Source of the DNA: Demequina subtropica
GTDB lineage: Bacteria > Actinomycetota > Actinomycetes > Actinomycetales > Demequinaceae
Length of the DNA: 64,000 bases
Assembly: GCF_000971235.1 (NCBI RefSeq)
Contig: NZ_BBMB01000001.1
Location: forward strand, 200,006-264,005
Reading direction: 5' to 3'
Shown here: positions 1 to 64,000 of the stretch, piece after piece
Layout: each line of letters begins with the position of its first letter
Numbering within the stretch: the stretch's first letter is position 1
Position numbers and translations under genes: made by a program
Notes under the pieces: model-generated
What the model was told of the DNA's origin: nothing
What the model saw: the letters and a program-made list of their open reading frames with translations, nothing else
Databases searched by the model: none

Positions 1-37
1 CACGGGTGTCGGAGCGGGGTGAGACAATGGACCTTGT

Positions 38-1555
38 ATGAGCGACACAGCAGCAGACGACCGCGAGCCCGCCTCGCAGCCCACCTCGACCTCCAGCCGC
101 GCCGATGCGGTCATCGACCGCGTCCTGTCGCGCGCCGGCACGGCGGTCGCCGAGGGCGGCACCCTCGCCACCGACTACGACGGCGACCAGTACGAGCGCG
201 AGGAGCGTGCCGCGCTGCGCCGCGTCGCGAACCTCTCGACCGAGCTCGAGGACATCACCGAGGTCGAGTACCGGCAGCTTCGCCTCGAGAAGGTCGTGCT
301 CGTGGGCCAGTGGTCGCACGGCACGTCCGAGGACGCCGAGATATCGCTGCGCGAGCTCGCCGCCCTCGCCGAGACCGCGGGCTCCGAGGTCCTCGACGGC
401 GTCCTTCAGCGCCGCCCCCATCCGGACCCGGCCACGTACATCGGCAAGGGCAAGGCGCTCGAGGTGCGCGACGTGGTGGCCGCGGTGGGCGCGGACACCG
501 TCATCGTCAACGACGACCTCGCGCCCAGCCAGCGCCGCGCGCTCGAGGACGTCGTCAAGGTCAAGGTCATCGACCGCACCGCGCTGATCCTCGATATCTT
601 CGCCCAGCACGCGAAGTCCAAGGAGGGCAAGGCGCAGGTGGAGCTCGCGCAGCTCGAGTACCTGCTCCCGCGCCTGCGCGGCTGGGGTGAGTCGATGTCC
701 CGCCAGGCCGGTGGCCAGGTGGGCGGCGCGGGCGCCGGCATGGGCTCGCGCGGACCCGGTGAGACCAAGATCGAGCTCGACCGCCGCCGCATCCACACGC
801 GCATGGCGCAGCTGCGCCGCGACATCAAGGCGATGGAGCCCGCGCGCGCGGTGCGCCGCGAGAAGCGCCTCGGCCTGCCGAACGTCGCGATCGTCGGCTA
901 CACCAACGCCGGCAAGTCCTCGCTGCTCAACCGCGTCACGGGCGCGGGCGTCCTGGTCGAGAACGCGTTGTTCGCGACCCTGGACCCGACCGTGCGCCGG
1001 TCGCAGACTCCGGACGGCCGCGAGTTCACGGTCTCCGACACCGTCGGCTTCGTGCGCAACCTGCCGCACCAGCTGGTCGCCGCGTTCGCGTCGACGCTCG
1101 AGGAGGTCGCGCACGCCGATCTCATGCTGCACGTGGTGGACGCGTCGCATCCGGACCCCGAGAGCCAGATCCGGGCGGTGCGCGAGGTGCTCGCGGACGT
1201 GCCCGGCGCGGACCAGGTCAAAGAGGTTCTGGTCCTCAACAAGGCCGACATCGCCGACCCGGAGACGCTCATGCGCCTGCGCGCCCGGCGCGAGATCACC
1301 ATCGAGGTGTCGGCGCTCACGGGCGAGGGCATCCCCGCGCTCATGGACCTCATCGGGCGCGAGCTCCCGCGGCCCGAGGTCACCGTCGACGTGGTGGTGC
1401 CGTACACGCGCGGCGACCTCGTGAGCGAGGTGCACCGCCACGGCGAGGTGCTCGCGCAGTCGCACGTGGCCGAGGGCACGCACCTCACGGCGCTCGTCGA
1501 CCCCGGGCTCGCGGCCCGGCTCGAGGAGGCCGGCGTCACCTCGGCGTCCGCGTGA
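38..1555 (+). CDS. hflX: GTPase HflX
   Basis: This is a 505-residue ribosome-associated GTPase of the HflX family, which in other bacteria splits or rescues stalled 50S/70S ribosomes. The glycine-rich HflX N-terminal domain (region around GGAGAGMGSRGPGETKIELD, near residue 230-250) precedes the G domain: G1 GYTNAGKSS near residue 287, G3 DTVGF near 334 and G4 NKAD near 401. An actinobacterial N-terminal extension of roughly 80 residues is present. The ATG at 38 fits the family; only 37 bases lie upstream, so promoter context is outside the window. The next gene starts 4 nt before its stop, so the two are translationally coupled. Confidence 0.96.
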   Translation: MSDTAADDREPASQPTSTSSRADAVIDRVLSRAGTAVAEGGTLATDYDGDQYEREERAALRRVANLSTELEDITEVEYRQLRLEKVVLVGQWSHGTSEDAEISLRELAALAETAGSEVLDGVLQRRPHPDPATYIGKGKALEVRDVVAAVGADTVIVNDDLAPSQRRALEDVVKVKVIDRTALILDIFAQHAKSKEGKAQVELAQLEYLLPRLRGWGESMSRQAGGQVGGAGAGMGSRGPGETKIELDRRRIHTRMAQLRRDIKAMEPARAVRREKRLGLPNVAIVGYTNAGKSSLLNRVTGAGVLVENALFATLDPTVRRSQTPDGREFTVSDTVGFVRNLPHQLVAAFASTLEEVAHADLMLHVVDASHPDPESQIRAVREVLADVPGADQVKEVLVLNKADIADPETLMRLRARREITIEVSALTGEGIPALMDLIGRELPRPEVTVDVVVPYTRGDLVSEVHRHGEVLAQSHVAEGTHLTALVDPGLAARLEEAGVTSASA

Positions 1556-3465
1556 CGGACCACCGGGCCGACGCTCTCCTCGAGCGTGCCGTGGGGGCGC
1601 TCGGAGGCGAGCCTCGCGAGGGGCAGCGGCTGATGGCCCGCGCCGTGACCGAGGCGCTCGACGACGCGTCCCACGCCCTCATCCAGGCGGGAACGGGCAC
1701 GGGCAAGTCGCTCGGCTACCTGGTTCCCGCGGTCGCGCATGCGGTGCGCACCAAGAGCCGGGTGGTCGTCTCGACGGCGACGCTCGCGCTGCAGCGGCAG
1801 ATCTTCACCAAGGACCTGCCGATGGTCGCCGAGGCCCTCGAGCCGGAGCTGGGCGAGCGCGCGCGGATCGCGCTGTTCAAGGGCCGTGGCAACTACCTGT
1901 GCGTGCACAAGATGGCGGGCGGCTACCCCGAGCCGGATGACGACATGCTCCCGATCGGGCCCACGAGCGAGCTCGGCCGCGAGGTCGTGCGCCTCAACGA
2001 GTGGGCGGACCAGACGGAGACGGGCGACCGGGACGATCTGGTGCCGGGCGTGAGCGGGCGCGCGTGGGGTCAGGTCTCGGTCTCGGGCCGGGAGTGCCTC
2101 GAGTCCAAGTGCCCCGTGCTGGCCGAGTGCTTCTCGCAGCGCGCGCGGGACGAGGCGGCACAGGCGCACGTGGTGGTCACCAACCACGCGGTGCTCGGGG
2201 TCCAGGCCACCAGCCACGACATGCTCGGGGAGCACGCCGTGCTCATTGTCGACGAGGCGCACGAGCTGGTCAGCCGCATCACGTCCTCGGCCACCCATGA
2301 GCTCACGGTGTCCATGGTCGACCGGGCCGCGCGCCATACGCGCCGCTGCGGGGTCGTGACCGAGGATCTCGACCGCGCCGCACGCCACCTCGACGGCGCG
2401 CTCGGCGACTGCGCCCCGGCGCGGCTGCGTCTCGGCCTTCCCGATGGCCTCGCCATGGCCGTCGAGGAGGTGCGGGGTGCCGCGCGCCGCTGCATCACGG
2501 AGCTGCAGAAGCACGCCGAGCAGGCGGGCGCGGCGGGCAAGGTGGCCGCGGCCTCGCTGGGCGAGGTGGTCGACGTGTGCGAGGACCTGCAGGGGGAGCA
2601 CGGCCACCAGGTGATCTGGCTCGCCCCCCGCGACGGGGACTACGACTCGCCCGTGGCCGAGCGGATCCTCGCCGCGCCGCTCGACGTCGCGGGCCTGATC
2701 CGCGAGAAGCTGCTCGCGGAGAAGGCCTCCGTGATGACCTCCGCGACGCTCGCCCTGGGCGGCGACTTCGGCGCGATCTCCCGCCATCTGGGCGTCGACC
2801 ACGCGGTCACGCTCGACGCGGGCAGCCCCTTCGACTACCCGAAGCAGGGGATCCTCTACGTCGCGAAGCACCTGCCCAAGCCAGGGATGGGGGGCATCTC
2901 CGAGGAGGCGCTCGACGAGCTCGAGGCGCTCATCCGTGCCGCGGGTGGACGGACGCTCGGCCTGTTCTCCTCGCACAAGGCGGCGCAGATGGCCGCCGAG
3001 GCGATGCGCGAGCGGCTCGATGTGCCCGTGCTCTACCAGCTCGACGACCAGCTGCCGACGCTCGTCGAGCAGTTCAGGCGCGACGAGGCGACGTGCCTGT
3101 TCGGCTCGACGTCGCTGTGGCAGGGCATCGACGTCCCTGGTCGCACCGCGAGCCTCGTGGTGATCGACCGCATCCCGTTCCCGCGTCCCGACGAGCCCGT
3201 GTCCCAGGCCCGCACCGAGGCGGTGGCGCAGCGGGGCGGCAACGGCTTCATGGCGGTGAGCGCGACCCATGCGGCGCTGCTCATGGCGCAGGGAGCGGGG
3301 CGGCTCATCCGCGCGAGCGGCGACAGGGGAGTGGTCGCCGTGCTGGACCCGCGGCTCGCCACGGCGCGCTACGGAGGCTTCCTCGCGCGGTCGATGCCCG
3401 ACCTGTGGCCCACCACCGACCGCGAGGTCGCGCTCGGCGCGCTCTCGAGGCTCGCGGCGTCCTAG
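1552..3465 (+). CDS. DinG/YoaA-type ATP-dependent DNA helicase
   Basis: This 637-residue superfamily 2 helicase is of the XPD/DinG type, a 5'-3' DNA helicase with an iron-sulfur cluster. Walker A AGTGTGKS lies near residue 46, DEAH near 234, and four cysteines near 116, 182, 187 and 193 have the spacing of the FeS-cluster domain. The C-terminal half holds the motif V/VI region (STSLWQGIDVPG and GAGRLIRASGDRGV). The GTG start overlaps the hflX stop (GTGA). The family acts in R-loop and replication-conflict repair; its position beside lexA fits a DNA-damage neighbourhood, but no LexA box is visible in front of it. The exact paralogue (DinG or YoaA) is not resolved. Confidence 0.93.
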   Translation: MTDHRADALLERAVGALGGEPREGQRLMARAVTEALDDASHALIQAGTGTGKSLGYLVPAVAHAVRTKSRVVVSTATLALQRQIFTKDLPMVAEALEPELGERARIALFKGRGNYLCVHKMAGGYPEPDDDMLPIGPTSELGREVVRLNEWADQTETGDRDDLVPGVSGRAWGQVSVSGRECLESKCPVLAECFSQRARDEAAQAHVVVTNHAVLGVQATSHDMLGEHAVLIVDEAHELVSRITSSATHELTVSMVDRAARHTRRCGVVTEDLDRAARHLDGALGDCAPARLRLGLPDGLAMAVEEVRGAARRCITELQKHAEQAGAAGKVAAASLGEVVDVCEDLQGEHGHQVIWLAPRDGDYDSPVAERILAAPLDVAGLIREKLLAEKASVMTSATLALGGDFGAISRHLGVDHAVTLDAGSPFDYPKQGILYVAKHLPKPGMGGISEEALDELEALIRAAGGRTLGLFSSHKAAQMAAEAMRERLDVPVLYQLDDQLPTLVEQFRRDEATCLFGSTSLWQGIDVPGRTASLVVIDRIPFPRPDEPVSQARTEAVAQRGGNGFMAVSATHAALLMAQGAGRLIRASGDRGVVAVLDPRLATARYGGFLARSMPDLWPTTDREVALGALSRLAAS

Positions 3466-3505
3466 CCGGTCGGGGGGACGCCCCGGAGCGTCCGGCCCGT
3501 GCGTC

Positions 3506-4249
3506 TCAGACGCGCCGGAGCACGGACACGACCTTGCCCATGATGCGGGCGTGCGTGCCGTCGATGGGCGTGTAGGCCGGGTTGTGGGGCATGAGCCAGA
3601 CCTGGCCGTCCTTGCGGCGGAAGGTCTTCACGGTCGCCTCGTCATCGAGCAGCGCGGCGACGATGTCCCCGTTGTCGCAGCTGTTCTGGCGGCGGACGAC
3701 CACCCAGTCGCCGTCGCAGATCGCGGCGTCGACCATCGAGTCGCCGGCCACCTGGAGCATGAACAGCTCGCCGTCGCCCGTGAGCTGGCGGGGGAGCGCG
3801 AAGGTGTCCTCGACCTCCTGCTCCGCGAGGATCGGTCCACCGGCGGCGATGCGGCCCACGAGGGGAACCAGCGCGAGGTCGTCGGGAAGCGCCGCGGGAG
3901 CCGCCGGCGCGAGCGGGACGGGCGGGGCGGTGGGCGCCGCGGGCTCCTCGCCGGGCAGCACCACCTCGATGGCACGGGGACGATGCGGGTCGCGGCGCAG
4001 CACCCCCTTCGCCTCGAGCGCGGACAGCTGGTGCTTGACGGAGGAGGGCGAGGTGAGGCCGACGGCATCGCCGATCTCGCGCATCGACGGCGGGTAGCCG
4101 CGCTCGAGCACGGTCGCGCGGATGAAGTCGACCACCGCGCGCTGGCGGGCCGAGAGCCCGGTCGAGGGGTCGCGCAGCTCGTGGACCGTCGCGCCTGCGC
4201 CGTCCTCGTCGCCGGTGGACCCGGTCCCTGTCGACCCGTCCTGCCTCAT
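3506..4249 (-). CDS. lexA: SOS repressor LexA
   Basis: LexA represses SOS genes and cuts itself when RecA filaments form. The 247-residue protein has the winged-helix domain near residues 30-90 (PPSMREIG...[10 protein letters not shown]), an Ala/Pro-rich linker (about 100-122), the Ala136-Gly137 cleavage bond in GRIAAGGPI, and the Ser171/Lys208 dyad (VAGDSM and EATVKTF). The start is fixed by AGGAGG seven bases upstream of the ATG. It ends convergently about 40 bases from the DinG-type helicase. Divergent from it is a LysM gene; a LexA box overlaps the lexA -35, so it is almost certainly autoregulated. Confidence 0.98.
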
Positions 4250-4302
4250 CGTCGCCTCCTGCCGGCCGCGTTGTCAGACCCCGGTGGTCCTCTTATCCCA
4301 CG

Positions 4303-4343
4303 ACGTTAGGGCAATCCGAGGTCGGAATCAAACATATGTTCGA
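4303..4343 (-). promoter_or_regulatory. lexA promoter with overlapping SOS box
   Basis: On the minus strand a -35 TTGATT (4326-4331) and a -10 TAACGT (4303-4308) are separated by exactly 17 bp. A LexA-type palindrome reading AAACATATGTTCGA on the plus strand (4330-4343) overlaps the -35; one half-site departs from GAAC. This fits autorepression by a somewhat weakened box. Confidence 0.7.
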
Positions 4344-4350
4344 CCGTGTC

Positions 4351-4409
4351 TTGCCAGCGTCGGACCAGAGTGCTAGAACTAGAACAAGCGTTCGATCGAA
4401 CAGGTGTTC
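4351..4409 (+). promoter_or_regulatory. LysM-gene promoter with two tandem SOS boxes
   Basis: A -35 TTGCCA (4351-4356), a 17-bp spacer and a -10 TAGAAC (4374-4379) are followed at once by two full LexA sites: GAAC-AAGC-GTTC at 4382-4393 and GAAC-AGGT-GTTC at 4398-4409. The boxes sit over the predicted transcription start and early transcribed region, the position expected for tight repression. Their centres are 16 bp apart. Confidence 0.82.
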
Positions 4410-4426
4410 GAACCGAGGAGGCAGAG

Positions 4427-4741
4427 ATGAGCATCTACGCACCGCAGACTGTGGAGGCGCGGGCCCGCCGTACGCGGGCAGGCCGCGTGCTCGGCGTCAC
4501 GCTGCTGCTTGTGGCGGCTGCGGTCCTCGGCCCGCAGGCCTTCGCCTCGGACCAGCCCGGCGAGCCCGTCGCGGTGAACGCCTACACGGTGGCTGCGGGA
4601 GAGACGCTGTGGGACATCGCGGCATCGCTCACCCCGTCGGGTGCAGACGTGCGCGACATGATCAGGGAGATCCAGCACCTCAACTCGATGCCGACCACGG
4701 ACCTCGCGGCCGGCGAGCAGATCTACCTGCCCGTCCAGTAG
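4427..4741 (+). CDS. SOS-induced LysM membrane protein, probable division inhibitor
   Basis: This 104-residue protein has a basic N-terminus, one membrane segment (about residues 20-40) and a C-terminal LysM domain (about 52-103: [13 protein letters not shown]...[11 protein letters not shown]). The family role is known from position and architecture: M. tuberculosis Rv2719c (ChiZ) and Bacillus YneA are LysM proteins divergent from or near lexA that delay division during the SOS response. The ATG at 4427 follows GAGGAGGCAG and two LexA boxes. It has no catalytic domain beyond LysM, so a direct hydrolase role is doubtful; I infer a septation checkpoint. nrdR follows in the same direction. Confidence 0.85.
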
Positions 4742-4820
4742 GGCGGGTGGTGGCGCGCACCGGCGCCTTGAGGCGTTCGGGAGATTGGGTGCGGTGCCCC
4801 GTTCGTGGCAGAGTGAACGC

Positions 4821-5306
4821 ATGCACTGCCCGTTCTGTCGCAACGGCGACTCCCGCGTCATCGACTCCCGCACCGCCGATGACGGCTCCTCCATCCGTCG
4901 GCGCCGCGAGTGCCCCGCGTGCGGGAAGCGCTTCACCACCGTCGAGACCGCGAGCCTCTCGGTCCTCAAGCGCAACGGCGTGACCGAGTCCTTCAGCCGC
5001 GACAAGATCGTCTCGGGCGTCAAGAAGGCGTGCCAGGGCAGGCCCGTGAGCGACGACGACCTCGCGCTGCTCGCGCAGCAGGTCGAGGAGGCCATCCGCG
5101 CGAACGGCCAGGCCGAGATCAACGCTCTCGACATCGGCCTGGCCATCCTGCCGCCGCTGCGCCAGCTCGACGAGATCGCCTACTTGCGATTCGCGAGCGT
5201 CTACCAGGCGTTCGACACCCTCGATGACTTCGAGGCCGCGATCGCCCGCCTGCGCGAGGAGGACGCCGCTAGCGCCCGCCCTTCGGCTTCCGGGGCTTCC
5301 GAGTAG
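4821..5306 (+). CDS. nrdR: Transcriptional repressor NrdR
   Basis: NrdR senses ATP/dATP and represses ribonucleotide reductase genes. The 161-residue protein starts MHCPFC, giving a zinc ribbon with C3, C6, C31 and C34, followed by an ATP-cone (about residues 46-136: [16 protein letters not shown]...). A start at 4821 keeps the conserved MxCPxC N-terminus. It lies after the SOS LysM gene, the same order as Rv2719c-nrdR in mycobacteria. Its last 12 codons overlap the convergent helicase gene on the opposite strand, and the tail is Ala/Ser-rich and unlikely to be conserved. Confidence 0.97.
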
Positions 5307-7017
5307 ATCCGCTGTCGAAGCCGCCCTTCGACGAGCCCTTGCCGCCCTTGCCGTACGGCTTGTCGGAGCGTCCGTAGGACTTGCCGCCGCGGTCGTCGCG
5401 GTCCTTCGAGTACCCGCCCTTGCCGTACCCGCCCTTGGAGTAGCCCCCCGTGCCGCGGTCGTCGCGGCGAGCGGGGCGCTCGTCCCGCTGCGCCTCGCGC
5501 TCGGACAGCTGGCGCTCACGCGCCGCAAGGGCGGCCTCGCGCTCGGTGAGGCTCGCCTCCATGCGTGCGAGGCGCTCCTCCATGCGCTGCGTGGCGGCGA
5601 GCATCTCGTCGGCACGCGCATCGTCGCGCCGGGGCCGCTCGTCGCGGTCGTCACGGCGCGGACGCTCGTCACGGTCCCACTTGCGCGCGGGACGGTCCTC
5701 CCAGCGACGCTCCTGGCGCGGCCCACGGTCGCCGCGAGCCGGACGGTCGCCGCGCCCGGGGCGCTCGTAGCGCCCACGGCGCTCGGGGCGCTGCGGACGG
5801 GGCTCGCGGACGGGCTCCCACGACGGCTCGCGCGCGCCCGTGAGGTCCTCGAGCATCGCGAGCGACTGGTCGTCCTCGCCTCGCACCTTGCGGAAGGTCA
5901 CGTCGACCCCGGCGCGCTCGAGCATGCGCTCCGTCGAGCGCCGCTGGTGGGGGAGGACCAGCGTCACGACGAGGCCCTCCTCGCCCGCGCGCGCGGTGCG
6001 TCCGGACCGGTGCGTGTAGTCCTTGTGGTCCGCCGGGGGATCGATCTGCATGACGAGGTCCACGTGGTCGACGTGGATGCCGCGTGCGGCGACGTCAGTC
6101 GCCACCAGCACGGGCACGTCGCCCGCGCGGAAGGCGCTGATCGCGAAGTTGCGCTCGGCCTGCGAGCGGTCGCCGTGGATCGCGAGGGCGAGGACGCCCG
6201 CCTCGCGCATCTCGTCGGCGATGCGCTCGGTCGCGAGCTTGGTGCGCACGAACACGATGGTCCGGCCCTCGCGGGCGGCGATGCGGGTCGCGAGCTGGTA
6301 TTTGGCGTTCGGGGGCACGTCGAGCACCACGTGGCGCATGGTCGCCGGCTGGTCGTCGCCATCGGTGACGTCGTGCGTCACCGGGTCGTGCATGTACGTC
6401 TTGACGAGGCGGTCGACGTCGCCGTCGAGCGTCGCGGAGAACAGGAGCCGCTGGCCGCCCTCGGGGACGCCGGCGAGGATCTCGGTGATCTCGTCCATGA
6501 AGCCCATGTCCGCCATGTGGTCGGCCTCGTCCATGACGATGAGCTCGAGCTCGGACAGGTCGGCGTGGCCGTTGCGCACCAGGTCCGCCATGCGGCCGGG
6601 CGTCGCGACCACCAGGTGGACGCCGCGCTCGAGCGCCTGGACCTGCTTGGACATCGAGAGGCCGCCCGCGACCAGCTTGAGCGACACGTGCATGGCATGC
6701 GCGTACGGCTCGAGGGCGTCGGAGACCTGCATCCCGAGCTCGCGCGTGGGCACGAGCACGATCGCGCGGGGGCGGCGCTTGCCGGGGCGCGGGCCCTCGG
6801 CAAGACGCACGATGGCGGGCAGCCCGAAGCCGAGCGTCTTGCCCGACCCCGTGCGTGCCTTGCCGAGCACGTCCCGGCCTGCCATCGCATCGGCGATGGT
6901 CGCGGCCTGGATGGGGAAGGCGGTGACGATGCCGTGACGCTCGAGCGCCTCGACGAGTGCGTCGGGGAGACCGAGCTCGGCGAAGGAGACGGCGTCGGGG
7001 GTATCGGTGGTGTTTAT
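5269..7017 (-). CDS. DEAD-box RNA helicase with non-standard start
   Basis: This is a DEAD-box ATP-dependent RNA helicase. Counted from 7017 it has the Q motif (SFAELGL...AFPIQ, about residues 11-36), Walker A ARTGSGKT (about 53), DEAD (about 163), SAT (LFSATLD), and [10 protein letters not shown] in domain 2. A charged Arg/Asp tail contains a short coiled coil and Gly-Tyr-Ser-Lys repeats ([16 protein letters not shown]). The first ATG (6885) would delete the Q motif; the frame upstream has no ATG, GTG or TTG. The only position that mimics a start is an ATA at 7015-7017 overlapping the serA stop (ATAA where ATGA would be expected). Function is likely RNA remodelling or ribosome assembly. Confidence 0.88.
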
Positions 7018-8210
7018 GAGAGAACTCGCAGTCGTACGGTGCCGGGCATGCTCGACAGTGCCCGGACGGCGTCCTCGTCGAGGCCGGACGCGACGTCCGT
7101 CACCACGTAGCCGAGCTCACCACGGGTACCGAGGAGCTGGGCGTCGATGTTGACGTTATGGGCCGCGAAGACCTGGTTGACGGCGGCGAGGACGCCGGGG
7201 ATGTTCTCGTGCAGGTGGGCGACGCGGTGCGAGCCCTGGACCTGGTCGAGCGAGAGGTTGGGAAGGTTCACGCTGAGCGACGTGGACGCGTGGAACACGT
7301 AGTCGCGCAGGCGTGTCGCGACGAAGATGCCGATGTCGCGCTGCGCCTCCTCGGTGGACCCGCCGATGTGCGGGGTGAGGATGACGTTGGGCATGTTCTG
7401 GAGCGGCGACTCGAATGCGTCGCCGGTCTTCTTGGGCTCCTCGGGGAAAACGTCCACGGCGCAGCCGCCGATCGCGCCCGACTCGAGCCCGGCCTTGAGG
7501 GCCTCGATGTCGACGATGAAGCCGCGCGAGAGGTTGAGGAAGATCGCGCCGTCCTTCATGGCGGCGAACTGCTCGGGGCCGAAGAAGCCCTTGTTGCCGG
7601 AGCGGCCGTCCACGTGGAGCGTGACGATGTCCGCCTCAGCGAGTAGCGACTCGAGGGTCGGCATGCGGGTCGCGTTGCCCAGCGCGAGCTTCTCCGCGCT
7701 GTCGTAGAAGATCACGTTCATGCCGAGGGCCTCGGCGATCACCGACAGCTGCGAGCCGATGTTGCCGTAGCCGACGATGCCGAGCGTGCGGCTGCGGATC
7801 TCGTGCGCGCCGGCGGCGGACTTGGACCACACGCCCTCGTGCAGGCTCCGGTTGTGGTCCGGCAGGCGGCGGGTGAGCGAGATCATCTCGGACACCGCCA
7901 TCTCGACCACGGAGCGCGTGTTCGAGAACGGGGCGTTGAACGCCGCGATGCCATGGCTGGCCGCCGCCGCGAGGTCGATCTGGTTGGTGCCGATCGAGAA
8001 GGCACCCACCGCGATGAGGTCGGGACACGCCTCGATCACGCGCTTCGTGAGCTGGGTCTTCGAGCGGATGCCGAGCAGCTGGACGCCCTGCAGGGCCTCG
8101 ATCAGCTCGTCCTCGTCCATGGCCCCGGCGTGGTTCTCCACGGCGATGCCTGCGGCCTCGAGGATCTCGGTGGCCTTGACGGAAAGGTTCTCTAGAAGGA
8201 GTGCGCGCAC
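7014..8210 (-). CDS. serA: D-3-phosphoglycerate dehydrogenase
   Basis: SerA oxidises 3-phosphoglycerate, the first step of serine synthesis. The 398-residue protein has the D-2-hydroxyacid dehydrogenase fold with NAD-binding GIVGYGNIGSQL, catalytic region LTPHIGGST, and a C-terminal ACT domain (NIPGVLAAVNQVFAAHNVNI) expected to bind serine. The length matches the short (E. coli-like) type. I chose the GTG at 8210 giving MRALLLENL because homology-like sequence begins there; codons further upstream are low-complexity. The stop TAA overlaps the presumed start of the helicase gene. Confidence 0.95.
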   Translation of the reverse strand: MRALLLENLSVKATEILEAAGIAVENHAGAMDEDELIEALQGVQLLGIRSKTQLTKRVIEACPDLIAVGAFSIGTNQIDLAAAASHGIAAFNAPFSNTRSVVEMAVSEMISLTRRLPDHNRSLHEGVWSKSAAGAHEIRSRTLGIVGYGNIGSQLSVIAEALGMNVIFYDSAEKLALGNATRMPTLESLLAEADIVTLHVDGRSGNKGFFGPEQFAAMKDGAIFLNLSRGFIVDIEALKAGLESGAIGGCAVDVFPEEPKKTGDAFESPLQNMPNVILTPHIGGSTEEAQRDIGIFVATRLRDYVFHASTSLSVNLPNLSLDQVQGSHRVAHLHENIPGVLAAVNQVFAAHNVNIDAQLLGTRGELGYVVTDVASGLDEDAVRALSSMPGTVRLRVLS

Positions 8211-8313
8211 GGGCGCTATCGTCTCGCACTTCCGGCCCTTCTCCAACTCGGGACGTGCCTCGGATGATGCCGATGCGCGACGAGCCCTCTCCCCGCCGTG
8301 GGAGAGTGGCGTC

Positions 8314-9123
8314 ATGAGGCAGGCGGGCAGGTTCGCGGTGGTCGTGCTCGTCGGCGCCGCGCTCTTCGCTGCGGGCGCATGGTGGAAGGGCGTGACATGG
8401 TCCGACCTGCGCCACTGGGGCACGCCGCGCAACGCGATCGAGATCGACGGCCAGACCATCCGCATCCCCGTCGCGCAGGGACCCGACCAGCGCGTGCTTC
8501 CCGAGGTCGAGGTCGACACGGTCGGTGCGTACGATCTGCTGTTCCGCGACGGCGGCCCGGATGGGGGCCCGGTGCGCTACGACCCGTGCAGGCCGCTCGA
8601 GTACGTGATCGCGGAGGAAGGCCTCCCGGACGGGTTCGTGCCGACGGTGCAGGCCGCGGTCGCCTCCGTCTCGCAGGCGACCGGGCTCGCGTTCGTGTAC
8701 GAGGGCCTCACAGACGAGGAGGTCGACTTCGACCGCGCGCTCGTCCAGGAGCGCTACGGCAACAGGTTCGCCCCCATCGTCATCGGGTTCCAGACAGAGG
8801 ACCAGAACCCTGACCTCGCGGGCACGGTGACGGGTCTCGGAGGCTCGAGCGCGGTGCCCGGGGCGTACGGCGACGCGCAGTACCTGCGCTCCGGGGTGGT
8901 CATCATCGACAGCGAGGACGTCGCGCGCATACTCGAGGACCCCGACGGTGAGGCCCTCGCCCAGGCGGTCGTCGCGCACGAGCTCGGGCACGTCGTCGGG
9001 CTCGCGCACGTGGGCGACACCCATGAGCTCATGCACGAGTCGAACCTCAGGCTCCTCGACTGGGGTCCGGGCGACCTGGCGGGCCTCGCGCTCGCCGGTG
9101 CAGGGGAGTGCGAGCCCCGCTGA
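8314..9123 (+). CDS. Matrixin-like zinc metalloprotease, membrane-anchored
   Basis: This 269-residue exported or signal-anchored protein has a hydrophobic segment at residues 7-24 and a zinc-protease motif HELGHVVGLAH (H222, E223, H226, H232), followed by Met240 in an LMHE context that resembles the metzincin Met-turn. C92 and C266 could pair outside the cell. Matrixin-type domains of this length occur in secreted actinobacterial proteases of unknown substrate. The gene is divergent from serA and alone in its transcript; the start at 8314 sits after GGGAGAG. The substrate is unknown. Confidence 0.82.
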   Translation: MRQAGRFAVVVLVGAALFAAGAWWKGVTWSDLRHWGTPRNAIEIDGQTIRIPVAQGPDQRVLPEVEVDTVGAYDLLFRDGGPDGGPVRYDPCRPLEYVIAEEGLPDGFVPTVQAAVASVSQATGLAFVYEGLTDEEVDFDRALVQERYGNRFAPIVIGFQTEDQNPDLAGTVTGLGGSSAVPGAYGDAQYLRSGVVIIDSEDVARILEDPDGEALAQAVVAHELGHVVGLAHVGDTHELMHESNLRLLDWGPGDLAGLALAGAGECEPR

Positions 9124-9157
9124 GGCGTCTGGGCCCGAGGGGCCCTGCGGCGGACCG

Positions 9158-11338
9158 CTACACCGACAGGCCGTGCGGCAGCGGCGCGCGGTGGACCACC
9201 TCGAGCCGGCGCGTCGGACGCGTGAGCGCGACGTAGAGGTCGCCGGGGCGCTCCGCGATCTCCGCGGGCTCCACCACCACCGCCACATCGAACTCGAGGC
9301 CCTTCGACTCGCGCGCCGTGTAGACGTCGACGGTCGCGGGCAGGGATCCGCGCAACGCGGCGTGCATCCGCGGCGGCGCGATCACGGCCACCAGGCCGCC
9401 TTCGCCCTCCGCGAAGACGCGCTCGTGCGCGCCCGCGATCCGCACGGTCTCCGCGACCGCATCGTCGGTGCGCGTGGCGGCGGTCGAGTCGTCGAGCTCC
9501 CGTGCCGCGCGCAGCTCGCTCACGGGGAGGCGCGCCGCCTTCGCGTACGCCTGAGCCGAGTCGGCGACCGCGGCGGGGATGCGGTAGGAGATGGTGAGCT
9601 CACGAAGCTCCCAGCCGGTCTGGAACAGCGGGTCCATCGTCTCGGGCCACCAGCGCGTGCCGGCGACGGACGTGGTCTGCGCGACGTCGCCCACGATCGT
9701 GAACGAGCGGGTGGGGCAGCGTCGGACCAGCATGCGCCACGCCATGGCGCTCAGCTCCTGCGCCTCGTCCACCACCACGTGGCCGTAGGTCCAGGTGCGA
9801 TCGCCGCGTGCGCGCTCGGCCACGGAGAGGCGCGCGGTGCCGCCCTTCATGCGGGACGCGAGGTCCTCGGCCGTCACCATGCCGCCGTCGCCGAACGTGT
9901 CGAGCACGTCCTTCGCGTACTGGATCTCCTCGGCGGAGGGCTCGTCGGCACGGCGTGCGCGGCCGCCGGGCAGGTCGCCGAGCAGCTCCGCGGCCTCGTC
10001 GAGCAGCGGCACGTCCGCCTCGGTGAACGGCGCGGAGGCGGGCCGCAGCAGCAGGTCGCGCTCGTCCTGCGGGAGCATGCGCGCGGCGTTGTCGAGCAGG
10101 TGCGGCTTGGAGAAGAGGTCGCGCAGCAGCTGCTCGGGGGTGAGCGGGAGCCAGCACAGGTTGATCGCGATGCGCACGTTGCGGTCGTCCCGCACGTCGC
10201 GCTCGAGCTCGAAGCGGTCCTCGTCCGAGTACACCTCGAGCTGCTCGACCAGCTGACGCGTGAGGCGACCGATCATGTCCTTCGCGAACACGGCTCGGGC
10301 CTCGTTGTGGGGGCGGCCGTCGCGGCGGGCGCGGCCCTGCGCGTCCTTGACGTCCGAGCGCTTGATCACGACGGTCCGGCCGTCGATGCGGATCTCACGG
10401 TCGGCGCGCGGCACGCGCTGGCGCTCGCGGACCGCCGCCTTGATCACGTCGGCCATCAGGGTGCGGCCCTTGATCTCGGCCGAGTCATCGGGCTCGACCG
10501 CGGTCGCCGCGACGCCGGGCACGAGCCCCGCGAGGGTCGTCGACACGGCGCCGGTCTCGCCGAGCGACGGCAGCACATGGTCGATGTAGCGCAGGAACGT
10601 CTTCGACGGGCCGATGAGGAGGACACCGCGCGACTCGAGCTGCTCGCGGTGGTGGTAGAGCAGGAACGCGGCGCGGTGGAGCGCGACGGCCGTCTTGCCG
10701 GAGCCGGGCCCGCCCTGGACCACGAGCGCGCCCGCCATGGGCGCGCGAATCACGGCGTCCTGCTCGGCCTGGATGGTCGCGACGATGTCGCCCATGCGGC
10801 CCGTGCGTCGCGCCCCGAGCGCGGCGAGGAGCGCGCCCTCGCCGGCGAGGGCCTCGTCTGCCCCCATCTCGCGCAGCGCGTCGACGTCCAGCACATCGTC
10901 CTCGACCGCCATGACGCGGCGACCCTGCGTCGTGAGGTGCCGACGGTTGACCACCGCGCCGGGGTTCGCCGCGGTCGCGGAGTAGAAGGCCCGCGCCGCG
11001 GGCGCGCGCCAGTCCGTGAGGAGCGGGACGTGCTCGGCGTCGGACAGGCCGATGCGGCCCACATAGAAGCGGTCGCCGTCGCGAAGATCGAGCCTGCCGA
11101 AGCACAGGCGGTCCTCGACGGCATCGAGCTGGGCGATGCGGTCCTCGTAGAGAGTCGCGAAGGCGTCGCGCTCCGAGCGGTTCTGCGGCGAGCCCGACGG
11201 GCCCTCCCTGCGGATCGCGGCGAGCCTGCCGGTCGCCTCGTCGCGCAACGCGTCGAGCCGCGAGTAGAGGCCGTCCACGACCTCCTGCTCGGGAGCAAGG
11301 CCGCTCCGCTCCGCCGTCAGTCCACGCTCGTTCGCCAT
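9158..11338 (-). CDS. HelD/HelR-type RNA polymerase recycling ATPase
   Basis: This 726-residue UvrD-like superfamily 1 ATPase has the HelD layout: an N-terminal coiled-coil arm (EQEVVDGLYSRLDALRDEATG), a TDWRAPAARAFYSA motif typical of HelD, Walker A GGPGSGKTAV near residue 208, a VVDEAQELSAMAW motif and a C-terminal YVALTRPTRRLEVVH. HelD proteins remove or recycle stalled RNA polymerase; the actinobacterial HelR branch can displace rifamycins. Whether this one gives resistance cannot be told from sequence. I chose the second ATG (11338), eight bases after GGAGGG; an ATG at 11344 is too close to it. It is divergent from the PAC2 gene. Confidence 0.9.
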   Translation of the reverse strand: MANERGLTAERSGLAPEQEVVDGLYSRLDALRDEATGRLAAIRREGPSGSPQNRSERDAFATLYEDRIAQLDAVEDRLCFGRLDLRDGDRFYVGRIGLSDAEHVPLLTDWRAPAARAFYSATAANPGAVVNRRHLTTQGRRVMAVEDDVLDVDALREMGADEALAGEGALLAALGARRTGRMGDIVATIQAEQDAVIRAPMAGALVVQGGPGSGKTAVALHRAAFLLYHHREQLESRGVLLIGPSKTFLRYIDHVLPSLGETGAVSTTLAGLVPGVAATAVEPDDSAEIKGRTLMADVIKAAVRERQRVPRADREIRIDGRTVVIKRSDVKDAQGRARRDGRPHNEARAVFAKDMIGRLTRQLVEQLEVYSDEDRFELERDVRDDRNVRIAINLCWLPLTPEQLLRDLFSKPHLLDNAARMLPQDERDLLLRPASAPFTEADVPLLDEAAELLGDLPGGRARRADEPSAEEIQYAKDVLDTFGDGGMVTAEDLASRMKGGTARLSVAERARGDRTWTYGHVVVDEAQELSAMAWRMLVRRCPTRSFTIVGDVAQTTSVAGTRWWPETMDPLFQTGWELRELTISYRIPAAVADSAQAYAKAARLPVSELRAARELDDSTAATRTDDAVAETVRIAGAHERVFAEGEGGLVAVIAPPRMHAALRGSLPATVDVYTARESKGLEFDVAVVVEPAEIAERPGDLYVALTRPTRRLEVVHRAPLPHGLSV

Positions 11339-11411
11339 CGGCATACCCTCCGCACGCCCTGTGTTGACGTCGGCAGGGCAGTCCCTCATTATCGCGCGTC
11401 TGCGGCGTGGT

Positions 11412-11440
11412 CGGAAGCACCCTCGCGTCGGATGTTTTCG
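11412..11440. repeat. Imperfect inverted repeat between divergent genes
   Basis: Arms 11412-11422 and 11430-11440 are separated by 7 bp. Eight of eleven positions pair and two more can form G-U pairs. It lies between the helD-type gene and the PAC2 gene and could be an operator or leader hairpin. Nothing ties it to a known regulator. Confidence 0.4.
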
Positions 11441-11493
11441 CGGAGGGCGAGAACAGGCGACGCGCACCACCGCGGGTGGAAGGATGGATGATC

Positions 11494-12417
11494 ATGGAAC
11501 GCACTCTGCTGACGTGGGACCCCGACGGCGTCGAGGCATGGGCCAAGGCCGCGCCCGAGCACGGCGCCGCGCTCCTCCATTCGCTGCGCGGCTTCATCGA
11601 CGCGGGCCGTGCGGGCGCGCTCGTGGCGGACCACATCCTCGAGATCGGCGAACCGGTGCGGATTGCCACCTTCGACATCGACCAGCTCCTCGACTACCGG
11701 TCGCGACGCCCGGAGATGACCTTCTCCGTGAACCAGTGGACGGCGTACGACGAGCCCCACCTCGCGCTCGACCTGGTCCGCGACCACGAGGACACGCCGT
11801 TCCTGCTCCTCCACGGCTTCGAGCCCGACATCCAGTGGGAGCGGTACATCGCCGCGGTGCGCGGCATCGTCGAGCGCCTCGGGGTGGGCCTCACGCTCGG
11901 CTCGCACGGGATCCCCATGGCCGTGCCGCACACGCGCGACCTCACGGCGACCATCCACGGCACGGATCCGGACCTGCTTCCCGACACGCCGACGATGTTC
12001 GGGACCGTGACGGTGCCCGCATCGGCGCAGAACCTTCTCGAGTACCGCTTCGGCCAGTGGGGGATCCCCGCCGTCAACGTGGCGGTCCACGTCCCGCACT
12101 ACCTCGCGCAGTCCTCGTATCCGCAGGCCGCGCAGCGCGCGCTGGAGGGCCTCGAGGACCTCTCCGGGCTCGACCTCGACCCCGGCGCTCTGGACGATGC
12201 GGCGGCTCGCGCGAGCGAGGAGATCGACCGCCAGCTCGCGGAGAGCGAGGAGGTCCAAGCGCTGGTAGAGGCCCTGGAGAACCAGTACGACGCGTTCCAC
12301 GAGGCCCGCGGTCAGGGGCTCCCTCTGGAGGGTGGGCTGCCCTCCGCGGACGAGATCGCGGCGGAGTTCGAGAAGTTCCTGCAACAGGAGCGAAGGGATC
12401 CCCCCACGACGCCCTGA
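11494..12417 (+). CDS. PAC2 family protein
   Basis: This 307-residue protein belongs to the PAC2 (proteasome assembly chaperone 2-like) family that is common in actinobacteria. Visible marks are FLLLHGFEPDIQWERYI, TLGSHGIPMAVPHTR and NLLEYRFGQWGIPAVNVAVHVPHYLAQSSYPQAA-type segments, quoted in part here, and an acidic helical C-terminus. The ATG at 11494 lies ten bases after GGAAGG; an in-frame ATG at 11488 is too close. It is transcribed away from the HelD-type gene. The cellular role in actinobacteria is not established; a link to the proteasome is family inference only. Confidence 0.88.
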   Translation: MERTLLTWDPDGVEAWAKAAPEHGAALLHSLRGFIDAGRAGALVADHILEIGEPVRIATFDIDQLLDYRSRRPEMTFSVNQWTAYDEPHLALDLVRDHEDTPFLLLHGFEPDIQWERYIAAVRGIVERLGVGLTLGSHGIPMAVPHTRDLTATIHGTDPDLLPDTPTMFGTVTVPASAQNLLEYRFGQWGIPAVNVAVHVPHYLAQSSYPQAAQRALEGLEDLSGLDLDPGALDDAAARASEEIDRQLAESEEVQALVEALENQYDAFHEARGQGLPLEGGLPSADEIAAEFEKFLQQERRDPPTTP

Positions 12418-12462
12418 TTTCTGCCACACTGGCCCCGGTTGCAAGAACGTAGTGTGCAAGAA

Positions 12463-12558
12463 CCTGTCTTAGGGGTGGGGACGCGGCATTGCGGCGACAA
12501 GGCGCGGCACGGTGTCACGCCTTCCCGTCACCCGGGCTTGAAGGTTAGGAAAGACAGG
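12463..12558 (+). promoter_or_regulatory. Cold-shock gene leader with long-range inverted repeat
   Basis: In the 142-base region before the cold-shock gene, CCTGTCTT (12463-12470) is the exact complement of AAGACAGG (12551-12558), which ends two bases before the ATG and adjoins the purine-rich ribosome-binding region. Pairing in RNA would place the start region at the base of a stem. A tandem TGCAAGAAC also occurs at 12440 and 12456. Structured leaders are typical of csp mRNAs; this particular structure is inferred. Confidence 0.45.
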
Positions 12559-12559
12559 C

Positions 12560-12763
12560 ATGGCACAGGGCTCTGTGAAGTGGTTCAACGCGGAGAAGGG
12601 CTACGGCTTCATCGCGCAGGACGGCGGCGGCGCGGACGTGTTCGTCCACTACTCGGCGATCGAGACCGACGGCTACCGCACCCTCGAGGAGGCGCAGCGC
12701 GTCGAGTTCGAGGTCACCAACGGTCCGAAGGGCCCGCAGGCGGAGCAGGTTCGCCCGCTCTGA
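12560..12763 (+). CDS. Cold-shock protein
   Basis: This is a 67-residue single cold-shock domain protein, an RNA chaperone that binds single strands. RNP1 (KGYGFIAQD) and RNP2 (VFVHYSAI) are intact, and the length equals the CspA family standard. The start [10 protein letters not shown] is unambiguous. It is monocistronic, with a structured leader upstream and a strong hairpin terminator 20 bases downstream, so its level is probably set by mRNA structure and stability. Confidence 0.98.
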
Positions 12764-12783
12764 TCCGACCGGGATCCGATCCA

Positions 12784-12816
12784 CGAAGGCCGTCGCCCAT
12801 TGGGCGGCGGCCTTCG
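12784..12816 (+). terminator. Rho-independent-type terminator of the cold-shock gene
   Basis: A 15-bp stem (12784-12798 with 12802-12816, one T-G pair) has a 3-base loop and is followed by TCGTTCCC. It ends the cold-shock transcript and also faces the convergent spermidine-synthase-like gene. Confidence 0.85.
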
Positions 12817-12861
12817 TCGTTCCCGGGCCGGCACCGCGCGGCGGCCTTCGTCGTCCCCGGG
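12804..12861. repeat. 24-bp direct repeat of the terminator 3' arm
   Basis: GCGGCGGCCTTCGTCGTTCC-type sequence occurs at 12804-12827 and again at 12838-12861, with 23 of 24 bases identical (period 34 bp). The second copy holds only the 3' half of the terminator stem, so it looks like a local duplication. Confidence 0.75.
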
Positions 12862-12869
12862 ACGATGCG

Positions 12870-13649
12870 TCAGCCGGCCCAGTCGAGCCTGATGCCCGTC
12901 GGCAGCGGAGCCGACGCGGCGTAGCGACGCAGCGCGTCCACATCCAGCCGGTCGTCGGCGGGGCCCGCGATCACCACGTTGCCGCGGCGCCGTCCCTTGA
13001 GGACGGCATGCTCGCCGATCGCGAGCACGTCGCCGAGCACCTCCCGCGCAGCCGCGGTGTCCGCAGCCGCGCCGGGCGCGCCGGGGCGGGTGCCCACGTT
13101 CGCGAGCACGAGCCCTCCGGGCCTCAGCGTCCGCGCCGCGTGCGCCCACCATTCGGTCGAGGCGAGGGCGGCGGGAGTCTCGTCTCCCGCGAAGGCGTCG
13201 CGCACCACCAGGTCGAGGCTCGCATCGCGCCGCGACGTCACCGCCTCGAGACCGTCCTGCGCACGGATGCGCAGGCGCGGGGCGCGGGGGAGGTCCCACC
13301 ACTGCCGCACGAGCTCGGGGAGCGTGGAGTCGATGTCCACGGCGATGTGGCCCGAGTCGGGGAGGCGATGCGCGAGGTGGCGCGGGAACGCGCAGGCCGC
13401 CGCACCCACGTGCAGCGCGAGCATGCGCTCGGGACGCGCCCAGGCCGTGACGATCGCGGAGAGGTGGCGCATGTACTCGAACGCGAGGTATTCAGGGTCG
13501 GGATCCAGCGGCGAGCTGGGAACCCCGTTGACCCACAGGAACGTTGTCCCATCGGGCTCGTCACGCAGCTCCGCGACGCCGGTCGCGATGGGGAACTCGA
13601 CTCCTCGCGGTACCTCCGGTGCGATGCGGTCGGTGCGCTGACGGGCCAT
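12870..13649 (-). CDS. Spermidine-synthase-like methyltransferase-fold protein
   Basis: This 259-residue protein has the Rossmann fold of spermidine synthases: a YLAFEYMRHL segment, an ALHVGAAACAFPRHLA nucleotide-site loop, IAVDID (acidic residue after beta 2), LVVRDAF and LRPGGLVLANVG. The glycine loop is GAAAC, not the canonical GGGxG, so true aminopropyltransferase activity is doubtful; such SpeE-like proteins are widespread in actinobacteria. I chose MARQRTDR at 13649 because sequence before it does not look conserved. It faces the cold-shock gene and is divergent from the DUF3040 gene. Confidence 0.78.
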   Translation of the reverse strand: MARQRTDRIAPEVPRGVEFPIATGVAELRDEPDGTTFLWVNGVPSSPLDPDPEYLAFEYMRHLSAIVTAWARPERMLALHVGAAACAFPRHLAHRLPDSGHIAVDIDSTLPELVRQWWDLPRAPRLRIRAQDGLEAVTSRRDASLDLVVRDAFAGDETPAALASTEWWAHAARTLRPGGLVLANVGTRPGAPGAAADTAAAREVLGDVLAIGEHAVLKGRRRGNVVIAGPADDRLDVDALRRYAASAPLPTGIRLDWAG

Positions 13650-13731
13650 GGGGCTCACCCTAGACGCTCGTCTGGTACGCGGGACCCGCGACCGATAGAC
13701 TTGATCCACGGTGCACTGGAAGGAGGGCGCG

Positions 13732-14097
13732 ATGCCGCTGTCGGAATACGAGCAGCGCGTGCTCGAGCAGCTTGAGAGGGACCTCGGATCGGATCCCAAG
13801 CTCGGCTCGGCCATGGCGCGCGCTTCGCGCCCGCGGGGACGCTACGTGTGGGCGGGGTTCGGCGTCGTCGCCGGGCTCGGCATCGTCGTGACCGGTGCCG
13901 TCACACAGCTCGTGATCGTGGGTATCGCGGGCTTCGTGGTGATGCTCGCCGCGGCGATCTGGGCGCTCATCGCGCCGCGCCCCACCGTCGCTCCGCAGAG
14001 CCCGGGCCGCGCAGCCGGCCGGCGCAAGGCGGACAAGGGCTTCATGACGCGGATGGAGGAGCGCTTCGAGCGCCGCCGCGAGCAGGGCGACCTCTAG
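13732..14097 (+). CDS. DUF3040 membrane protein
   Basis: This 121-residue DUF3040 protein has an N-terminal MPLSEYEQRVLEQLERDL signature followed by two membrane segments (about residues 35-53 and 58-76) and a basic cytoplasmic tail. AAGGAGGG lies 6-7 bases before the ATG at 13732; an upstream GTG (13711) has no ribosome site. DUF3040 genes regularly lie just before mraZ in Micrococcales; here a minus-strand operon intervenes. Function is unknown; proximity to dcw suggests an envelope or division role. Confidence 0.88.
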   Translation: MPLSEYEQRVLEQLERDLGSDPKLGSAMARASRPRGRYVWAGFGVVAGLGIVVTGAVTQLVIVGIAGFVVMLAAAIWALIAPRPTVAPQSPGRAAGRRKADKGFMTRMEERFERRREQGDL

Positions 14098-14133
14098 TTT
14101 CTGTAATTCCGTTCCTTGCGAACGTGTTGCGCT

Positions 14134-14165
14134 GACGTGACCACGGCCGAGGCCGTGGTCACGTC
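14134..14165. terminator. Perfect 15-bp hairpin terminator
   Basis: Arms 14134-14148 and 14151-14165 are exact complements with a 2-base centre, followed by GTTTCTG. It lies between the 3' ends of the DUF3040 gene and the transglutaminase gene and can serve both directions. Confidence 0.85.
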
Positions 14166-14249
14166 GTTTCTGCGCGTGGCCGGGTTCGAGGCCGTGGTCA
14201 CGTCGTTTCTGCGCGTGGCCGGGTTCGAGGCCGTGGTCGCCTCGTCCTG
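14149..14249. repeat. 39-bp tandem repeat, 2.6 copies
   Basis: The unit beginning GAGGCCGTGGTCACGTCG occupies 14149-14187 and 14188-14226 identically, with a diverged partial third copy at 14227-14249. Each unit carries the 3' arm of the terminator hairpin plus a T-rich stretch and GCGCGTGGCCGGGTTC. It fills nearly the whole gap between two convergent genes. Confidence 0.9.
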
Positions 14250-14265
14250 AACTTGCCTGCGCGAG

Positions 14266-16425
14266 CTAGGCGTCGACGCGCGAGCGGGCCCCGCGGTCCG
14301 ACTCCTTGGCTGCGTCGACGATGGTCGTGACCCATAGGCTCATCTGCTCCGCGGTGGCCTCCGTGCCACGGGGGGCGTAGCGATGATCCTCGACCGCGGT
14401 CCGGAGGGACGCGAGCGCGGCCCGCGCCTCGTCGCCGAGCTCGGGACCTTCGCCCACGATCCACTGCTCCGCCTCCGCGGGGGTGAGGGTCTCGTCCCCG
14501 GCACGGGCACCCAGGCCGCGGCGCAGGAAGGCCCATGCGCTCTCGGGATCCTGGATCGCGCCGCGGCGCGCGCGCCTCCCGGCCCACACGGCGCCTGCGA
14601 CGGACAGCAGGAGCACGGGGATCAGCGTGAGCAGCCACGGCGACCACCCCGAGTCGCTCGCCGCCGCGACCGGCGCCGGTGCGGGGGCCGTCGTCGGGGC
14701 CTGCTGCTGCGGGAGCACCGTGGACCGCGGGTTGGGCTCATCGACCAGCGGGTTCTGCGGGACCGAGACCTCGGGAGTCGCGTAGACGGGTCGCGCTCCG
14801 GTCTGCACGGCGGGCGTCGGCTCGAAGCGGACCCAGCCGTGCCCGGGGAAGTAGAGCTCGGGCCACGCGTGCGCATCCCGGCCCCGGACCACGTAGCGCT
14901 CGCCGTCCTGGACGCCGCCCAGGAAGCCGACCGCCATACGTGCAGGGATCCCGAGCGTGCGGGCCATCACCACCATCGTGGTCGCGAACTGGACGCAGTA
15001 GCCGCGCCGGTCCTCGAGGAACGTCGAGACGGCGTCGTCGCCGTTCGGCGCGACCTCCGTGTCGTAGACGAACCGGGGTCCGCGAAGATACTCCTGAAGC
15101 CTCAGCGCCATCTCGAAGCGGTCCGCGGCGCCATCGGTCTGGGCGACGGCGATGGCGCGGATCGCGTCGATGTCCATGCGCTCGTTGAGATCGAGGTAGC
15201 GCGCGGGCACCGCGTCGTCGCCCCCCGCCTCGATCAGGGCGTCGCTCGCACGGAGCTGTTCCTCCGTGGTGTAGCCGGTCGCCTTGCGGACCGTGTACGA
15301 GAGCCCGCGGGTCCCCTCGGCGCGGTCGACCAGGACCTCGTCCGTCGACGCGTCGTAGCGCCACTCGACGCCCGCGGCGAGCGAGCGCGGGGCGGAGGGC
15401 ACGGGGACGCGCGTCTCGCTTAGGTTGCCGATCGAGATCTGGACGGTGCCCGGGTCGCTCAGCGACGCCGATGCGAGCGCCTCGGGCCAGAGCACGCCGT
15501 TCGCCGCGACGGTGTCGCCCTCGGGGTCGCGGTCCCACCGGGTGCCGTCGAACGTCCCGAACGAGTACGCCCGCAGCACGTCGAGCCGTCCGTCGGTCGA
15601 GGTGTACGCGAGCACCGGCTCCGCGGAGCGCGTGGTGAGCGAGTCGCGCAGGTCGATCTCCAGGTCGAGCCTCGAGGAGCCGCCGAGCGAGGCCGGCAGC
15701 GCGATGCGGGGCATCTGGCCCCAGCCCGGCCCGCCGATCGCGAGCGGCGCGGCCCCGAGGCCGACCACGAGGGTGAGCGCGATCGCGAGCGCCGCGATCC
15801 CCGCCGGAGCGGGCGCCGCGCCCTCGCGCGCGCGGGCACGCCACGCGCCGCGCTCGCTGCGCCGCGACAGCGCGACCACCCCGAGCCATGCCGCGATGGT
15901 GCCCGCGAGCGCGAGCGTGGGCACCTTCCTCTCCAGCGTGAGCGCGGGCAGCCACGGGATGAGGAGGATGAACCCCGAGGTCGCGGCGAGCCCGGCGCCC
16001 ACGGCCACGGCGTCCACAGCGAGCATCAGGGCGAGCGCGCCGGCGGCGATCGCGCCCGCGAGCTCGGGGGTCACGGTCGCGGGGGCGACGGTCGCCTCGG
16101 CGTAGGCCACCGCCTCGCGAGCGATCGTGGCGACCGCGGCGGGTGTTCCCGGGCCCGGCAGCCAGCGGATCCCGCCGTCGTCCGCGGGCACATAGGCGAC
16201 CATGAGCAGCCATGCCGCGGCGATCCCGCCCGCGAGCGTGGGGATGAAGGGGCGGGCTGTCGCGAGGCGCGTCAGGACGATGACGGTCGTCGTCGCGATC
16301 ATGATCGCCGCCAGAGGCGCGAGCCAGGCCCCGAAGGTCACGAGCCCCGAGAGGCCGGTGACCCCGAGCCCCGCCGCCACGGCAGCGAGCGGGGTCGCGG
16401 CGAGCCGCCAGCGTGCCGCGCTCAC
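14266..16425 (-). CDS. TgpA-like membrane transglutaminase
   Basis: This 719-residue protein has about six N-terminal membrane helices (residues 10-190), a large extracytoplasmic region with a transglutaminase core (RRGYCVQFATTM with the nucleophilic Cys, GRDAHAWPELYFPGHGW with His and Asp), a Pro/Ala-rich linker, one more membrane segment (WSPWLLTLIPVLLLSV) and a cytoplasmic tail. It is the third gene of a MoxR-DUF58-TgpA operon; such operons are widespread and suspected to act on the envelope, but the substrate is unknown. The GTG start at 16425 overlaps the DUF58 stop (GTGA). It ends at the 39-bp repeat. Confidence 0.92.
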   Translation of the reverse strand: MSAARWRLAATPLAAVAAGLGVTGLSGLVTFGAWLAPLAAIMIATTTVIVLTRLATARPFIPTLAGGIAAAWLLMVAYVPADDGGIRWLPGPGTPAAVATIAREAVAYAEATVAPATVTPELAGAIAAGALALMLAVDAVAVGAGLAATSGFILLIPWLPALTLERKVPTLALAGTIAAWLGVVALSRRSERGAWRARAREGAAPAPAGIAALAIALTLVVGLGAAPLAIGGPGWGQMPRIALPASLGGSSRLDLEIDLRDSLTTRSAEPVLAYTSTDGRLDVLRAYSFGTFDGTRWDRDPEGDTVAANGVLWPEALASASLSDPGTVQISIGNLSETRVPVPSAPRSLAAGVEWRYDASTDEVLVDRAEGTRGLSYTVRKATGYTTEEQLRASDALIEAGGDDAVPARYLDLNERMDIDAIRAIAVAQTDGAADRFEMALRLQEYLRGPRFVYDTEVAPNGDDAVSTFLEDRRGYCVQFATTMVVMARTLGIPARMAVGFLGGVQDGERYVVRGRDAHAWPELYFPGHGWVRFEPTPAVQTGARPVYATPEVSVPQNPLVDEPNPRSTVLPQQQAPTTAPAPAPVAAASDSGWSPWLLTLIPVLLLSVAGAVWAGRRARRGAIQDPESAWAFLRRGLGARAGDETLTPAEAEQWIVGEGPELGDEARAALASLRTAVEDHRYAPRGTEATAEQMSLWVTTIVDAAKESDRGARSRVDA

Positions 16426-17678
16426 AGCGCCTCCTCCGTGAGGAGCCGGGTCCACGCCTCGGTGAGACCCTCGGGCTCCTCGGACACGATGGCGGTCCAG
16501 CCGGCGCCGCGCAGGGCGGCGACCGTGCGGTCCGCGCGTCCGCGGGCCGCAGTCGGGCACCGGACCAGCGCCCACGCGCGCCCGCCGTCGCCCAGCGGGG
16601 CGAGAGCGCGCAGCGCGGTGGGTCCGAGCGGCTCGACGATCGCGACGATGACGTCGCTGCGGTCGGCGCCGAGCATGCGCGCGCCCGCGGCGAGAGCCAG
16701 ATCCGCATCGGCCGAGCTGTCGCTCGCCGCGAGGTCGAGCGTCGCGTCGAGCAGGGTGGCGCGCGCGGATTCCGCCGCGCGACCGTGCGTGTCGTGGACG
16801 CTGGTCGCCTCGGCGCCCGCGATGAGGCGGACGGGGTGCCCGGCCTCCACCACCGAGAGCGCGACCGACGCGGCGGCGGTGATCGACCACTCCAGGGCCC
16901 GTGCCGAGGGCGCGAGCCCCAGCAGGACGCTGGCCGAGGTGCGTCCCTGCTGCTCCTCGGACCGGACCAGCAGGGTCCCGCGGCGTGCGGACGAGGCCCA
17001 GTGGACCCGGCGGAGGTCGTCCCCGTCGCGGTAGTCGCGCAGGGAGACGTCGTCGGCGGCAGGCGTGCGCGCGCCGATGTGTGCGCGGTCCGCCGCGCCC
17101 ATGAGCTCTCCTGCGCTCGCGGCCAGGTCGACGACCGCCGGCCAGACGGCCACCTCATGGGGTCCGCCGACGGGGCGATCGGTCCAGGCCAGCCCGAACG
17201 GATCGGTGGCGCGCGCGAGCGCCGGGCCGAGGAGCCACCGGCCGCGGCGCATCGGGTCGAGCCGGTAGCGCAGCTCGATGCCCCCGCGGCGTCGCGAGAT
17301 CGCGGCGCGTGTCGCCCCGCCTCCGGTGAGCTCGGCCGCGGCCTGCTCACGCAGCCGCAGGCGCTGCGCGATGCGGCCCTGCACGTCGACGCGCACGACC
17401 ACCTCGCCGGGCGTGCCCGCGCTCAAGGTCGCGGGTGTGATCTCGCGCACCACGCGCGTCACGCGCGTCCGCGTCGCGATGACCTGTGCGGCGATGGTCG
17501 CCGCGCCGATCGCGACGGCGGCGAGCACCGTGCCGGCGATGAGCACCAGGGGAGCGGACGCGAATCCGACCCCGACGATCAAGAGCGCGCCCCCGGCCGC
17601 CGCGAGGCCGACGCCGCGGGACAGGATCGCCGTCTCCGCGCCGTCGGTACGGCGCGACGCGGAGCGCAGCCTCCTCAT
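16422..17678 (-). CDS. DUF58 domain protein
   Basis: This 418-residue protein has two N-terminal membrane helices (about residues 20-65), then a beta-rich segment and the DUF58 domain with the hallmark YRDGDDLRRVHWASSAR near residue 210, followed by a von Willebrand-A-like portion. DUF58 proteins travel with MoxR AAA ATPases and transglutaminases, presumably as a metal-site chaperone target; this is family inference. Its ATG overlaps the moxR stop (ATGA) and its stop overlaps the transglutaminase GTG, so the three are translationally coupled. Confidence 0.93.
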   Translation of the reverse strand: MRRLRSASRRTDGAETAILSRGVGLAAAGGALLIVGVGFASAPLVLIAGTVLAAVAIGAATIAAQVIATRTRVTRVVREITPATLSAGTPGEVVVRVDVQGRIAQRLRLREQAAAELTGGGATRAAISRRRGGIELRYRLDPMRRGRWLLGPALARATDPFGLAWTDRPVGGPHEVAVWPAVVDLAASAGELMGAADRAHIGARTPAADDVSLRDYRDGDDLRRVHWASSARRGTLLVRSEEQQGRTSASVLLGLAPSARALEWSITAAASVALSVVEAGHPVRLIAGAEATSVHDTHGRAAESARATLLDATLDLAASDSSADADLALAAGARMLGADRSDVIVAIVEPLGPTALRALAPLGDGGRAWALVRCPTAARGRADRTVAALRGAGWTAIVSEEPEGLTEAWTRLLTEEAL

Positions 17679-18670
17679 CCTCGTGCGAGCGGCTCGGGGG
17701 CGCGGGCGGCCGGGACCGCGACGCGTGAGAGGACGTCCTGGATCACGACCTCGGCGGTGCGGCCCGCCGCGCGTGCCTGCGCGGAGGGGATGACGCGGTG
17801 CGCGAGCACAGGGACCGCGAGCGACTTCACGTCGTCGGGAAGGACGTGGTCGCGGCCGGCCATCGCGGCGCGTGCCTTGGCGGCGGCGAGCAGCTGCAGC
17901 GACGAGCGCGGGGAGGCGCCGAGCCGCAGGTCGGCGGTCTCGCGCGTCGCACGGACCACGTCGACCAGGTACTGCTTGACGGCGGGGGCAGCGTAGATGC
18001 CGCGCACGATGCCGATCGCGCGCGTGAGGTCCGCGGCCGAGGCGACGGCGCGGACGTCGTTCAGGGGGTCGTGACCGTCGTGCGCGTCGAGCATCGCGAC
18101 CTCGTCACGGCTCGTCGGGTACCCGACGGCGATGCGCGTCATGAAGCGGTCGCGCTGCGCCTCGGGGAGGGGATAGGTGCCCTCCATGTCGATGGGGTTC
18201 TGCGTCGCGACCACCAGGAACGGCGCGGGCAGGGCGCGCGTCTCGCCGTCCACCGTGACCGAGCGCTCCTGCATCGACTCGAGCAGCGCGGCCTGGGTCT
18301 TCGGCGAGGCGCGGTTGATCTCGTCGGCCACGACGATGTTCGCGAAGACCGGGCCCGCGCGGAACTCGAAGCGGTGCTCGTCGCCCCGGAACACGCTGAC
18401 GCCGGTGACATCCGACGGGAGCAGGTCCGGCGTGAACTGGATGCGCCCCACGGTCGCGTCGAGCGCGCGGCCCAGCGCGCGCGCGAGCGTCGTCTTGCCG
18501 ACGCCCGGCACGTCCTCGAGCAGCAGGTGGCCCTCCGCCAGCACGGTCGCGAGCGTCGCGTCCACCGCATCGTCCAGGCCGGACAGGACCGTGTCGAGCT
18601 GCTCGCGCACACGTTGCGCGAGGCGTGAGACCTCGGCGAGCTGGTCGGCGGTCGGGACGGTCGTCGTCAT
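17675..18670 (-). CDS. MoxR family AAA ATPase
   Basis: This 331-residue AAA+ ATPase of the MoxR class has Walker A EDVPGVGKTTLARAL (about residues 53-67), Walker B and sensor regions (FANIVVADEINRASPKTQ and PFLVVATQNPIDMEGTYPLPEAQRDRF, shown in part) and the MoxR lid domain. It leads the MoxR-DUF58-TgpA operon and is divergent from mraZ. MoxR ATPases act as chaperones that activate partner VWA proteins. The start ATG at 18670 follows GGGGAGAGGGGAACCC. Confidence 0.94.
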   Translation of the reverse strand: MTTTVPTADQLAEVSRLAQRVREQLDTVLSGLDDAVDATLATVLAEGHLLLEDVPGVGKTTLARALGRALDATVGRIQFTPDLLPSDVTGVSVFRGDEHRFEFRAGPVFANIVVADEINRASPKTQAALLESMQERSVTVDGETRALPAPFLVVATQNPIDMEGTYPLPEAQRDRFMTRIAVGYPTSRDEVAMLDAHDGHDPLNDVRAVASAADLTRAIGIVRGIYAAPAVKQYLVDVVRATRETADLRLGASPRSSLQLLAAAKARAAMAGRDHVLPDDVKSLAVPVLAHRVIPSAQARAAGRTAEVVIQDVLSRVAVPAARAPEPLARG

Positions 18671-18809
18671 GGGTTCCCCTCTCCCCTTGTGCTGAGCCTA
18701 GTTGAGCGAACGCGCGCGAGGTGCGAGCAAATCCCTCCACCGCACTCCACGCGATTTACCAGGTCGATCAATGCAACACGAGAGAACATCGGCCAATTGC
18801 TCGCGTTTT

Positions 18810-18835
18810 GTGGAGGGAAGTGGAGTAAAGTGGGG
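18810..18835 (+). promoter_or_regulatory. MraZ operator: three 10-bp-spaced boxes
   Basis: GTGGAG at 18810, GTGGAG at 18820 and GTGGGG at 18830 recur with an exact 10-bp period, about 40-65 bases before mraZ. MraZ proteins bind such direct repeats and regulate their own dcw promoter. The third box differs from consensus by one base. Confidence 0.88.
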
Positions 18836-18875
18836 GACACGGGAGTGACGGGGAGCCGCTTGAGGGGAGGGGCGC

Positions 18876-19343
18876 ATGTCGGACACCGCGACGCTGGGCC
18901 TCGGACCCACGGGCGTGTTCCTCGGCACGTTCACGCCGCGCCTCGACGACAAGGGGCGGCTGATCCTCCCGGCGAAGTTCCGTGGTCGGCTCGCGTCGGG
19001 GCTGGTCGCAACCCGCGGTCTCGACCGCTGCGTGTTCCTCTTCCCTCTGGACGAGTTCGCGCTCATCCACGAACGGCTGCGCCGCGCGCCGCTCGAGAAC
19101 AAGCAGGCGCGCGACTACCTGCGCAGCTTCCTCGGGCACGCGAGCGACGACATCCCGGACAAGCAGGGCCGGATCCTGCTGTCCCAGCCGCTTCGCCGCT
19201 ATGCGGGGATCGAGCGTGAGGTCGCCGTGGTGGGCATGGGCTCGCGGGTCGAGGTGTGGGACGCAGAGAAGTGGGAGCAGTACCTCGAGGCCGGCGAGGA
19301 CGCATATGCGGAGACGGCGGCCGAGATCTTCGACGACATGTAG
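18876..19343 (+). CDS. mraZ: Transcriptional regulator MraZ
   Basis: MraZ is a dodecameric DNA-binding protein that represses or tunes the dcw cluster through GTGGAG repeats. This 155-residue copy carries two SpoVT/AbrB-like halves (FLGTFTPRLDDKGRLILPAKFR near residue 15, and ASDDIPDKQGRILLSQPLRRY near 90, quoted in part) with the paired DxKGR motifs. It is about ten residues longer at the N-terminus than the usual form; the ATG at 18876 is preceded by GAGGGGAGGGGCGC. Three boxes sit immediately upstream. Confidence 0.96.
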   Translation: MSDTATLGLGPTGVFLGTFTPRLDDKGRLILPAKFRGRLASGLVATRGLDRCVFLFPLDEFALIHERLRRAPLENKQARDYLRSFLGHASDDIPDKQGRILLSQPLRRYAGIEREVAVVGMGSRVEVWDAEKWEQYLEAGEDAYAETAAEIFDDM

Positions 19344-19375
19344 GAGCACGTGCCCTGTGGCCTCCTCCCGGATCG

Positions 19376-19401
19376 CTCTGGCGGACTTCCCCCCGCCAGA
19401 G
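19376..19401 (+). promoter_or_regulatory. Hairpin in mraZ-rsmH gap
   Basis: CTCTGGCGG (19376-19384) pairs perfectly with CCGCCAGAG (19393-19401) across an 8-base loop, in the 112-base gap between mraZ and rsmH. No T-run follows, so it is more likely an RNA processing or stability element, or a weak attenuator, than a terminator. Confidence 0.55.
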
Positions 19402-19455
19402 GAGCTCGGAGGGAGACCACAAGGCATGAGCCAGGTGGTGAGGAAGGGAGGGACG

Positions 19456-20451
19456 ATGAGCGAGCAGCATGAGGCCGCGTCACGGCACACGCCGGTGATG
19501 CGCGACCGTTGCGTCGAGCTCCTCGCCCCCGCCCTCGACCGCCCGGGCGCCGTCGCGATCGACGGCACGCTCGGGATGGGCGGTCACACCGAGGCGATCC
19601 TCGAGGCGTGCCCGCAGGCGCGCGTGGTCGGCATCGACCGGGACCCGCAGGCGATCGCGCTCGCGTCCGCGCGGCTCGCCCGGTTCGGCGACCGCTTCCT
19701 CGCCCATCACGCCGAGTACGACGACATCTCCGGCGCGCTCGCGGCGGCGGGCGCGGAACGCGCCGACGGCATCCTCCTGGACCTGGGCGTGAGCTCGCTG
19801 CAGATCGACGATGCGGAGCGCGGCTTCTCGTACGCGCAGGACGCGCCGCTCGACATGCGCATGAACCCCGGGGACCCCGTCTCGGCCGCGGACCTCCTGC
19901 GCGATGCGGACGAGCGCGAGCTCGCACGGATCCTGCGCGAGTACGGCGAGGAGCGCTTCGCGTCCAAGATCGCGCGGTCCGTCGTGCGTCGGCGCGAGAC
20001 CGCGCCGATCACCCGGTCCGCGGACCTCGTCGACCTCGTGCGGGCATGCATCCCCGCGGCGACCCGGTCGCCCGGCGGCGGCAACCCGGCCAAGCGGACC
20101 TTCCAGGCGCTGCGGATCGCGGTCAACCGCGAGCTCGAGGTGCTCGAGCGCGCGATCCCCGCCGCGATCGAGGGGGTCGGCGTCGGCGGTCGCGTGGTGG
20201 TCGAGTCGTACCACTCGCTCGAGGACCGCATCGTCAAGCGGGCCTTCGCCGAGGGTGCCGAGTCCCAGGCGCCGCCCGGGATGCCCGTGATCCCCGAGGC
20301 CGATCAGCCGTACCTGCGCCTGCTGACCCGCGGCGCCGAGAAGGCCTCCGCCGAGGAGGCGGAGTCCAACCCCCGGGCCAAGCCGGTCCGTCTGCGCGCC
20401 GTCGAGCGCACCCGTCCCACCCCGCCCGAGCGCCTCAGGAGGAACGCATGA
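19456..20451 (+). CDS. rsmH: 16S rRNA m4C1402 methyltransferase RsmH
   Basis: RsmH (MraW) N4-methylates C1402 of 16S rRNA using SAM. The 331-residue protein has HTPVM near its start, SAM loop IDGTLGMGGHTEAIL, DLGVSSLQIDDAERGFSY and the C-terminal VVVESYHSLEDRIVK. The ATG at 19456 follows AGGAAGGGAGGG; an in-frame GTG at 19357 would extend it but lacks a ribosome site. Its stop overlaps the next start (ATGA). Second gene of the dcw cluster. Confidence 0.97.
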   Translation: MSEQHEAASRHTPVMRDRCVELLAPALDRPGAVAIDGTLGMGGHTEAILEACPQARVVGIDRDPQAIALASARLARFGDRFLAHHAEYDDISGALAAAGAERADGILLDLGVSSLQIDDAERGFSYAQDAPLDMRMNPGDPVSAADLLRDADERELARILREYGEERFASKIARSVVRRRETAPITRSADLVDLVRACIPAATRSPGGGNPAKRTFQALRIAVNRELEVLERAIPAAIEGVGVGGRVVVESYHSLEDRIVKRAFAEGAESQAPPGMPVIPEADQPYLRLLTRGAEKASAEEAESNPRAKPVRLRAVERTRPTPPERLRRNA

Positions 20452-20840
20452 GCGCCGCACCCTTGCGTCAGCCGCGGACCGCCCCCGCGCCTCGGACGCA
20501 GGGCTCGTCGGGCCGCCACCTGCGCCCCGTCGCGGCGCCCGAGGCCTCGCGATCGCTCGCGCCGTTCGCGTGGATCTGCGGCATCGCGGTGGTCGCGGCG
20601 CTCGCGGCGGTGCTGCTCATCAACACGACGATGGCCGAGGGCGCGTACGAGCGCCGCGATCTCAAGATCCAGATCCGGGACCTGCACGTGCAGGAGGCGG
20701 CGCTGCTCGAGACCCTCGCCGCCAACGCCTCGCCCGAGGGCCTCGCGGACCGCGCCGAGCGCCTCGGCATGGCTCCCGCGTCCGCGCTGGGCTTCATGTC
20801 ACTATCGGATGGCATCGTGCTCGAGACAGGGAAGAAGTAG
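20448..20840 (+). CDS. FtsL-like septum protein
   Basis: This 130-residue bitopic membrane protein has a Pro/Ala/Arg-rich cytoplasmic tail (1-38), a membrane segment (about 39-60, APFAWICGIAVVAALAAVLL), then a short extracytoplasmic heptad coiled coil (ERRDLKIQIRDLHVQEAALLE). Position between rsmH and ftsI, size and topology define it as the FtsL/septum-initiation protein; sequence conservation in this family is always low. It would join FtsQ and an FtsB-like protein in the divisome and help activate FtsW-FtsI. Confidence 0.85.
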   Translation: MSAAPLRQPRTAPAPRTQGSSGRHLRPVAAPEASRSLAPFAWICGIAVVAALAAVLLINTTMAEGAYERRDLKIQIRDLHVQEAALLETLAANASPEGLADRAERLGMAPASALGFMSLSDGIVLETGKK

Positions 20841-20845
20841 ACGCT

Positions 20846-22636
20846 ATGCCCTCCTCCCGCGTTCCGCGTCTCGCGGATCCGCGGCTCCGCCAGCGCATGG
20901 TCGCGCTCGCGCTGCTCGCGGTGCTCGTGGTGTTCGCCGGCAGGCTCGTGCTCGTCCAGGCCGTCCACGCGAAGTCGATCGCCGCGAGCGCGCTCGAGCA
21001 GCGGCTCGTCACCCAGGAGATCTCCACGCCCCGCGCCGACATCGTCGACCGCGACGGGGTGGTGCTCGCGACGTCCGTGGAGCGCTACAACGTGGGCGTG
21101 AACCAGCAGAAGATCCTCGAGTTCAAGCGCGTCGAGGACGGGCAGGTGGTCGCCGAGGGCCCGGCCGGAGCGGCCGAGATCCTCGCCCCGATCCTCGACA
21201 TGGACCCCGACGAGCTCGGCGCGAAGATGATCGGCGACAGCACGTTCTCCTACCTGGTCAAGGACATCTCGACCGAGACATGGGAGCTCATCTCGGCGGA
21301 GAACATCCTGGGGATCGAGCCCGAGCGCGTCGAGAAGCGCATCTACCCGAACGGCGCGCTGGCAGGCAACGTGGTGGGCTTCATGGGAGGCGCGGCCGAG
21401 GGCAACGACCGGGTGGGCCTCACGGGAGTCGAGGCGGCCTACGAGGACGAGCTCGAGGGCACGCCCGGCTCCCGCACCTATGAGAAGGACAACACCGGCG
21501 CGTACATGATCCCCACCGGCGTCCAGGAGGAGACCGCGGCGATCCCCGGCGAGGACGTGGTGCTCACCATCGACCGCGACATCCAGTGGTACGCGCAGGA
21601 GCGTGCGGCGGAGGCGATGTCGCAGACCGGCGCGAGCGAGGCGATGGTCGTGGTGCAGGACGTGACCACGGGCGAGATCCTGGCACTGGTCGACTCGGAC
21701 AGCGTCGACCCCAACGACGCCGCGGCCTCGGACGCCGACGACCGCGGCGCGCGCTCGGTCTCGACCGTGTTCGAGCCTGGGTCCACGGCGAAGGTCATCA
21801 CCATGGCGGCCGCGCTCGAGGAGGGCGTCGCGACCCCGCTGTCGCGCTTCACCGCGCCGTACAAGTACACGACGGCCAACGACCAGACCTTCCGCGACTC
21901 GCACGACCTCGGGACGCAGAAGCTCACGCTCGCGGGCATCCTCGCGATCTCATCCAACACGGGCACGGTGCAGGTGGGCGAGCTCCTCACGGCGCAGCAG
22001 CGGTGGGAGTACCTGGACAAGTTCGGCTTCGGCCAGACCACCGGCGTGGGCCTGCTCGCGGAGTCGCCCGGCATCCTCCACGATTACGAGGACTGGGACG
22101 GCCGCACCACGTGGGCCGTGACGTTCGGCCAGGGCGTCTCGGTCACGGCGCTGCAGGCGACGCAGGTCTACTCGATCATCGCGAACGGCGGCGTGAAGAA
22201 GCAGCCGACGGTGATCAAGGGGTTCCGGGACGCCGACGGCACCCTCACCCCCGCGGAGACCACGGAGGACGAGCGCGTGATCTCCGAGTCCACGGCGGCC
22301 CAGCTCATGACAATGCTCGAGGACGTGACCGAGTCCGGCGGCACGGGAGTGCTCGCGAAGATCGACGGCTACCGCGTCGCGGGCAAGACGGGCACGGCGC
22401 AGGCGACGGGCCCCGACGGCAAGCTCAGCTCGTACGTCGCCTCGTTCATCGGCATCGCGCCGGCCGACGACCCGCGTATCGTCGTGTCCGTCATCCTGCG
22501 GGATCCGAAGACCGAGATCTGGGGCGGGACCACGGCGGCGCCCGTGTTCAAGGACGTGGCGACCTTCGCGCTGCAGACCTTGCGCGTGCCGCCGTCGACG
22601 TCGAAGCCCACGCTGTACCCGACCACCTGGAAGTGA
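20846..22636 (+). CDS. ftsI: Septal peptidoglycan transpeptidase FtsI (PBP3/PbpB)
   Basis: This 596-residue class B penicillin-binding protein has an N-terminal membrane anchor (about residues 13-32), a PBP dimerisation domain starting at ISTPRADIVDRDG, and a transpeptidase domain with SxxK (FEPGSTAK, Ser near 313), SSN (near 369) and KTG (near 514). It crosslinks septal peptidoglycan together with FtsW. It starts five bases after ftsL and is followed two bases later by murE. Length is in the normal range for actinobacterial FtsI. Confidence 0.97.
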   Translation: MPSSRVPRLADPRLRQRMVALALLAVLVVFAGRLVLVQAVHAKSIAASALEQRLVTQEISTPRADIVDRDGVVLATSVERYNVGVNQQKILEFKRVEDGQVVAEGPAGAAEILAPILDMDPDELGAKMIGDSTFSYLVKDISTETWELISAENILGIEPERVEKRIYPNGALAGNVVGFMGGAAEGNDRVGLTGVEAAYEDELEGTPGSRTYEKDNTGAYMIPTGVQEETAAIPGEDVVLTIDRDIQWYAQERAAEAMSQTGASEAMVVVQDVTTGEILALVDSDSVDPNDAAASDADDRGARSVSTVFEPGSTAKVITMAAALEEGVATPLSRFTAPYKYTTANDQTFRDSHDLGTQKLTLAGILAISSNTGTVQVGELLTAQQRWEYLDKFGFGQTTGVGLLAESPGILHDYEDWDGRTTWAVTFGQGVSVTALQATQVYSIIANGGVKKQPTVIKGFRDADGTLTPAETTEDERVISESTAAQLMTMLEDVTESGGTGVLAKIDGYRVAGKTGTAQATGPDGKLSSYVASFIGIAPADDPRIVVSVILRDPKTEIWGGTTAAPVFKDVATFALQTLRVPPSTSKPTLYPTTWK

Positions 22637-22638
22637 GA

Positions 22639-24177
22639 ATGCCGGACCTTACGATGCGCCCCAGCCGCGTCGCCGGCGCCCTGCTGAGCGCCATCGAGGC
22701 GCGCGTGGGCGCCGATCTTCACGGCGCGGACGTGCGCGTGACCGGGGCCACCGTCGACTCGCGCGACGTCCGCGCGGGCGACCTGTTCTGCGCGCTGCCG
22801 GGCGAGAACGTCCATGGCGCGCGCTTCGCGGAGCAGGCGGTGGCGAACGGCGCCGCCGCGATCCTCACCGATGCGGACGGCGCCGAGCAGTCGCGCGCGA
22901 CCGGCGTGCCCGTGCTCGTGGTCACGCATCCCCGGCGCTCGGCGGCGCTCGCCGCCGCCGAGGTCTACGGCGACCCGTCGCGCGACGTCCCGCTGATCGG
23001 GCTCACGGGCACGAACGGCAAGACCACGACCGCCTTCCTCACCGAGGGCGCGCTGCGGATGGCCCACGCGAAGGTGGGCCTGCTCGGCACCGTCGAGATG
23101 CGCATCGGCGACGAGTCCGCGCCGGCCGCGCGCACCACCACCGAGGCGCCGATGCTCCAGGGGCTGCTCGCGCGCATGCGCGAGGCCGGCGTGACGGCCG
23201 CGGTCGCGGAGGCCTCGTCGCAGGCGATCGCGCTCGAGCGCGTCACCGCGACGCGTTTCGCGGTGGTGCTGTTCACCAACCTCTCGTACGAGCACCTCGA
23301 CTTCCACCACACCATGGAGGAGTACTTCGAGGAGAAGGCGCGGATCTTCACCCCGGAGTTCGCGGAGCGCGCCGTGGTGCTGATCGACGACGAGTGGGGG
23401 AAGCGCCTGGTCGACGAGGTCACCGTGCCCGTCGAGACCGTCGCGACGCGTCCCGGCACCCCGTGGGCCGACTGGAACGCGATCGACGCCGTCCCGACCG
23501 GGCGCGGGGGCATGAGGTTCGTGCTCGTCGCCCCCGACGGCAGCCGCCACGACGTCGACATCCCGCTTCCCGGGCTCATCAACGTGTCGAACGCGACCGG
23601 CGCCATCGTCGCCGCGCACGCGCTCGGCGTGCCGCTCGAGGCCGCCATCCGCGGCGTGGAGACCGCGCGACCCGTGCCCGGCCGCACGGAGATCGTCACC
23701 ACGCGCGACGCCACGACTCCCATGACGGTCGTCGACTATGCCCACACGCCGGACGGCATCGCGAGCGTGCTGGATGCCATGCGCCTGGTCACGCCGGGTC
23801 GGATCATCATCGTCTTCGGCTGCGACGGGCTGCGCGACGACTCGAAGCGCCCGGGGCTGGGGGCCGCGGCCGCGACGCACGCGGACATCGTCATCGTCAC
23901 CGACGAGAACCCGCGCACCGAGCCGCCCGAGCACATCCGCGCGCGCATCCTGGAGGGTGTCGACGCGGAGCGTCCCGACCGCCGCGACGTGCTCGAGATC
24001 TTCCCGCGGGTCGCCGCGATCGAGGCCGCCGTGCGCCTCGCGCGGCCCGAGGACACCATCATCGCCACCGGCAAGGGGCACGAGACCACGCAGGAGATCG
24101 ACGGAGTGCATCACCCCTACACCGACGCCGGGGCCTTCCTCGACGCGCTCGTCGCCGCCGCCGGGGACGACGCGTGA
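22639..24177 (+). CDS. murE: UDP-MurNAc-tripeptide ligase MurE
   Basis: MurE adds the third (diamino) amino acid to UDP-MurNAc-L-Ala-D-Glu. The 512-residue protein has the Mur N-terminal domain, ATP loop GLTGTNGKTTTAF, central SYEHLDFHHTMEEYF and C-terminal DYAHTPDGI. In the substrate pocket the motif that is DNPR in mDAP-adding enzymes reads E423-N-P-R. Cellulomonadaceae and Demequinaceae commonly use ornithine, so the change may reflect substrate choice; that is inference. The ATG at 22639 has GGAAGTGAG just upstream. Confidence 0.95.
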   Translation: MPDLTMRPSRVAGALLSAIEARVGADLHGADVRVTGATVDSRDVRAGDLFCALPGENVHGARFAEQAVANGAAAILTDADGAEQSRATGVPVLVVTHPRRSAALAAAEVYGDPSRDVPLIGLTGTNGKTTTAFLTEGALRMAHAKVGLLGTVEMRIGDESAPAARTTTEAPMLQGLLARMREAGVTAAVAEASSQAIALERVTATRFAVVLFTNLSYEHLDFHHTMEEYFEEKARIFTPEFAERAVVLIDDEWGKRLVDEVTVPVETVATRPGTPWADWNAIDAVPTGRGGMRFVLVAPDGSRHDVDIPLPGLINVSNATGAIVAAHALGVPLEAAIRGVETARPVPGRTEIVTTRDATTPMTVVDYAHTPDGIASVLDAMRLVTPGRIIIVFGCDGLRDDSKRPGLGAAAATHADIVIVTDENPRTEPPEHIRARILEGVDAERPDRRDVLEIFPRVAAIEAAVRLARPEDTIIATGKGHETTQEIDGVHHPYTDAGAFLDALVAAAGDDA

Positions 24178-25535
24178 GGCCCGTCTCCGCGCAGTGGGTC
24201 GCGAACGCGGTGGGCGGCACGCTCGCCGCCGACGTCGACACGATGGTGAGCGGCGTCGACAAGGACTCGCGCGCGATCCGACCCGGCTGGCTCTACGTGG
24301 CGTTCGTGGGCGAGCGCGTCGACGGCCACGACTACGTGCCGCAGGCGATGGAGGCCGGCGCCGCGCTGTGCCTGGTGTCGGAGCCGGTCGACGCCCCGCA
24401 CGTGCTCGTGGTCGACGTGCAGGCCGCGCTCGGCGCGCTTGCGCGCGCGTACCTCGCGCTCCTGCGCACGGAGAGCGAGCTCACCGTGATCGGCATCACC
24501 GGCTCGAACGGCAAGACCACCACCAAGGACCTCCTGGCGCAGGTGCTGCCCGACGTCGTCGCGCCCGTCGGGAGCTTCAACAACGAGATCGGCATGCCGC
24601 TCACGGTGCTGCGCGCGGACGCCTCGACGCGGCATCTGGTGCTCGAGATGGGCGCGAGCGGCCTCGGCCACATCGACTACCTCACGTCGATCGCGCCCCT
24701 CGACATCGCGGTGGCGCTCACGGTCGGCACGGCGCACATGGGGGAGTACGCCTCGCCCGACGACGTCGCGGTCGCCAAGAGCGAGATCGTCAAGGGGCTG
24801 GTCCCGGGCGGTGTCGCGATCCTCAACGCGGACGATGCCCGGGTCGCCGCGATGGCCTCGGTCGCCGCGGGCGACGTGATCACGTTCGGGATCTCGGAGT
24901 CCACCTATCAGGCCACCGGGCTGACGAGCGACCGGGGCCGCGCCTCGTTCTCGATCGGCCCGCTGCCGCGCCGCACCCTCACGCTCGTGGGCGACCACCA
25001 CGTCACCAACGCGCTCGCCGCGTTCGCGGTCGCCGTGCAGTGCGGCGTGGACGCCGCGACGGCGTGGGAGGCGATCGCGGCGGCGCGGCCGCTCTCGGCC
25101 CATCGCATGGCGCTCACCGAGCGTCCCGACGGCGTCACGATCATCGACGACGCGTACAACGCCTCGATCGAGTCGGTGCGCGCCGCGCTGCGCGCGCTCA
25201 AGCTCGTCGCGGACGGCGGACGGACCATCGCGGTGCTCGGCGAGATCCGCGAGCTGGGGGAGTCGAGCGTCGCGATCCACGAGCAGATCGGCACCGAGGT
25301 GGTGCGGCTGCGGATCGACCGCACGATCATCGTGGGCGCCGGCGCACGGGCGGCCTACGTGGCCGCGGTGCGCGAGGGCTCGTGGGGCGACGAGGCGGCC
25401 TACGTCGCTACACTCGACGAGGCACGCGCGCTGCTCGATGAGACGCTGCGGTCGGGGGACACCGTCCTCGTCAAGGCCTCCCACGGCTCCGGCCTGTGGG
25501 AGCTCGCGGATCAGCTCGTGGGAGGAGACGCATGA
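24174..25535 (+). CDS. murF: UDP-MurNAc-tripeptide--D-Ala-D-Ala ligase MurF
   Basis: MurF joins D-Ala-D-Ala to the cytoplasmic muropeptide, completing the pentapeptide. The 453-residue protein has ITGSNGKTTTKDLL (P-loop, near residue 105), SFNNEIGMPLTVL, GLGHIDYL and the C-terminal IIDDAYNASIESV. The GTG start lies in a GTGA overlap with murE, and its stop overlaps the mraY ATG. Confidence 0.96.
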   Translation: MRPVSAQWVANAVGGTLAADVDTMVSGVDKDSRAIRPGWLYVAFVGERVDGHDYVPQAMEAGAALCLVSEPVDAPHVLVVDVQAALGALARAYLALLRTESELTVIGITGSNGKTTTKDLLAQVLPDVVAPVGSFNNEIGMPLTVLRADASTRHLVLEMGASGLGHIDYLTSIAPLDIAVALTVGTAHMGEYASPDDVAVAKSEIVKGLVPGGVAILNADDARVAAMASVAAGDVITFGISESTYQATGLTSDRGRASFSIGPLPRRTLTLVGDHHVTNALAAFAVAVQCGVDAATAWEAIAAARPLSAHRMALTERPDGVTIIDDAYNASIESVRAALRALKLVADGGRTIAVLGEIRELGESSVAIHEQIGTEVVRLRIDRTIIVGAGARAAYVAAVREGSWGDEAAYVATLDEARALLDETLRSGDTVLVKASHGSGLWELADQLVGGDA

Positions 25536-26617
25536 AGGCGGTCGTGTTCGCGGCGGGGCTCGGAGTCCTGCTCTCGCTCATCGCGACCCCCGTGCTCATC
25601 CGCTACCTCACGCATCGTCAGTTCGGCCAGTTCATCCGCCAGGACGGACCGGCCAGCCACCACGTCAAGCGCGGCACCCCGACCATGGGCGGCGTCGTCA
25701 TCATCCTCGCGGCGGTGCTCGCGTGGCTCGGCGGCAACCTGCTCGTGGGGCGCGCGCCCAGCGCATCGTCGATGCTCGTGGTCTTCCTCATGGTCGGGCT
25801 GGGGCTCGTGGGCTTCCTCGACGATGCGATCAAGATCTCGCGCGAGCGGTCGCTCGGGCTGAAGGCGCGCTGGAAGTTCCTGGGCCAAGGGGTCGTGGGC
25901 ATCACCTTCGGCATCCTCGCGCTCCAGTTCCCCAACGAGCAGGGAGTGACGCCGGCGGACACCGCAATCTCCTTCCTGCGCGACACGAACCTGGACCTCG
26001 CGCTGTGGGGCACCACGGCCGGGATCATCCTGTTCGTGCTGTGGTCGAACCTGCTCATCACGGCGTGGTCCAACGCGGTCAACCTCACGGACGGCCTGGA
26101 CGGGCTCGCCTCGGGCACCGCCGTGATCTTCTTCGCCGCATACGTGCTCATCGGCGTGTGGCAGATCAACCAGACGTGCGGCGTGTCCGACGCGGGCGGG
26201 ACCTGCTACGAGGTCCGCGACCCGTGGGACCTCGCGATCCTCGCCGGCGCGATCGCCGGCGCGTGCCTGGGCTTCCTGTGGTGGAACACCAGCCCCGCGA
26301 AGATCTTCATGGGCGACACGGGATCGCTCGCCATCGGAGGCGCGATCGCGGGCATCACGATGATGACGCGCACCGAGCTGCTCGGCGTGATCGTCGGCGG
26401 CCTGTTCGTGCTCGAGGTCGCGAGCGCGGTGCTCCAGATCGGCTACTTCAAGATCTCCGGCGGCAAGCGCCTGTTCAAGATGGCGCCCATGCATCATCAC
26501 TTCGAGCTCATGGGCTGGCACGAGGTCACCATCGTGACCCGCTTCTGGATCATCGCGGCGATGTTCACGGGCCTGGGCATCGGCCTGTTCTACGCGGAGT
26601 GGGTGGCCTCGCTGTGA
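25532..26617 (+). CDS. mraY: Phospho-MurNAc-pentapeptide translocase MraY
   Basis: MraY transfers phospho-MurNAc-pentapeptide to undecaprenyl phosphate, making lipid I at the inner face of the membrane. The 361-residue protein has about ten membrane segments, the HHVKRGTPTMGG loop, LGFLDDAIK (catalytic Asp pair), NLTDGLDGLA and MAPMHHHFE near the C-terminus. ATGA overlap with murF and GTGA overlap with murD. Confidence 0.97.
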   Translation: MKAVVFAAGLGVLLSLIATPVLIRYLTHRQFGQFIRQDGPASHHVKRGTPTMGGVVIILAAVLAWLGGNLLVGRAPSASSMLVVFLMVGLGLVGFLDDAIKISRERSLGLKARWKFLGQGVVGITFGILALQFPNEQGVTPADTAISFLRDTNLDLALWGTTAGIILFVLWSNLLITAWSNAVNLTDGLDGLASGTAVIFFAAYVLIGVWQINQTCGVSDAGGTCYEVRDPWDLAILAGAIAGACLGFLWWNTSPAKIFMGDTGSLAIGGAIAGITMMTRTELLGVIVGGLFVLEVASAVLQIGYFKISGGKRLFKMAPMHHHFELMGWHEVTIVTRFWIIAAMFTGLGIGLFYAEWVASL

Positions 26618-27990
26618 CGGACCTGACGACCCTCGAGGGCCGTCGCGTCCTCGTCCTCGGGGTCGGCATCGCCGGCACCTCGGCGGCCGAGGTGACGCGC
26701 GAGCTGGGCGGCACCGCGGTGACCGTGGACGCCAACGGCCAGGCCGATCACCGCGACGTCGCGGAGCTGGACCTCTCGACGTTCGACGTGGTGATGGCGT
26801 CGCCCGGGTTCTCCCCGCTGTCCGACGCCGTGCGCGCCTGCGAGGCCGCCGGCCTCGAGATCTGGTCCGAGATGGAGTTCGCGTGGCGCGTGCGCCGCGC
26901 GGGCATCCCGTGGGTGATGGTGACCGGCACCAACGGCAAGACCACCACCACGCAGATGGTCGGCGCGATCGCGAAGGCGGGCGGCCTCGACGTCCGCGTC
27001 TGCGGCAACATGGGCATCCCCGTGATCCACGCCGCGCGCGAGGAGTCGGACCTGGTCGCGGTCGAGATCGCGAGCCTCCAGCTGCACTTCGCGCACACCA
27101 TCTCCCCGCACGCCGCCGTCTGCCTCAACGCGGACGACGACCACACCGACTGGCACGGCAGCCTCGAGGCCTACCGGGCCGACAAGGCGAAGGTGTACCA
27201 GCACGTCCAGGTGGCGTGCGTGTACCCGGCGGCCGATGCACGGGTCGAGGGCATGGTCGCGGACGCCGAGGTGGTCGAGGGCGCCCGCGCGGTCGGCGTC
27301 ACCCTCGGCTCGCCGGGGCCGTCGCAGCTGGGCGTCGTCGAGGGCCTGCTGGTGGACCGCGCGTTCCACCCGGACCGGCATCGTCAGGCGGCCGAGATCG
27401 GCGACATCGACGACCTCGCGCACCTGGTCGCGGGCGACGTCCCCCCGTACCTCGTCACCAACGCCCTCGCCGCGGCGGCGCTGTGCCGCGCGGTCGGCGT
27501 GCCGCCCGAGGCCGTGCGGGACGGGCTGCGGTCGTTCCGGCTCGACCAGCACCGGACCGCGTGGGTGCGCGACCTCGACGGCGTGAGCTACGTCGACGAC
27601 TCGAAGGCGACGAATGCGCATGCGGTGCAGGCGGCCTTCGGCGGCCGGGCCGCGCGCTCGGTGGTGTGGATCGCCGGAGGGCTCGCGAAAGGCCAGGAGT
27701 TCGACGGGCTCGTGGGCGCCGTGAGGGACCGGCTCCGGGCCGCGGTGCTCATCGGCGTCGATCAGGAGCCGCTGCGGCGCTCGCTCGCGACACACGCGCC
27801 CGATATACCCGTCCTGGCCGTTCCGCCGGGGGAGGATGTGATGCAGCGGGCGGTCGACGCGGCCCGCGGGCTCGCTGAGGCAGGGGACACCGTCCTCCTC
27901 TCACCGGCCTGCGCATCGATGGATCAGTTCCGCAGCTACGCGGACCGAGGAGAGGCGTTCACCAGGGCGGTGGAGGCGATGGACCGCTAG
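26614..27990 (+). CDS. murD: UDP-MurNAc-L-Ala--D-Glu ligase MurD
   Basis: MurD adds D-glutamate to UDP-MurNAc-L-alanine. The 458-residue protein has an N-terminal Rossmann-like domain (VLVLGVGIAGTSAAEV), P-loop VTGTNGKTTTTQMV (near residue 105), and C-terminal YVDDSKATNAHAV and LSPACASMDQFRSY. The GTG start overlaps the mraY stop. It is followed eight bases later by ftsW. Confidence 0.96.
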   Translation: MTDLTTLEGRRVLVLGVGIAGTSAAEVTRELGGTAVTVDANGQADHRDVAELDLSTFDVVMASPGFSPLSDAVRACEAAGLEIWSEMEFAWRVRRAGIPWVMVTGTNGKTTTTQMVGAIAKAGGLDVRVCGNMGIPVIHAAREESDLVAVEIASLQLHFAHTISPHAAVCLNADDDHTDWHGSLEAYRADKAKVYQHVQVACVYPAADARVEGMVADAEVVEGARAVGVTLGSPGPSQLGVVEGLLVDRAFHPDRHRQAAEIGDIDDLAHLVAGDVPPYLVTNALAAAALCRAVGVPPEAVRDGLRSFRLDQHRTAWVRDLDGVSYVDDSKATNAHAVQAAFGGRAARSVVWIAGGLAKGQEFDGLVGAVRDRLRAAVLIGVDQEPLRRSLATHAPDIPVLAVPPGEDVMQRAVDAARGLAEAGDTVLLSPACASMDQFRSYADRGEAFTRAVEAMDR

Positions 27991-27998
27991 GAGGTGGC

Positions 27999-29195
27999 AT
28001 GACGGCGACTGCCGCTCGACGCGAGAGCGACGTCACGGCGTGGCGGTCACCCCTCGGCTCGTACTACCTCCTGGTCGTCGCGACCTCCGTGCTCGTCCTC
28101 GTCGGGCTGGCGGTGGTGCTGTCGAGCTCCTCGATCGCCTCGATCCGCACCGGCACCGGCGCGTACACGGGCTTCCTCACGCAGGCCATCGCGCTCGTGG
28201 TGGGGCTCGCGGCGCTCGTCGTGGGCTCGCGGCTCCCGGTGGGCTTCCTGCGCAAGGCGGGCCCGCTGGTGCTGTACGTCGCGATCGGGCTGCTCTTCAT
28301 GGTGCTCGCGACCGGCTCCTCGGTGGGCGGCAACAAGGCGTGGATCAACATCGCCGGCTTCAGCCTCCAGCCCTCCGAGATCGCGAAGCTGGGCCTCGCG
28401 CTGTACCTCGGCAACGTCCTCAGCCGCTTCCGCCACAAGCTCACGCACCCGCGCGACATCCTGGTGCCCGGCGGCATCATGGCGATCTTCGTCATCGGGC
28501 TCGTGCTCGCCGGCCGCGACATGGGCACCGCGATGATCATGACGGCCGTCGTCGCGATCGCCTTCTGGGTCGCAGGCGTCCCCACGCGCTTCTTCGTGCT
28601 CGCGGGCATCGTCGGCGCGGGCCTCATCGTGCTCCTCGTCTTCGCGGCGGACTCCCGCGTCGAGCGCATCACCGACTGGTTCAACGGCGACTCGAGCTGG
28701 CAGCAGATCCACGGCACGCAGGCGCTCGCCTCCGGTGGCCTGTGGGGCCTCGGCCCCGGCATGAGCCGCGAGAAGTGGGGCTGGCTGCCGGCCTCGGACA
28801 ACGACTACATCTTCGCGATCATCGGCGAGGAGTTCGGGCTCATCGGCACCCTGGTGATCCTCGCCGCGTACGCGATGCTGCTGGTCGCGGTCACCCGCAT
28901 CGTCTCGCGCAGCACCGACAAGTTCGTCCAGATCTCCGCCGCCGCGATCGGCGCGTGGCTCATCGTCCAGGCGTGCGTCAACATCGCCGTCGTCCTCGAG
29001 CTCGCGCCGGTCACCGGCGTGCCGCTCCCGCTCGTGTCCTCCGGAGGGTCCTCGCTCATCATGTCGCTCGCAGCAGTCGGGGTCCTCATGGCGTTCGCGC
29101 GCAACGAGCCGGGGGCGCCCGAGGCGCTCGCGACGCGCACCACCGTGGTGCGCCGCTCGCTCGCCGTGCTGTCGCGGGGGCGCCGCCGTGGCTAG
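27999..29195 (+). CDS. ftsW: Septal glycosyltransferase FtsW
   Basis: This 398-residue SEDS-family polymerase forms septal glycan strands from lipid II with FtsI. About ten membrane segments begin at residue 23; SEDS marks include NKAWINIAGFSLQPSEIAKL and the C-terminal TGVPLPLVSSGGSSLI. The start follows AGGAGGTGGC. It overlaps the murG start by 8 bases. Its length is ordinary, without the very long C-terminal tail seen in some actinobacteria. Confidence 0.97.
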   Translation: MTATAARRESDVTAWRSPLGSYYLLVVATSVLVLVGLAVVLSSSSIASIRTGTGAYTGFLTQAIALVVGLAALVVGSRLPVGFLRKAGPLVLYVAIGLLFMVLATGSSVGGNKAWINIAGFSLQPSEIAKLGLALYLGNVLSRFRHKLTHPRDILVPGGIMAIFVIGLVLAGRDMGTAMIMTAVVAIAFWVAGVPTRFFVLAGIVGAGLIVLLVFAADSRVERITDWFNGDSSWQQIHGTQALASGGLWGLGPGMSREKWGWLPASDNDYIFAIIGEEFGLIGTLVILAAYAMLLVAVTRIVSRSTDKFVQISAAAIGAWLIVQACVNIAVVLELAPVTGVPLPLVSSGGSSLIMSLAAVGVLMAFARNEPGAPEALATRTTVVRRSLAVLSRGRRRG

Positions 29196-30300
29196 CCTCC
29201 TGCTCGCCGGCGGCGGGACCGCCGGTCACGTGAACCCGCTGCTCGCGACGGCGAGCGCGCTGCTCGAGCGCGGCCACGACGTCTCGGCGGTCGGCACGCC
29301 CGACGGCCTCGAGACCGAGCTCGTGCCCCGCGCGGGCCTCGACCTCATCGAGATCGAGAAGGTGCCCTTCCCTCGCCGGCCCGATGCCGCGGCGCTGCGG
29401 TTCCCCGCGCGCCTGCGCGCCGCCGTCAAGGCCTCCGAGCAGGCCATCGACCGCGTGAGGGCCGATGCGGTGGTGGGCTTCGGAGGCTACGTCTCGACGC
29501 CCGTCTACCTCGCGGCGCGGCGCCGAGGCCTCCCGATCATCGTCCACGAGGCCAACGCGAAGCCCGGGATCGCGAACCGGCTGGGCGCACGGCTCACATC
29601 GCATGTCGCCGTCACGTTCCCCGGCACCCCGCTGCCGCACGCCGTGGTGACGGGCCTCCCGCTGCGCGCGGACCTCGAGGTGCTGGCGGCGCGGCTGTCC
29701 GACCCGGACGGGCGGGCGTCGGCCGCGAGCGCAGCCAAGCAGGAGAGGGGCTGGCCCGCCGACGCCCCCGTGCTCCTCGCCTTCGGCGGCTCGCTCGGCG
29801 CCGCGAGCCTCAACGCGGCGCTCGCGCAGGCGGTCGACACGCTCGTCGCGCGCGGCATCCACGTCATCCACCTCACCGGCAAGGGCAAGACCGAGGAGGC
29901 ATACCGCGCGCAGGCCGCGCTCCCCGCTCCGCAGCGGAGCATGTACGCGGTGTCCGAGTACGCGCACGACATGGCCGCGGCGTTCGCGGCCGCCGACGCG
30001 GTCGTGTGCCGTTCCGGCGCCGCGACCGTGTGCGAGATCGGCGCGCTGGGTCTGCCCGCGCTGTACGTGCCGCTGCCGCACGGCAACGGCGAGCAGGCGC
30101 TCAACGCGGCCGCCGCCGTCGACGCGGGCGCCGCGCTGCTGGTCGCGGACGCGGCCCTCACCCCGGCCTCGCTGGTGATGAACGCCGAGCGCATGCTGCT
30201 CGACCCCGAGGCTGGACCGCGTATGCGCGAGGCGACGCGGGGCATCGGCATCTCCGACGGCGCGGCGCGGCTGTGCGCCATGATCGAGGGGGCGCTGTGA
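29188..30300 (+). CDS. murG: UDP-GlcNAc lipid I transferase MurG
   Basis: MurG adds GlcNAc to lipid I to make lipid II on the cytoplasmic face. This 370-residue GT28 enzyme has LLAGGGTAGHVNPLLA at the N-terminus, GFGGYVSTPVYLAA, FGGSLGAASLN and the UDP-binding CRSGAATVCEI and PLPHGNGEQALNA segments in the second Rossmann domain. Between the two domains it carries a small Asp/Ala-rich insertion (RLSDPDGRASAASAAKQE). It overlaps ftsW by 8 bases and murC by four. Confidence 0.96.
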   Translation: MASLLLAGGGTAGHVNPLLATASALLERGHDVSAVGTPDGLETELVPRAGLDLIEIEKVPFPRRPDAAALRFPARLRAAVKASEQAIDRVRADAVVGFGGYVSTPVYLAARRRGLPIIVHEANAKPGIANRLGARLTSHVAVTFPGTPLPHAVVTGLPLRADLEVLAARLSDPDGRASAASAAKQERGWPADAPVLLAFGGSLGAASLNAALAQAVDTLVARGIHVIHLTGKGKTEEAYRAQAALPAPQRSMYAVSEYAHDMAAAFAAADAVVCRSGAATVCEIGALGLPALYVPLPHGNGEQALNAAAAVDAGAALLVADAALTPASLVMNAERMLLDPEAGPRMREATRGIGISDGAARLCAMIEGAL

Positions 30301-31655
30301 GCGAGCGGATCCACTTCATCGGCGTCGGCGGCTCCGGCATGTCCGCGGTGGCGCGGCTCATCGCCGCCCGCGGCTACGAGGTCAGCGGCACCAACCTCAC
30401 GGAGACCGCGTACTTCCAGGCGTTGCGCGACGCGGGCATGGACGTGCGCCTCGGCCACGACGCCTCGGTGGTCGACGGCGCCGCCGCCGTGGTGGTCTCG
30501 ACCGCGGTGCGCGAGACCAACGTCGAGCTCACGCGCGCGCGCGAGCTCGGGATCCCCGTGTGGCATCGCTCCGAGGGGCTGGTCCGCGCGCTCGAGGGCC
30601 AGCGCCTGGTGGCCGTCGCCGGCTCGCACGGGAAGACCACCACGTCGGCGATGGTCGCGCACGCGCTCCATCGCAGCGGGATCGACGCGGGCTTCGCGGT
30701 CGGCGCGCGCGTGTTCGGGATCGAGGGCGCCGTCGCGGGCGGCTACGCCGGCTCCGCCGGGATCTCGGTCCTCGAGGCCGACGAGTCGGACGGCTCGTTC
30801 CTGCGCTACCGCCCCGAGGTGGCGATCCTGCTCAACATCGAGCCGGACCACCTGGACTTCCACGGCACCGTCGAGAACCTCCACCGCGCTTTCGCGGACT
30901 TCGCCGCCCAGTCGCGCACGATCGTGGCGTGCGTGGACGATGCGGTGGTGAAGGGCCTCGCGGAGGAGGCCCGCGCGCGCGGCGCGCGCGTGCTCACCTA
31001 CGGCACGTCCGAGGGCGCCGATGCGCGCGTGACCCAGGACGACATCGTCCGCGACGGCGTCACCTATCCGCTCGCGGTGAGCGCGCCCGGCGCGCACAAC
31101 CGGCTCAACGCGACCGCGGCGTGGCTCGCTGCGGTCGAGATGGGCGCGGACCCGGAGAGCGCCGCGGCGGCGTTCGCGACGTTCGGCGGCACGGGACGGC
31201 GCTACCAGCTGCGCGGCGAGGCCGCGGGCGTGCGCGTGATCGACGACTACGCCCACCACCCGACGGAGGTCGCCGCGCTGCTGCGAGCGGCCAGGGACGG
31301 GGGCGTGGGCCGCATGGTCGTGCTGTTCCAGCCCGCGCTGTTCACGCGCACCCAGACGCACGCCGAGGGCTTCGGGCGCGCCCTGTCGGTCGCGGACGCG
31401 GACGTGATCCTCGCGCCGGTGCACGGCGACCGCGAGGACCCGATCCCCGGGGTCTCGTCCCGATCGATCGCGGACCACGCCGTCATGCCCGAGGGCTCCA
31501 CCCTCACGCTCGCGGAGGACCTCGAGGACGCCGCGCGTCTCGCGGCGGATGCGGCGCGGGCGGGGGACACGGTGCTCACCGTCGGCTCCGGCACGGTCAC
31601 GCTCGCCGCCGACTGGATCCTTGCCCGCCTGGCGGAACGCGACGCCGATGCCTGA
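30297..31655 (+). CDS. murC: UDP-MurNAc--L-Ala ligase MurC
   Basis: MurC adds L-alanine to UDP-MurNAc, the first peptide step. The 452-residue protein starts MSERIHFIGVGGSGMSAVA (nucleotide loop), with P-loop VAGSHGKTTTSAMV near residue 109, EADESDGSFL, LNIEPDHLDFHG and YAHHPTEVAALL. The GTG overlaps murG (GTGA). The ftsQ ATG lies 8 bases before its stop. Confidence 0.96.
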   Translation: MSERIHFIGVGGSGMSAVARLIAARGYEVSGTNLTETAYFQALRDAGMDVRLGHDASVVDGAAAVVVSTAVRETNVELTRARELGIPVWHRSEGLVRALEGQRLVAVAGSHGKTTTSAMVAHALHRSGIDAGFAVGARVFGIEGAVAGGYAGSAGISVLEADESDGSFLRYRPEVAILLNIEPDHLDFHGTVENLHRAFADFAAQSRTIVACVDDAVVKGLAEEARARGARVLTYGTSEGADARVTQDDIVRDGVTYPLAVSAPGAHNRLNATAAWLAAVEMGADPESAAAAFATFGGTGRRYQLRGEAAGVRVIDDYAHHPTEVAALLRAARDGGVGRMVVLFQPALFTRTQTHAEGFGRALSVADADVILAPVHGDREDPIPGVSSRSIADHAVMPEGSTLTLAEDLEDAARLAADAARAGDTVLTVGSGTVTLAADWILARLAERDADA

Positions 31656-32691
31656 GGTCCGCCGCCCGCCCCGGCCCGCCGCGCGCCGCGACGCCCGCCC
31701 CGCCTCGGGGGCGCCGTCGCGCCCGCAGCCGCCCGCGACGCCGTCCACGCCTCGCCCGCGCACCGGGGCGGTGCGCGTCGAGGCGGAGTCCGAGGAGGTC
31801 GCGCAGCCCTGGCGGCGCGACACGAGCCGCGCACGCGCAACCCGGACCCGCACGCCTGCGCAGCCGCCGGCGCCGCGCCTCGGGGCACGGCTGCGCCGCG
31901 GCGCCTCACGTGGCACGGAGGTCGCGGCGGACCAGCTGGGGAACGTCACGCTCCGCCTGCAGGCGCGGCTCAAGGAGCGCGCGGCGGCGCAGCGGCGCCT
32001 GTCGGCGCTCGTGTGGGCGCGTCGCGCCGGCTACGTCGCCCTGGTCGCGCTGCTCGGCTGGGTGGTGCTCGCGTCCCCGGTGCTCGCGCTCGACCCCACG
32101 CAGGTGGAGGTCACGGGCTACGGCACCGTGGTCGACGCCGAGGACGTCGAGGCCGTGGTGGCGGTCCACGAGGGCCAGTCGCTCGCGACCCTCGCCTCGT
32201 CGCGCCTCGCGGACGAGCTGAGGGAGGTCCCCGGCGTGCGCGACGCGACGGTCGAGCGCATCTGGCCGCGCGGGCTGCTCATCACCCTGACGTCCCGCGA
32301 GCCCGTGGCCGCGGTGCCGAACGCGGACGGCGGCTACGACCTGCTCGACGCCGAAGCGACGCGCGTGGGGCATGCGGACGCCGCACCGGAGAAGCTCCCC
32401 GTGGTGCAGGTCCCGGTGGGCGAGGGGACGCAGCGCATTCTCGACTCGGTGCTCGGCGTGGTGAACGAGCTCCCGGTGAAGCTCCGGAACCGCGTCCAGG
32501 ACGTGAGCGCGAGCACGGAGGACACCGTGACCTTCGTGCTGAGGAACGGGCCCGAGGTGAAGTGGGGGAGCGCGGAGGACTCGCGCCTCAAGGCGCGCGT
32601 GCTCCAGGTGCTGCTCGAGTCGGGCGAGGCGAAGGGCGCGACCGCCATCGACGTGTCCGCGCCGACGCTGCCCACCGTGACCACCGCCTAG
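31648..32691 (+). CDS. ftsQ: Division protein FtsQ
   Basis: This 347-residue bitopic protein scaffolds the FtsL/FtsB partner complex. It has an unusually long, Pro/Arg/Ala-rich cytoplasmic tail of about 125 residues, a membrane segment (about 131-150), then a POTRA domain (LDPTQVEVTGYGTV...GQSLATL...RIWPRGLLITLTSREPVA) and the FtsQ C-terminal beta domain. The polar tail is typical of actinobacteria but long here. It overlaps murC by eight bases; a 131-base regulatory gap to ftsZ follows. Confidence 0.93.
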   Translation: MPEVRRPPRPAARRDARPASGAPSRPQPPATPSTPRPRTGAVRVEAESEEVAQPWRRDTSRARATRTRTPAQPPAPRLGARLRRGASRGTEVAADQLGNVTLRLQARLKERAAAQRRLSALVWARRAGYVALVALLGWVVLASPVLALDPTQVEVTGYGTVVDAEDVEAVVAVHEGQSLATLASSRLADELREVPGVRDATVERIWPRGLLITLTSREPVAAVPNADGGYDLLDAEATRVGHADAAPEKLPVVQVPVGEGTQRILDSVLGVVNELPVKLRNRVQDVSASTEDTVTFVLRNGPEVKWGSAEDSRLKARVLQVLLESGEAKGATAIDVSAPTLPTVTTA

Positions 32692-32761
32692 CGCGCCGAT
32701 AATCGCGCCGACACGCGCGTGTCGCGGGTCCGATTCGCACCGTGCGCCCGTACCTTCGACC

Positions 32762-32812
32762 TTGAACGACTTGACATAACTATAACTCTCAACTAGAGGG
32801 TTAAGGTTGAAG
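32762..32812 (+). promoter_or_regulatory. ftsZ upstream AT-rich promoter element
   Basis: The ftsQ-ftsZ gap contains a markedly AT-rich stretch in a GC-rich genome: TTGAAC (32762), TTGACA (32771-32776), TATAAC (32781-32786), then CTCTCAACTAGAGGGTTAAGG. TTGACA is a consensus -35, but no good -10 lies 16-18 bp downstream, so the exact promoter is unresolved. An independent ftsZ promoter here is normal in actinobacteria. Confidence 0.55.
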
Positions 32813-32822
32813 GGACAGGCAC

Positions 32823-33986
32823 ATGGCCGCACCGCAGAACTACATCACGCACATCAAGGTCGTCGGCGTGGGCGGCGGCGGCGTGAACGCCGTGAACCGC
32901 ATGATCGACGTCGGCCTCAAGGGCGCCGAGTTCATCGCGATCAACACCGACGCGCAGGCGCTGCTCATGTCCGATGCGGACGTGAAGCTCGACATCGGCC
33001 GTGAGCTCACGCGCGGCCTCGGCGCGGGCGCCGACCCCGAGGTGGGGCGCAAGGCCGCCGAGGACCACGAGGACGAGATCGCAGATGCCCTGCGCGGCGC
33101 CGACATGGTGTTCGTGACGGCGGGCGAGGGCGGCGGCACCGGCACGGGCGGCGCGCCCGTGGTCGCGCGCATCGCCCGCTCGCTCGGGGCCCTCACCGTG
33201 GGCGTGGTGACCCGGCCGTTCGGCTTCGAGGGCCGCCGCCGGGCGGACCAGGCCGAGAACGGCATCGCGATGCTGCGGGACGAGGTCGACACCCTCATCG
33301 TCATCCCGAACGACCGCCTGCTCGACATCTCCGACGCTCAGCTGAGCGTGCTCGGCGCCTTCGCCGCCGCGGACCAGGTGCTCCAGGGCGGCGTGCAGGG
33401 CATCACGGACCTCATCACCACCCCCGGCCTCATCAACGTCGACTTCAACGACGTGAAGTCGGTCATGCAGGGCGCGGGCACCGCGCTCATGGGAGTCGCG
33501 AGCGCACGCGGCGAGACCCGCGCGCTCGAGGCGGCCGAGGGCGCGATCGCGTCCCCGCTTCTCGAGGCTTCGATCGAGGGTGCCCACGGCGTGCTGCTGT
33601 CGATCTCGGGCGGCTCGAACCTGGGCATCAAGGAGGTCGAGACCGCGGCCCGCCTGGTGCGCGAGGCCGCGCACCCCGAGGCGAACATCATCTTCGGTAC
33701 CGTCATCGACGACTCGCTGGGCGACGAGCTCCGCATCACGGTGATCGCGGCGGGCTTCGACGGCGGCGCCCCGACGCACCGCTCGCACACGGGCGCGCTG
33801 GGCTCCATCGAATCCGCTCCGGCACCCAAGGCCGAGGCGCTCGAGCCCATCGACGCGCCGATCGAGGCCGATGTCATCCCCGCCGCGCCCGCCGCGGTGG
33901 ACCCCGCGCCGGCCACCGACGCGATCCCGATGCAGCCGACGCGCCCCGCGGCCGACACGCTCGACGTGCCCGAGTTCCTCCGGTAG
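32823..33986 (+). CDS. ftsZ: Cell division GTPase FtsZ
   Basis: FtsZ is the tubulin-like GTPase that forms the Z ring. The 387-residue protein has [14 protein letters not shown], the tubulin signature [13 protein letters not shown] (near residue 104), NNAxx-type NFNDVKSVM region ([12 protein letters not shown]), and a low-complexity Ala/Pro linker from about 320 ending in TLDVPEFLR, the C-terminal partner-binding peptide. Ribosome site GAAGGGACAGGCAC precedes the ATG. Confidence 0.98.
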
Positions 33987-33992
33987 GAGGGG

Positions 33993-34724
33993 ATGCTCGA
34001 CGCAGGGTTGCCGGTCCGCGCGTTCTTCACCGCGCGGGCCGGCGGCTCGTCGGAGGAGCCCTACGGCTCCCTCAACCTCGCCTCGCATGTGGGCGACGAC
34101 CCGGAGGCGGTCGCGCGCAACCGCGCGGTCGTCTCGGTCGCCGCCGGTGCGCCCGTGTCCTTCCTCCAGGCGGAGCACGGGATCCGCGTCGCGATGGTGA
34201 CGCGCCCCGGCGAGGCTCCCGGGCCGGCCGATGTGCTCGTGACGCGTACGCCCGGCGTCGCGCTCGGTGCGATCGCCGCCGACTGCCTGCCGATCCTCAT
34301 GCACGATGCGCTCACGGGCGCCGTCGCCGCGGTGCACTCGGGCCGTGAGGGCGTGCGCCGCGGCGCCGTCGACGCCGCCGTCGCCGCGCTGCTCGATCTC
34401 CGCACGCCGGCGCAGAGGCGCGTGCGCGAGGGGTGGTCCGCGAGCATCGGACCCGCGATCTGCGGCCGCTGCTACGAGGTTCCGGAGACGATGAGGGACG
34501 ACGTCGCCTCCCGGCACCCGACGGCGCGCGCGGTCACGCGGAGCGGCACCCCCGCGCTCGACCTTCCACGCGCCGTGGAGACCCGGCTCGGCGAGCTGGG
34601 CTTCTCCGACGTGGTCCGCCACCGGATCTGCACCCATGAGGACGCGCGCTACTTCTCGCACCGGCGCGACGGCGTCACCGGTCGCCACGCCGGGGTCGTG
34701 GTCTGCGGCGTGTCGGTCCGCTGA
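33993..34724 (+). CDS. pgeF: Peptidoglycan editing factor PgeF (laccase-domain)
   Basis: This 243-residue YfiH/DUF152 family protein has FTARAGGSSEEPYGSLNLA, the metal/active site residues in AADCLPILM and VAAVHSGREGVRRG, GPAICGRCYEV and ICTHEDARYFSHRRDG. PgeF prevents or removes misincorporated amino acids at position 1 of the muropeptide; other members act on purine nucleosides. It lies six bases after ftsZ, the usual location in actinobacteria. Confidence 0.92.
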   Translation: MLDAGLPVRAFFTARAGGSSEEPYGSLNLASHVGDDPEAVARNRAVVSVAAGAPVSFLQAEHGIRVAMVTRPGEAPGPADVLVTRTPGVALGAIAADCLPILMHDALTGAVAAVHSGREGVRRGAVDAAVAALLDLRTPAQRRVREGWSASIGPAICGRCYEVPETMRDDVASRHPTARAVTRSGTPALDLPRAVETRLGELGFSDVVRHRICTHEDARYFSHRRDGVTGRHAGVVVCGVSVR

Positions 34725-34784
34725 CCTTGACAGATGCGGCCCTAACGTGAAGTCGACAAACCGCACCACCACCAGGGGGTCATG

Positions 34785-35264
34785 ATGAGCGCACTGCGCA
34801 AGGCGATCCAGTACCTCGGCTTCGATGTCAACGAGCAGGAGGAGTACGACTACGCCGAGCCCGAGCTCGCGCCGGTGACCCACCTGCACGACGTCTCCGA
34901 GGTGAAGCAGGCCCACGCCGCCAAGCACGGCGCGTCGAAGGGCACGCGTGCCTCGCACGGCGAGGCCCCGGCCACCCCGGCGAAGGACCTGCGCCGCATC
35001 CAGACCATCAAGCCGCGCAGCTACAACGACGCGCGCCTGATCGGCGAGGCGTTCCGTCAGGGCGTGCCCGTCATCATGAACCTCACCGAGATGACCGACG
35101 CGGACGCGAAGCGCCTCGTCGACTTCTCCGCGGGCCTGTCGTTCGGCCTCTACGGCTCGATCGAGCGCGTGACCACCTCGGTGTTCCTGCTCTCGCCCGC
35201 GCACGTCGAGATCGGCATCGACGAGGAGCCCGTGCAGGACCAGGCGTTTTACAACCAGGCCTGA
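34785..35264 (+). CDS. sepF: Cell division protein SepF
   Basis: SepF anchors FtsZ to the membrane in actinobacteria, which lack FtsA. The 159-residue protein has an N-terminal amphipathic segment (MSALRKAIQYLGF), an acidic/Ala linker and the SepF core (RRIQTIKPRSYNDARLIGEAF...MTDADAKRLVDFSAGLSFGL, in part). Two ATGs are adjacent (34782, 34785); I chose the second for better spacing from AGGGGGT. A TAACGT hexamer at 34743 may be the -10 of a promoter of its own. Confidence 0.95.
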   Translation: MSALRKAIQYLGFDVNEQEEYDYAEPELAPVTHLHDVSEVKQAHAAKHGASKGTRASHGEAPATPAKDLRRIQTIKPRSYNDARLIGEAFRQGVPVIMNLTEMTDADAKRLVDFSAGLSFGLYGSIERVTTSVFLLSPAHVEIGIDEEPVQDQAFYNQA

Positions 35265-35285
35265 CCCTCACGGTAGGCTCCTCGG

Positions 35286-35582
35286 GTGGTTGTCATCCTG
35301 AGCGCGCTCCAGTTCGTCCTCTTCCTCTTCATGCTCGCGCTCTTCGCGCGGATCATCATCAGCTTCGTGATGGTGTTCGCGCATGACTGGCGCCCGGCCG
35401 GTGCCGCGCTCGTCGCGGTCGAGGGAGTGCTGACCGTCACGGACCCGCCGATCAAGGCCGTGCGCCGCGTGGTGCCGCCGCTCTCGCTCGGCCAGGTGCG
35501 CATCGACCTCGCGTTCCTCATCGTGTTCATCGCTGTGTCGATCCTCAACCAGGTCCTGGGCAGCATCATCAGCGCGTCCTGA
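35286..35582 (+). CDS. YggT family membrane protein
   Basis: This 98-residue protein has two hydrophobic segments (about residues 3-27 and 75-95) flanking the YggT motif (TVTDPPIKAVRRVVPPLSLGQVRIDLAF, in part). In actinobacteria it always sits between sepF and divIVA and probably acts in the divisome or polar complex; its biochemical role is unknown. The GTG at 35286 is the only plausible start. Confidence 0.93.
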   Translation: MVVILSALQFVLFLFMLALFARIIISFVMVFAHDWRPAGAALVAVEGVLTVTDPPIKAVRRVVPPLSLGQVRIDLAFLIVFIAVSILNQVLGSIISAS

Positions 35583-35682
35583 CGCGCTCTCTCAAGTGCG
35601 TGCCGATACACATGTCGGTACAGTGACGAAATACCCGTTCGGCCGGGACACCGGCCCTGATCAGGCAAAGGTGGAAGCCGCC

Positions 35683-36525
35683 ATGGCATTGCTCAGCGCC
35701 GAAGATGTTCTCAACAAGGCCTTCTCCAAGACCAAGTACCGCGAGGGCTTCGACCAGGACGAGGTCGACGACTTCCTCGACGAGGTCGCTGCCACCATCT
35801 CCCAGCTCACCGCGGAGCGCGACGAGCTCGCGGCGAAGGTCGAGGCCGGCGGCGGCGCCGTCGCCCCGGCTCCCGCGGCGGAGCCCAGCACCGACGCCGG
35901 GCTGCTCCAGGCCGCGACCGACCCGAACCCGCCCACGCCGACCGGCATGCTCGCGATGGCGCAGAAGCTCCACGACGAGTACGTGGCCGCCGGCGAGGAG
36001 GAGAAGGAGCGGCTCGTCGAGGAGGGCAAGGCGAAGGCCGAGTCCATCGTCGAGCGCGCCGAGACCGACGCCAAGGCCCGCATGGACGAGCTCAACGCCG
36101 AGCGTTCGCTCCTCGAGACCAAGATCGACGACCTCCGCCGCTTCGAGCGCGACTACCGCTCTCGCCTCAAGAGCTACCTGAGCAACCTGCTGGGCGACCT
36201 CGACCACGCCGAGGGCACCGCGCCCGCGCCGGTCGCGACCTACGTGGGCGAGGACGAGCTCGGCGAGGCCGCGGAGGCGGTCGAGTCGCCCGAGGAGGAC
36301 TTCGCCGGCGAGGAGGAGGCCGAGGTCGAGGCCCCCGTCGAGGCGGAGGCCGCGGAGGAGTCCGCGTCCGAGCCCGAGCAGCCGCAGGGCTTCGCCCCGG
36401 TGTCAGGCATGACGCCGAAGGTGGCGGAGGCGCCCTACCAGCCGCAGTCGACGCAGTTCGGCACGCCGTACACCCCGCAGAACCCGTGGAGCCCCGCCTC
36501 CGAGGGCGACGACGAGCAGCGCTGA
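35683..36525 (+). CDS. Polar growth/division scaffold DivIVA (Wag31-like)
   Basis: This 280-residue DivIVA-domain protein has the conserved N-terminus MALLSAEDVLNKAFSKTKYREGFDQDEVDDFLDEV (residues 1-35; membrane-binding then coiled coil), an Ala/Pro linker, a second long coiled coil (about 95-165) and an acidic, Glu/Ala-rich tail. DivIVA marks negatively curved membrane and recruits cell-wall synthesis at poles and septa in actinobacteria. I rejected an upstream ATG (35596) because family homology starts at MALL. A hairpin terminator follows 20 bases after the stop. Confidence 0.94.
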   Translation: MALLSAEDVLNKAFSKTKYREGFDQDEVDDFLDEVAATISQLTAERDELAAKVEAGGGAVAPAPAAEPSTDAGLLQAATDPNPPTPTGMLAMAQKLHDEYVAAGEEEKERLVEEGKAKAESIVERAETDAKARMDELNAERSLLETKIDDLRRFERDYRSRLKSYLSNLLGDLDHAEGTAPAPVATYVGEDELGEAAEAVESPEEDFAGEEEAEVEAPVEAEAAEESASEPEQPQGFAPVSGMTPKVAEAPYQPQSTQFGTPYTPQNPWSPASEGDDEQR

Positions 36526-36544
36526 GCCAAACGGACAAAGCAGG

Positions 36545-36568
36545 GCGCCGCGCCGATGGGCGCGGCGC
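36545..36568 (+). terminator. Terminator at the end of the dcw-divIVA segment
   Basis: GCGCCGCGCC (36545-36554) pairs perfectly with GGCGCGGCGC (36559-36568) over a 4-base loop, flanked by AAAGCAG on the left and TTTGCT on the right, so it can work in either direction. It separates divIVA from the DksA-type gene. Confidence 0.85.
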
Positions 36569-36627
36569 TTTGCTATGTCGCCCGCGGGGGACTACCCTCC
36601 TTTCACCAGGCAGAGACGAGGACGATC

Positions 36628-37080
36628 ATGAGCAGCACCGATGTGACCATCGTGGTGGTGGATCCCGCTGAGCTGAAGCCGGCGGATGTCAAGCAGGTTC
36701 CCGTGCGCGAGGGCGACGACGCCTGGAAGATCGCGGACCTCCGACAGATCGTCGAGGTCCTCAACGCCGACGTCGAGCGCCTGGTCACGGAGCTGGGCGT
36801 GACCGAGCACGAGCTCGACGACCTCCTTCACGCGTCGGAGGGCGCCGGCGACGACCAGGCCGACGCCGGTTCGACCGCGCTCGAGCGCGAGCAGGAGATG
36901 TCGATCGTCAACAACACGCGCGACATGCTCGAGCAGAGCGTCGACGCGCTGCGCCGCATCAAGAACGGCCGCTACGGCGCGTGCCAGTCGTGCGGCCAGG
37001 GCATCGGCCGGGCGCGCCTCATGGCGTTCCCGCGCGCGAACCTGTGCGTCACCTGCAAGCAGCGCGAGGAGCGCCGTTGA
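36628..37080 (+). CDS. DksA/TraR C4-type zinc-finger protein
   Basis: This 150-residue protein has a mainly helical N-terminus and a C-terminal DksA/TraR zinc finger (YGACQSCGQGIGRARLMAFP...[12 protein letters not shown], shown in part) with four cysteines. DksA-type proteins enter the RNA polymerase secondary channel; this actinobacterial class lacks a clear acidic coiled-coil tip, so the mechanism is uncertain. ATG at 36628 follows GAGACGAGGACGATC. Its TGA overlaps the TTG start of lspA. Confidence 0.87.
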   Translation: MSSTDVTIVVVDPAELKPADVKQVPVREGDDAWKIADLRQIVEVLNADVERLVTELGVTEHELDDLLHASEGAGDDQADAGSTALEREQEMSIVNNTRDMLEQSVDALRRIKNGRYGACQSCGQGIGRARLMAFPRANLCVTCKQREERR

Positions 37081-37634
37081 CCTGGAGGCCCGCGTTCTGG
37101 CTCTGCGCCGCGGGGGTGGTGGTCGCCGACCTGGCGACCAAGCAGTGGGCGTTGCACGCCCTCACGCCCGGTGTCGAGCATCCTCTGGTCGGTGACCTCC
37201 TGTCGCTCCAGCTCGTCTTCAACTCCGGGGCGGCGTTCAGCCTCGGCGACGAGTCGACGTGGATCCTCACGATCGTCGCGCTGGCCGTGACCGCCGCGAT
37301 CGTGGTCTACGGACGCCGCGCGCAGTCGCGGTGGAGCGCGGTGCTCTTCGGGCTCGCTCTCGGTGGCGCGCTCGGCAACCTCATCGACCGACTGTTCCGC
37401 GACCCGTCGTTCGGCGAGGGCCACGTGGTCGACATGATCAAGTACTTCGACTGGTTCATCGGCAACGTCGCGGACATCGCGATCGTGGGCGCGGCCATCG
37501 CGCTCGTGATCGCCGCGATGATGTCCAAGCCGATCCTCGAGCCGGCCGCCGACGATGCCACGGCGCCCGACTCCACGGCGCCCGACGCCGCGGGGGACGA
37601 CGTCGCCACCGACGGCGCGACCGAGCGTGGCTGA
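37077..37634 (+). CDS. lspA: Lipoprotein signal peptidase LspA
   Basis: LspA cleaves prolipoprotein signal peptides before the lipidated cysteine. The 185-residue protein has four membrane segments and both catalytic Asp motifs: [12 protein letters not shown] and [10 protein letters not shown]. An Ala/Asp/Thr-rich cytoplasmic tail (about 150-185) is longer than usual. The start is a TTG at 37077 overlapping the upstream TGA (TTGA); starting later would cut into the first membrane segment. Confidence 0.94.
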
Positions 37635-38544
37635 CACCCGTTACCTCCCGGTCCCCGACGCGCTCGTCGGGGAGCGGGCCGATGCGGCGCTCGCGCGCAT
37701 GCTCGGCATGTCCCGCACCAAGGTGGCGGACATCCTCGACGGCGGCGGCGTCATGCTCGACGGAGGCGTCGTCGGGCGCTCCGACCGGCTCGCCGACGGC
37801 ATCCTCGCGGTCGACATCCCCGAGGACCGGCCGGCGGCGCCCGAGCCCGTGATCCCCGGCGGTCTCGAGATCGCCTACGAGGACGAGGACATCGTCGTCG
37901 TGAACAAGCCCGTCGGCGTCGCGGCGCATCCCTCGCCGGGGTGGACCGGGCCCACCGTGGTCGGCGCGCTCACCGGTGCCGGCTACCGCCTCGCGGAGGC
38001 CGGGCCGCCCGAGCGCCAGGGCATCGTGCATCGTCTCGACGTCGGCACCTCGGGCCTCATGGTCGTGGCGCGCACCGTGCCGGCCTACTCGGTCCTCAAG
38101 CGGGCGTTCAAGGAGCGCACGGTCGAGAAGATCTACCATGCGGTCGCGCAGGGACACCTCGACCCGACCGAGGGCACCATCGACGCGCCCATCGGCCGCC
38201 ACCCGAGCTCGGACTGGAAGTTCGCGGTGGTCGAGGGCGGCAAGCCCTCCGTCACGCACTACGAGGTGCTCGAGATGTTCCCCGCGGCGTCGCTGCTCGA
38301 GATCCACCTCGAGACCGGCCGCACGCACCAGATCCGCGTGCACATGGCGGCGATGCGCCACCCGCTGGCGGGCGACCTCACCTACGGCGCCGATCCGACG
38401 CTCGCGCAGCGGCTCGGGCTCTCGCGCCAGTGGCTGCACGCCCACGAGCTCGCCTTCGAGCACCCGACGCGGGGCGGCGAGGTCCGCGTGTCCTCGCACT
38501 ACCCTGCGGACCTCGCGGCGGCGCTCGAGATCCTGCGCGGCTGA
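37627..38544 (+). CDS. RluA/RluD-family pseudouridine synthase
   Basis: This 305-residue protein has an N-terminal S4 domain ([20 protein letters not shown]...) and an RluA-class catalytic domain with [15 protein letters not shown] (catalytic Asp, near residue 138) and [10 protein letters not shown]. It isomerises uridines in 23S rRNA; by position after lspA it is the RluD-like member. The GTG at 37627 overlaps the end of lspA by eight bases, and its TGA overlaps the next ATG. Confidence 0.94.
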
Positions 38545-39035
38545 TGCGCGTCGACGTGGTGCGCTCCGCCGCGCAGCTCGAGGAGGCGATGAGGGTCCGC
38601 ATGGCCGTGTTCGTCGCGGAGCAGGGCGTGAGCCCCGACATGGAGCGCGATGCGCAGGACGACGACCCTCGCACGGTCCACGTCATCGCGCGCGGCGCGG
38701 ACGGCGCCGTGCTCGGCACCGGGCGCCTGCTGGCGCCGCACACGGACGCCTTCCATGCCGATCACGGCGCGATGGACCCCGCCAACCCGCACATCGGCCG
38801 GCTCGCGGTGCTCGCTGCGGGGCGCGGCACCGGTGCGGGGCGTGCGCTCATGGAGGCGCTCGAGGCGGAGGCGCTCGCGCTCCACGGCCTCGACGGTCGG
38901 GTGCGCGTCGAGCTGAGCGCGCAGGACCAGGCGATGCCGTTCTACGCGCGCCTCGGCTACGTCGCGCACGGCGAGGGCTACCTGGACGAGGGCATCCCGC
39001 ATCACGACGCGTACAAGGACGTCGAGGCGTCCTGA
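38544..39035 (+). CDS. GNAT family N-acetyltransferase
   Basis: This 163-residue acetyltransferase resembles the ElaA/YjcF group: MRVRMAVFVAEQGVSPDMERDAQDDDP near the start and GRLAVLAAGRGTGAGRALMEAL for the acetyl-CoA loop, then FYARLGYVAHGEGYLDEGIPH. The start ATG shares one base with the preceding stop, so it is co-translated with the pseudouridine synthase. The substrate is unknown. Confidence 0.9.
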   Translation: MRVDVVRSAAQLEEAMRVRMAVFVAEQGVSPDMERDAQDDDPRTVHVIARGADGAVLGTGRLLAPHTDAFHADHGAMDPANPHIGRLAVLAAGRGTGAGRALMEALEAEALALHGLDGRVRVELSAQDQAMPFYARLGYVAHGEGYLDEGIPHHDAYKDVEAS

Positions 39036-39046
39036 GCCCCACCCCG

Positions 39047-39141
39047 GACAGTCGCAACGGAGCGGGTCCCGGGTGCCCGGCGTGTCGCGGCCTGCCGTGG
39101 CCTCGCGCCGGCGTGTCGCGGTGAGATCCGTTGCGGCTGTC
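39047..39141. repeat. Long inverted repeat with inner direct repeats
   Basis: GACAGTCGCAACGGA (39047-39061) is matched by TCCGTTGCGGCTGTC (39127-39141), 14 of 15 pairing. Inside the 65-base loop the 14-base word CCGGCGTGTCGCGG occurs twice (ending at 39090 and 39121). It fills the gap between the convergent acetyltransferase and hydrolase genes and may act as a bidirectional terminator. Confidence 0.65.
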
Positions 39142-39149
39142 GGAGGGAG

Positions 39150-40115
39150 TCAGCCCAGGGAGTCGAGGAGCTGGAGGCTCGCGGCGACGATCTGCGCGCG
39201 CGCCACGTCGTCGGACACGGTGGGGTCGCCGTCGCCGGGCTGCGCGCCGTAGGACCCGAACTGGGCGTGGGCGGCGCCCTCGATCTCCGTGAAGGCCGTG
39301 CTCGCGGGGAGGTCGGCGCGCGAGGCGTCGATGTCCGCGGGGGTCGCGAGCCCGTCCTCGGAGCCCGAGACCGAGGCGACGGCGCCGTCGAAGGACGTGA
39401 GGTCGTCGGCGGGGTAGGAGGCCCAGAGCAGCAGCCCCGCGACGGGGGAGACCTCGTCGGTGGGGTAGGCCACGCCCGCCTCGATCGCGGCGACCGTGCC
39501 ACCCAGGGAGTGCCCGGCGACCACCCAGGGCCCGCCGCGCTCGTCGACCAGGGAGTCGAGCGCGCCCATCGACAGGAACGCGATCCCGAGCGGCTCCTTG
39601 ACGATCACGACCTCGTGGCCGGCCTCCGCCAGCGGCCGCAGATGCGCCGCGTACGCGCGCGCCTCGACACGCGCGCCCGGGTAGAACAGCACCCCGACTC
39701 CCTCGGCGTCGCTCGCGGGCGCGAGGACGATGCGGGTCGCGGTCTCGGTCACCGTCACGGTGGCGTCCGAGGTCATCGCGGCGAGCGCGGGCTCGATCGC
39801 GGAGAACGGCCGCAGCCACGCGATCAGCGCGACCCACGCGAGGCTCGCGAGGATCCCGATCAGGCGGAGCACCAGCGTCGCGGCGCCGCCCGCGCGCCTG
39901 GGACGGCGCCAGCGCCACAGCGTGACCCCGCCGATCACGACGGTGGCCGCGAGCATGATCGCGTAGGCCGGGTGGCCGTGGACCACCGCGCCCCACGCGG
40001 TCAGCGCGAGCACGATCGCCGCGACCACGGCGAGCGCCGCGATCCCGCGGATCGTCCACGCCTCCCAGGCGGGGGAGGTGCGGGGGGCGTCGTCGTGCGC
40101 GGTCGTGTCGGCCAT
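39150..40115 (-). CDS. Membrane-anchored alpha/beta hydrolase
   Basis: This 321-residue protein has three N-terminal membrane segments (about residues 22-45, 49-66, 80-101), then an alpha/beta-hydrolase domain with nucleophile elbow GHSLGG (Ser203), an acid in SGSEDGLATPADI and His in EGAAHAQFGSYG. It resembles dienelactone-hydrolase-like proteins with an outward-facing catalytic domain; the substrate is unknown. I chose ATG 40115 over GTG 40124. hrpA ends 10 bases upstream on the same strand. Confidence 0.83.
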   Translation of the reverse strand: MADTTAHDDAPRTSPAWEAWTIRGIAALAVVAAIVLALTAWGAVVHGHPAYAIMLAATVVIGGVTLWRWRRPRRAGGAATLVLRLIGILASLAWVALIAWLRPFSAIEPALAAMTSDATVTVTETATRIVLAPASDAEGVGVLFYPGARVEARAYAAHLRPLAEAGHEVVIVKEPLGIAFLSMGALDSLVDERGGPWVVAGHSLGGTVAAIEAGVAYPTDEVSPVAGLLLWASYPADDLTSFDGAVASVSGSEDGLATPADIDASRADLPASTAFTEIEGAAHAQFGSYGAQPGDGDPTVSDDVARAQIVAASLQLLDSLG

Positions 40116-40125
40116 GACCCGCACG

Positions 40126-43100
40126 CTATCCGATCGCGGCGAGCGCCTTGCGGATGCGCTGCTCGGAGATCGGCCCGTCGGTACCCAGCCGTTGCGCGAA
40201 CAGCGAGACCCGCAGCTCCTCGATCATCCACCGGACGTCGTCGAGCGCCGCCTCGGTCGCGGGGGACGTCCGGCCCTTCGCGTGCGCCGCGCGGACCGTC
40301 TCGTAGGCCTCGACCGCCTGTCCCACGTGCCACGCGAGCTGCGCGTCCTTGCCCGGATCCGACTGCGCCTTCTCCAGACGATGCGCGGCCGCCTTGAGGT
40401 AGCGGGCCAGGTGGGGGAGGCGGTGCGCGGGCGTGCGTGCGACGAAGCCGTCGCCGACGAGCGCCGCGGCCTGCTCGCGGAGCTCCTGAAGCGTCGCCAG
40501 GAGCGACAGCGAGGTCGCGGCGCGCACCGCGACGTCGAGATCGCGCGCCGCGGAAAGCGCCGCGGCGGACTCCCGGGCGACCCGGAGGACCTCGTCCTCG
40601 AGCCGGTCGCGCACGGTGCCGCGCAGCGCCTCGTACGCCGCGCGGTCGCGCGCGGCGCCCGCCCCGGGCGCGAGCGCCGTCACCGCGGCGATCTGCAGAT
40701 CGTCGACGAGCGCCTCGGTGGAGCGGTACGGGGACGCTCCCAACGCCAGGGACTCCTGAGGCGACCACCGCGTGGTGACGCGCTTGACCGGCAGGCCCAC
40801 CTCCGCCAGCAGCAGCCGGCGGACGCCCGCGGCATGGGCGAGGTCGCGCTCGCCCGCGTCCGCGAGCACGCGCAGCGCGGCGTGCGCACCGCCCTTGCGC
40901 TCCTCGACGATCGCCGGGTACCCGCGTGCCACGACGCCGTGCACCGTCCCCTCGACCTCGTCGGGGAGCGTGTCGAGCGCGGGCCATGCCGCGAGGTCGT
41001 CGACCTCCGCGACCGCGGCGCTCGCGGGACGCGGCGGGGGAGCGCCCCCCGATCCGGACGCCCCGGCGACCGCCGCCGGAGACCCGGACCGTGCATCGTC
41101 CGGACGTCCCTTGCCGCGCGCGGCCGCGTCGGCGGCGCGCCGCACGGCGGTGCGCACCGCCGCCTCCGCCCGGGGGGCGAGCGAGCGCTGGAGCATCAGC
41201 AGATCGTGAGACTCCTCGAGGACACGCGGGGCACGCCCGGTCGGCTCGACCACGCGGAAGGTCATGCGCAGGTGCGCGGGCAGACGCTCCGCGAGCCCGT
41301 CCCAGGCCTCCTCGGGGATGTCGACGTCGCGCAGGTCCCGCACGGCACGCGCGAAGGCGTCCCGGAAGGGCTCGGCCATGTCGCCGGCGCGCACGACGTC
41401 CGCCCACGCCGGCACGTGCGCCGCCATCCACGCCACGATGTCGCGCGCGGCGTCGGGCGCGGGCACCAGGAGGCGCCGCACGGGCTTGGGCAGCGCGCGG
41501 ATCGTGGCGGTGACCAGCTCGGGCAGCATGCCCGGCACGAGCCAGTCGAAGCCCGCTTCGATCACTCGCGGCAGCACCCCGACCGGGATGTGCACCGTGA
41601 CGCCGTCCGCGGCCGTGCCCGGCTCGAACTGGTACGTGAGCGGGAGCTCGAGGTCGAGCTGGGGCCAGCGCTCGGGGAACGCGTCGGGATCGACGGCGGC
41701 GTGCTCGGGGACCAGCTCGTCGAGGGTCAGAGTGAGCAGCTCGGGGTCCTCGCGGCGCGCGCCCTGCCACCAGCGGTCGAAGTGCCGTGCCGACACGATG
41801 GACTCCGGGAGGCGCGCGTCGTAGAACGAGTAGAGCGTCTCCTCGTCGGCGATGACGCCGCGGGTGCGTGCGCGCGCCTCGATCTCGGCCGCCTCCTCCA
41901 GCACGCGCTGGTTGCGCCGCCAGAAGCCGTGGTGCGTGGTCCACTCGCCCTGGATCAGGGCGTGACGGATGAAGAGGTCGCGCGCGTCCTCGCGGTCCAC
42001 CTTGGCCCACAGCACGGGCCTGTCGGCGACGATGGGCACGCCGTAGAGCAGCACCTTCTCCGTCGCCATCGCCGCCCCGCGCTTCGATGACCAGTGCGGC
42101 TCGGAGTAGGTGCGCTTGGCCAGGTCGCCCGCGAGCTCCTCGGCCCACGCGGGATCGATGCGGGCCACGTCACGGGCCCACAGCCGTGACGTCTCCACGA
42201 GCTCCGCCGCCATGACGAACTCCGGCGGCTTCTTCGACAGCGGCGAGCCGGGGTTGATCGCGAACCGGATGCCGCGCGCACCGATGAACTCGTTGGACGC
42301 GCGCTTGCGGGCGCGGCGCATCTCCTTGGCACGCGCCTCGCCCTTGAGATGGGTGAAGGAGCTCGCCTTGAGCTGGAGGACGTCCTGCGCGCCGATCTGC
42401 GACAGCAGCCCCGCGAGGATGCTCCGGTGGATCGCGTCGTCGTCCCAGACGTGCCGCAGCGCACCGGTCCCCTCCGCATCGTCCACGGGGGAGGGCTTGC
42501 GGTACGCCATCTCGATGTCGATCGACTTCGCGGCCTCGCGCAGCTGCTGCACCAGGTCCTGCCACTCGCGTACGCGCAGGAAGTTGAGCATCTCGGACCT
42601 GCACAGGCGCCGGAACTGGTTGCCGGACAGGGCGTGCTGGCGCTCGCGGACGTGCTCCCACAGGTTGAGGTAGGACAGCAGGTCCGACGCGGGGTCCGCG
42701 AAGCGACGATGCAGGACGTCCGCCTCCTCGCGCTTCTCGGTGGGCCGCTCGCGCGGGTCCTGGATGCTGAGCGCGGCAGCGATCACCGCCACCTCGCGCG
42801 CGACGCCATGACGGGCGCCCTCGACGATCATGCGGGCCTGCCGCGGGTCGATGGGCAGGCGCGCGAGATTGCGGCCCGTCGCGGTGAGGGCGGTCCGCCC
42901 GTCGCGCGTGGTGATCGCGCCGAGCTCGCCGAGCAGCTGCACGCCGTCGCGGATCGCGCGGGTGTCCGGCGGCTCGACGAACGGGAAGCGGGCCACGTCC
43001 TCGGGCGACTCGACCACGCCCACGGAGATCATCTGCAGCAGCACGCTCGCGAGCGAGGTGCGGAGGATCTCCGGCTCGGTGAAGGCGGGGCGGGACTCGA

Positions 43101-44352
43101 AGTCCTCCTCCGAGTACAGGCGGATCGCGATGCCGTCCGCGAGGCGGCCCGCGCGTCCCGAGCGCTGGCGCGCGCTCGCCTGCGACACGGGCTCGATCGG
43201 GAGCCGCTGGACCTTGGTGGCCTTGGAGTAGCGCGAGATGCGCGCCGTGCCGGGGTCGACGACGTAGTGGATGCCGGGCACGGTGAGCGAGGTCTCGGCG
43301 ACGTTCGTGGCCAGCACGATCCGGCGGGCCGTGTGCCGCTCGAACACGCGGTGCTGATCGGCGGCGCTCAGCCGGCTGTAGAGCGGCAGGATCTCGACGC
43401 GGCGCGGGTGGCGCGGGTCGCGTGCGCGGTCGCCCAGATGCGCCTCGAGCCCGTCCGCGGCGTCGCGGATCTCGCGCTCGCCCGAGAGGAAGACCAGGAT
43501 GTCGCCGTCGCCCCACGTCATGAGCTCGTCGCATGCCTCGACGATGCCCGCGACCAGGTCCTTCTCCTCGCCCTTGGCCTCGCCCTCGAGCGGGCGGTAG
43601 AGGATCTCCACGGGGTACGTACGTCCGGTGACCTCGACCACCGGGGCGCGACGCGCATCGTCCTCGGGCGCGTCGGAGGGGAGCGGTCCGCCTTGCGCGA
43701 AGTGGCGCGCGAAGCGCTCGGAGTCGATGGTCGCGGAGGTGATGATCACCTTGAGATCGGGGCGGCGCGGGAGCAGGTTCGTGAGGTAGCCCAGGAGGAA
43801 GTCGATGTTGAGGCTGCGCTCGTGGGCCTCGTCGATGATGAGCGTGTCGTAGGCCAGCAGCTCGGGGTCGCGCTGGATCTGCGCGAGCAGGATGCCGTCC
43901 GTCATCACCTTGACGAGCGTCGTGTCCGAGCTCTGGTCGGTGAAGCGCACCTGGTAGCCGACGATCCCGCCCAGCTCCGTGCCGATCTCCTCGGCGATCC
44001 GCTCGGCGACCGAGCGCGCGGCGATGCGGCGCGGCTGCGTGTGGCCGATCTGCCCTGCGCGGCCACGGCCGAGCTCGAGGCAGATCTTGGGCAGCTGCGT
44101 CGTCTTCCCCGAGCCGGTCTCGCCCGCGACGATCACCACCTGGTGGTCGCGGATCGCGGCCGCGATCTCCTCGCGCCGCGCGCTCACGGGCAGCTCGGCG
44201 GGGTACGCGATGGCGGGAACCTCGACGGCGGAGCGCCGCTCGGCCGCCGCCTCGAGCGCGCGCCGGCTCACGCGGGGACGATGCGCATCGTCCCTCCGTC
44301 CTCCGCCTCGCCCGTGCCGGGGGTTGCGTCGGGGCCTGGTCTGCTCGGTCAC
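40126..44352 (-). CDS. hrpA: ATP-dependent RNA helicase HrpA
   Basis: This 1408-residue DEAH-box helicase has GETGSGKTTQLPK (residues 78-90), DEAHERSLNIDFLLGYL, SATIDSERFARHF, a RecA2 domain with QRSGRAGRLADG, the HA2/winged-helix and OB regions, and a long C-terminal DUF3418 domain. HrpA resolves stalled or collided ribosomes in E. coli. The GTG at 44352 gives MTEQTRPRR; the frame further upstream runs into the dnaE promoter and start. It is divergent from dnaE with an 88-base gap. Codons 20-26 contain a perfect 20-bp DNA palindrome. Confidence 0.94.
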   Translation of the reverse strand: MTEQTRPRRNPRHGRGGGRRDDAHRPRVSRRALEAAAERRSAVEVPAIAYPAELPVSARREEIAAAIRDHQVVIVAGETGSGKTTQLPKICLELGRGRAGQIGHTQPRRIAARSVAERIAEEIGTELGGIVGYQVRFTDQSSDTTLVKVMTDGILLAQIQRDPELLAYDTLIIDEAHERSLNIDFLLGYLTNLLPRRPDLKVIITSATIDSERFARHFAQGGPLPSDAPEDDARRAPVVEVTGRTYPVEILYRPLEGEAKGEEKDLVAGIVEACDELMTWGDGDILVFLSGEREIRDAADGLEAHLGDRARDPRHPRRVEILPLYSRLSAADQHRVFERHTARRIVLATNVAETSLTVPGIHYVVDPGTARISRYSKATKVQRLPIEPVSQASARQRSGRAGRLADGIAIRLYSEEDFESRPAFTEPEILRTSLASVLLQMISVGVVESPEDVARFPFVEPPDTRAIRDGVQLLGELGAITTRDGRTALTATGRNLARLPIDPRQARMIVEGARHGVAREVAVIAAALSIQDPRERPTEKREEADVLHRRFADPASDLLSYLNLWEHVRERQHALSGNQFRRLCRSEMLNFLRVREWQDLVQQLREAAKSIDIEMAYRKPSPVDDAEGTGALRHVWDDDAIHRSILAGLLSQIGAQDVLQLKASSFTHLKGEARAKEMRRARKRASNEFIGARGIRFAINPGSPLSKKPPEFVMAAELVETSRLWARDVARIDPAWAEELAGDLAKRTYSEPHWSSKRGAAMATEKVLLYGVPIVADRPVLWAKVDREDARDLFIRHALIQGEWTTHHGFWRRNQRVLEEAAEIEARARTRGVIADEETLYSFYDARLPESIVSARHFDRWWQGARREDPELLTLTLDELVPEHAAVDPDAFPERWPQLDLELPLTYQFEPGTAADGVTVHIPVGVLPRVIEAGFDWLVPGMLPELVTATIRALPKPVRRLLVPAPDAARDIVAWMAAHVPAWADVVRAGDMAEPFRDAFARAVRDLRDVDIPEEAWDGLAERLPAHLRMTFRVVEPTGRAPRVLEESHDLLMLQRSLAPRAEAAVRTAVRRAADAAARGKGRPDDARSGSPAAVAGASGSGGAPPPRPASAAVAEVDDLAAWPALDTLPDEVEGTVHGVVARGYPAIVEERKGGAHAALRVLADAGERDLAHAAGVRRLLLAEVGLPVKRVTTRWSPQESLALGASPYRSTEALVDDLQIAAVTALAPGAGAARDRAAYEALRGTVRDRLEDEVLRVARESAAALSAARDLDVAVRAATSLSLLATLQELREQAAALVGDGFVARTPAHRLPHLARYLKAAAHRLEKAQSDPGKDAQLAWHVGQAVEAYETVRAAHAKGRTSPATEAALDDVRWMIEELRVSLFAQRLGTDGPISEQRIRKALAAIG
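44275..44294. repeat. Perfect 20-bp palindrome in the hrpA 5' region
   Basis: GGGACGATGCGCATCGTCCC is self-complementary over all 20 bases and lies within hrpA codons for RDDAHRP, about 60 bases inside the gene. Each half contains the 9-mer GGACGATGC that is frequent elsewhere in the window. Confidence 0.9.
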
Positions 44353-44440
44353 CGGGCCATTCTCCCAAGTCGCGCCGACACCTCCGACCGTTCGCCGGGT
44401 CGTGCCCTCAGTGTCGGTGGCGGCTCCTAGAATCATCACC

Positions 44441-47400
44441 ATGCCCGGCAAGGATTTCGTCCATCTCCACGTCCACACCGAGTACTCGATGCTGGACGGT
44501 GCGGCGAAGATCGGGGACCTCTTCAGCGAGGCGGAGCGCCTGGGCCAGAGGGCGATCGCCACCACGGACCACGGCTACCTCTTCGGCGCCTACGAGTTCT
44601 GGAACAAGGCGCAGAGCACCGGGGTGAAGCCGATCATCGGGCTCGAGGCGTACCTGACCCCCGGCACGGCGCGCGGCGACCGCACGCGCGTGCGCTGGGG
44701 CGACCGCGGCCAGGAGTCGGACGACGTCAGCTCGGGCGGTGCGTACACGCACGCGACCATGTGGGCGCGCGACACCGCGGGCATGCACAACCTGTTCCGC
44801 CTCGCGTCCTACGCGAGCCTCGAGGGGCACTTCTACAAGGCGCGCATGGACCGCGACCTGCTGCAGCGCTTCTCCAAGGGCATCATCGCGACCACGGGCT
44901 GCCCCTCGGGCGAGGTGCAGACGCGCCTGCGCCTGGGCCAGTACGACGAGGCGCTCAAGGCGGCCGCGGAGTTCCAGGACATCTTCGGCAAGGACTCCTA
45001 CTACGTCGAGCTCATGGATCACGGGCTCGATATCGAGAAGCGCGTATTCGAGGACCTGCTGCGCATCTCGAAGGCGATCGGCGCCCCGCTGGTCGCCACC
45101 AACGACCTCCACTACACCAAGAAGGAGGACTCGACCGCGCACGAGGCGCTCCTGTGCGTGCAGTCGGGATCGACCCTCAACGAGCCGACCTACGACCAGG
45201 GCGGCAAGCGCTTCGCGTTCTCCGGCGACGGCTACTACGTGAAGTCGTCGGAGGAGATGTGGGACATCTGGGGCGACTACCCGGAGGCGCTCCACAACAC
45301 GGTCGCGATCGCGGAGCAGTGCGAGGTCGAGTTCAACACCAAGGCCGACTACATGCCGGTCTTCGACTGCCCGCCGGGCGAGGACGAGCACTCGTGGTTC
45401 GTCAAGGAGGTCCAGAAGGGCCTCCATGAGCGCTTCGGTCCCGAGATCCCGGCGCACGTCCAGGAGCGCGCCAACTTCGAGATCGAGGTCATCGCGGGCA
45501 AGGGCTACCCGGGCTACTTCCTCGTCGTCGCCGACTTCATCCAGTGGTCCAAGGACAACGGCATCCGCGTGGGTCCCGGTCGAGGCTCGGGTGCGGGCTC
45601 GATGGCCGCCTATGCGATGAAGATCACCGACATCGACCCGATCGTCCACCAGCTCTACTTCGAGCGCTTCCTCAACCCGGAGCGCGAGTCCAAGCCCGAC
45701 TTCGATATCGACTTCGACGAGCGCAGGCGCGGCGAGGTCATCCAGTACGTCACCGAGAAGTACGGCCAGGAGCGCGTCTCCATGATCGTGACGTACGGCA
45801 CCATCAAGGCCAAGCAGGCGCTCAAGGACTCGACGCGCGTGCTGGGCAAGCCCTTCTCGCTCGGCGAGCAGCTCACCAAGGCGTACCCCGAGGCGATCAT
45901 GGGCAAGGACATGCCGCTGAGCGGCGTGACCGATCCCGAGCACCCCCGCCACTACGAGGGCGAGGACTTCCGCGCGCTGCTCGCGCAGGACCCCGACGCG
46001 AGCCAGGTGTTCGAGCTCGCGCAGGGCCTCGAGGGCCTCAAGCGCCAGTGGGGCGTGCACGCGGCCGGCGTCATCATGTCCTCCGACCCGCTGATCGACA
46101 TCATCCCGATCATGCGCCGCGAGCAGGACGGCGCGGTCATCACGCAGTTCGACTACCCGACGTGCGAGACGCTCGGCCTGGTCAAGATGGACTTCCTGGG
46201 CCTGCGCAACCTCACGATCCTCGACGATGCGCTCGAGAACATCGTCGACAACGGCAAGGAGCCGCTGGTGCTCGAGGACCTCGAGCTCGCCGATGACGGC
46301 ACGTTCGACCTGCTCGCGCGCGGCGACACGCTGGGCGTGTTCCAGCTCGACGGCAACGCGATGCGCCAGCTCCTGCGCCAGATGAAGCCCGACAGCTTCG
46401 AGGACATCTCCGCGGTGCTGGCCCTGTACCGCCCCGGCCCGATGGGCATGAACTCGCACACCAACTATGCGGAGCGCAAGAACGGCCGCCAGGAGATCGT
46501 GCCGATCCATCCGGAGCTCGACGAGCCCCTCAAGGAGGTGCTCGGCATCACCTACGGCCTCATCGTCTACCAGGAGCAGGTGCAGCGCATCGCGCAGATC
46601 GTCGCGGGCTACACCCTGGGCGCGGCCGACCTGCTCCGCCGAGCGATGGGCAAGAAGAAGAAGGAGATCCTCGACAAGGAGTTCGAGCCCTTCAAGAACG
46701 GCGCGCTCGAGCGCGGGTTCTCCCTCGAGGCGATCAACGCCCTGTGGGAGACGATGCTCCCGTTCGCGGACTACGCCTTCAACAAGGCGCACACCGCGGC
46801 GTACGGCGTGCTCTCGTTCTGGACCGCGTACCTGAAGGCGCACTACCCGACCGAGTTCATGGCGGCGCTGCTCACCTCGGTGGGCACGGACAAGGACAAG
46901 TCCGCGCTGTACCTCGCCGAGTGCCGCCGCATGGGCATCACGGTGCTGCCCCCGGACGTCAACGAGTCGAAGGGCACCTTCGCGGCCGTCGGCGGGGACG
47001 TGCGCTTCGGCCTCACCGCGGTGCGCAACGTGGGCGCGAACGTGGTCGCGGAGATCGTCAAGGCGCGCCAGGAGAAGGGCGCGTTCACGTCCTTCGCCGA
47101 CTTCCTCGACAAGGTTCCCGCGACGGTGTGCAACAAGCGCACGATCGACTCGCTGATCAAGGCCGGGGCCTTCGACTCGATGGGCTACTCCCGCCGCTCG
47201 CTCAACGCGGTGCACGAGCAGGCGATCGACTCGGTGGTCGGCGTCAAGCGCCAGGAGGCCACCGGCCAGTTCGACCTCTTCGCGGACGTCGAGGACCTGG
47301 GCGGGGGAGTGACGGTCGAGGTCCCCACGCTCGACGAGTGGGACAAGAAGACCAAGCTCAACCTCGAGCGCGACATGCTGGGCCTCTACGTCTCCGACCA

Positions 47401-47983
47401 CCCGCTCTCGGGGCTCGACCACATCATCCGCTCCGAGGCCTCGCACCAGATCCTGGGCGCGACCCCGGCCAACGGCGTCCAGGAGGGCGCGCAGATCACG
47501 CTCGCGGGCCTGGTGACGCGCGTCGACCGCCGCATCGCGAAGTCGGGCAACCCCTACGCGATCGTGACGCTCGAGGACATGACGGGCGAGACCGAGGTCT
47601 CGTTCTTCGCGAAGACCTACGAGACCTACGCGCGCGACCTCGCGGACGATGCGGTGCTCGCCATCAAGGTGCGCTGCCGCGAGCGCGGCGACGGCGGCCT
47701 CCAGTTCTCGGCCGTCGAGGTGCGGATCCCGAACCTCAACGTCACGGACACGTCGCCGGTGGCGATCATGGTGCCGGCGACGCGCGTGACGCTCCCGCTG
47801 GTGGAGCAGGTCAAGGGCATCCTGCGCTCGCATCCCGGTCCCATCGAGGTGCGGATGGTGCTCACGGGCCCCGAGCAGCCGCTCACCATGCGCCTGGGCG
47901 ACGAGTTCCGCGTCGCGCGTTCGTCGGCGCTGTACGGCGACCTCAAGGCGGCGCTCGGTCCCAGCTGCCTCGCGGGAGCCTGA
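44441..47983 (+). CDS. dnaE: DNA polymerase III alpha subunit DnaE
   Basis: This 1180-residue replicative polymerase has an N-terminal PHP domain (FVHLHVHTEYSMLDGAAKI), the C-family palm with GPGRGSGAGSMAAYAM and PDFDIDFDERRR (catalytic Asp pair, near residues 420-425), helix-hairpin-helix and C-terminal OB domain (ITLAGLVTRVDRRI). Size and motifs match DnaE1 of actinobacteria, not the mutagenic ImuC/DnaE2. The ATG at 44441 is fixed by the conserved N-terminus. Confidence 0.97.
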   Translation: MPGKDFVHLHVHTEYSMLDGAAKIGDLFSEAERLGQRAIATTDHGYLFGAYEFWNKAQSTGVKPIIGLEAYLTPGTARGDRTRVRWGDRGQESDDVSSGGAYTHATMWARDTAGMHNLFRLASYASLEGHFYKARMDRDLLQRFSKGIIATTGCPSGEVQTRLRLGQYDEALKAAAEFQDIFGKDSYYVELMDHGLDIEKRVFEDLLRISKAIGAPLVATNDLHYTKKEDSTAHEALLCVQSGSTLNEPTYDQGGKRFAFSGDGYYVKSSEEMWDIWGDYPEALHNTVAIAEQCEVEFNTKADYMPVFDCPPGEDEHSWFVKEVQKGLHERFGPEIPAHVQERANFEIEVIAGKGYPGYFLVVADFIQWSKDNGIRVGPGRGSGAGSMAAYAMKITDIDPIVHQLYFERFLNPERESKPDFDIDFDERRRGEVIQYVTEKYGQERVSMIVTYGTIKAKQALKDSTRVLGKPFSLGEQLTKAYPEAIMGKDMPLSGVTDPEHPRHYEGEDFRALLAQDPDASQVFELAQGLEGLKRQWGVHAAGVIMSSDPLIDIIPIMRREQDGAVITQFDYPTCETLGLVKMDFLGLRNLTILDDALENIVDNGKEPLVLEDLELADDGTFDLLARGDTLGVFQLDGNAMRQLLRQMKPDSFEDISAVLALYRPGPMGMNSHTNYAERKNGRQEIVPIHPELDEPLKEVLGITYGLIVYQEQVQRIAQIVAGYTLGAADLLRRAMGKKKKEILDKEFEPFKNGALERGFSLEAINALWETMLPFADYAFNKAHTAAYGVLSFWTAYLKAHYPTEFMAALLTSVGTDKDKSALYLAECRRMGITVLPPDVNESKGTFAAVGGDVRFGLTAVRNVGANVVAEIVKARQEKGAFTSFADFLDKVPATVCNKRTIDSLIKAGAFDSMGYSRRSLNAVHEQAIDSVVGVKRQEATGQFDLFADVEDLGGGVTVEVPTLDEWDKKTKLNLERDMLGLYVSDHPLSGLDHIIRSEASHQILGATPANGVQEGAQITLAGLVTRVDRRIAKSGNPYAIVTLEDMTGETEVSFFAKTYETYARDLADDAVLAIKVRCRERGDGGLQFSAVEVRIPNLNVTDTSPVAIMVPATRVTLPLVEQVKGILRSHPGPIEVRMVLTGPEQPLTMRLGDEFRVARSSALYGDLKAALGPSCLAGA

Positions 47984-48186
47984 CCCGCCCCACCGGAAGT
48001 GGGAGGTGAGTGTCGCCTTCGGGCACTCGCCGCCTCACAGTGGTCGACCATCGACGCGCGCGGGTGCGCCGCGGCTCAGAGCGATCACGGCGGTGGCGCG
48101 ATCGCGGCGACCCGACGCTCGACCACCACGCTCGCGGGAGCCGGGCGGGCGGGCTCGGTGGGCTCTGCCCGCACTAGAGTGAGGAC

Positions 48187-49491
48187 GTGCTTTCCAGGAT
48201 CGATCTGCGTGACCAGGACCTCTCCGCCCGCGAGCTGCTCGACGTGGTGCCGCGCGCCGAGGTGAACGTGAGCGACGCGCTCGCCGTCGTCGAGCCGATC
48301 ATCGCGGACGTCCGTGCCCGCGGTGTCGAGGCGCTGCGCGAGCTCGCCGCGCGCTTCGACGGCGTGGAGCTCGAGCATGTGCGGGTCCCTGCCGAGGCGA
48401 TCGAGGAGGCCCTCGAGGGCCTCGACCCCGCGGTGCGCGACGGCCTCGAGGAGGCGATCGACCGCGTCGGCCGCTTCCACCGCGCGACCGTGCCGCCGCC
48501 GGTGGAGGTCGAGCTCGCTCCCGGCGCGACCGTCTCGCAGCGGTGGGTCCCGGTCGGACGCGTCGGGCTGTACGTCCCGGGAGGCCTCGCGGTCTACCCG
48601 AGCTCCGTGGTGATGAACGTCGTGACCGCGCAGGCCGCGGGCGTGCCGTCGATCGCGGTGACCAGCCCGCCGCAGCGCGAGTTCGGCGGCCTGCCGCACC
48701 CCACGATCCTCGCGGCGTGCGCGCTGCTGGGCGTGACCGAGGTCTACGCCGTCGGAGGTGCCCAGGCGATCGGCATGCTCGCGTACGGCATCGACGGGCT
48801 GTGCGACCCGGTCGACGTCATCACGGGCCCGGGCAACGTCTACGTCGCGGCGGCCAAGCGCGCCGTCAACGGCGTGGTCGGGATCGACTCCGAGGCCGGG
48901 CCGACCGAGATCGCGGTGATCGCCGATGCCACCGCCACGCCGCGCTGGGTCGCGGCGGACCTGCTGAGCCAGGCCGAGCACGACCCGATGGCGGGCTCCG
49001 TCCTCATCACCGACTCGGTCGAGCTCGCGGAGGAGGTCGAGCGTCAGCTCGGCGACCTGGTCGACGAGACGAAGCACCTGGCTCGCACCAAGGAGGCGCT
49101 CAGCGGTCGGCAGAGCGCGGTCATCCTCACCAGCGGCATCGACCAGTCCGTCGCGGTCGCCGACGCGTACGGCGCGGAGCACCTCGAGATCCACACCGCG
49201 GACGCGCGCGAGGTCGCGGCCCGCATCCGCAACGCGGGCGCCGTGTTCGTGGGCGAGCACTCCCCGGTGCCCCTGGGCGACTACCTCGCGGGTTCGAACC
49301 ACGTGCTGCCCACGGGCGGCACCGCGCGCTTCGCGTCCGGGCTGGGGGTGACGGCCTTCCTCAAGGCGGTGTCGTACATCGACTACAGCGCCGATGCGCT
49401 CGCCGCCGTGGGGGAAAAGGTGGTCGCGCTCGCGAACGCCGAGGACCTCCCGGCGCACGGGGCGGCGATCCGCGCCCGCACCGAGGGCTGA
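48187..49491 (+). CDS. hisD: Histidinol dehydrogenase
   Basis: HisD oxidises histidinol to histidine with two NAD. The 434-residue enzyme has [45 protein letters not shown] and the zinc/catalytic stretch [16 protein letters not shown] and [21 protein letters not shown]. The start is GTG at 48187, giving MLSRIDLRD. It stands alone: the 203-base gap behind dnaE has a short imperfect hairpin (48008-48028) but no clear promoter, and the rest of the histidine genes begin 4.9 kb downstream. Confidence 0.97.
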
Positions 49492-49626
49492 GGCCGGCCC
49501 GGACCGCACGATCCGCACGCGATGATGCGGAAGCCGCCGTCGTCACGACACGATCAGCACCTGTTGTCGTCAGGGGCGGGTGGACGGCTGGCCAGGGGCG
49601 CGCGGAAGGTGGGTCGGGCGCGGCCG

Positions 49627-51822
<2,196 letters not shown>

Positions 51823-51881
51823 CCCCCGATGGTAGGGCGGGGGACCGACACGCCTCGCGCCTCGGTCCCCGCCCAGGGGGA

Positions 51882-52910
51882 TCAGCTCATCTCGAGCACG
51901 ATCCGCCCGTCGATGCCGCCCTTCAGCATGCGGTCGAACACGTCGTTGATCGCGTCGAGCGGCTCGGTGGTGAAGGTCGGGTAGACCTTGCCCCGCGCGA
52001 AGAAGTCGATCGCCTCCGCCATGTCGCGCCGGGTGCCCACGATGGAGCCGCGGATCGTCCACGCGTTGAGCACCACGGAGAAGATGTCGAGCGGGAACTG
52101 CTCCGGCGGCAGGCCCACGAGCGCGACGGTCCCGCCGCGACGCAGCGATCCGACGGCCTGGGGGAACGCCTTGCCGTTGACCGCGGTCACGAGAGCCCCG
52201 TGGACGCCTCCGCCGGTGGCCTCGTGGATCGCCGCCACCGGGTCCGCGACCGTCATCGCGTTGACCGTCACCTCCGCGCCGTGCTTCGTGGCGAGCGCGA
52301 GCTTCGAGTCGTCGACGTCGACGGCGACCACGCGCTTGCCCATCGCGACGGCGTACTGCACCGCGATGTGGCCGAGCCCGCCGATGCCGGAGATCAGCAC
52401 CCAGTCGCCGGGCTGGGTGTCGGTCATCTTGAGGCCCTTGTAGACGGTGACGCCCGCGCACAGGATCGGTCCCGCGGCGGCCAGGTCGACGCCGTCGGGC
52501 AGGATCGGGCAGTACCGCGAGTCGACCACCATGTACTCGCCGAACGAGCCGTTGACGGCGTAGCCGCCGTTGAGCTGGTTCGGGCACAGCGTCTCCCAGC
52601 CCTTCTCGCAGTACTCGCACTCGCCGCACGCGGACCACAGCCACGCGTTGCCCACCACGTCGCCCTCCTTGATGCGGGTGACGCGCTCGCCGACGGCGAC
52701 CACGGTCCCCACGCCCTCGTGCCCCGGGACGAAGGGCGGTGCGGGCTTGACGGGCCAGTCGCCGTGCGCCGCGTGCAGGTCGGTGTGGCACACGCCTGTG
52801 TGGCTCACCTTCACCAGGGCCTCGTAGCCGGAGGGCACCGGCAGGGGCAGATCGCTCACGTCGAGCGGTTCTCCGAAGGCGCGGACCACGGCCGCGCGGA
52901 AGGCATCCAT
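51882..52910 (-). CDS. adhP: Zinc-dependent alcohol dehydrogenase AdhP-like
   Basis: This 342-residue medium-chain dehydrogenase has catalytic zinc ligands (HTGVCHTDLHAAHGD; GHEGVG), a structural-zinc cluster of four Cys (SACGECEYCEKGWETLC) and the NAD loop ISGIGGLGHIAVQYA. It matches the ethanol-active AdhP class by length and motifs. AGGAGCGAAAG lies just before the ATG. It is upstream of recQ on the same strand with 59 bases between them, and divergent from mntH. Confidence 0.92.
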   Translation of the reverse strand: MDAFRAAVVRAFGEPLDVSDLPLPVPSGYEALVKVSHTGVCHTDLHAAHGDWPVKPAPPFVPGHEGVGTVVAVGERVTRIKEGDVVGNAWLWSACGECEYCEKGWETLCPNQLNGGYAVNGSFGEYMVVDSRYCPILPDGVDLAAAGPILCAGVTVYKGLKMTDTQPGDWVLISGIGGLGHIAVQYAVAMGKRVVAVDVDDSKLALATKHGAEVTVNAMTVADPVAAIHEATGGGVHGALVTAVNGKAFPQAVGSLRRGGTVALVGLPPEQFPLDIFSVVLNAWTIRGSIVGTRRDMAEAIDFFARGKVYPTFTTEPLDAINDVFDRMLKGGIDGRIVLEMS

Positions 52911-53061
52911 CTTTCGCTCCTTTGCGTAGAAGACGGGCGCCGGGCGGTGCCCGTCGCTCCAGTCTCAGCCGCGCGACCTGGTCCCGCCAGGGGACCAAGG
53001 TCATGCCTGGACGTCGGATCGGGGACGATGCGTCGCGCCCGCCGGCGTGTCGTCCACCGGC

Positions 53062-53080
53062 ATAAGTTCGGCTAACCTAA
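53062..53080. promoter_or_regulatory. DtxR/IdeR/MntR-type metal box before mntH
   Basis: The 19-mer ATAAGTTCGGCTAACCTAA matches 16 of 19 positions of the classic DtxR-family box TTAGGTTAGGCTAACCTAA, with the right half perfect. It lies 49 bases before the mntH start, so manganese- or iron-responsive repression is likely. Confidence 0.75.
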
Positions 53081-53128
53081 CTTCGTAGAAGGTGCCGCAG
53101 CGGCGCGGTCGGGACGAGGGAGGGATGC

Positions 53129-54394
53129 GTGTCGAACACGTTGGTCGAGCGCAACCGCGAGCTCGCGGAGCGTTCCCACGGCCCCGTCCGGCGCATCGTC
53201 ACCCTGCTGGGGCCCGCGTTCGTCGCGGCCGTCGCGTACGTGGACCCCGGCAACGTGGCGGCGAACCTCACGGCGGGTGCCGAGTACGGCTACCTGCTCG
53301 TGTGGGTGCTGGTCGTGTCGAACCTCATGGCGGTGCTCATCCAGTACACGTCGGCCAAGCTCGGCCTGGTGACGGGCCACTCGATGCCCGAGCTGCTGCG
53401 CAAGCGGCTCGGCCGGCGGGGACGCCTCGCGTACTGGGCGCAGGCCGAGCTCGTCGCGGCGATGACGGACCTCGCGGAGGTGATCGGCGGGGCGCTCGCG
53501 CTGTACCTGCTGTTCGACATCCCGCTCGTGCTCGGGGGGCTCATCGTGGGGCTCGTGTCGCTCGGGCTGCTCGCCGTCCAGTCGCGCCGCGGCCAGCGTC
53601 ACTTCGAGTTCGTCATCATGGGGCTGCTCACGGTGATCTCCGTCGGGTTCGTGGCGGGGCTGTTCGTGTCCGACATGGACTGGGGCGGCGCTGCCGGCGG
53701 CCTGGTGCCGCGCTTCGACGGGGCGCCGACGGTGCTGCTCGCGGCGTCGATGCTCGGCGCGACCGTGATGCCGCACGTCATCTACCTCCACAGCTCGCTC
53801 TCGCGAGACCGGCACGGCGTGGGCCACGACCAGCCTCGTCTGCGTCGCCTGCTCCACGCGACCAAGTGGGACGTCGCCGTGTCGCTCGTGATCGCGGGAT
53901 CGGTCAACATCGCGATGCTGCTGCTCGCCGCGGCGAGCCTGCGCGGCGTGGGCGGGACGGACTCGATCGAGGGCGCGCACGCCGCGATCGAGAACGCGCT
54001 CGGACCGATGATCGCGGCCGCCTTCGCCGTGGGCCTGCTGGCCTCGGGGCTCGCCTCCACGTCGGTCGGCTGCTACGCCGGCGCCGCGATCATGGGCGGC
54101 CTGCTGCATCGTCGCATCCCGGTGTGGGTGCGCCGGTCCGTGACGCTGGTACCGGCGCTCGTGCTGCTCGGCGCGGGTGCGAACCCCACGTGGGCGCTCG
54201 TCATCTCGCAGGTGGTCCTGAGCCTGGGGATCCCGTTCGCGGTGATCCCGCTGGTGCGGCTGACCTCGGACCGCTCGCTCATGGGCGAGCACGTCAACTC
54301 GCGGGCCACGCAGACCGTCGCGTGGACCGTGGTCGGCCTCATCGTGGCGCTCAACGCGGCGCTGCTGGTGCTGACGGCGTCAGGGCAGGTGTAG
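53129..54394 (+). CDS. mntH: Nramp-type manganese/divalent metal transporter
   Basis: This 421-residue, eleven-helix proton-coupled metal importer has the Nramp marks AYVDPGNVAANL in TM1 and MPHVIYLHSSL in TM6, both metal-coordinating regions. The GTG at 53129 follows GAGGGAGGGAT; an ATG four bases earlier is out of frame. Together with the metal box upstream this points to Mn uptake under a DtxR/MntR-type repressor that lies outside the window. Confidence 0.95.
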   Translation: MSNTLVERNRELAERSHGPVRRIVTLLGPAFVAAVAYVDPGNVAANLTAGAEYGYLLVWVLVVSNLMAVLIQYTSAKLGLVTGHSMPELLRKRLGRRGRLAYWAQAELVAAMTDLAEVIGGALALYLLFDIPLVLGGLIVGLVSLGLLAVQSRRGQRHFEFVIMGLLTVISVGFVAGLFVSDMDWGGAAGGLVPRFDGAPTVLLAASMLGATVMPHVIYLHSSLSRDRHGVGHDQPRLRRLLHATKWDVAVSLVIAGSVNIAMLLLAAASLRGVGGTDSIEGAHAAIENALGPMIAAAFAVGLLASGLASTSVGCYAGAAIMGGLLHRRIPVWVRRSVTLVPALVLLGAGANPTWALVISQVVLSLGIPFAVIPLVRLTSDRSLMGEHVNSRATQTVAWTVVGLIVALNAALLVLTASGQV

Positions 54395-54437
54395 CGCCGG
54401 TTCCGGGGGTGGTGCGGGCCGTCACTAGAATCGCCCC

Positions 54438-55532
54438 ATGACCTTGCCGATCCGCCCCGACCTGGCCGGGCTCGAGCCCTACGGCGCTCCCCAGCTCGAG
54501 GTCGCCGCGCGCCTCAACGTCAACGAGAACCCGTACTCGCCGCCGAACGGCGTGGTCGACGCGATCGCGGCCGCGGTGCACAAGGCCGCCGAGGGTCTCA
54601 ACCGCTACCCGGACCGCGACTTCCTGGGCCTGCGCCAGGACCTTGCCGACTACCTCCGCACCGAGAGCCACGTCGACTTCCTCGAGGCGCGCCACATCTG
54701 GGCCGCCAACGGCTCGAACGAGGTCATGCTCCACCTCCACCAGGCCTTCGGCGGGCCCGGCCGCAAGGTGATGAGCTTCGCGCCCACCTACTCGATGTAC
54801 CCCGAGTACGCGCGCGACACCATCACGGACTTCGTCACCCTTCCTCGCCGCGAGGACTTCACGCTCGACATCGAGGCCGCGACCGCCGCCATCCGCGAGG
54901 CGCAGCCCGTCATGGTGATCGTCGCGAGCCCCAACAACCCCACCGGCACCGCGCTGCCGCTGTCCCAGGTCGAGGCGCTTCTGGCCGCGGCGGACGACGT
55001 CCCGGGCGGATGCATCGTCGTCGTCGACGAGGCGTACGCCGAGTTCCGCCGTCGCGGCGTGCCCAGCGCGGCGACGCTGATCCCGGAGCACCCGCACCTC
55101 GCGGTGAGCCGCACCATGTCGAAGGCGTTCGCGCTCGCGGGCGGCCGCGTGGGCTACCTCGCGGCGCACGAGGCGATCATCGACGCCCTGCGCGTGGTCC
55201 GGCTGCCGTACCACCTCAGCGCCGTCACCCAGGCGACGGCCCGCGCCGCGCTCGCGCATCACCGCGAGCTCCAGGCGCAGGTCGACGAGATCCGCGCCGA
55301 GCGCGACGAGACCGTGGCGTGGCTGCGCGCGCAGGGGTTCACGGTGGCCGACACGGACGCGAACTTCGCGCTGTTCGGTCCCTTCGAGGATCGTGAGAGG
55401 GTATTCGAGGGCCTGCTGGAGCGCGGCGTGCTGATCCGCGTCACGGGCCCCGAGGGTTGGTTGCGCGTGTCGATCGGCACGCCGCAGGAGATGGCGCTCT
55501 TCCGCAGCGCCCTGCTGGAGGTCACCGCATGA
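54438..55532 (+). CDS. hisC: Histidinol-phosphate aminotransferase
   Basis: HisC is the PLP-dependent transaminase making histidinol phosphate. The 364-residue fold-type I enzyme has [46 protein letters not shown] and the PLP lysine in [17 protein letters not shown]. It heads the second histidine cluster and overlaps hisB by four bases. An upstream spacer of about 40 bases separates it from mntH, so it may be cotranscribed with it or use its own start. Confidence 0.96.
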
Positions 55533-56149
55533 GCGAGTCCCAGGTCCGCACGGGACGTACCGGGCGCATCGAGCGCACCACGAGCGAGTCGAGCGTCCTG
55601 GTCGAGCTCGACCTCGACGGCTCGGGCCGCACCGAGATCAGCACGGGCGTGCCGTTCTACGACCACATGCTCACCGCGCTCGGCAAGCACTCGCTCATGG
55701 ACCTCCGCGTGCAGGCGACCGGCGACGTGCACATCGACTCGCACCACACCGTCGAGGACGTCGCGATCTGCATCGGCGAGGCGCTGCGCCAGGCGCTCGG
55801 CGACAAGGCCGGGATCTCGCGCTTCGGCGACGCCCTGGTGCCCCTGGACGAGGCGCTGGCGCAGTGCGTCGTGGACGTGTCCGGGCGCCCGTACTTCGTG
55901 CACACCGGCGAGCCCGTCGGCCAGGCGACGCACCTCATCGGTGGCAACTTCGCCGGCTCGCTCACGGGTCACGCCCTCGAGTCGATCGCGCACCACGCCG
56001 GCATCTGCGTGCACATGCGCGTGCTTGCGGGCCGCGACCCCCACCACATCGTCGAGGCGCAGTTCAAGGCGCTCGCACGCGCGCTGCGGTTCGCGGTCGC
56101 GAAGGACGAGCGCGTCACCGGCATCCCGTCCACCAAGGGAGCGCTGTGA
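55529..56149 (+). CDS. hisB: Imidazoleglycerol-phosphate dehydratase
   Basis: HisB here is the monofunctional dehydratase, 206 residues. The metal-binding histidine clusters are visible: [35 protein letters not shown] and [36 protein letters not shown] overlap with hisC and GTGA overlap with the next gene show strict coupling. Confidence 0.97.
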
Positions 56150-56634
56150 CGGCTGAGCAGGGCCGGTCCGTCCCGGACGCGACCGGGGAGGTCGCCGTCG
56201 TCATGACGCCGATTCCCCGCGCGCGCTTCGTCGCGGCGCTCTGCGGCCTGCACAAGGTGCGGGGCACGGTGCTCGAGACCAGCGGCGGGCCCATCGTGGT
56301 GTTGGACGATGCATCGGAGGACGCCGCCGTGCAGTCCGTCCGCGCGCTGTCCGGCTTCCTCAAGGGCGCCCCGTTCCTGCTGGCGCTCGCCCGCGACGGC
56401 CAGGTCCAGATGCAGGAGTGGCGCGGCGGCTCGCTGACGGGCCGTCCGGCACCGGGGATCGCGCTCGCCGACTCGCCCGGCGTGGTGACCACCCTGCTGT
56501 CGGGGACGCAGTCCATCGACCAGGTCGCGGAGACGCACCGGGACAAGATCCACTCGACGTCGATGAGCCGGTTCGCGGCGTACCGCGCGCTGCTCAAGGA
56601 GACCAAGCAGCTCAAGAAGGAGAGCGGCGCATGA
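56146..56634 (+). CDS. Uncharacterised protein inserted between hisB and hisH
   Basis: I do not recognise this 162-residue protein. It has no membrane segment or catalytic motif. It begins with a compact mixed alpha/beta region ([23 protein letters not shown]...[19 protein letters not shown], partial) and ends in a basic Lys-rich helix ([22 protein letters not shown], partial). It overlaps both hisB (GTGA) and hisH (ATGA), so it is made with the histidine enzymes. Family-level function is unknown; structural help to HisH/HisF is only a guess. Confidence 0.8.
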
Positions 56635-57287
56635 CCACACCCCTCGTCTGCGTCTTCGACTACGGCTTCGGCAACGTCCGTTCCGCCACGCGCGCGCTCG
56701 AGCACGTGGGCGCGCGAGTGATGCTGACCGCGGACCGCGCCGTCGCGGAGAACGCCGACGGCCTGGTGGTCCCCGGCGTCGGCGCGTTCGAGGCCGTGAT
56801 GAACGGGCTCAAGGCGGCGCGCGGCGACCAGATCGTGGGACGTCGCCTGTCCGGCGGCCGCCCCGTGCTCGGGATCTGCGTGGGCCTCCAGGTGATGTTC
56901 GAGCGCGGCGTCGAGCACGGCAACGAGACCGAGGGTCTCGACCAGTGGCCCGGCACGGTCGAGCTCCTGCAGACGTCCGTGGTGCCCAACATGGGCTGGG
57001 CGCACGTCGAGGCGCCCGCGGGCTCCACGCTCTTCGCGGGCGTCGAGGGCGAGCGCTTCTACTTCGTGCACTCGTACGGGGCTCGCGAGTTCCCGCTCGG
57101 GACCACCGAGGACACGGGCCGATTCGCCGCGCCGCTGGTGACGTGGTCCACCGCCGGCGAGGGGGACGACTCCGACCGCTTCGTGGCCGCGGTCGAGAAC
57201 GGGCCGCTCATGGCGACGCAGTTCCACCCCGAGAAGTCGGGCGAGGCCGGCCTCCACCTCCTGCGCAACTGGGTCGGGACGCTGTAG
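56631..57287 (+). CDS. hisH: Imidazole glycerol phosphate synthase glutaminase subunit
   Basis: HisH releases ammonia from glutamine for HisF. The 218-residue class I amidotransferase has [15 protein letters not shown], the nucleophile Cys in [12 protein letters not shown] and the His-Glu pair in [13 protein letters not shown]. hisF is not in the window. It overlaps the unknown gene by four bases; hisA begins 88 bases later. Confidence 0.96.
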
Positions 57288-57375
57288 CTCCGGGCCGCGC
57301 GCGCGGGTGCGGAACGGTAGCCTGGAGCCCGCCGCATCGGCCCCCATCACAAGGTTGTCCCACGAAAGCGAGACC

Positions 57376-58113
57376 ATGACCGCGACCCCCCGCCTCGAGC
57401 TCCTGCCCGCCGTCGACGTCGCGGACGGCCAGGCCGTCCGCCTCACGCAGGGCGAGGCCGGCTCGGAGACCAGCTACGGCGACCCGCTGTCCGCGGCTCT
57501 CGACTGGGTGAACGGCGGCGCGGAGTGGATCCACCTGGTCGACCTCGACGCGGCCTTCGGTCGCGGCTCGAACGCCGAGCTGCTCGCGTCCGTGGTCAAG
57601 GCCGTCGACGTCAAGGTCGAGATGAGCGGCGGCATCCGTGACGACGAGTCGCTCGAGCGTGCGCTCGCGACCGGCTGCGCCCGCGTGAACCTCGGCACCG
57701 CGGCGCTCGAGGACCCCGAGTGGACGGCCCGCGCGATCGACCGTCACGGCGACCGCATCGCGGTGGGCCTCGACGTGCGCGGCACCACGCTGGCCGGACG
57801 GGGCTGGACGCGCGACGGCGGCGACCTGTGGGAGGTGCTCGCGCGCCTCGACGCCGCCGGTTGCGCGCGCTACGTGGTGACCGACGTCAAGAAGGACGGG
57901 ATGCTCTCGGGGCCGAACCTCGAGCTGCTCCAGCAGGTGTGCGAGGCCACCGACGCCCCGGTGGTCGCGTCGGGCGGCATCAGCTCGCTCGAGGACATCG
58001 CGGCGCTCCGGACGCTGACCGGCGCAGGCATCGAGGGCGCGATCGTGGGCAAGGCGCTCTACAACGGCAACTTCACGCTCCCCGAGGCTCTCGACGTCGC
58101 CGGACGACCCTGA
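57376..58113 (+). CDS. hisA: HisA/PriA phosphoribosyl isomerase
   Basis: This 245-residue TIM-barrel isomerase has [40 protein letters not shown] and [13 protein letters not shown]. In actinobacteria without trpF this enzyme (PriA) usually serves both histidine and tryptophan pathways; whether this one is bifunctional cannot be told here. The ATG at 57376 follows GAAAGCGAGACC. Confidence 0.94.
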
Positions 58114-58149
58114 CCCCAACGATCGAGACCCGCGGAGCGTCCACCCCTC

Positions 58150-58635
58150 ATGAGAACCCTGGTCATCGTCGCCGCCGCCGCCGTGCTGCTCGCGGGATGC
58201 GCGTCCGCCCAGGACGATGCCCCGGGCGGCTCCGCGAGCCCGGTCGCGACCCCCGCGTGCCCCGAGACGATCGAGGTCTCCAGGGGTGCGTACGAACCGG
58301 CGGCCGCGGCTCCCGAGATCGGCGCCTTCGATTCCGCCTGGCTCTGCACGTACGGCTACCTCGAGGACTGGGAGCTCCTGGAGGGGCCCGTCGTGATCGA
58401 GGACCTCGCCGCGGTGCGCGAGATCGTCGACGGCCTGGAGCCGGCCGACGTGTCGCTTCCCTGCACCATGGAGCTCGGTCCCGAGCTGGTGCTCACCCTC
58501 GCGGACGGGGAGGACCTCACGAGCCTCGTCATCGACACCTACGGCTGCCGATGGGTGCAGGTGGAGGGCGAGGAAGGGCTCCTGTCCGGCAGCGACACGC
58601 TGCTGGCCGACCTGGACGCGCTCGTCACGGGCTGA
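58150..58635 (+). CDS. Small secreted lipoprotein, unknown
   Basis: This 161-residue protein has a lipoprotein signal (MRTLVIVAAAAVLLAGC, lipobox LLAGC at residue 17). The mature part is acidic with a disulfide-capable set of four Cys and motifs CPETIEVSRGAYEPA and WLCTYGYLEDWELL. No known domain is recognised. It is directly between hisA and the SseB-type gene with short gaps. Confidence 0.8.
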   Translation: MRTLVIVAAAAVLLAGCASAQDDAPGGSASPVATPACPETIEVSRGAYEPAAAAPEIGAFDSAWLCTYGYLEDWELLEGPVVIEDLAAVREIVDGLEPADVSLPCTMELGPELVLTLADGEDLTSLVIDTYGCRWVQVEGEEGLLSGSDTLLADLDALVTG

Positions 58636-58666
58636 CGCGTCCGCGGGTGGCCCTACGCTGGGACCT

Positions 58667-59392
58667 ATGAGCGACGACGAGCCCCGCAAGGAGATCCCGG
58701 AGTCGATCTTCGCGGACGACGACGGCAGCGCCGACGCGCGGCTCGCCCAGGCGCTGATCCGGCACTCGCACGGGAAGGCGCCCCTGACGGACGTGGTCGA
58801 CGCGCTCGCCTATGCGCGCGTGCTCATCCCCGTGGTGGCGTCGGGGGAGAAGCGCGTGGTCGGCAAGCACGGCCTCGAGCAGGACGAGGTCGCCTCCACC
58901 GGCGTGGTCGCCGTCGAGATGCCGGACGGTCGCAGCGCGCTGCCGGTCTTCACGGATGTGGACGCGGTCAAGGCATGGAGCGCGACCGCCCGGCCCATCC
59001 CCGCCGAGGGCCCGCGCGCCGCGCTCGCCGCGGCCGCCGAGGGCTGGAGCGCGCTCGTGGTGAACCCCGGGATGGAGACCATCCTCATCCCTCGCCCCGC
59101 CGTGTGGGCGCTGGGCCAGGGTGAGCCCTGGCGGCCCGCGGTGGTCGACGGCAGCGTCGTCGCCGAGGTCCGCGAGGCGATCACCGAGGCGGTCGAGCTC
59201 GACGACTCGCTCGCAGCGGTCGAGGCGGTGCCCGGCCGCGGCGCGGAGGTGGCGATCGTGCTGCGCCTGGTGCAGGGGCTCACGCGTCCCGAGGTCGACC
59301 AGATCCTCGAGCGCGTCCAGGGCCAGCTCGCGCGGTCGAGCGTCGTGGCGCAACGCGTCGACAGCCTCGAGCTCAAGCTCATGCAGGCGTAG
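58667..59392 (+). CDS. SseB N-terminal-domain protein
   Basis: This 241-residue protein resembles the SseB-like family: RLAQALIRHSHGKAPLTDVVDALAYARVLIPVV and VAVEMPDGRSALPVFTDVDAVKAWS (quoted in part), followed by a helical C-terminal domain (DDSLAAVEAVPGRGAEVAIVL). SseB-domain proteins next to hisA/priA and infC are usual in Micrococcales; the function is unknown. Convergent with the protease operon, its stop is 7 bases from that operon's last stop. Confidence 0.87.
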   Translation: MSDDEPRKEIPESIFADDDGSADARLAQALIRHSHGKAPLTDVVDALAYARVLIPVVASGEKRVVGKHGLEQDEVASTGVVAVEMPDGRSALPVFTDVDAVKAWSATARPIPAEGPRAALAAAAEGWSALVVNPGMETILIPRPAVWALGQGEPWRPAVVDGSVVAEVREAITEAVELDDSLAAVEAVPGRGAEVAIVLRLVQGLTRPEVDQILERVQGQLARSSVVAQRVDSLELKLMQA

Positions 59393-59398
59393 CGCGGC

Positions 59399-60124
59399 TC
59401 AACAGGACGGATCGACCTCGGTGCGCGGCGCATCGTCCGCGAGGAACGCCGCGAGCCGCGGCAAGGTCACCGCGCCGGCGACCTCGTCGAGGTCCGAGGA
59501 GAACAGGACTCCCACGACGTCGCCCGCGGCATCGGTCACGGGCGACCCCGAGTTGCCTTCCTCGGCGTGCATCCGCAGGGAGTAGATGGGTGCGCCGTCC
59601 GGGTCGAGCTGGTTCTCGCGGCGGTCGATGAACGTGCCCTCGAGCGTCGCGAGCGGGCCCCCGAGGGCGAAGCCGGTGGCGACGACCTCGTCGCCGGGCT
59701 CCGGCTCGTCGTCCGCGAGCACGCCCGCCTCGGGGAACTCGCCTTCGATCGTGATGAGGCCGAGGTCGTCCGTCCGTGAGAACTCGGCGACGGTGCCCAC
59801 GTACTCGCGCCCCTGGTAGTCCGTGAGCTCGATGACGGTGGCGCCCTCGATCACGTGCCTGTTGGTGACGGCGTGGGTCGCGTCGAGCATCCACGCGCTG
59901 CCGTTGCGGTACGCGTCGCAGGTGCGCGCCCACACGCGCAGCGCGATGCGCTCGGCATGCGTGAAGCCGTCCCCGGGGGACGATGCGGGGGTCGCCGTGG
60001 CGACAGCTGGCGTCGCGTACGGGCCGGGGGAGAGGACGGGGCCGAGCGGCGTGCATGCCCCGAGGGCGAGCACCGCGGCGCAGGCCGCCGCGACGCCGGC
60101 GACGTGGCCCCGTCGGTCACCCAT
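59399..60124 (-). CDS. Trypsin-like serine protease lipoprotein (module B)
   Basis: This 241-residue extracytoplasmic protein has a lipobox (LGAC, Cys24), a Pro/Ala/Thr linker, the segment GDGFTHAERIALRVWARTC, and a chymotrypsin-fold triad: His90 (TNRHVI), Asp120 (TDDLGLI) and Ser192 (GNSGSP). Cys69 and the very last residue Cys241 are positioned as a disulfide. Cys69-His90 and His90-Asp120 spacings equal those of the paralogue encoded upstream. It lacks a PDZ domain. It is last in the five-gene operon and overlaps the coiled-coil gene by eight bases. The substrate is unknown. Confidence 0.88.
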   Translation of the reverse strand: MGDRRGHVAGVAAACAAVLALGACTPLGPVLSPGPYATPAVATATPASSPGDGFTHAERIALRVWARTCDAYRNGSAWMLDATHAVTNRHVIEGATVIELTDYQGREYVGTVAEFSRTDDLGLITIEGEFPEAGVLADDEPEPGDEVVATGFALGGPLATLEGTFIDRRENQLDPDGAPIYSLRMHAEEGNSGSPVTDAAGDVVGVLFSSDLDEVAGAVTLPRLAAFLADDAPRTEVDPSC

Positions 60125-60641
60125 GCGAGTCCTGGAAGGCCTCGAAGGCCTGCTCGACCTCGGCGCAGTACTCGACGATCGACTGCTCCGAGGCCTCGAT
60201 GCTCGAGGCGACGTAGCGCTCGCGGTGGCGCAGCACCTCGAAGTGCTCGGCCTGGGCATCCACGCAGTGCTGGTACGCGGCGACGATGTCCTCGAGCTCC
60301 GTCACGAGCTCGGTGCCGCGGGCGCCCTGGTTGACCGCGGACGAGTAGTCCTCCTTGAGCGCCACGAGCTGCTGCTCGACGGTCTCGAGCTCCGCGATAC
60401 GCGTGTGCGCGTCGGTGAGCTCCGCGGTGAGCGCGTCGACCCGTTCACGCAGCTCGGCGTTCTGCCCCTCCCAGTGGTGGCGTGCGGTCGCGAGCAGCGC
60501 GAGAGGCACGGCGAGGGCGACCACGAGCAGGCATGCGGCGACCAGCGCGATCGCGAGCCCGCGCCTGCTTGGCGCGGGCGCGGGGTCCGCAGGCGCGACG
60601 CCGGAGCCGGGCTCCGCGGCGGGAGGCTGAGCCTCCGTCAC
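60117..60641 (-). CDS. Membrane-anchored coiled-coil protein (module B)
   Basis: This 174-residue protein has a Pro/Ala-rich cytoplasmic N-terminus, one membrane segment (about residues 28-51), a heptad coiled coil (about 57-100) and a C-terminal helical segment with Cys126 and Cys159. The C-x32-C spacing is identical to that of the other coiled-coil protein in this operon, around a shared LED...C(I/V)(E/D)...LR...Y pattern. The GTG start overlaps the upstream protease stop (GTGA). No known domain is recognised; I infer a partner or anchor for the adjacent protease. Confidence 0.83.
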   Translation of the reverse strand: MTEAQPPAAEPGSGVAPADPAPAPSRRGLAIALVAACLLVVALAVPLALLATARHHWEGQNAELRERVDALTAELTDAHTRIAELETVEQQLVALKEDYSSAVNQGARGTELVTELEDIVAAYQHCVDAQAEHFEVLRHRERYVASSIEASEQSIVEYCAEVEQAFEAFQDSHG

Positions 60642-61411
60642 GGGGTGGCCTGGTACTGGTTCGGCGCGCAGCTGGCCTCGGGCACGAAGAGCGACTCCTC
60701 GCTCAGCAGCGTGTTGAGGGTCGAGATGGGGACGATGAAGCTCTGGTTCGAGTAGTTCTTGGCGTAGATGACGCCCACCACGCGGCCGTCCTCGTCGAGC
60801 ACGGGCGATCCCGAGGAGCCCGGCTCGACGCTCGCGCTCGACGCGAGCACGGTGCCGACCGCGACGCCCTTGGGGTCGGTGGTCGGGCCGAGCACCACGC
60901 CCGCGGTCGAGGTCAGTCGACCGCCGTTGGGGTAGCCGACCACGGTGATGACGTCGCCCTCCACGGGGTCCTCCTGGGCGCGGCGCGCATGCGCGGTGCC
61001 CAGCGACTCCTCGGTGGTGACGATCGCGATGTCGGCCACCGTGGTGGTGGTGGCCGCGGTCGCCGCGATCGAGCGGCCGTCGTAGGTGGTGACGGTGATG
61101 CGCTTCGCGTCCTCGACCACGTGACGGTTGGTGACGAGCGTGTGGGAGTCGAGCGCGAAGCCGGTGCCCGTGGCGATGAAGCCGCATCCGACGTTGCGCA
61201 CGCGGACCGTCATGCGCTGCGCGGCGGTGAAGCCGTCGGGGGACAGGGCTCCCGTGCCGTCCCCGGGGGAGGCGGAGGGCTCGGGGATGAAGTCGTCCGG
61301 GAGAGCCGCGGGCTCGACGGGCAGCGCGGCGCACGCGGTGACCGTGAGCATGACCGCGGCCGCGCTCGCGAGGGCGCCCCACGTGCGGCGGGCGCGGCGG
61401 GTGCGGCTCAC
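60638..61411 (-). CDS. Trypsin-like serine protease lipoprotein (module A)
   Basis: This 257-residue lipoprotein (lipobox VTAC, Cys27) has an acidic/Pro linker, the segment DGFTAAQRMTVRVRNVGC and a chymotrypsin-fold triad: His97 (TNRHVV), Asp127 (VADIAI) and Ser200 (GSSGSP). Cys76 and Cys248 flank the domain and probably pair. All three residues lie in good context, so it should be active. The start GTG at 61411 overlaps the coiled-coil gene before it (GTGA). Compared with HtrA proteases it has no PDZ domain and no N-terminal membrane helix. Confidence 0.9.
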   Translation of the reverse strand: MSRTRRARRTWGALASAAAVMLTVTACAALPVEPAALPDDFIPEPSASPGDGTGALSPDGFTAAQRMTVRVRNVGCGFIATGTGFALDSHTLVTNRHVVEDAKRITVTTYDGRSIAATAATTTTVADIAIVTTEESLGTAHARRAQEDPVEGDVITVVGYPNGGRLTSTAGVVLGPTTDPKGVAVGTVLASSASVEPGSSGSPVLDEDGRVVGVIYAKNYSNQSFIVPISTLNTLLSEESLFVPEASCAPNQYQATP

Positions 61412-62196
61412 GGCGCCACCGACTGCTGGAACGCGACGTTCGCGTCGGCCGCCGCCTCGCACAGCGCGTCGACGCTGGTGGCGAAGCTCTCGAGCTCGCT
61501 CGGCTTGTAGTCGTCGGGGCTGCGCAGGTAGTCCGCGAGCTGCTCGTGGCCCTCGATGCAGCGGCTGAGCGAGCTGGCGACGGAGGTGGCGTCCCCGATT
61601 ACGTCCTCGAGCGCCGTAATCTCCTCCTGCGCGAACGCGGCATCGTCGCCCCACTGCGCGTTCTCGGCCTGAAGGCGGCTCACCGTGTCCTTCGAGGTCG
61701 CGAGCTGCTGGGTCACCAGGTCGAGCTGCTCCTGGGTGGCCGCCAGCTCCTCGCGCTCGGCCGCCACCTGATCGCCGAGCTCGTAGCCCTTGGCGGTCAT
61801 CTCGGCGACCTGGGCCTCCCACGCGTCGGACACGCGCCACAGGTAGGCGATGAGGGTCACCGACGCGAGCAGCAGGACGGACATGATCGCCACCGTCACG
61901 ACGAGCGCGGCAGGGCGGGAACGATGCACGATCACGCGCGGCTCGTCGGCCGGCTCCTCGTCGGGATCGCCGATCACGGGGTCCGCGGCATCGTCCTCGC
62001 CGTACGGGTGCGCGGCGTCGATCGTGTCGGCGGCCACCACGGGGATCTCGTCGGTGTCGACGCGGTCGCCTGGTGCCGGGTCGCCCCCGACGGGGGTGAA
62101 GGGGGAGCGGCGGCTCGGGACCATGACCGACTCGCGCGCGGGCGCGTCGGCCCCCCGCGTGTCGGCGTCGTGCCGGCTCTGCTCCCCAAGTGTCAC
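61408..62196 (-). CDS. Membrane-anchored coiled-coil protein (module A)
   Basis: This 262-residue protein has a long acidic cytoplasmic segment (about residues 40-90, rich in Asp/Glu/Pro), one membrane helix (96-119), a coiled coil (about 125-200) and a C-terminal helical part with Cys213 and Cys246 (C-x32-C). The GTG at 62196 shares a base with the DUF1844 stop (TAGTG), and the stop overlaps the protease start. It looks like the longer paralogue of the module B protein. Function is unknown; a cytoplasm-to-exterior signalling or scaffold role is inferred. Confidence 0.83.
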   Translation of the reverse strand: MTLGEQSRHDADTRGADAPARESVMVPSRRSPFTPVGGDPAPGDRVDTDEIPVVAADTIDAAHPYGEDDAADPVIGDPDEEPADEPRVIVHRSRPAALVVTVAIMSVLLLASVTLIAYLWRVSDAWEAQVAEMTAKGYELGDQVAAEREELAATQEQLDLVTQQLATSKDTVSRLQAENAQWGDDAAFAQEEITALEDVIGDATSVASSLSRCIEGHEQLADYLRSPDDYKPSELESFATSVDALCEAAADANVAFQQSVAP

Positions 62197-62567
62197 TACG
62201 TGACCGCCCCCGTGTACTTCTCCCCGGGCCCGTCTCCGGGCCGGTCCGGGATGGCCGAGGCCTCCCGGAATGCCAACTGTACGCTCCGCAGTCCGTCCCT
62301 CAGCACCCGTGCATGGGTGTCCCCAAGGTCCGGTGCGGCGGCGGTGACGAGTCCGGCGAGCGCGTTGATGATCGTGCGCGCCTCGTCGAGGTCCATGAGG
62401 TCCTCGCCCTCCTCCGCCAGGCCGCACCGGAGCGCGGCCGCACTGAGAAGATGAACGCTCACCGTCGTGATAAGTTCCACGGCGCCCACATCCGCGAGGT
62501 CGCGCGCGGCGTCGCCGGGACCCTCCGTGGGCACGCCGGGACCTGCTTCCTGGTCTTTCTGGCTCAT
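62196..62567 (-). CDS. DUF1844 protein
   Basis: This 123-residue DUF1844 protein has the core [20 protein letters not shown] and [16 protein letters not shown], all helical. It lies next to infC in most actinobacteria. Here it heads a five-gene minus-strand operon, one base overlapping the next gene. The ATG at 62567 gives MSQKDQEAG. Function is unknown. Confidence 0.92.
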
Positions 62568-62600
62568 GGTTGCTATTCTTGTCCATCGACCGGTTGCGGC

Positions 62601-62648
62601 ATGTGCTGCAACACGCAAGTGGAGTCCACTCCCACCCGAGGACCATAG
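62601..62648 (+). CDS. Possible 15-codon leader peptide before infC
   Basis: An ATG-started frame ([15 protein letters not shown]) ends at a TAG and sits in the 233-base infC leader upstream of the attenuator-like hairpin. It has two consecutive Cys codons. No convincing ribosome-binding site precedes it, so translation is uncertain. Confidence 0.3.
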
Positions 62649-62709
62649 GGGGCCTGGGTATCGGTTCCGGTGAACGGCGCATCGTGCGCTCGGGCATCGT
62701 TGCTGTGGT

Positions 62710-62737
62710 GGCCTCTGCTCGCATTCGGGCAGGGGCC
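62710..62737 (+). promoter_or_regulatory. Attenuator-like hairpin in the infC leader
   Basis: GGCCTCTGCTCG (62710-62721) pairs with CGGGCAGGGGCC (62726-62737), twelve pairs with two T-G pairs and a CATT loop, followed by TTTCCTCGTTT. It has the form of an intrinsic terminator and ends 63 bases before the infC start. infC operons are often autoregulated by ribosomal-protein-bound leaders; a terminator in the leader fits that mode. Confidence 0.65.
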
Positions 62738-62800
62738 TTTCCTCGTTTCCGGGGTGGGGACCTGGCCGTCGATCCACAGAAGCAACGAGAAGGAGCCGCT

Positions 62801-63478
62801 ATCAACGAGCCGCGCATCAACGAGCGCATCCGTGTCCCCGAGGTCCGCCTGGTCGGTCCGAAGGGCGAGCAGGTCGGCATCGTCCGTATCGAGGATGCCC
62901 TCCGTCTGGCGCAGGACGCCGAGCTCGACCTGGTCGAGGTGGCGCCCAACTCGCGTCCTCCCGTCGTCAAGCTCATGGACTACGGCAAGTTCAAGTACGA
63001 GGCGGCCGTCAAGGCTCGTGAGGCCCGGCGCAACCAGGCCAACACCGAGATCAAGGAGATGCGGTTCCGCCTCAAGATCGACGAGCACGACTACGAGACC
63101 AAGAAGGGCCACGTCGTCCGCTTCCTCAAGGGTGGCGACAAGGTCAAGGTCACGATCATGTTCCGCGGTCGTGAGCAGTCCCGTCCTGAGATGGGCCGTC
63201 GCCTGCTGATGAAGCTGGCGGAGGAGCTCCAGGAGTTCGGCGTGGTCGAGAACGCGCCGAGCCACGAGGGTCGCAACATGTCGCTGGTCCTGGGTCCGCT
63301 GAAGAAGAAGGCGGAGGCCAAGGAGGAGCAGCGCAAGGTGCGTGAGGAGCGCAAGGCCGCCGAGGCCGCCGCGCGCGAGGAGCGCAAGGCGCCCAAGGCT
63401 GGAGAGGTGGCCGACGAGGTCGCCACGGAGGTCGAGGAGTCGGCCGCCACGGAGGTCGAGGAGTCGACCGCCGAGTAG
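62801..63478 (+). CDS. infC: Translation initiation factor IF-3
   Basis: IF-3 binds 30S subunits and checks start-codon pairing. The 225-residue protein begins [20 protein letters not shown], and a strong AAGGAG lies five bases before an ATC codon; infC classically uses such rare starts for self-regulation. Core motifs [25 protein letters not shown] and [19 protein letters not shown] are complete. A charged Ala/Glu/Lys-rich tail of about 50 residues contains a tandem [19 protein letters not shown]-type repeat. rpmI and rplT follow. Confidence 0.97.
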
Positions 63479-63573
63479 TCGTCGCAAGACGCCACAGGCT
63501 TCGGGCGCTCGCCGCCCGTGAAACGTGCTGGGATCCCACCGGAGCCCAGCCAGACCTAGAAGGAGAGGCAGCA

Positions 63574-63768
63574 ATGCCCAAGAACAAGACCCACTCGGGT
63601 GCCAAGAAGCGCTTCAAGCTCACCGGCACCGGCAAGGTGAAGCACGCCTCGGCGATGAACGTCCACAAGTTCGAGGAGAAGCACTCGTCGCGCAAGCGCC
63701 GTGTCGCGCAGGACCAGATCCTGTCCGACGCCGACTCGAAGAAGATCAAGAAGCTGCTGGGCAAGTAA
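63574..63768 (+). CDS. rpmI: 50S ribosomal protein L35
   Basis: This 64-residue basic protein has the L35 signature MPKNKTHSGAKKRFKLTGTG. AGAAGGAGAGG lies before its ATG. The 95-base gap after infC includes a small hairpin (GGGCG...CGCCC) but no obvious promoter. It is part of the infC-rpmI-rplT operon. Confidence 0.98.
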   Translation: MPKNKTHSGAKKRFKLTGTGKVKHASAMNVHKFEEKHSSRKRRVAQDQILSDADSKKIKKLLGK

Positions 63769-63798
63769 GCCCGTACTGAAAGCCCAAGGAGACTAAAA

Positions 63799-64000
63799 AT
63801 GGCACGCGTCAAGCGGGCGGTCAACGCCCAGAAGAAGCGCCGGACTACCCTCGAGCGCGCTGCGGGTTACCGCGGCCAGCGTTCGCGCCTCTACCGGAAG
63901 GCGAAGGAGCAGGTCACCCACTCCCTCGTCTACTCGTACAACGACCGCCGCAAGCGCAAGGGCGACTTCCGCAAGCTGTGGATCCAGCGCATCAACGCTG
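63799..64000 (+). CDS. rplT: 50S ribosomal protein L20, partial
   Basis: The gene begins [18 protein letters not shown] and is cut by the window end after 67 codons. L20 is an early 23S rRNA assembly protein and in many bacteria represses the infC operon through its leader, making the hairpin described before infC a candidate target. A site AAGGAG precedes the ATG. Confidence 0.98.

Follow-up and report, generated by a model that had tools for sequence, protein, structure and literature searches.

A candidate L20-type attenuator and a non-canonical IF-3 start codon in the infC leaders of Demequina subtropica and other Actinomycetes

The infC leader of Demequina subtropica lies in the last part of the window, by which we mean the whole 64,000-nucleotide stretch of contig NZ_BBMB01000001.1 (assembly GCF_000971235.1) that was analysed. 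Upstream of it a divergent DUF1844 gene starts at 62567, and downstream the genes follow in the order infC, rpmI, rplT, so that the leader has the placement 5' of infC-rpmI-rplT that an L20 attenuator requires. The same three genes are found 3' of the leader in the Tsukamurella record. The features of the locus, with the basis for each, are as follows:

62571..62579, forward strand: probable extended -10 promoter element TGC-TATTCT (direct reading)
62593..62612, forward strand: 5' hairpin GUUGCGGC-AUGU-GCUGCAAC, directly before the core (fold)
62601..62648, forward strand: 15-codon frame, MCCNTQ..., judged incidental (ATG and Cys codons poorly kept in the genus)
62614..62660, forward strand: L20-site-like core (match to model R1, covariation, element order as in the Firmicutes L20 leader and the 23S junction)
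62615..62630, forward strand: predicted antiterminator strand 1, overlapping the core (minimum free energy (MFE) fold of the nascent transcript; own-versus-swapped test)
62707..62722, forward strand: predicted antiterminator strand 2, the 5' arm of the terminator (same basis)
62710..62750, forward strand: intrinsic-terminator-like hairpin, stem 62710-62721/62726-62737 (fold)
62790..62795, forward strand: Shine-Dalgarno (SD) sequence AAGGAG, 5 nt 5' of the ATC start (direct reading)
62801..63478, forward strand: infC (IF-3), start codon ATC (Pfam IF3_N and IF3_C)
63574..63768, forward strand: rpmI (L35; Pfam Ribosomal_L35p)
63799..64000, forward strand: rplT (L20), truncated by the end of the window, presumed effector gene (Pfam Ribosomal_L20)

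A preliminary description of this DNA had named a 12-bp hairpin with a T-rich tail, the 15-codon frame and an ATC start after AAGGAG, and direct reading finds all of them in place. Sequences similar to the -10 element (TGCTATTCT/TGCTATCCT) occur at the same position in many leaders of the genus, and transcription would start near 62586. The stem letters of the 5' hairpin vary on both sides among the genus leaders, as judged by eye, and in other families this hairpin is of variable length or missing. The fold of the whole leader is unremarkable when compared with shuffled sequences (z -1.48, with 20 of 200 shuffles equally good), and a hairpin in one genome is therefore weak evidence, the weight resting instead on its conservation. 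Rfam models scanned over the window gave as their sole match an unrelated mraW RNA (RF01746, 19342-19439) at 51 bits, which barely exceeds the gathering score of 50.

The segment 62614-62660, which is the best conserved of the leader, had been left unmarked in the preliminary description and was recognised from the printed leaders of relatives as the block GCAAGYGGAG...CUCCCACC...GGGU. Its fold follows the pattern AAG-Y-[GGAG/CUCC]-C-ACCY...RGGU, and in D. subtropica it consists of A62617, A62618 and G62619, the bulged U62620, GGAG (62621-62624) paired with CUCC (62629-62632), C62633, and ACCC (62634-62637) paired with GGGU (62656-62659). An alignment of 65 diverse leaders gave a consensus structure with AAG, a bulged base, GGAG/CUCC and then a G-C pair using the G of AAG, together with a second, variable hairpin (helix 2) closed by ACCY/RGGU. 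The MFE fold of the full D. subtropica leader favours another hairpin in the core, the L20-site form costing only 0.2 kcal/mol more. Covariation in actinobacterial infC leaders, which had been proposed as a check, bears the structure out: 92.7% of the cells in the 65 leaders are paired versus 43.6-58.0% after sliding by 1-3 columns, and 76 cells carry changes on both sides versus 24.2 in shuffles. None of 500 shuffles reached any of the five covariation measures, two of which fail to separate the structure from its slid versions, since these equal or slightly exceed it in pairs with a both-side change (7, slide -3) and in further pair types (25, slide -1). The 65 leaders were picked by a pattern containing AAG, GG and CCAC, which 191 of 202 oriented loci fit, and the invariance of these letters is thus partly built in; no such selection was made for helix 2, either for its pairing or for the extension that covaries freely. 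Helix 2 has CC/GG in 65 of 65 sequences, as does AAG (65 of 65, partly by selection).

The same 65 leaders served as the training set for a covariance model of the core, R1. A match to it falls in the infC leader of 79 of the 80 named loci (L061-L140) and of every one of the 80 class-level (Actinomycetes) loci (L141-L220), 79 of the latter at E<0.03 and L185 at 0.3. The training set includes sixty of these 160 loci; of the 100 loci outside it, 99 match R1, two of them (L142 and L189) with a repeat of a training leader, and four pairs of loci carry an identical leader. The single miss among the named loci, L099, reads by eye AAG-U-GAGGG...CCCUC-C-ACC, while Tsukamurella, a named Mycobacteriales locus, scores 42.6 bits. 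AAGN is followed by GG in 151 and by GA in 8 of the 159 R1-positive leaders. In two of them, from Streptomyces sp. NRRL S-350 (L118, 2173-2254) and Kitasatospora sp. MAA19 (L119, 2174-2255), the R1 match is 82 nt long, which means a large insertion in one of the core hairpins. The infC leader of the D. subtropica genome scores 45.1 bits and the next best place 16.1 (150 of 6731 first-look candidates scored), and the window and the named loci (490 kb) contain no other R1 score above 19.4 bits.

Outside the class, R1 matches 7 of 38 loci at E<0.01; the set as searched held 40 loci and gave 9 matches, including the class members L270 and L271, and one of its loci (L268) has 101 bases only. A looser descriptor, AAG-N-[at least 4 bp]-C-RCC...GGY, written after both forms were known, is present in 12 of 26 orientable out-of-class leaders; adding the two class members makes this 14 of 28, versus 0.38 expected for the 28. 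Of the 40 loci, 12 had been dropped beforehand (11 without orientation and one short). A genome-wide R1 scan of 119 genomes of the phylum found matches in only 8, and in none of the four f21 class genomes, whose leaders (L182, L183, L270, L271) do score with R1 when searched directly; because its first-look step passes 50 candidates per genome on to scoring, the scan was not used for distribution. Both of its matches outside the class precede infC. Arnvig et al. described a similarity between the infA and infC UTRs in M. tuberculosis. The best R1 match before infA is partial, with an E value of 0.46 (7 infA loci in 6 genomes, M. tuberculosis not knowingly included), and by this test we reject a core motif common to infA and take the similarity of Arnvig et al. 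to be something other than this motif. A genome that is probably Streptomyces (G244) has, in addition to its main infA, another infA-like gene (C1:443080-443280).

What the core resembles is seen by comparison with ribosomal RNA. The 23S rRNA of the same genome contains GGC-CCCU-AAGC-[GUGUGCU...AGUACAC]-C-GCC, and that of E. coli has GGU-CCCA-AAGU-[CAUGGUU...AACUAUG]-C-ACC at the same place, an AAGY-helix-CRCC junction which we take to be the H40/H41 region bound by L20. In the rRNA locus (4806 nt) there is a single AAGY-[at least 6 bp]-CRCC site, yet one or more such sites also occur in 35 of 200 shuffles. The junction and the core share their elements, but the GGY strand has been shifted from the 5' to the 3' side of the core, where it is rejoined via the helix-2 hairpin. 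An AA dimer with two consecutive G-C pairs, given as the L20 signature in the available part of PMC7247131, is present at the helix junction of the core, as in 23S. The decisive comparison is the L20 leader of Anoxybacillus amylolyticus (RF00558, 73.7 bits), which reads AAAAGC-AGAAGC-ACCC-GCUUCU-C-ACCU...AGGU before infC-rpmI-rplT; it has the element order of the core. Since IF-3, L35 and L20 are all encoded downstream, a real attenuator might respond to something other than L20, either a different protein of the operon (L35 or IF-3) or some other 23S-binding component of ribosome assembly. We regard this as unlikely, given that each element of the core has its counterpart both in the L20 leader of Firmicutes and in the 23S junction and that, to our knowledge, neither L35 nor IF-3 binds that junction. 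The Anoxybacillus operon, with thrS, the L20 leader and infC-rpmI-rplT, is carried on a 258-kb plasmid record (pDSM15939_1, L280). Plasmid infC genes without rpmI or rplT annotated in the stretch shown were also seen in Paenibacillus polymyxa pSC2 (L281, 592-1098) and on a P. thiaminolyticus plasmid (L282, 589-1095), and are extra copies of IF-3.

The terminator-like hairpin has 12 pairs and a CATT loop followed by TTTCCTCGTTTCC, with a T-rich tail at 62738-62750, and the segment 62707-62752 folds at -24.3 kcal/mol. Its U-run is poor in this genome, and a consensus terminator scan of 60000-64000 gave 0 sites. Across leaders, terminators scoring at or below -18 were found in 120 of 145 (83%) versus 160 of 435 shuffles (37%), and at the loosest setting in 127 of 145 versus 267 of 435 shuffles (61%); 18 of the 145 leaders have no terminator by the criteria used. 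The terminators have a median position of 53 nt 5' of the start codon, with 80 of 120 within 35-75 nt. When the transcript is folded up to 62726, its MFE structure contains a helix of 62615-62630 with 62707-62722, and the full leader folds with the terminator instead of this antiterminator. The pairing appears to be specific to each leader: the core 5' strand binds its own terminator arm at -19.1 kcal/mol versus -15.7 for swapped and -12.3 for shuffled arms (n=119, with 26 of the 145 leaders dropped for want of a qualifying terminator or core), and the own pairing exceeds the mean of the swaps in 86 of these 119 leaders and is no stronger in the other 33. With swaps matched for GC content and length, the own pairing is stronger in 62 of 77 leaders and not stronger in 15 (p 1.6e-8), while a control strand, the neighbouring strand of helix 2, gives 34 of 77 (p 0.69); for this matched test near-duplicates were removed (96 left, 77 with enough partners), and common descent is handled by this thinning only. 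The L20 site and the antiterminator are mutually exclusive because both use the same nucleotides. By computation, then, the leader has both an intrinsic terminator and an antiterminator that excludes it. An outer helix, P1 (GACCG...CGGUC), had modest support (86 of 145 leaders with a 6-nt complement versus 61 expected) and is not part of what we claim.

The poor T-run of D. subtropica and the 18 leaders in which no terminator was found would also suit a hairpin that makes the polymerase pause constitutively, marks a site of processing or stabilises the mRNA, with the core acting on translation or stability. This seems to us quite improbable, given the enrichment of terminators at the stricter setting and the tuning of the terminator arm to its own core but not to the adjacent control strand.

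The infC start is ATC in 152 and ATT in 5 of the 157 leaders in which it could be resolved (the other two of 159, L087 and L210, carry an identical leader), and an SD-like GGAG precedes the ATC in most of the relatives printed. In 10 of 30 loci of the genus there is an in-frame stop upstream of the ATC (4-9 codons upstream in nine of them and 63 in one) with no ATG, GTG, TTG or CTG between, and for this reason the ATC is very probably the true start. The annotated GTG start of infC in Tsukamurella tyrosinosolvens (L283, 547-597), 16 codons upstream of an SD-ATC start, is an example of a missed ATC start. In E. coli, the AUU/AUC start of infC is the basis of autoregulation by IF-3, and the start found here is likewise among the AUU/AUC/AUA codons by which such autoregulation is recognised. 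A class-wide non-canonical start fits the start-codon discrimination by IF-3 that had been suggested for D. subtropica, and with ATC or ATT in all 157 resolved starts it could be asked whether this alone controls the operon, the leader being a passive structured UTR; we consider this very unlikely, because it leaves the conserved core, its covariation and the match between core and terminator unexplained.

The mini-ORF fares differently from the hairpin and the start codon. Its ATG sits in the loop of the variable 5' hairpin, whose surrounding stem changes on both sides, and is present in 4 of 30 genus leaders, while both Cys codons occur in 2 of 30, the one in the window among them; no conserved short ORF with Cys codons was thus found in the 30 genus leaders, and a role for the frame is not supported. 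Cysteine-responsive attenuation through translation of MCCNTQ... is accordingly rejected as extremely improbable, since, although in this genome a 15-codon ORF with two adjacent Cys codons does end 5' of the terminator, the frame is poorly kept and infC-rpmI-rplT have no evident link to cysteine.

The conserved core, its covariation, the terminator enrichment, the competing pairing and the ATC start are computed from the sequences, and L20 binding, the direction of control, the efficiency of termination and the IF-3 feedback are what we infer from them. We consider it probable that the infC leader is an L20-type attenuator in which an L20-stabilised core frees the terminator, with the ATC start as an additional layer. 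The attenuation by L20 put forward in the preliminary description is in this way well supported by the computed L20-site architecture, terminator and leader-specific antiterminator. With little L20 available, the strand 62615-62630 on the 5' side of the core would pair with the first arm of the terminator (62707-62722), and with the terminator blocked the polymerase would continue into infC. L20 present in excess of its 23S rRNA target would bind the core and hold it in its folded form (AAG-Y-helix-C-ACC/GGU), which would be a copy of the 23S AAGY-helix-CRCC/GGY junction with reconnected strands; the terminator arm would then be free, and transcription would end near 62740-62750. The proposed direction of control follows from the core being at once the source of the antiterminator and the L20 site, two states which exclude each other, the free core favouring antitermination and the L20-bound core termination. 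As a second layer, IF-3 would be expected to discriminate against the ATC start of infC.

In the open-access literature searched, most subscription papers being outside its scope, we saw neither an L20-type infC leader in Actinomycetota nor binding or termination data on any infC leader of the phylum. As far as the available parts of these papers go, a survey including Corynebacteriaceae and Mycobacteriaceae confines L20 leaders to Firmicutes and Thermotogales (PMC3766115), the L20 leader RNA is called narrowly distributed to Firmicutes (PMC6097659), no actinobacterial infC leader is listed in PMC7247131, and infC is named only for a promoter motif in PMC4128351. In M. tuberculosis, according to the accessible sections of PMC3207917, infC has a strongly expressed 5' UTR of 326 nt, with a 5' UTR/CDS read ratio of 2.6 that rises to 4.9 in stationary phase, and the B. 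subtilis L20 case is cited there as an analogy. What is new is therefore an apparent L20-type switch before infC in nearly all Actinomycetes loci sampled, where surveys had placed this kind mainly in Firmicutes; as judged from sequence, it is a real, class-wide and apparently unannotated attenuator coupled to a non-canonical IF-3 start. If this is true, an autogenous circuit of ribosome assembly would go back much further, or be much more widespread, than has been stated, and a whole class, Streptomyces among its members, would have a regulator that had been missing. There would also be a candidate explanation for the prominent signal from the 5' UTR of infC in M. tuberculosis, and a second model for L20 could be added to Rfam. 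We lean slightly towards a broader reading, in which one L20-sensing attenuator, a permuted copy of the 23S junction whose 5' strand serves as antiterminator, would be common to Bacillota and most Actinomycetota, either inherited from before their split or spread early, a GC-rich drift in Actinomycetes having caused it to be missed by models and surveys; the infC operons of Streptomyces and, by extension, of mycobacteria would then be attenuated by L20.

Compared with known systems, the leader is closest to the Firmicutes L20 leader (RF00558, the infC-rpmI-rplT attenuator of B. subtilis), with which it shares the operon, the order AAG-N-helix-C-RCC...GGY and an intrinsic terminator further downstream. 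Competing folds, of which L20 favours the one with the terminator, are predicted here and reported for B. subtilis in the available parts of PMC10931766 and PMC6097659, the latter placing the L20 site at the H1/H2 junction and having bound L20 stabilise the terminator. Unlike the Firmicutes leader, the present one is GC-rich, its H1 stem is GGAG/CUCC as opposed to AGAAGC/GCUUCU, the length of its helix-2 hairpin varies strongly and a 5' hairpin often precedes the core. RF00558 (gathering score 58.7) had no match in the window, the D. subtropica genome or nine other loci, and even at E<=10 it had none in the leaders of L004 and L190; although the core is shared with the Firmicutes leader we treat the present leader, below the Rfam threshold, as a separate variant outside RF00558. 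However, of 20 loci scanned, picked partly for having the looser descriptor, some from deep-branching Actinomycetota carry the Firmicutes-like version: L236 scored 65.6 bits, above the cut-off, and L248, L250, L243 and L235 lay below it (56.1-36.1 bits), and because of these the Firmicutes-like and Actinomycetes forms grade into each other. Such a natural series, from Firmicutes-like through intermediate to Actinomycetes form, may let one follow the drift of an rRNA mimic together with the co-evolution of its antiterminator.

The rpmI-rplT operator of E. coli has in common with our candidate that its mRNA mimics the 23S L20 site (PMC10931766, in the part available), but it is translational and acts on rpmI-rplT, infC being outside L20 control, whereas here the control is predicted to be transcriptional and to act upstream of infC. 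The deltaproteobacterial L20 r-leader candidate of Eckert and Weinberg 2020 (PMC7247131), as far as its accessible text describes it, likewise shows a proposed mimicry, with the AA dimer and two consecutive G-C pairs, on another scaffold and in another phylum. Finally, the autoregulated infC of E. coli, with its AUU/AUC start, shares the non-canonical start after a strong SD sequence, and differs from the Actinomycetes leaders in that these use ATC and add a predicted transcriptional attenuator.
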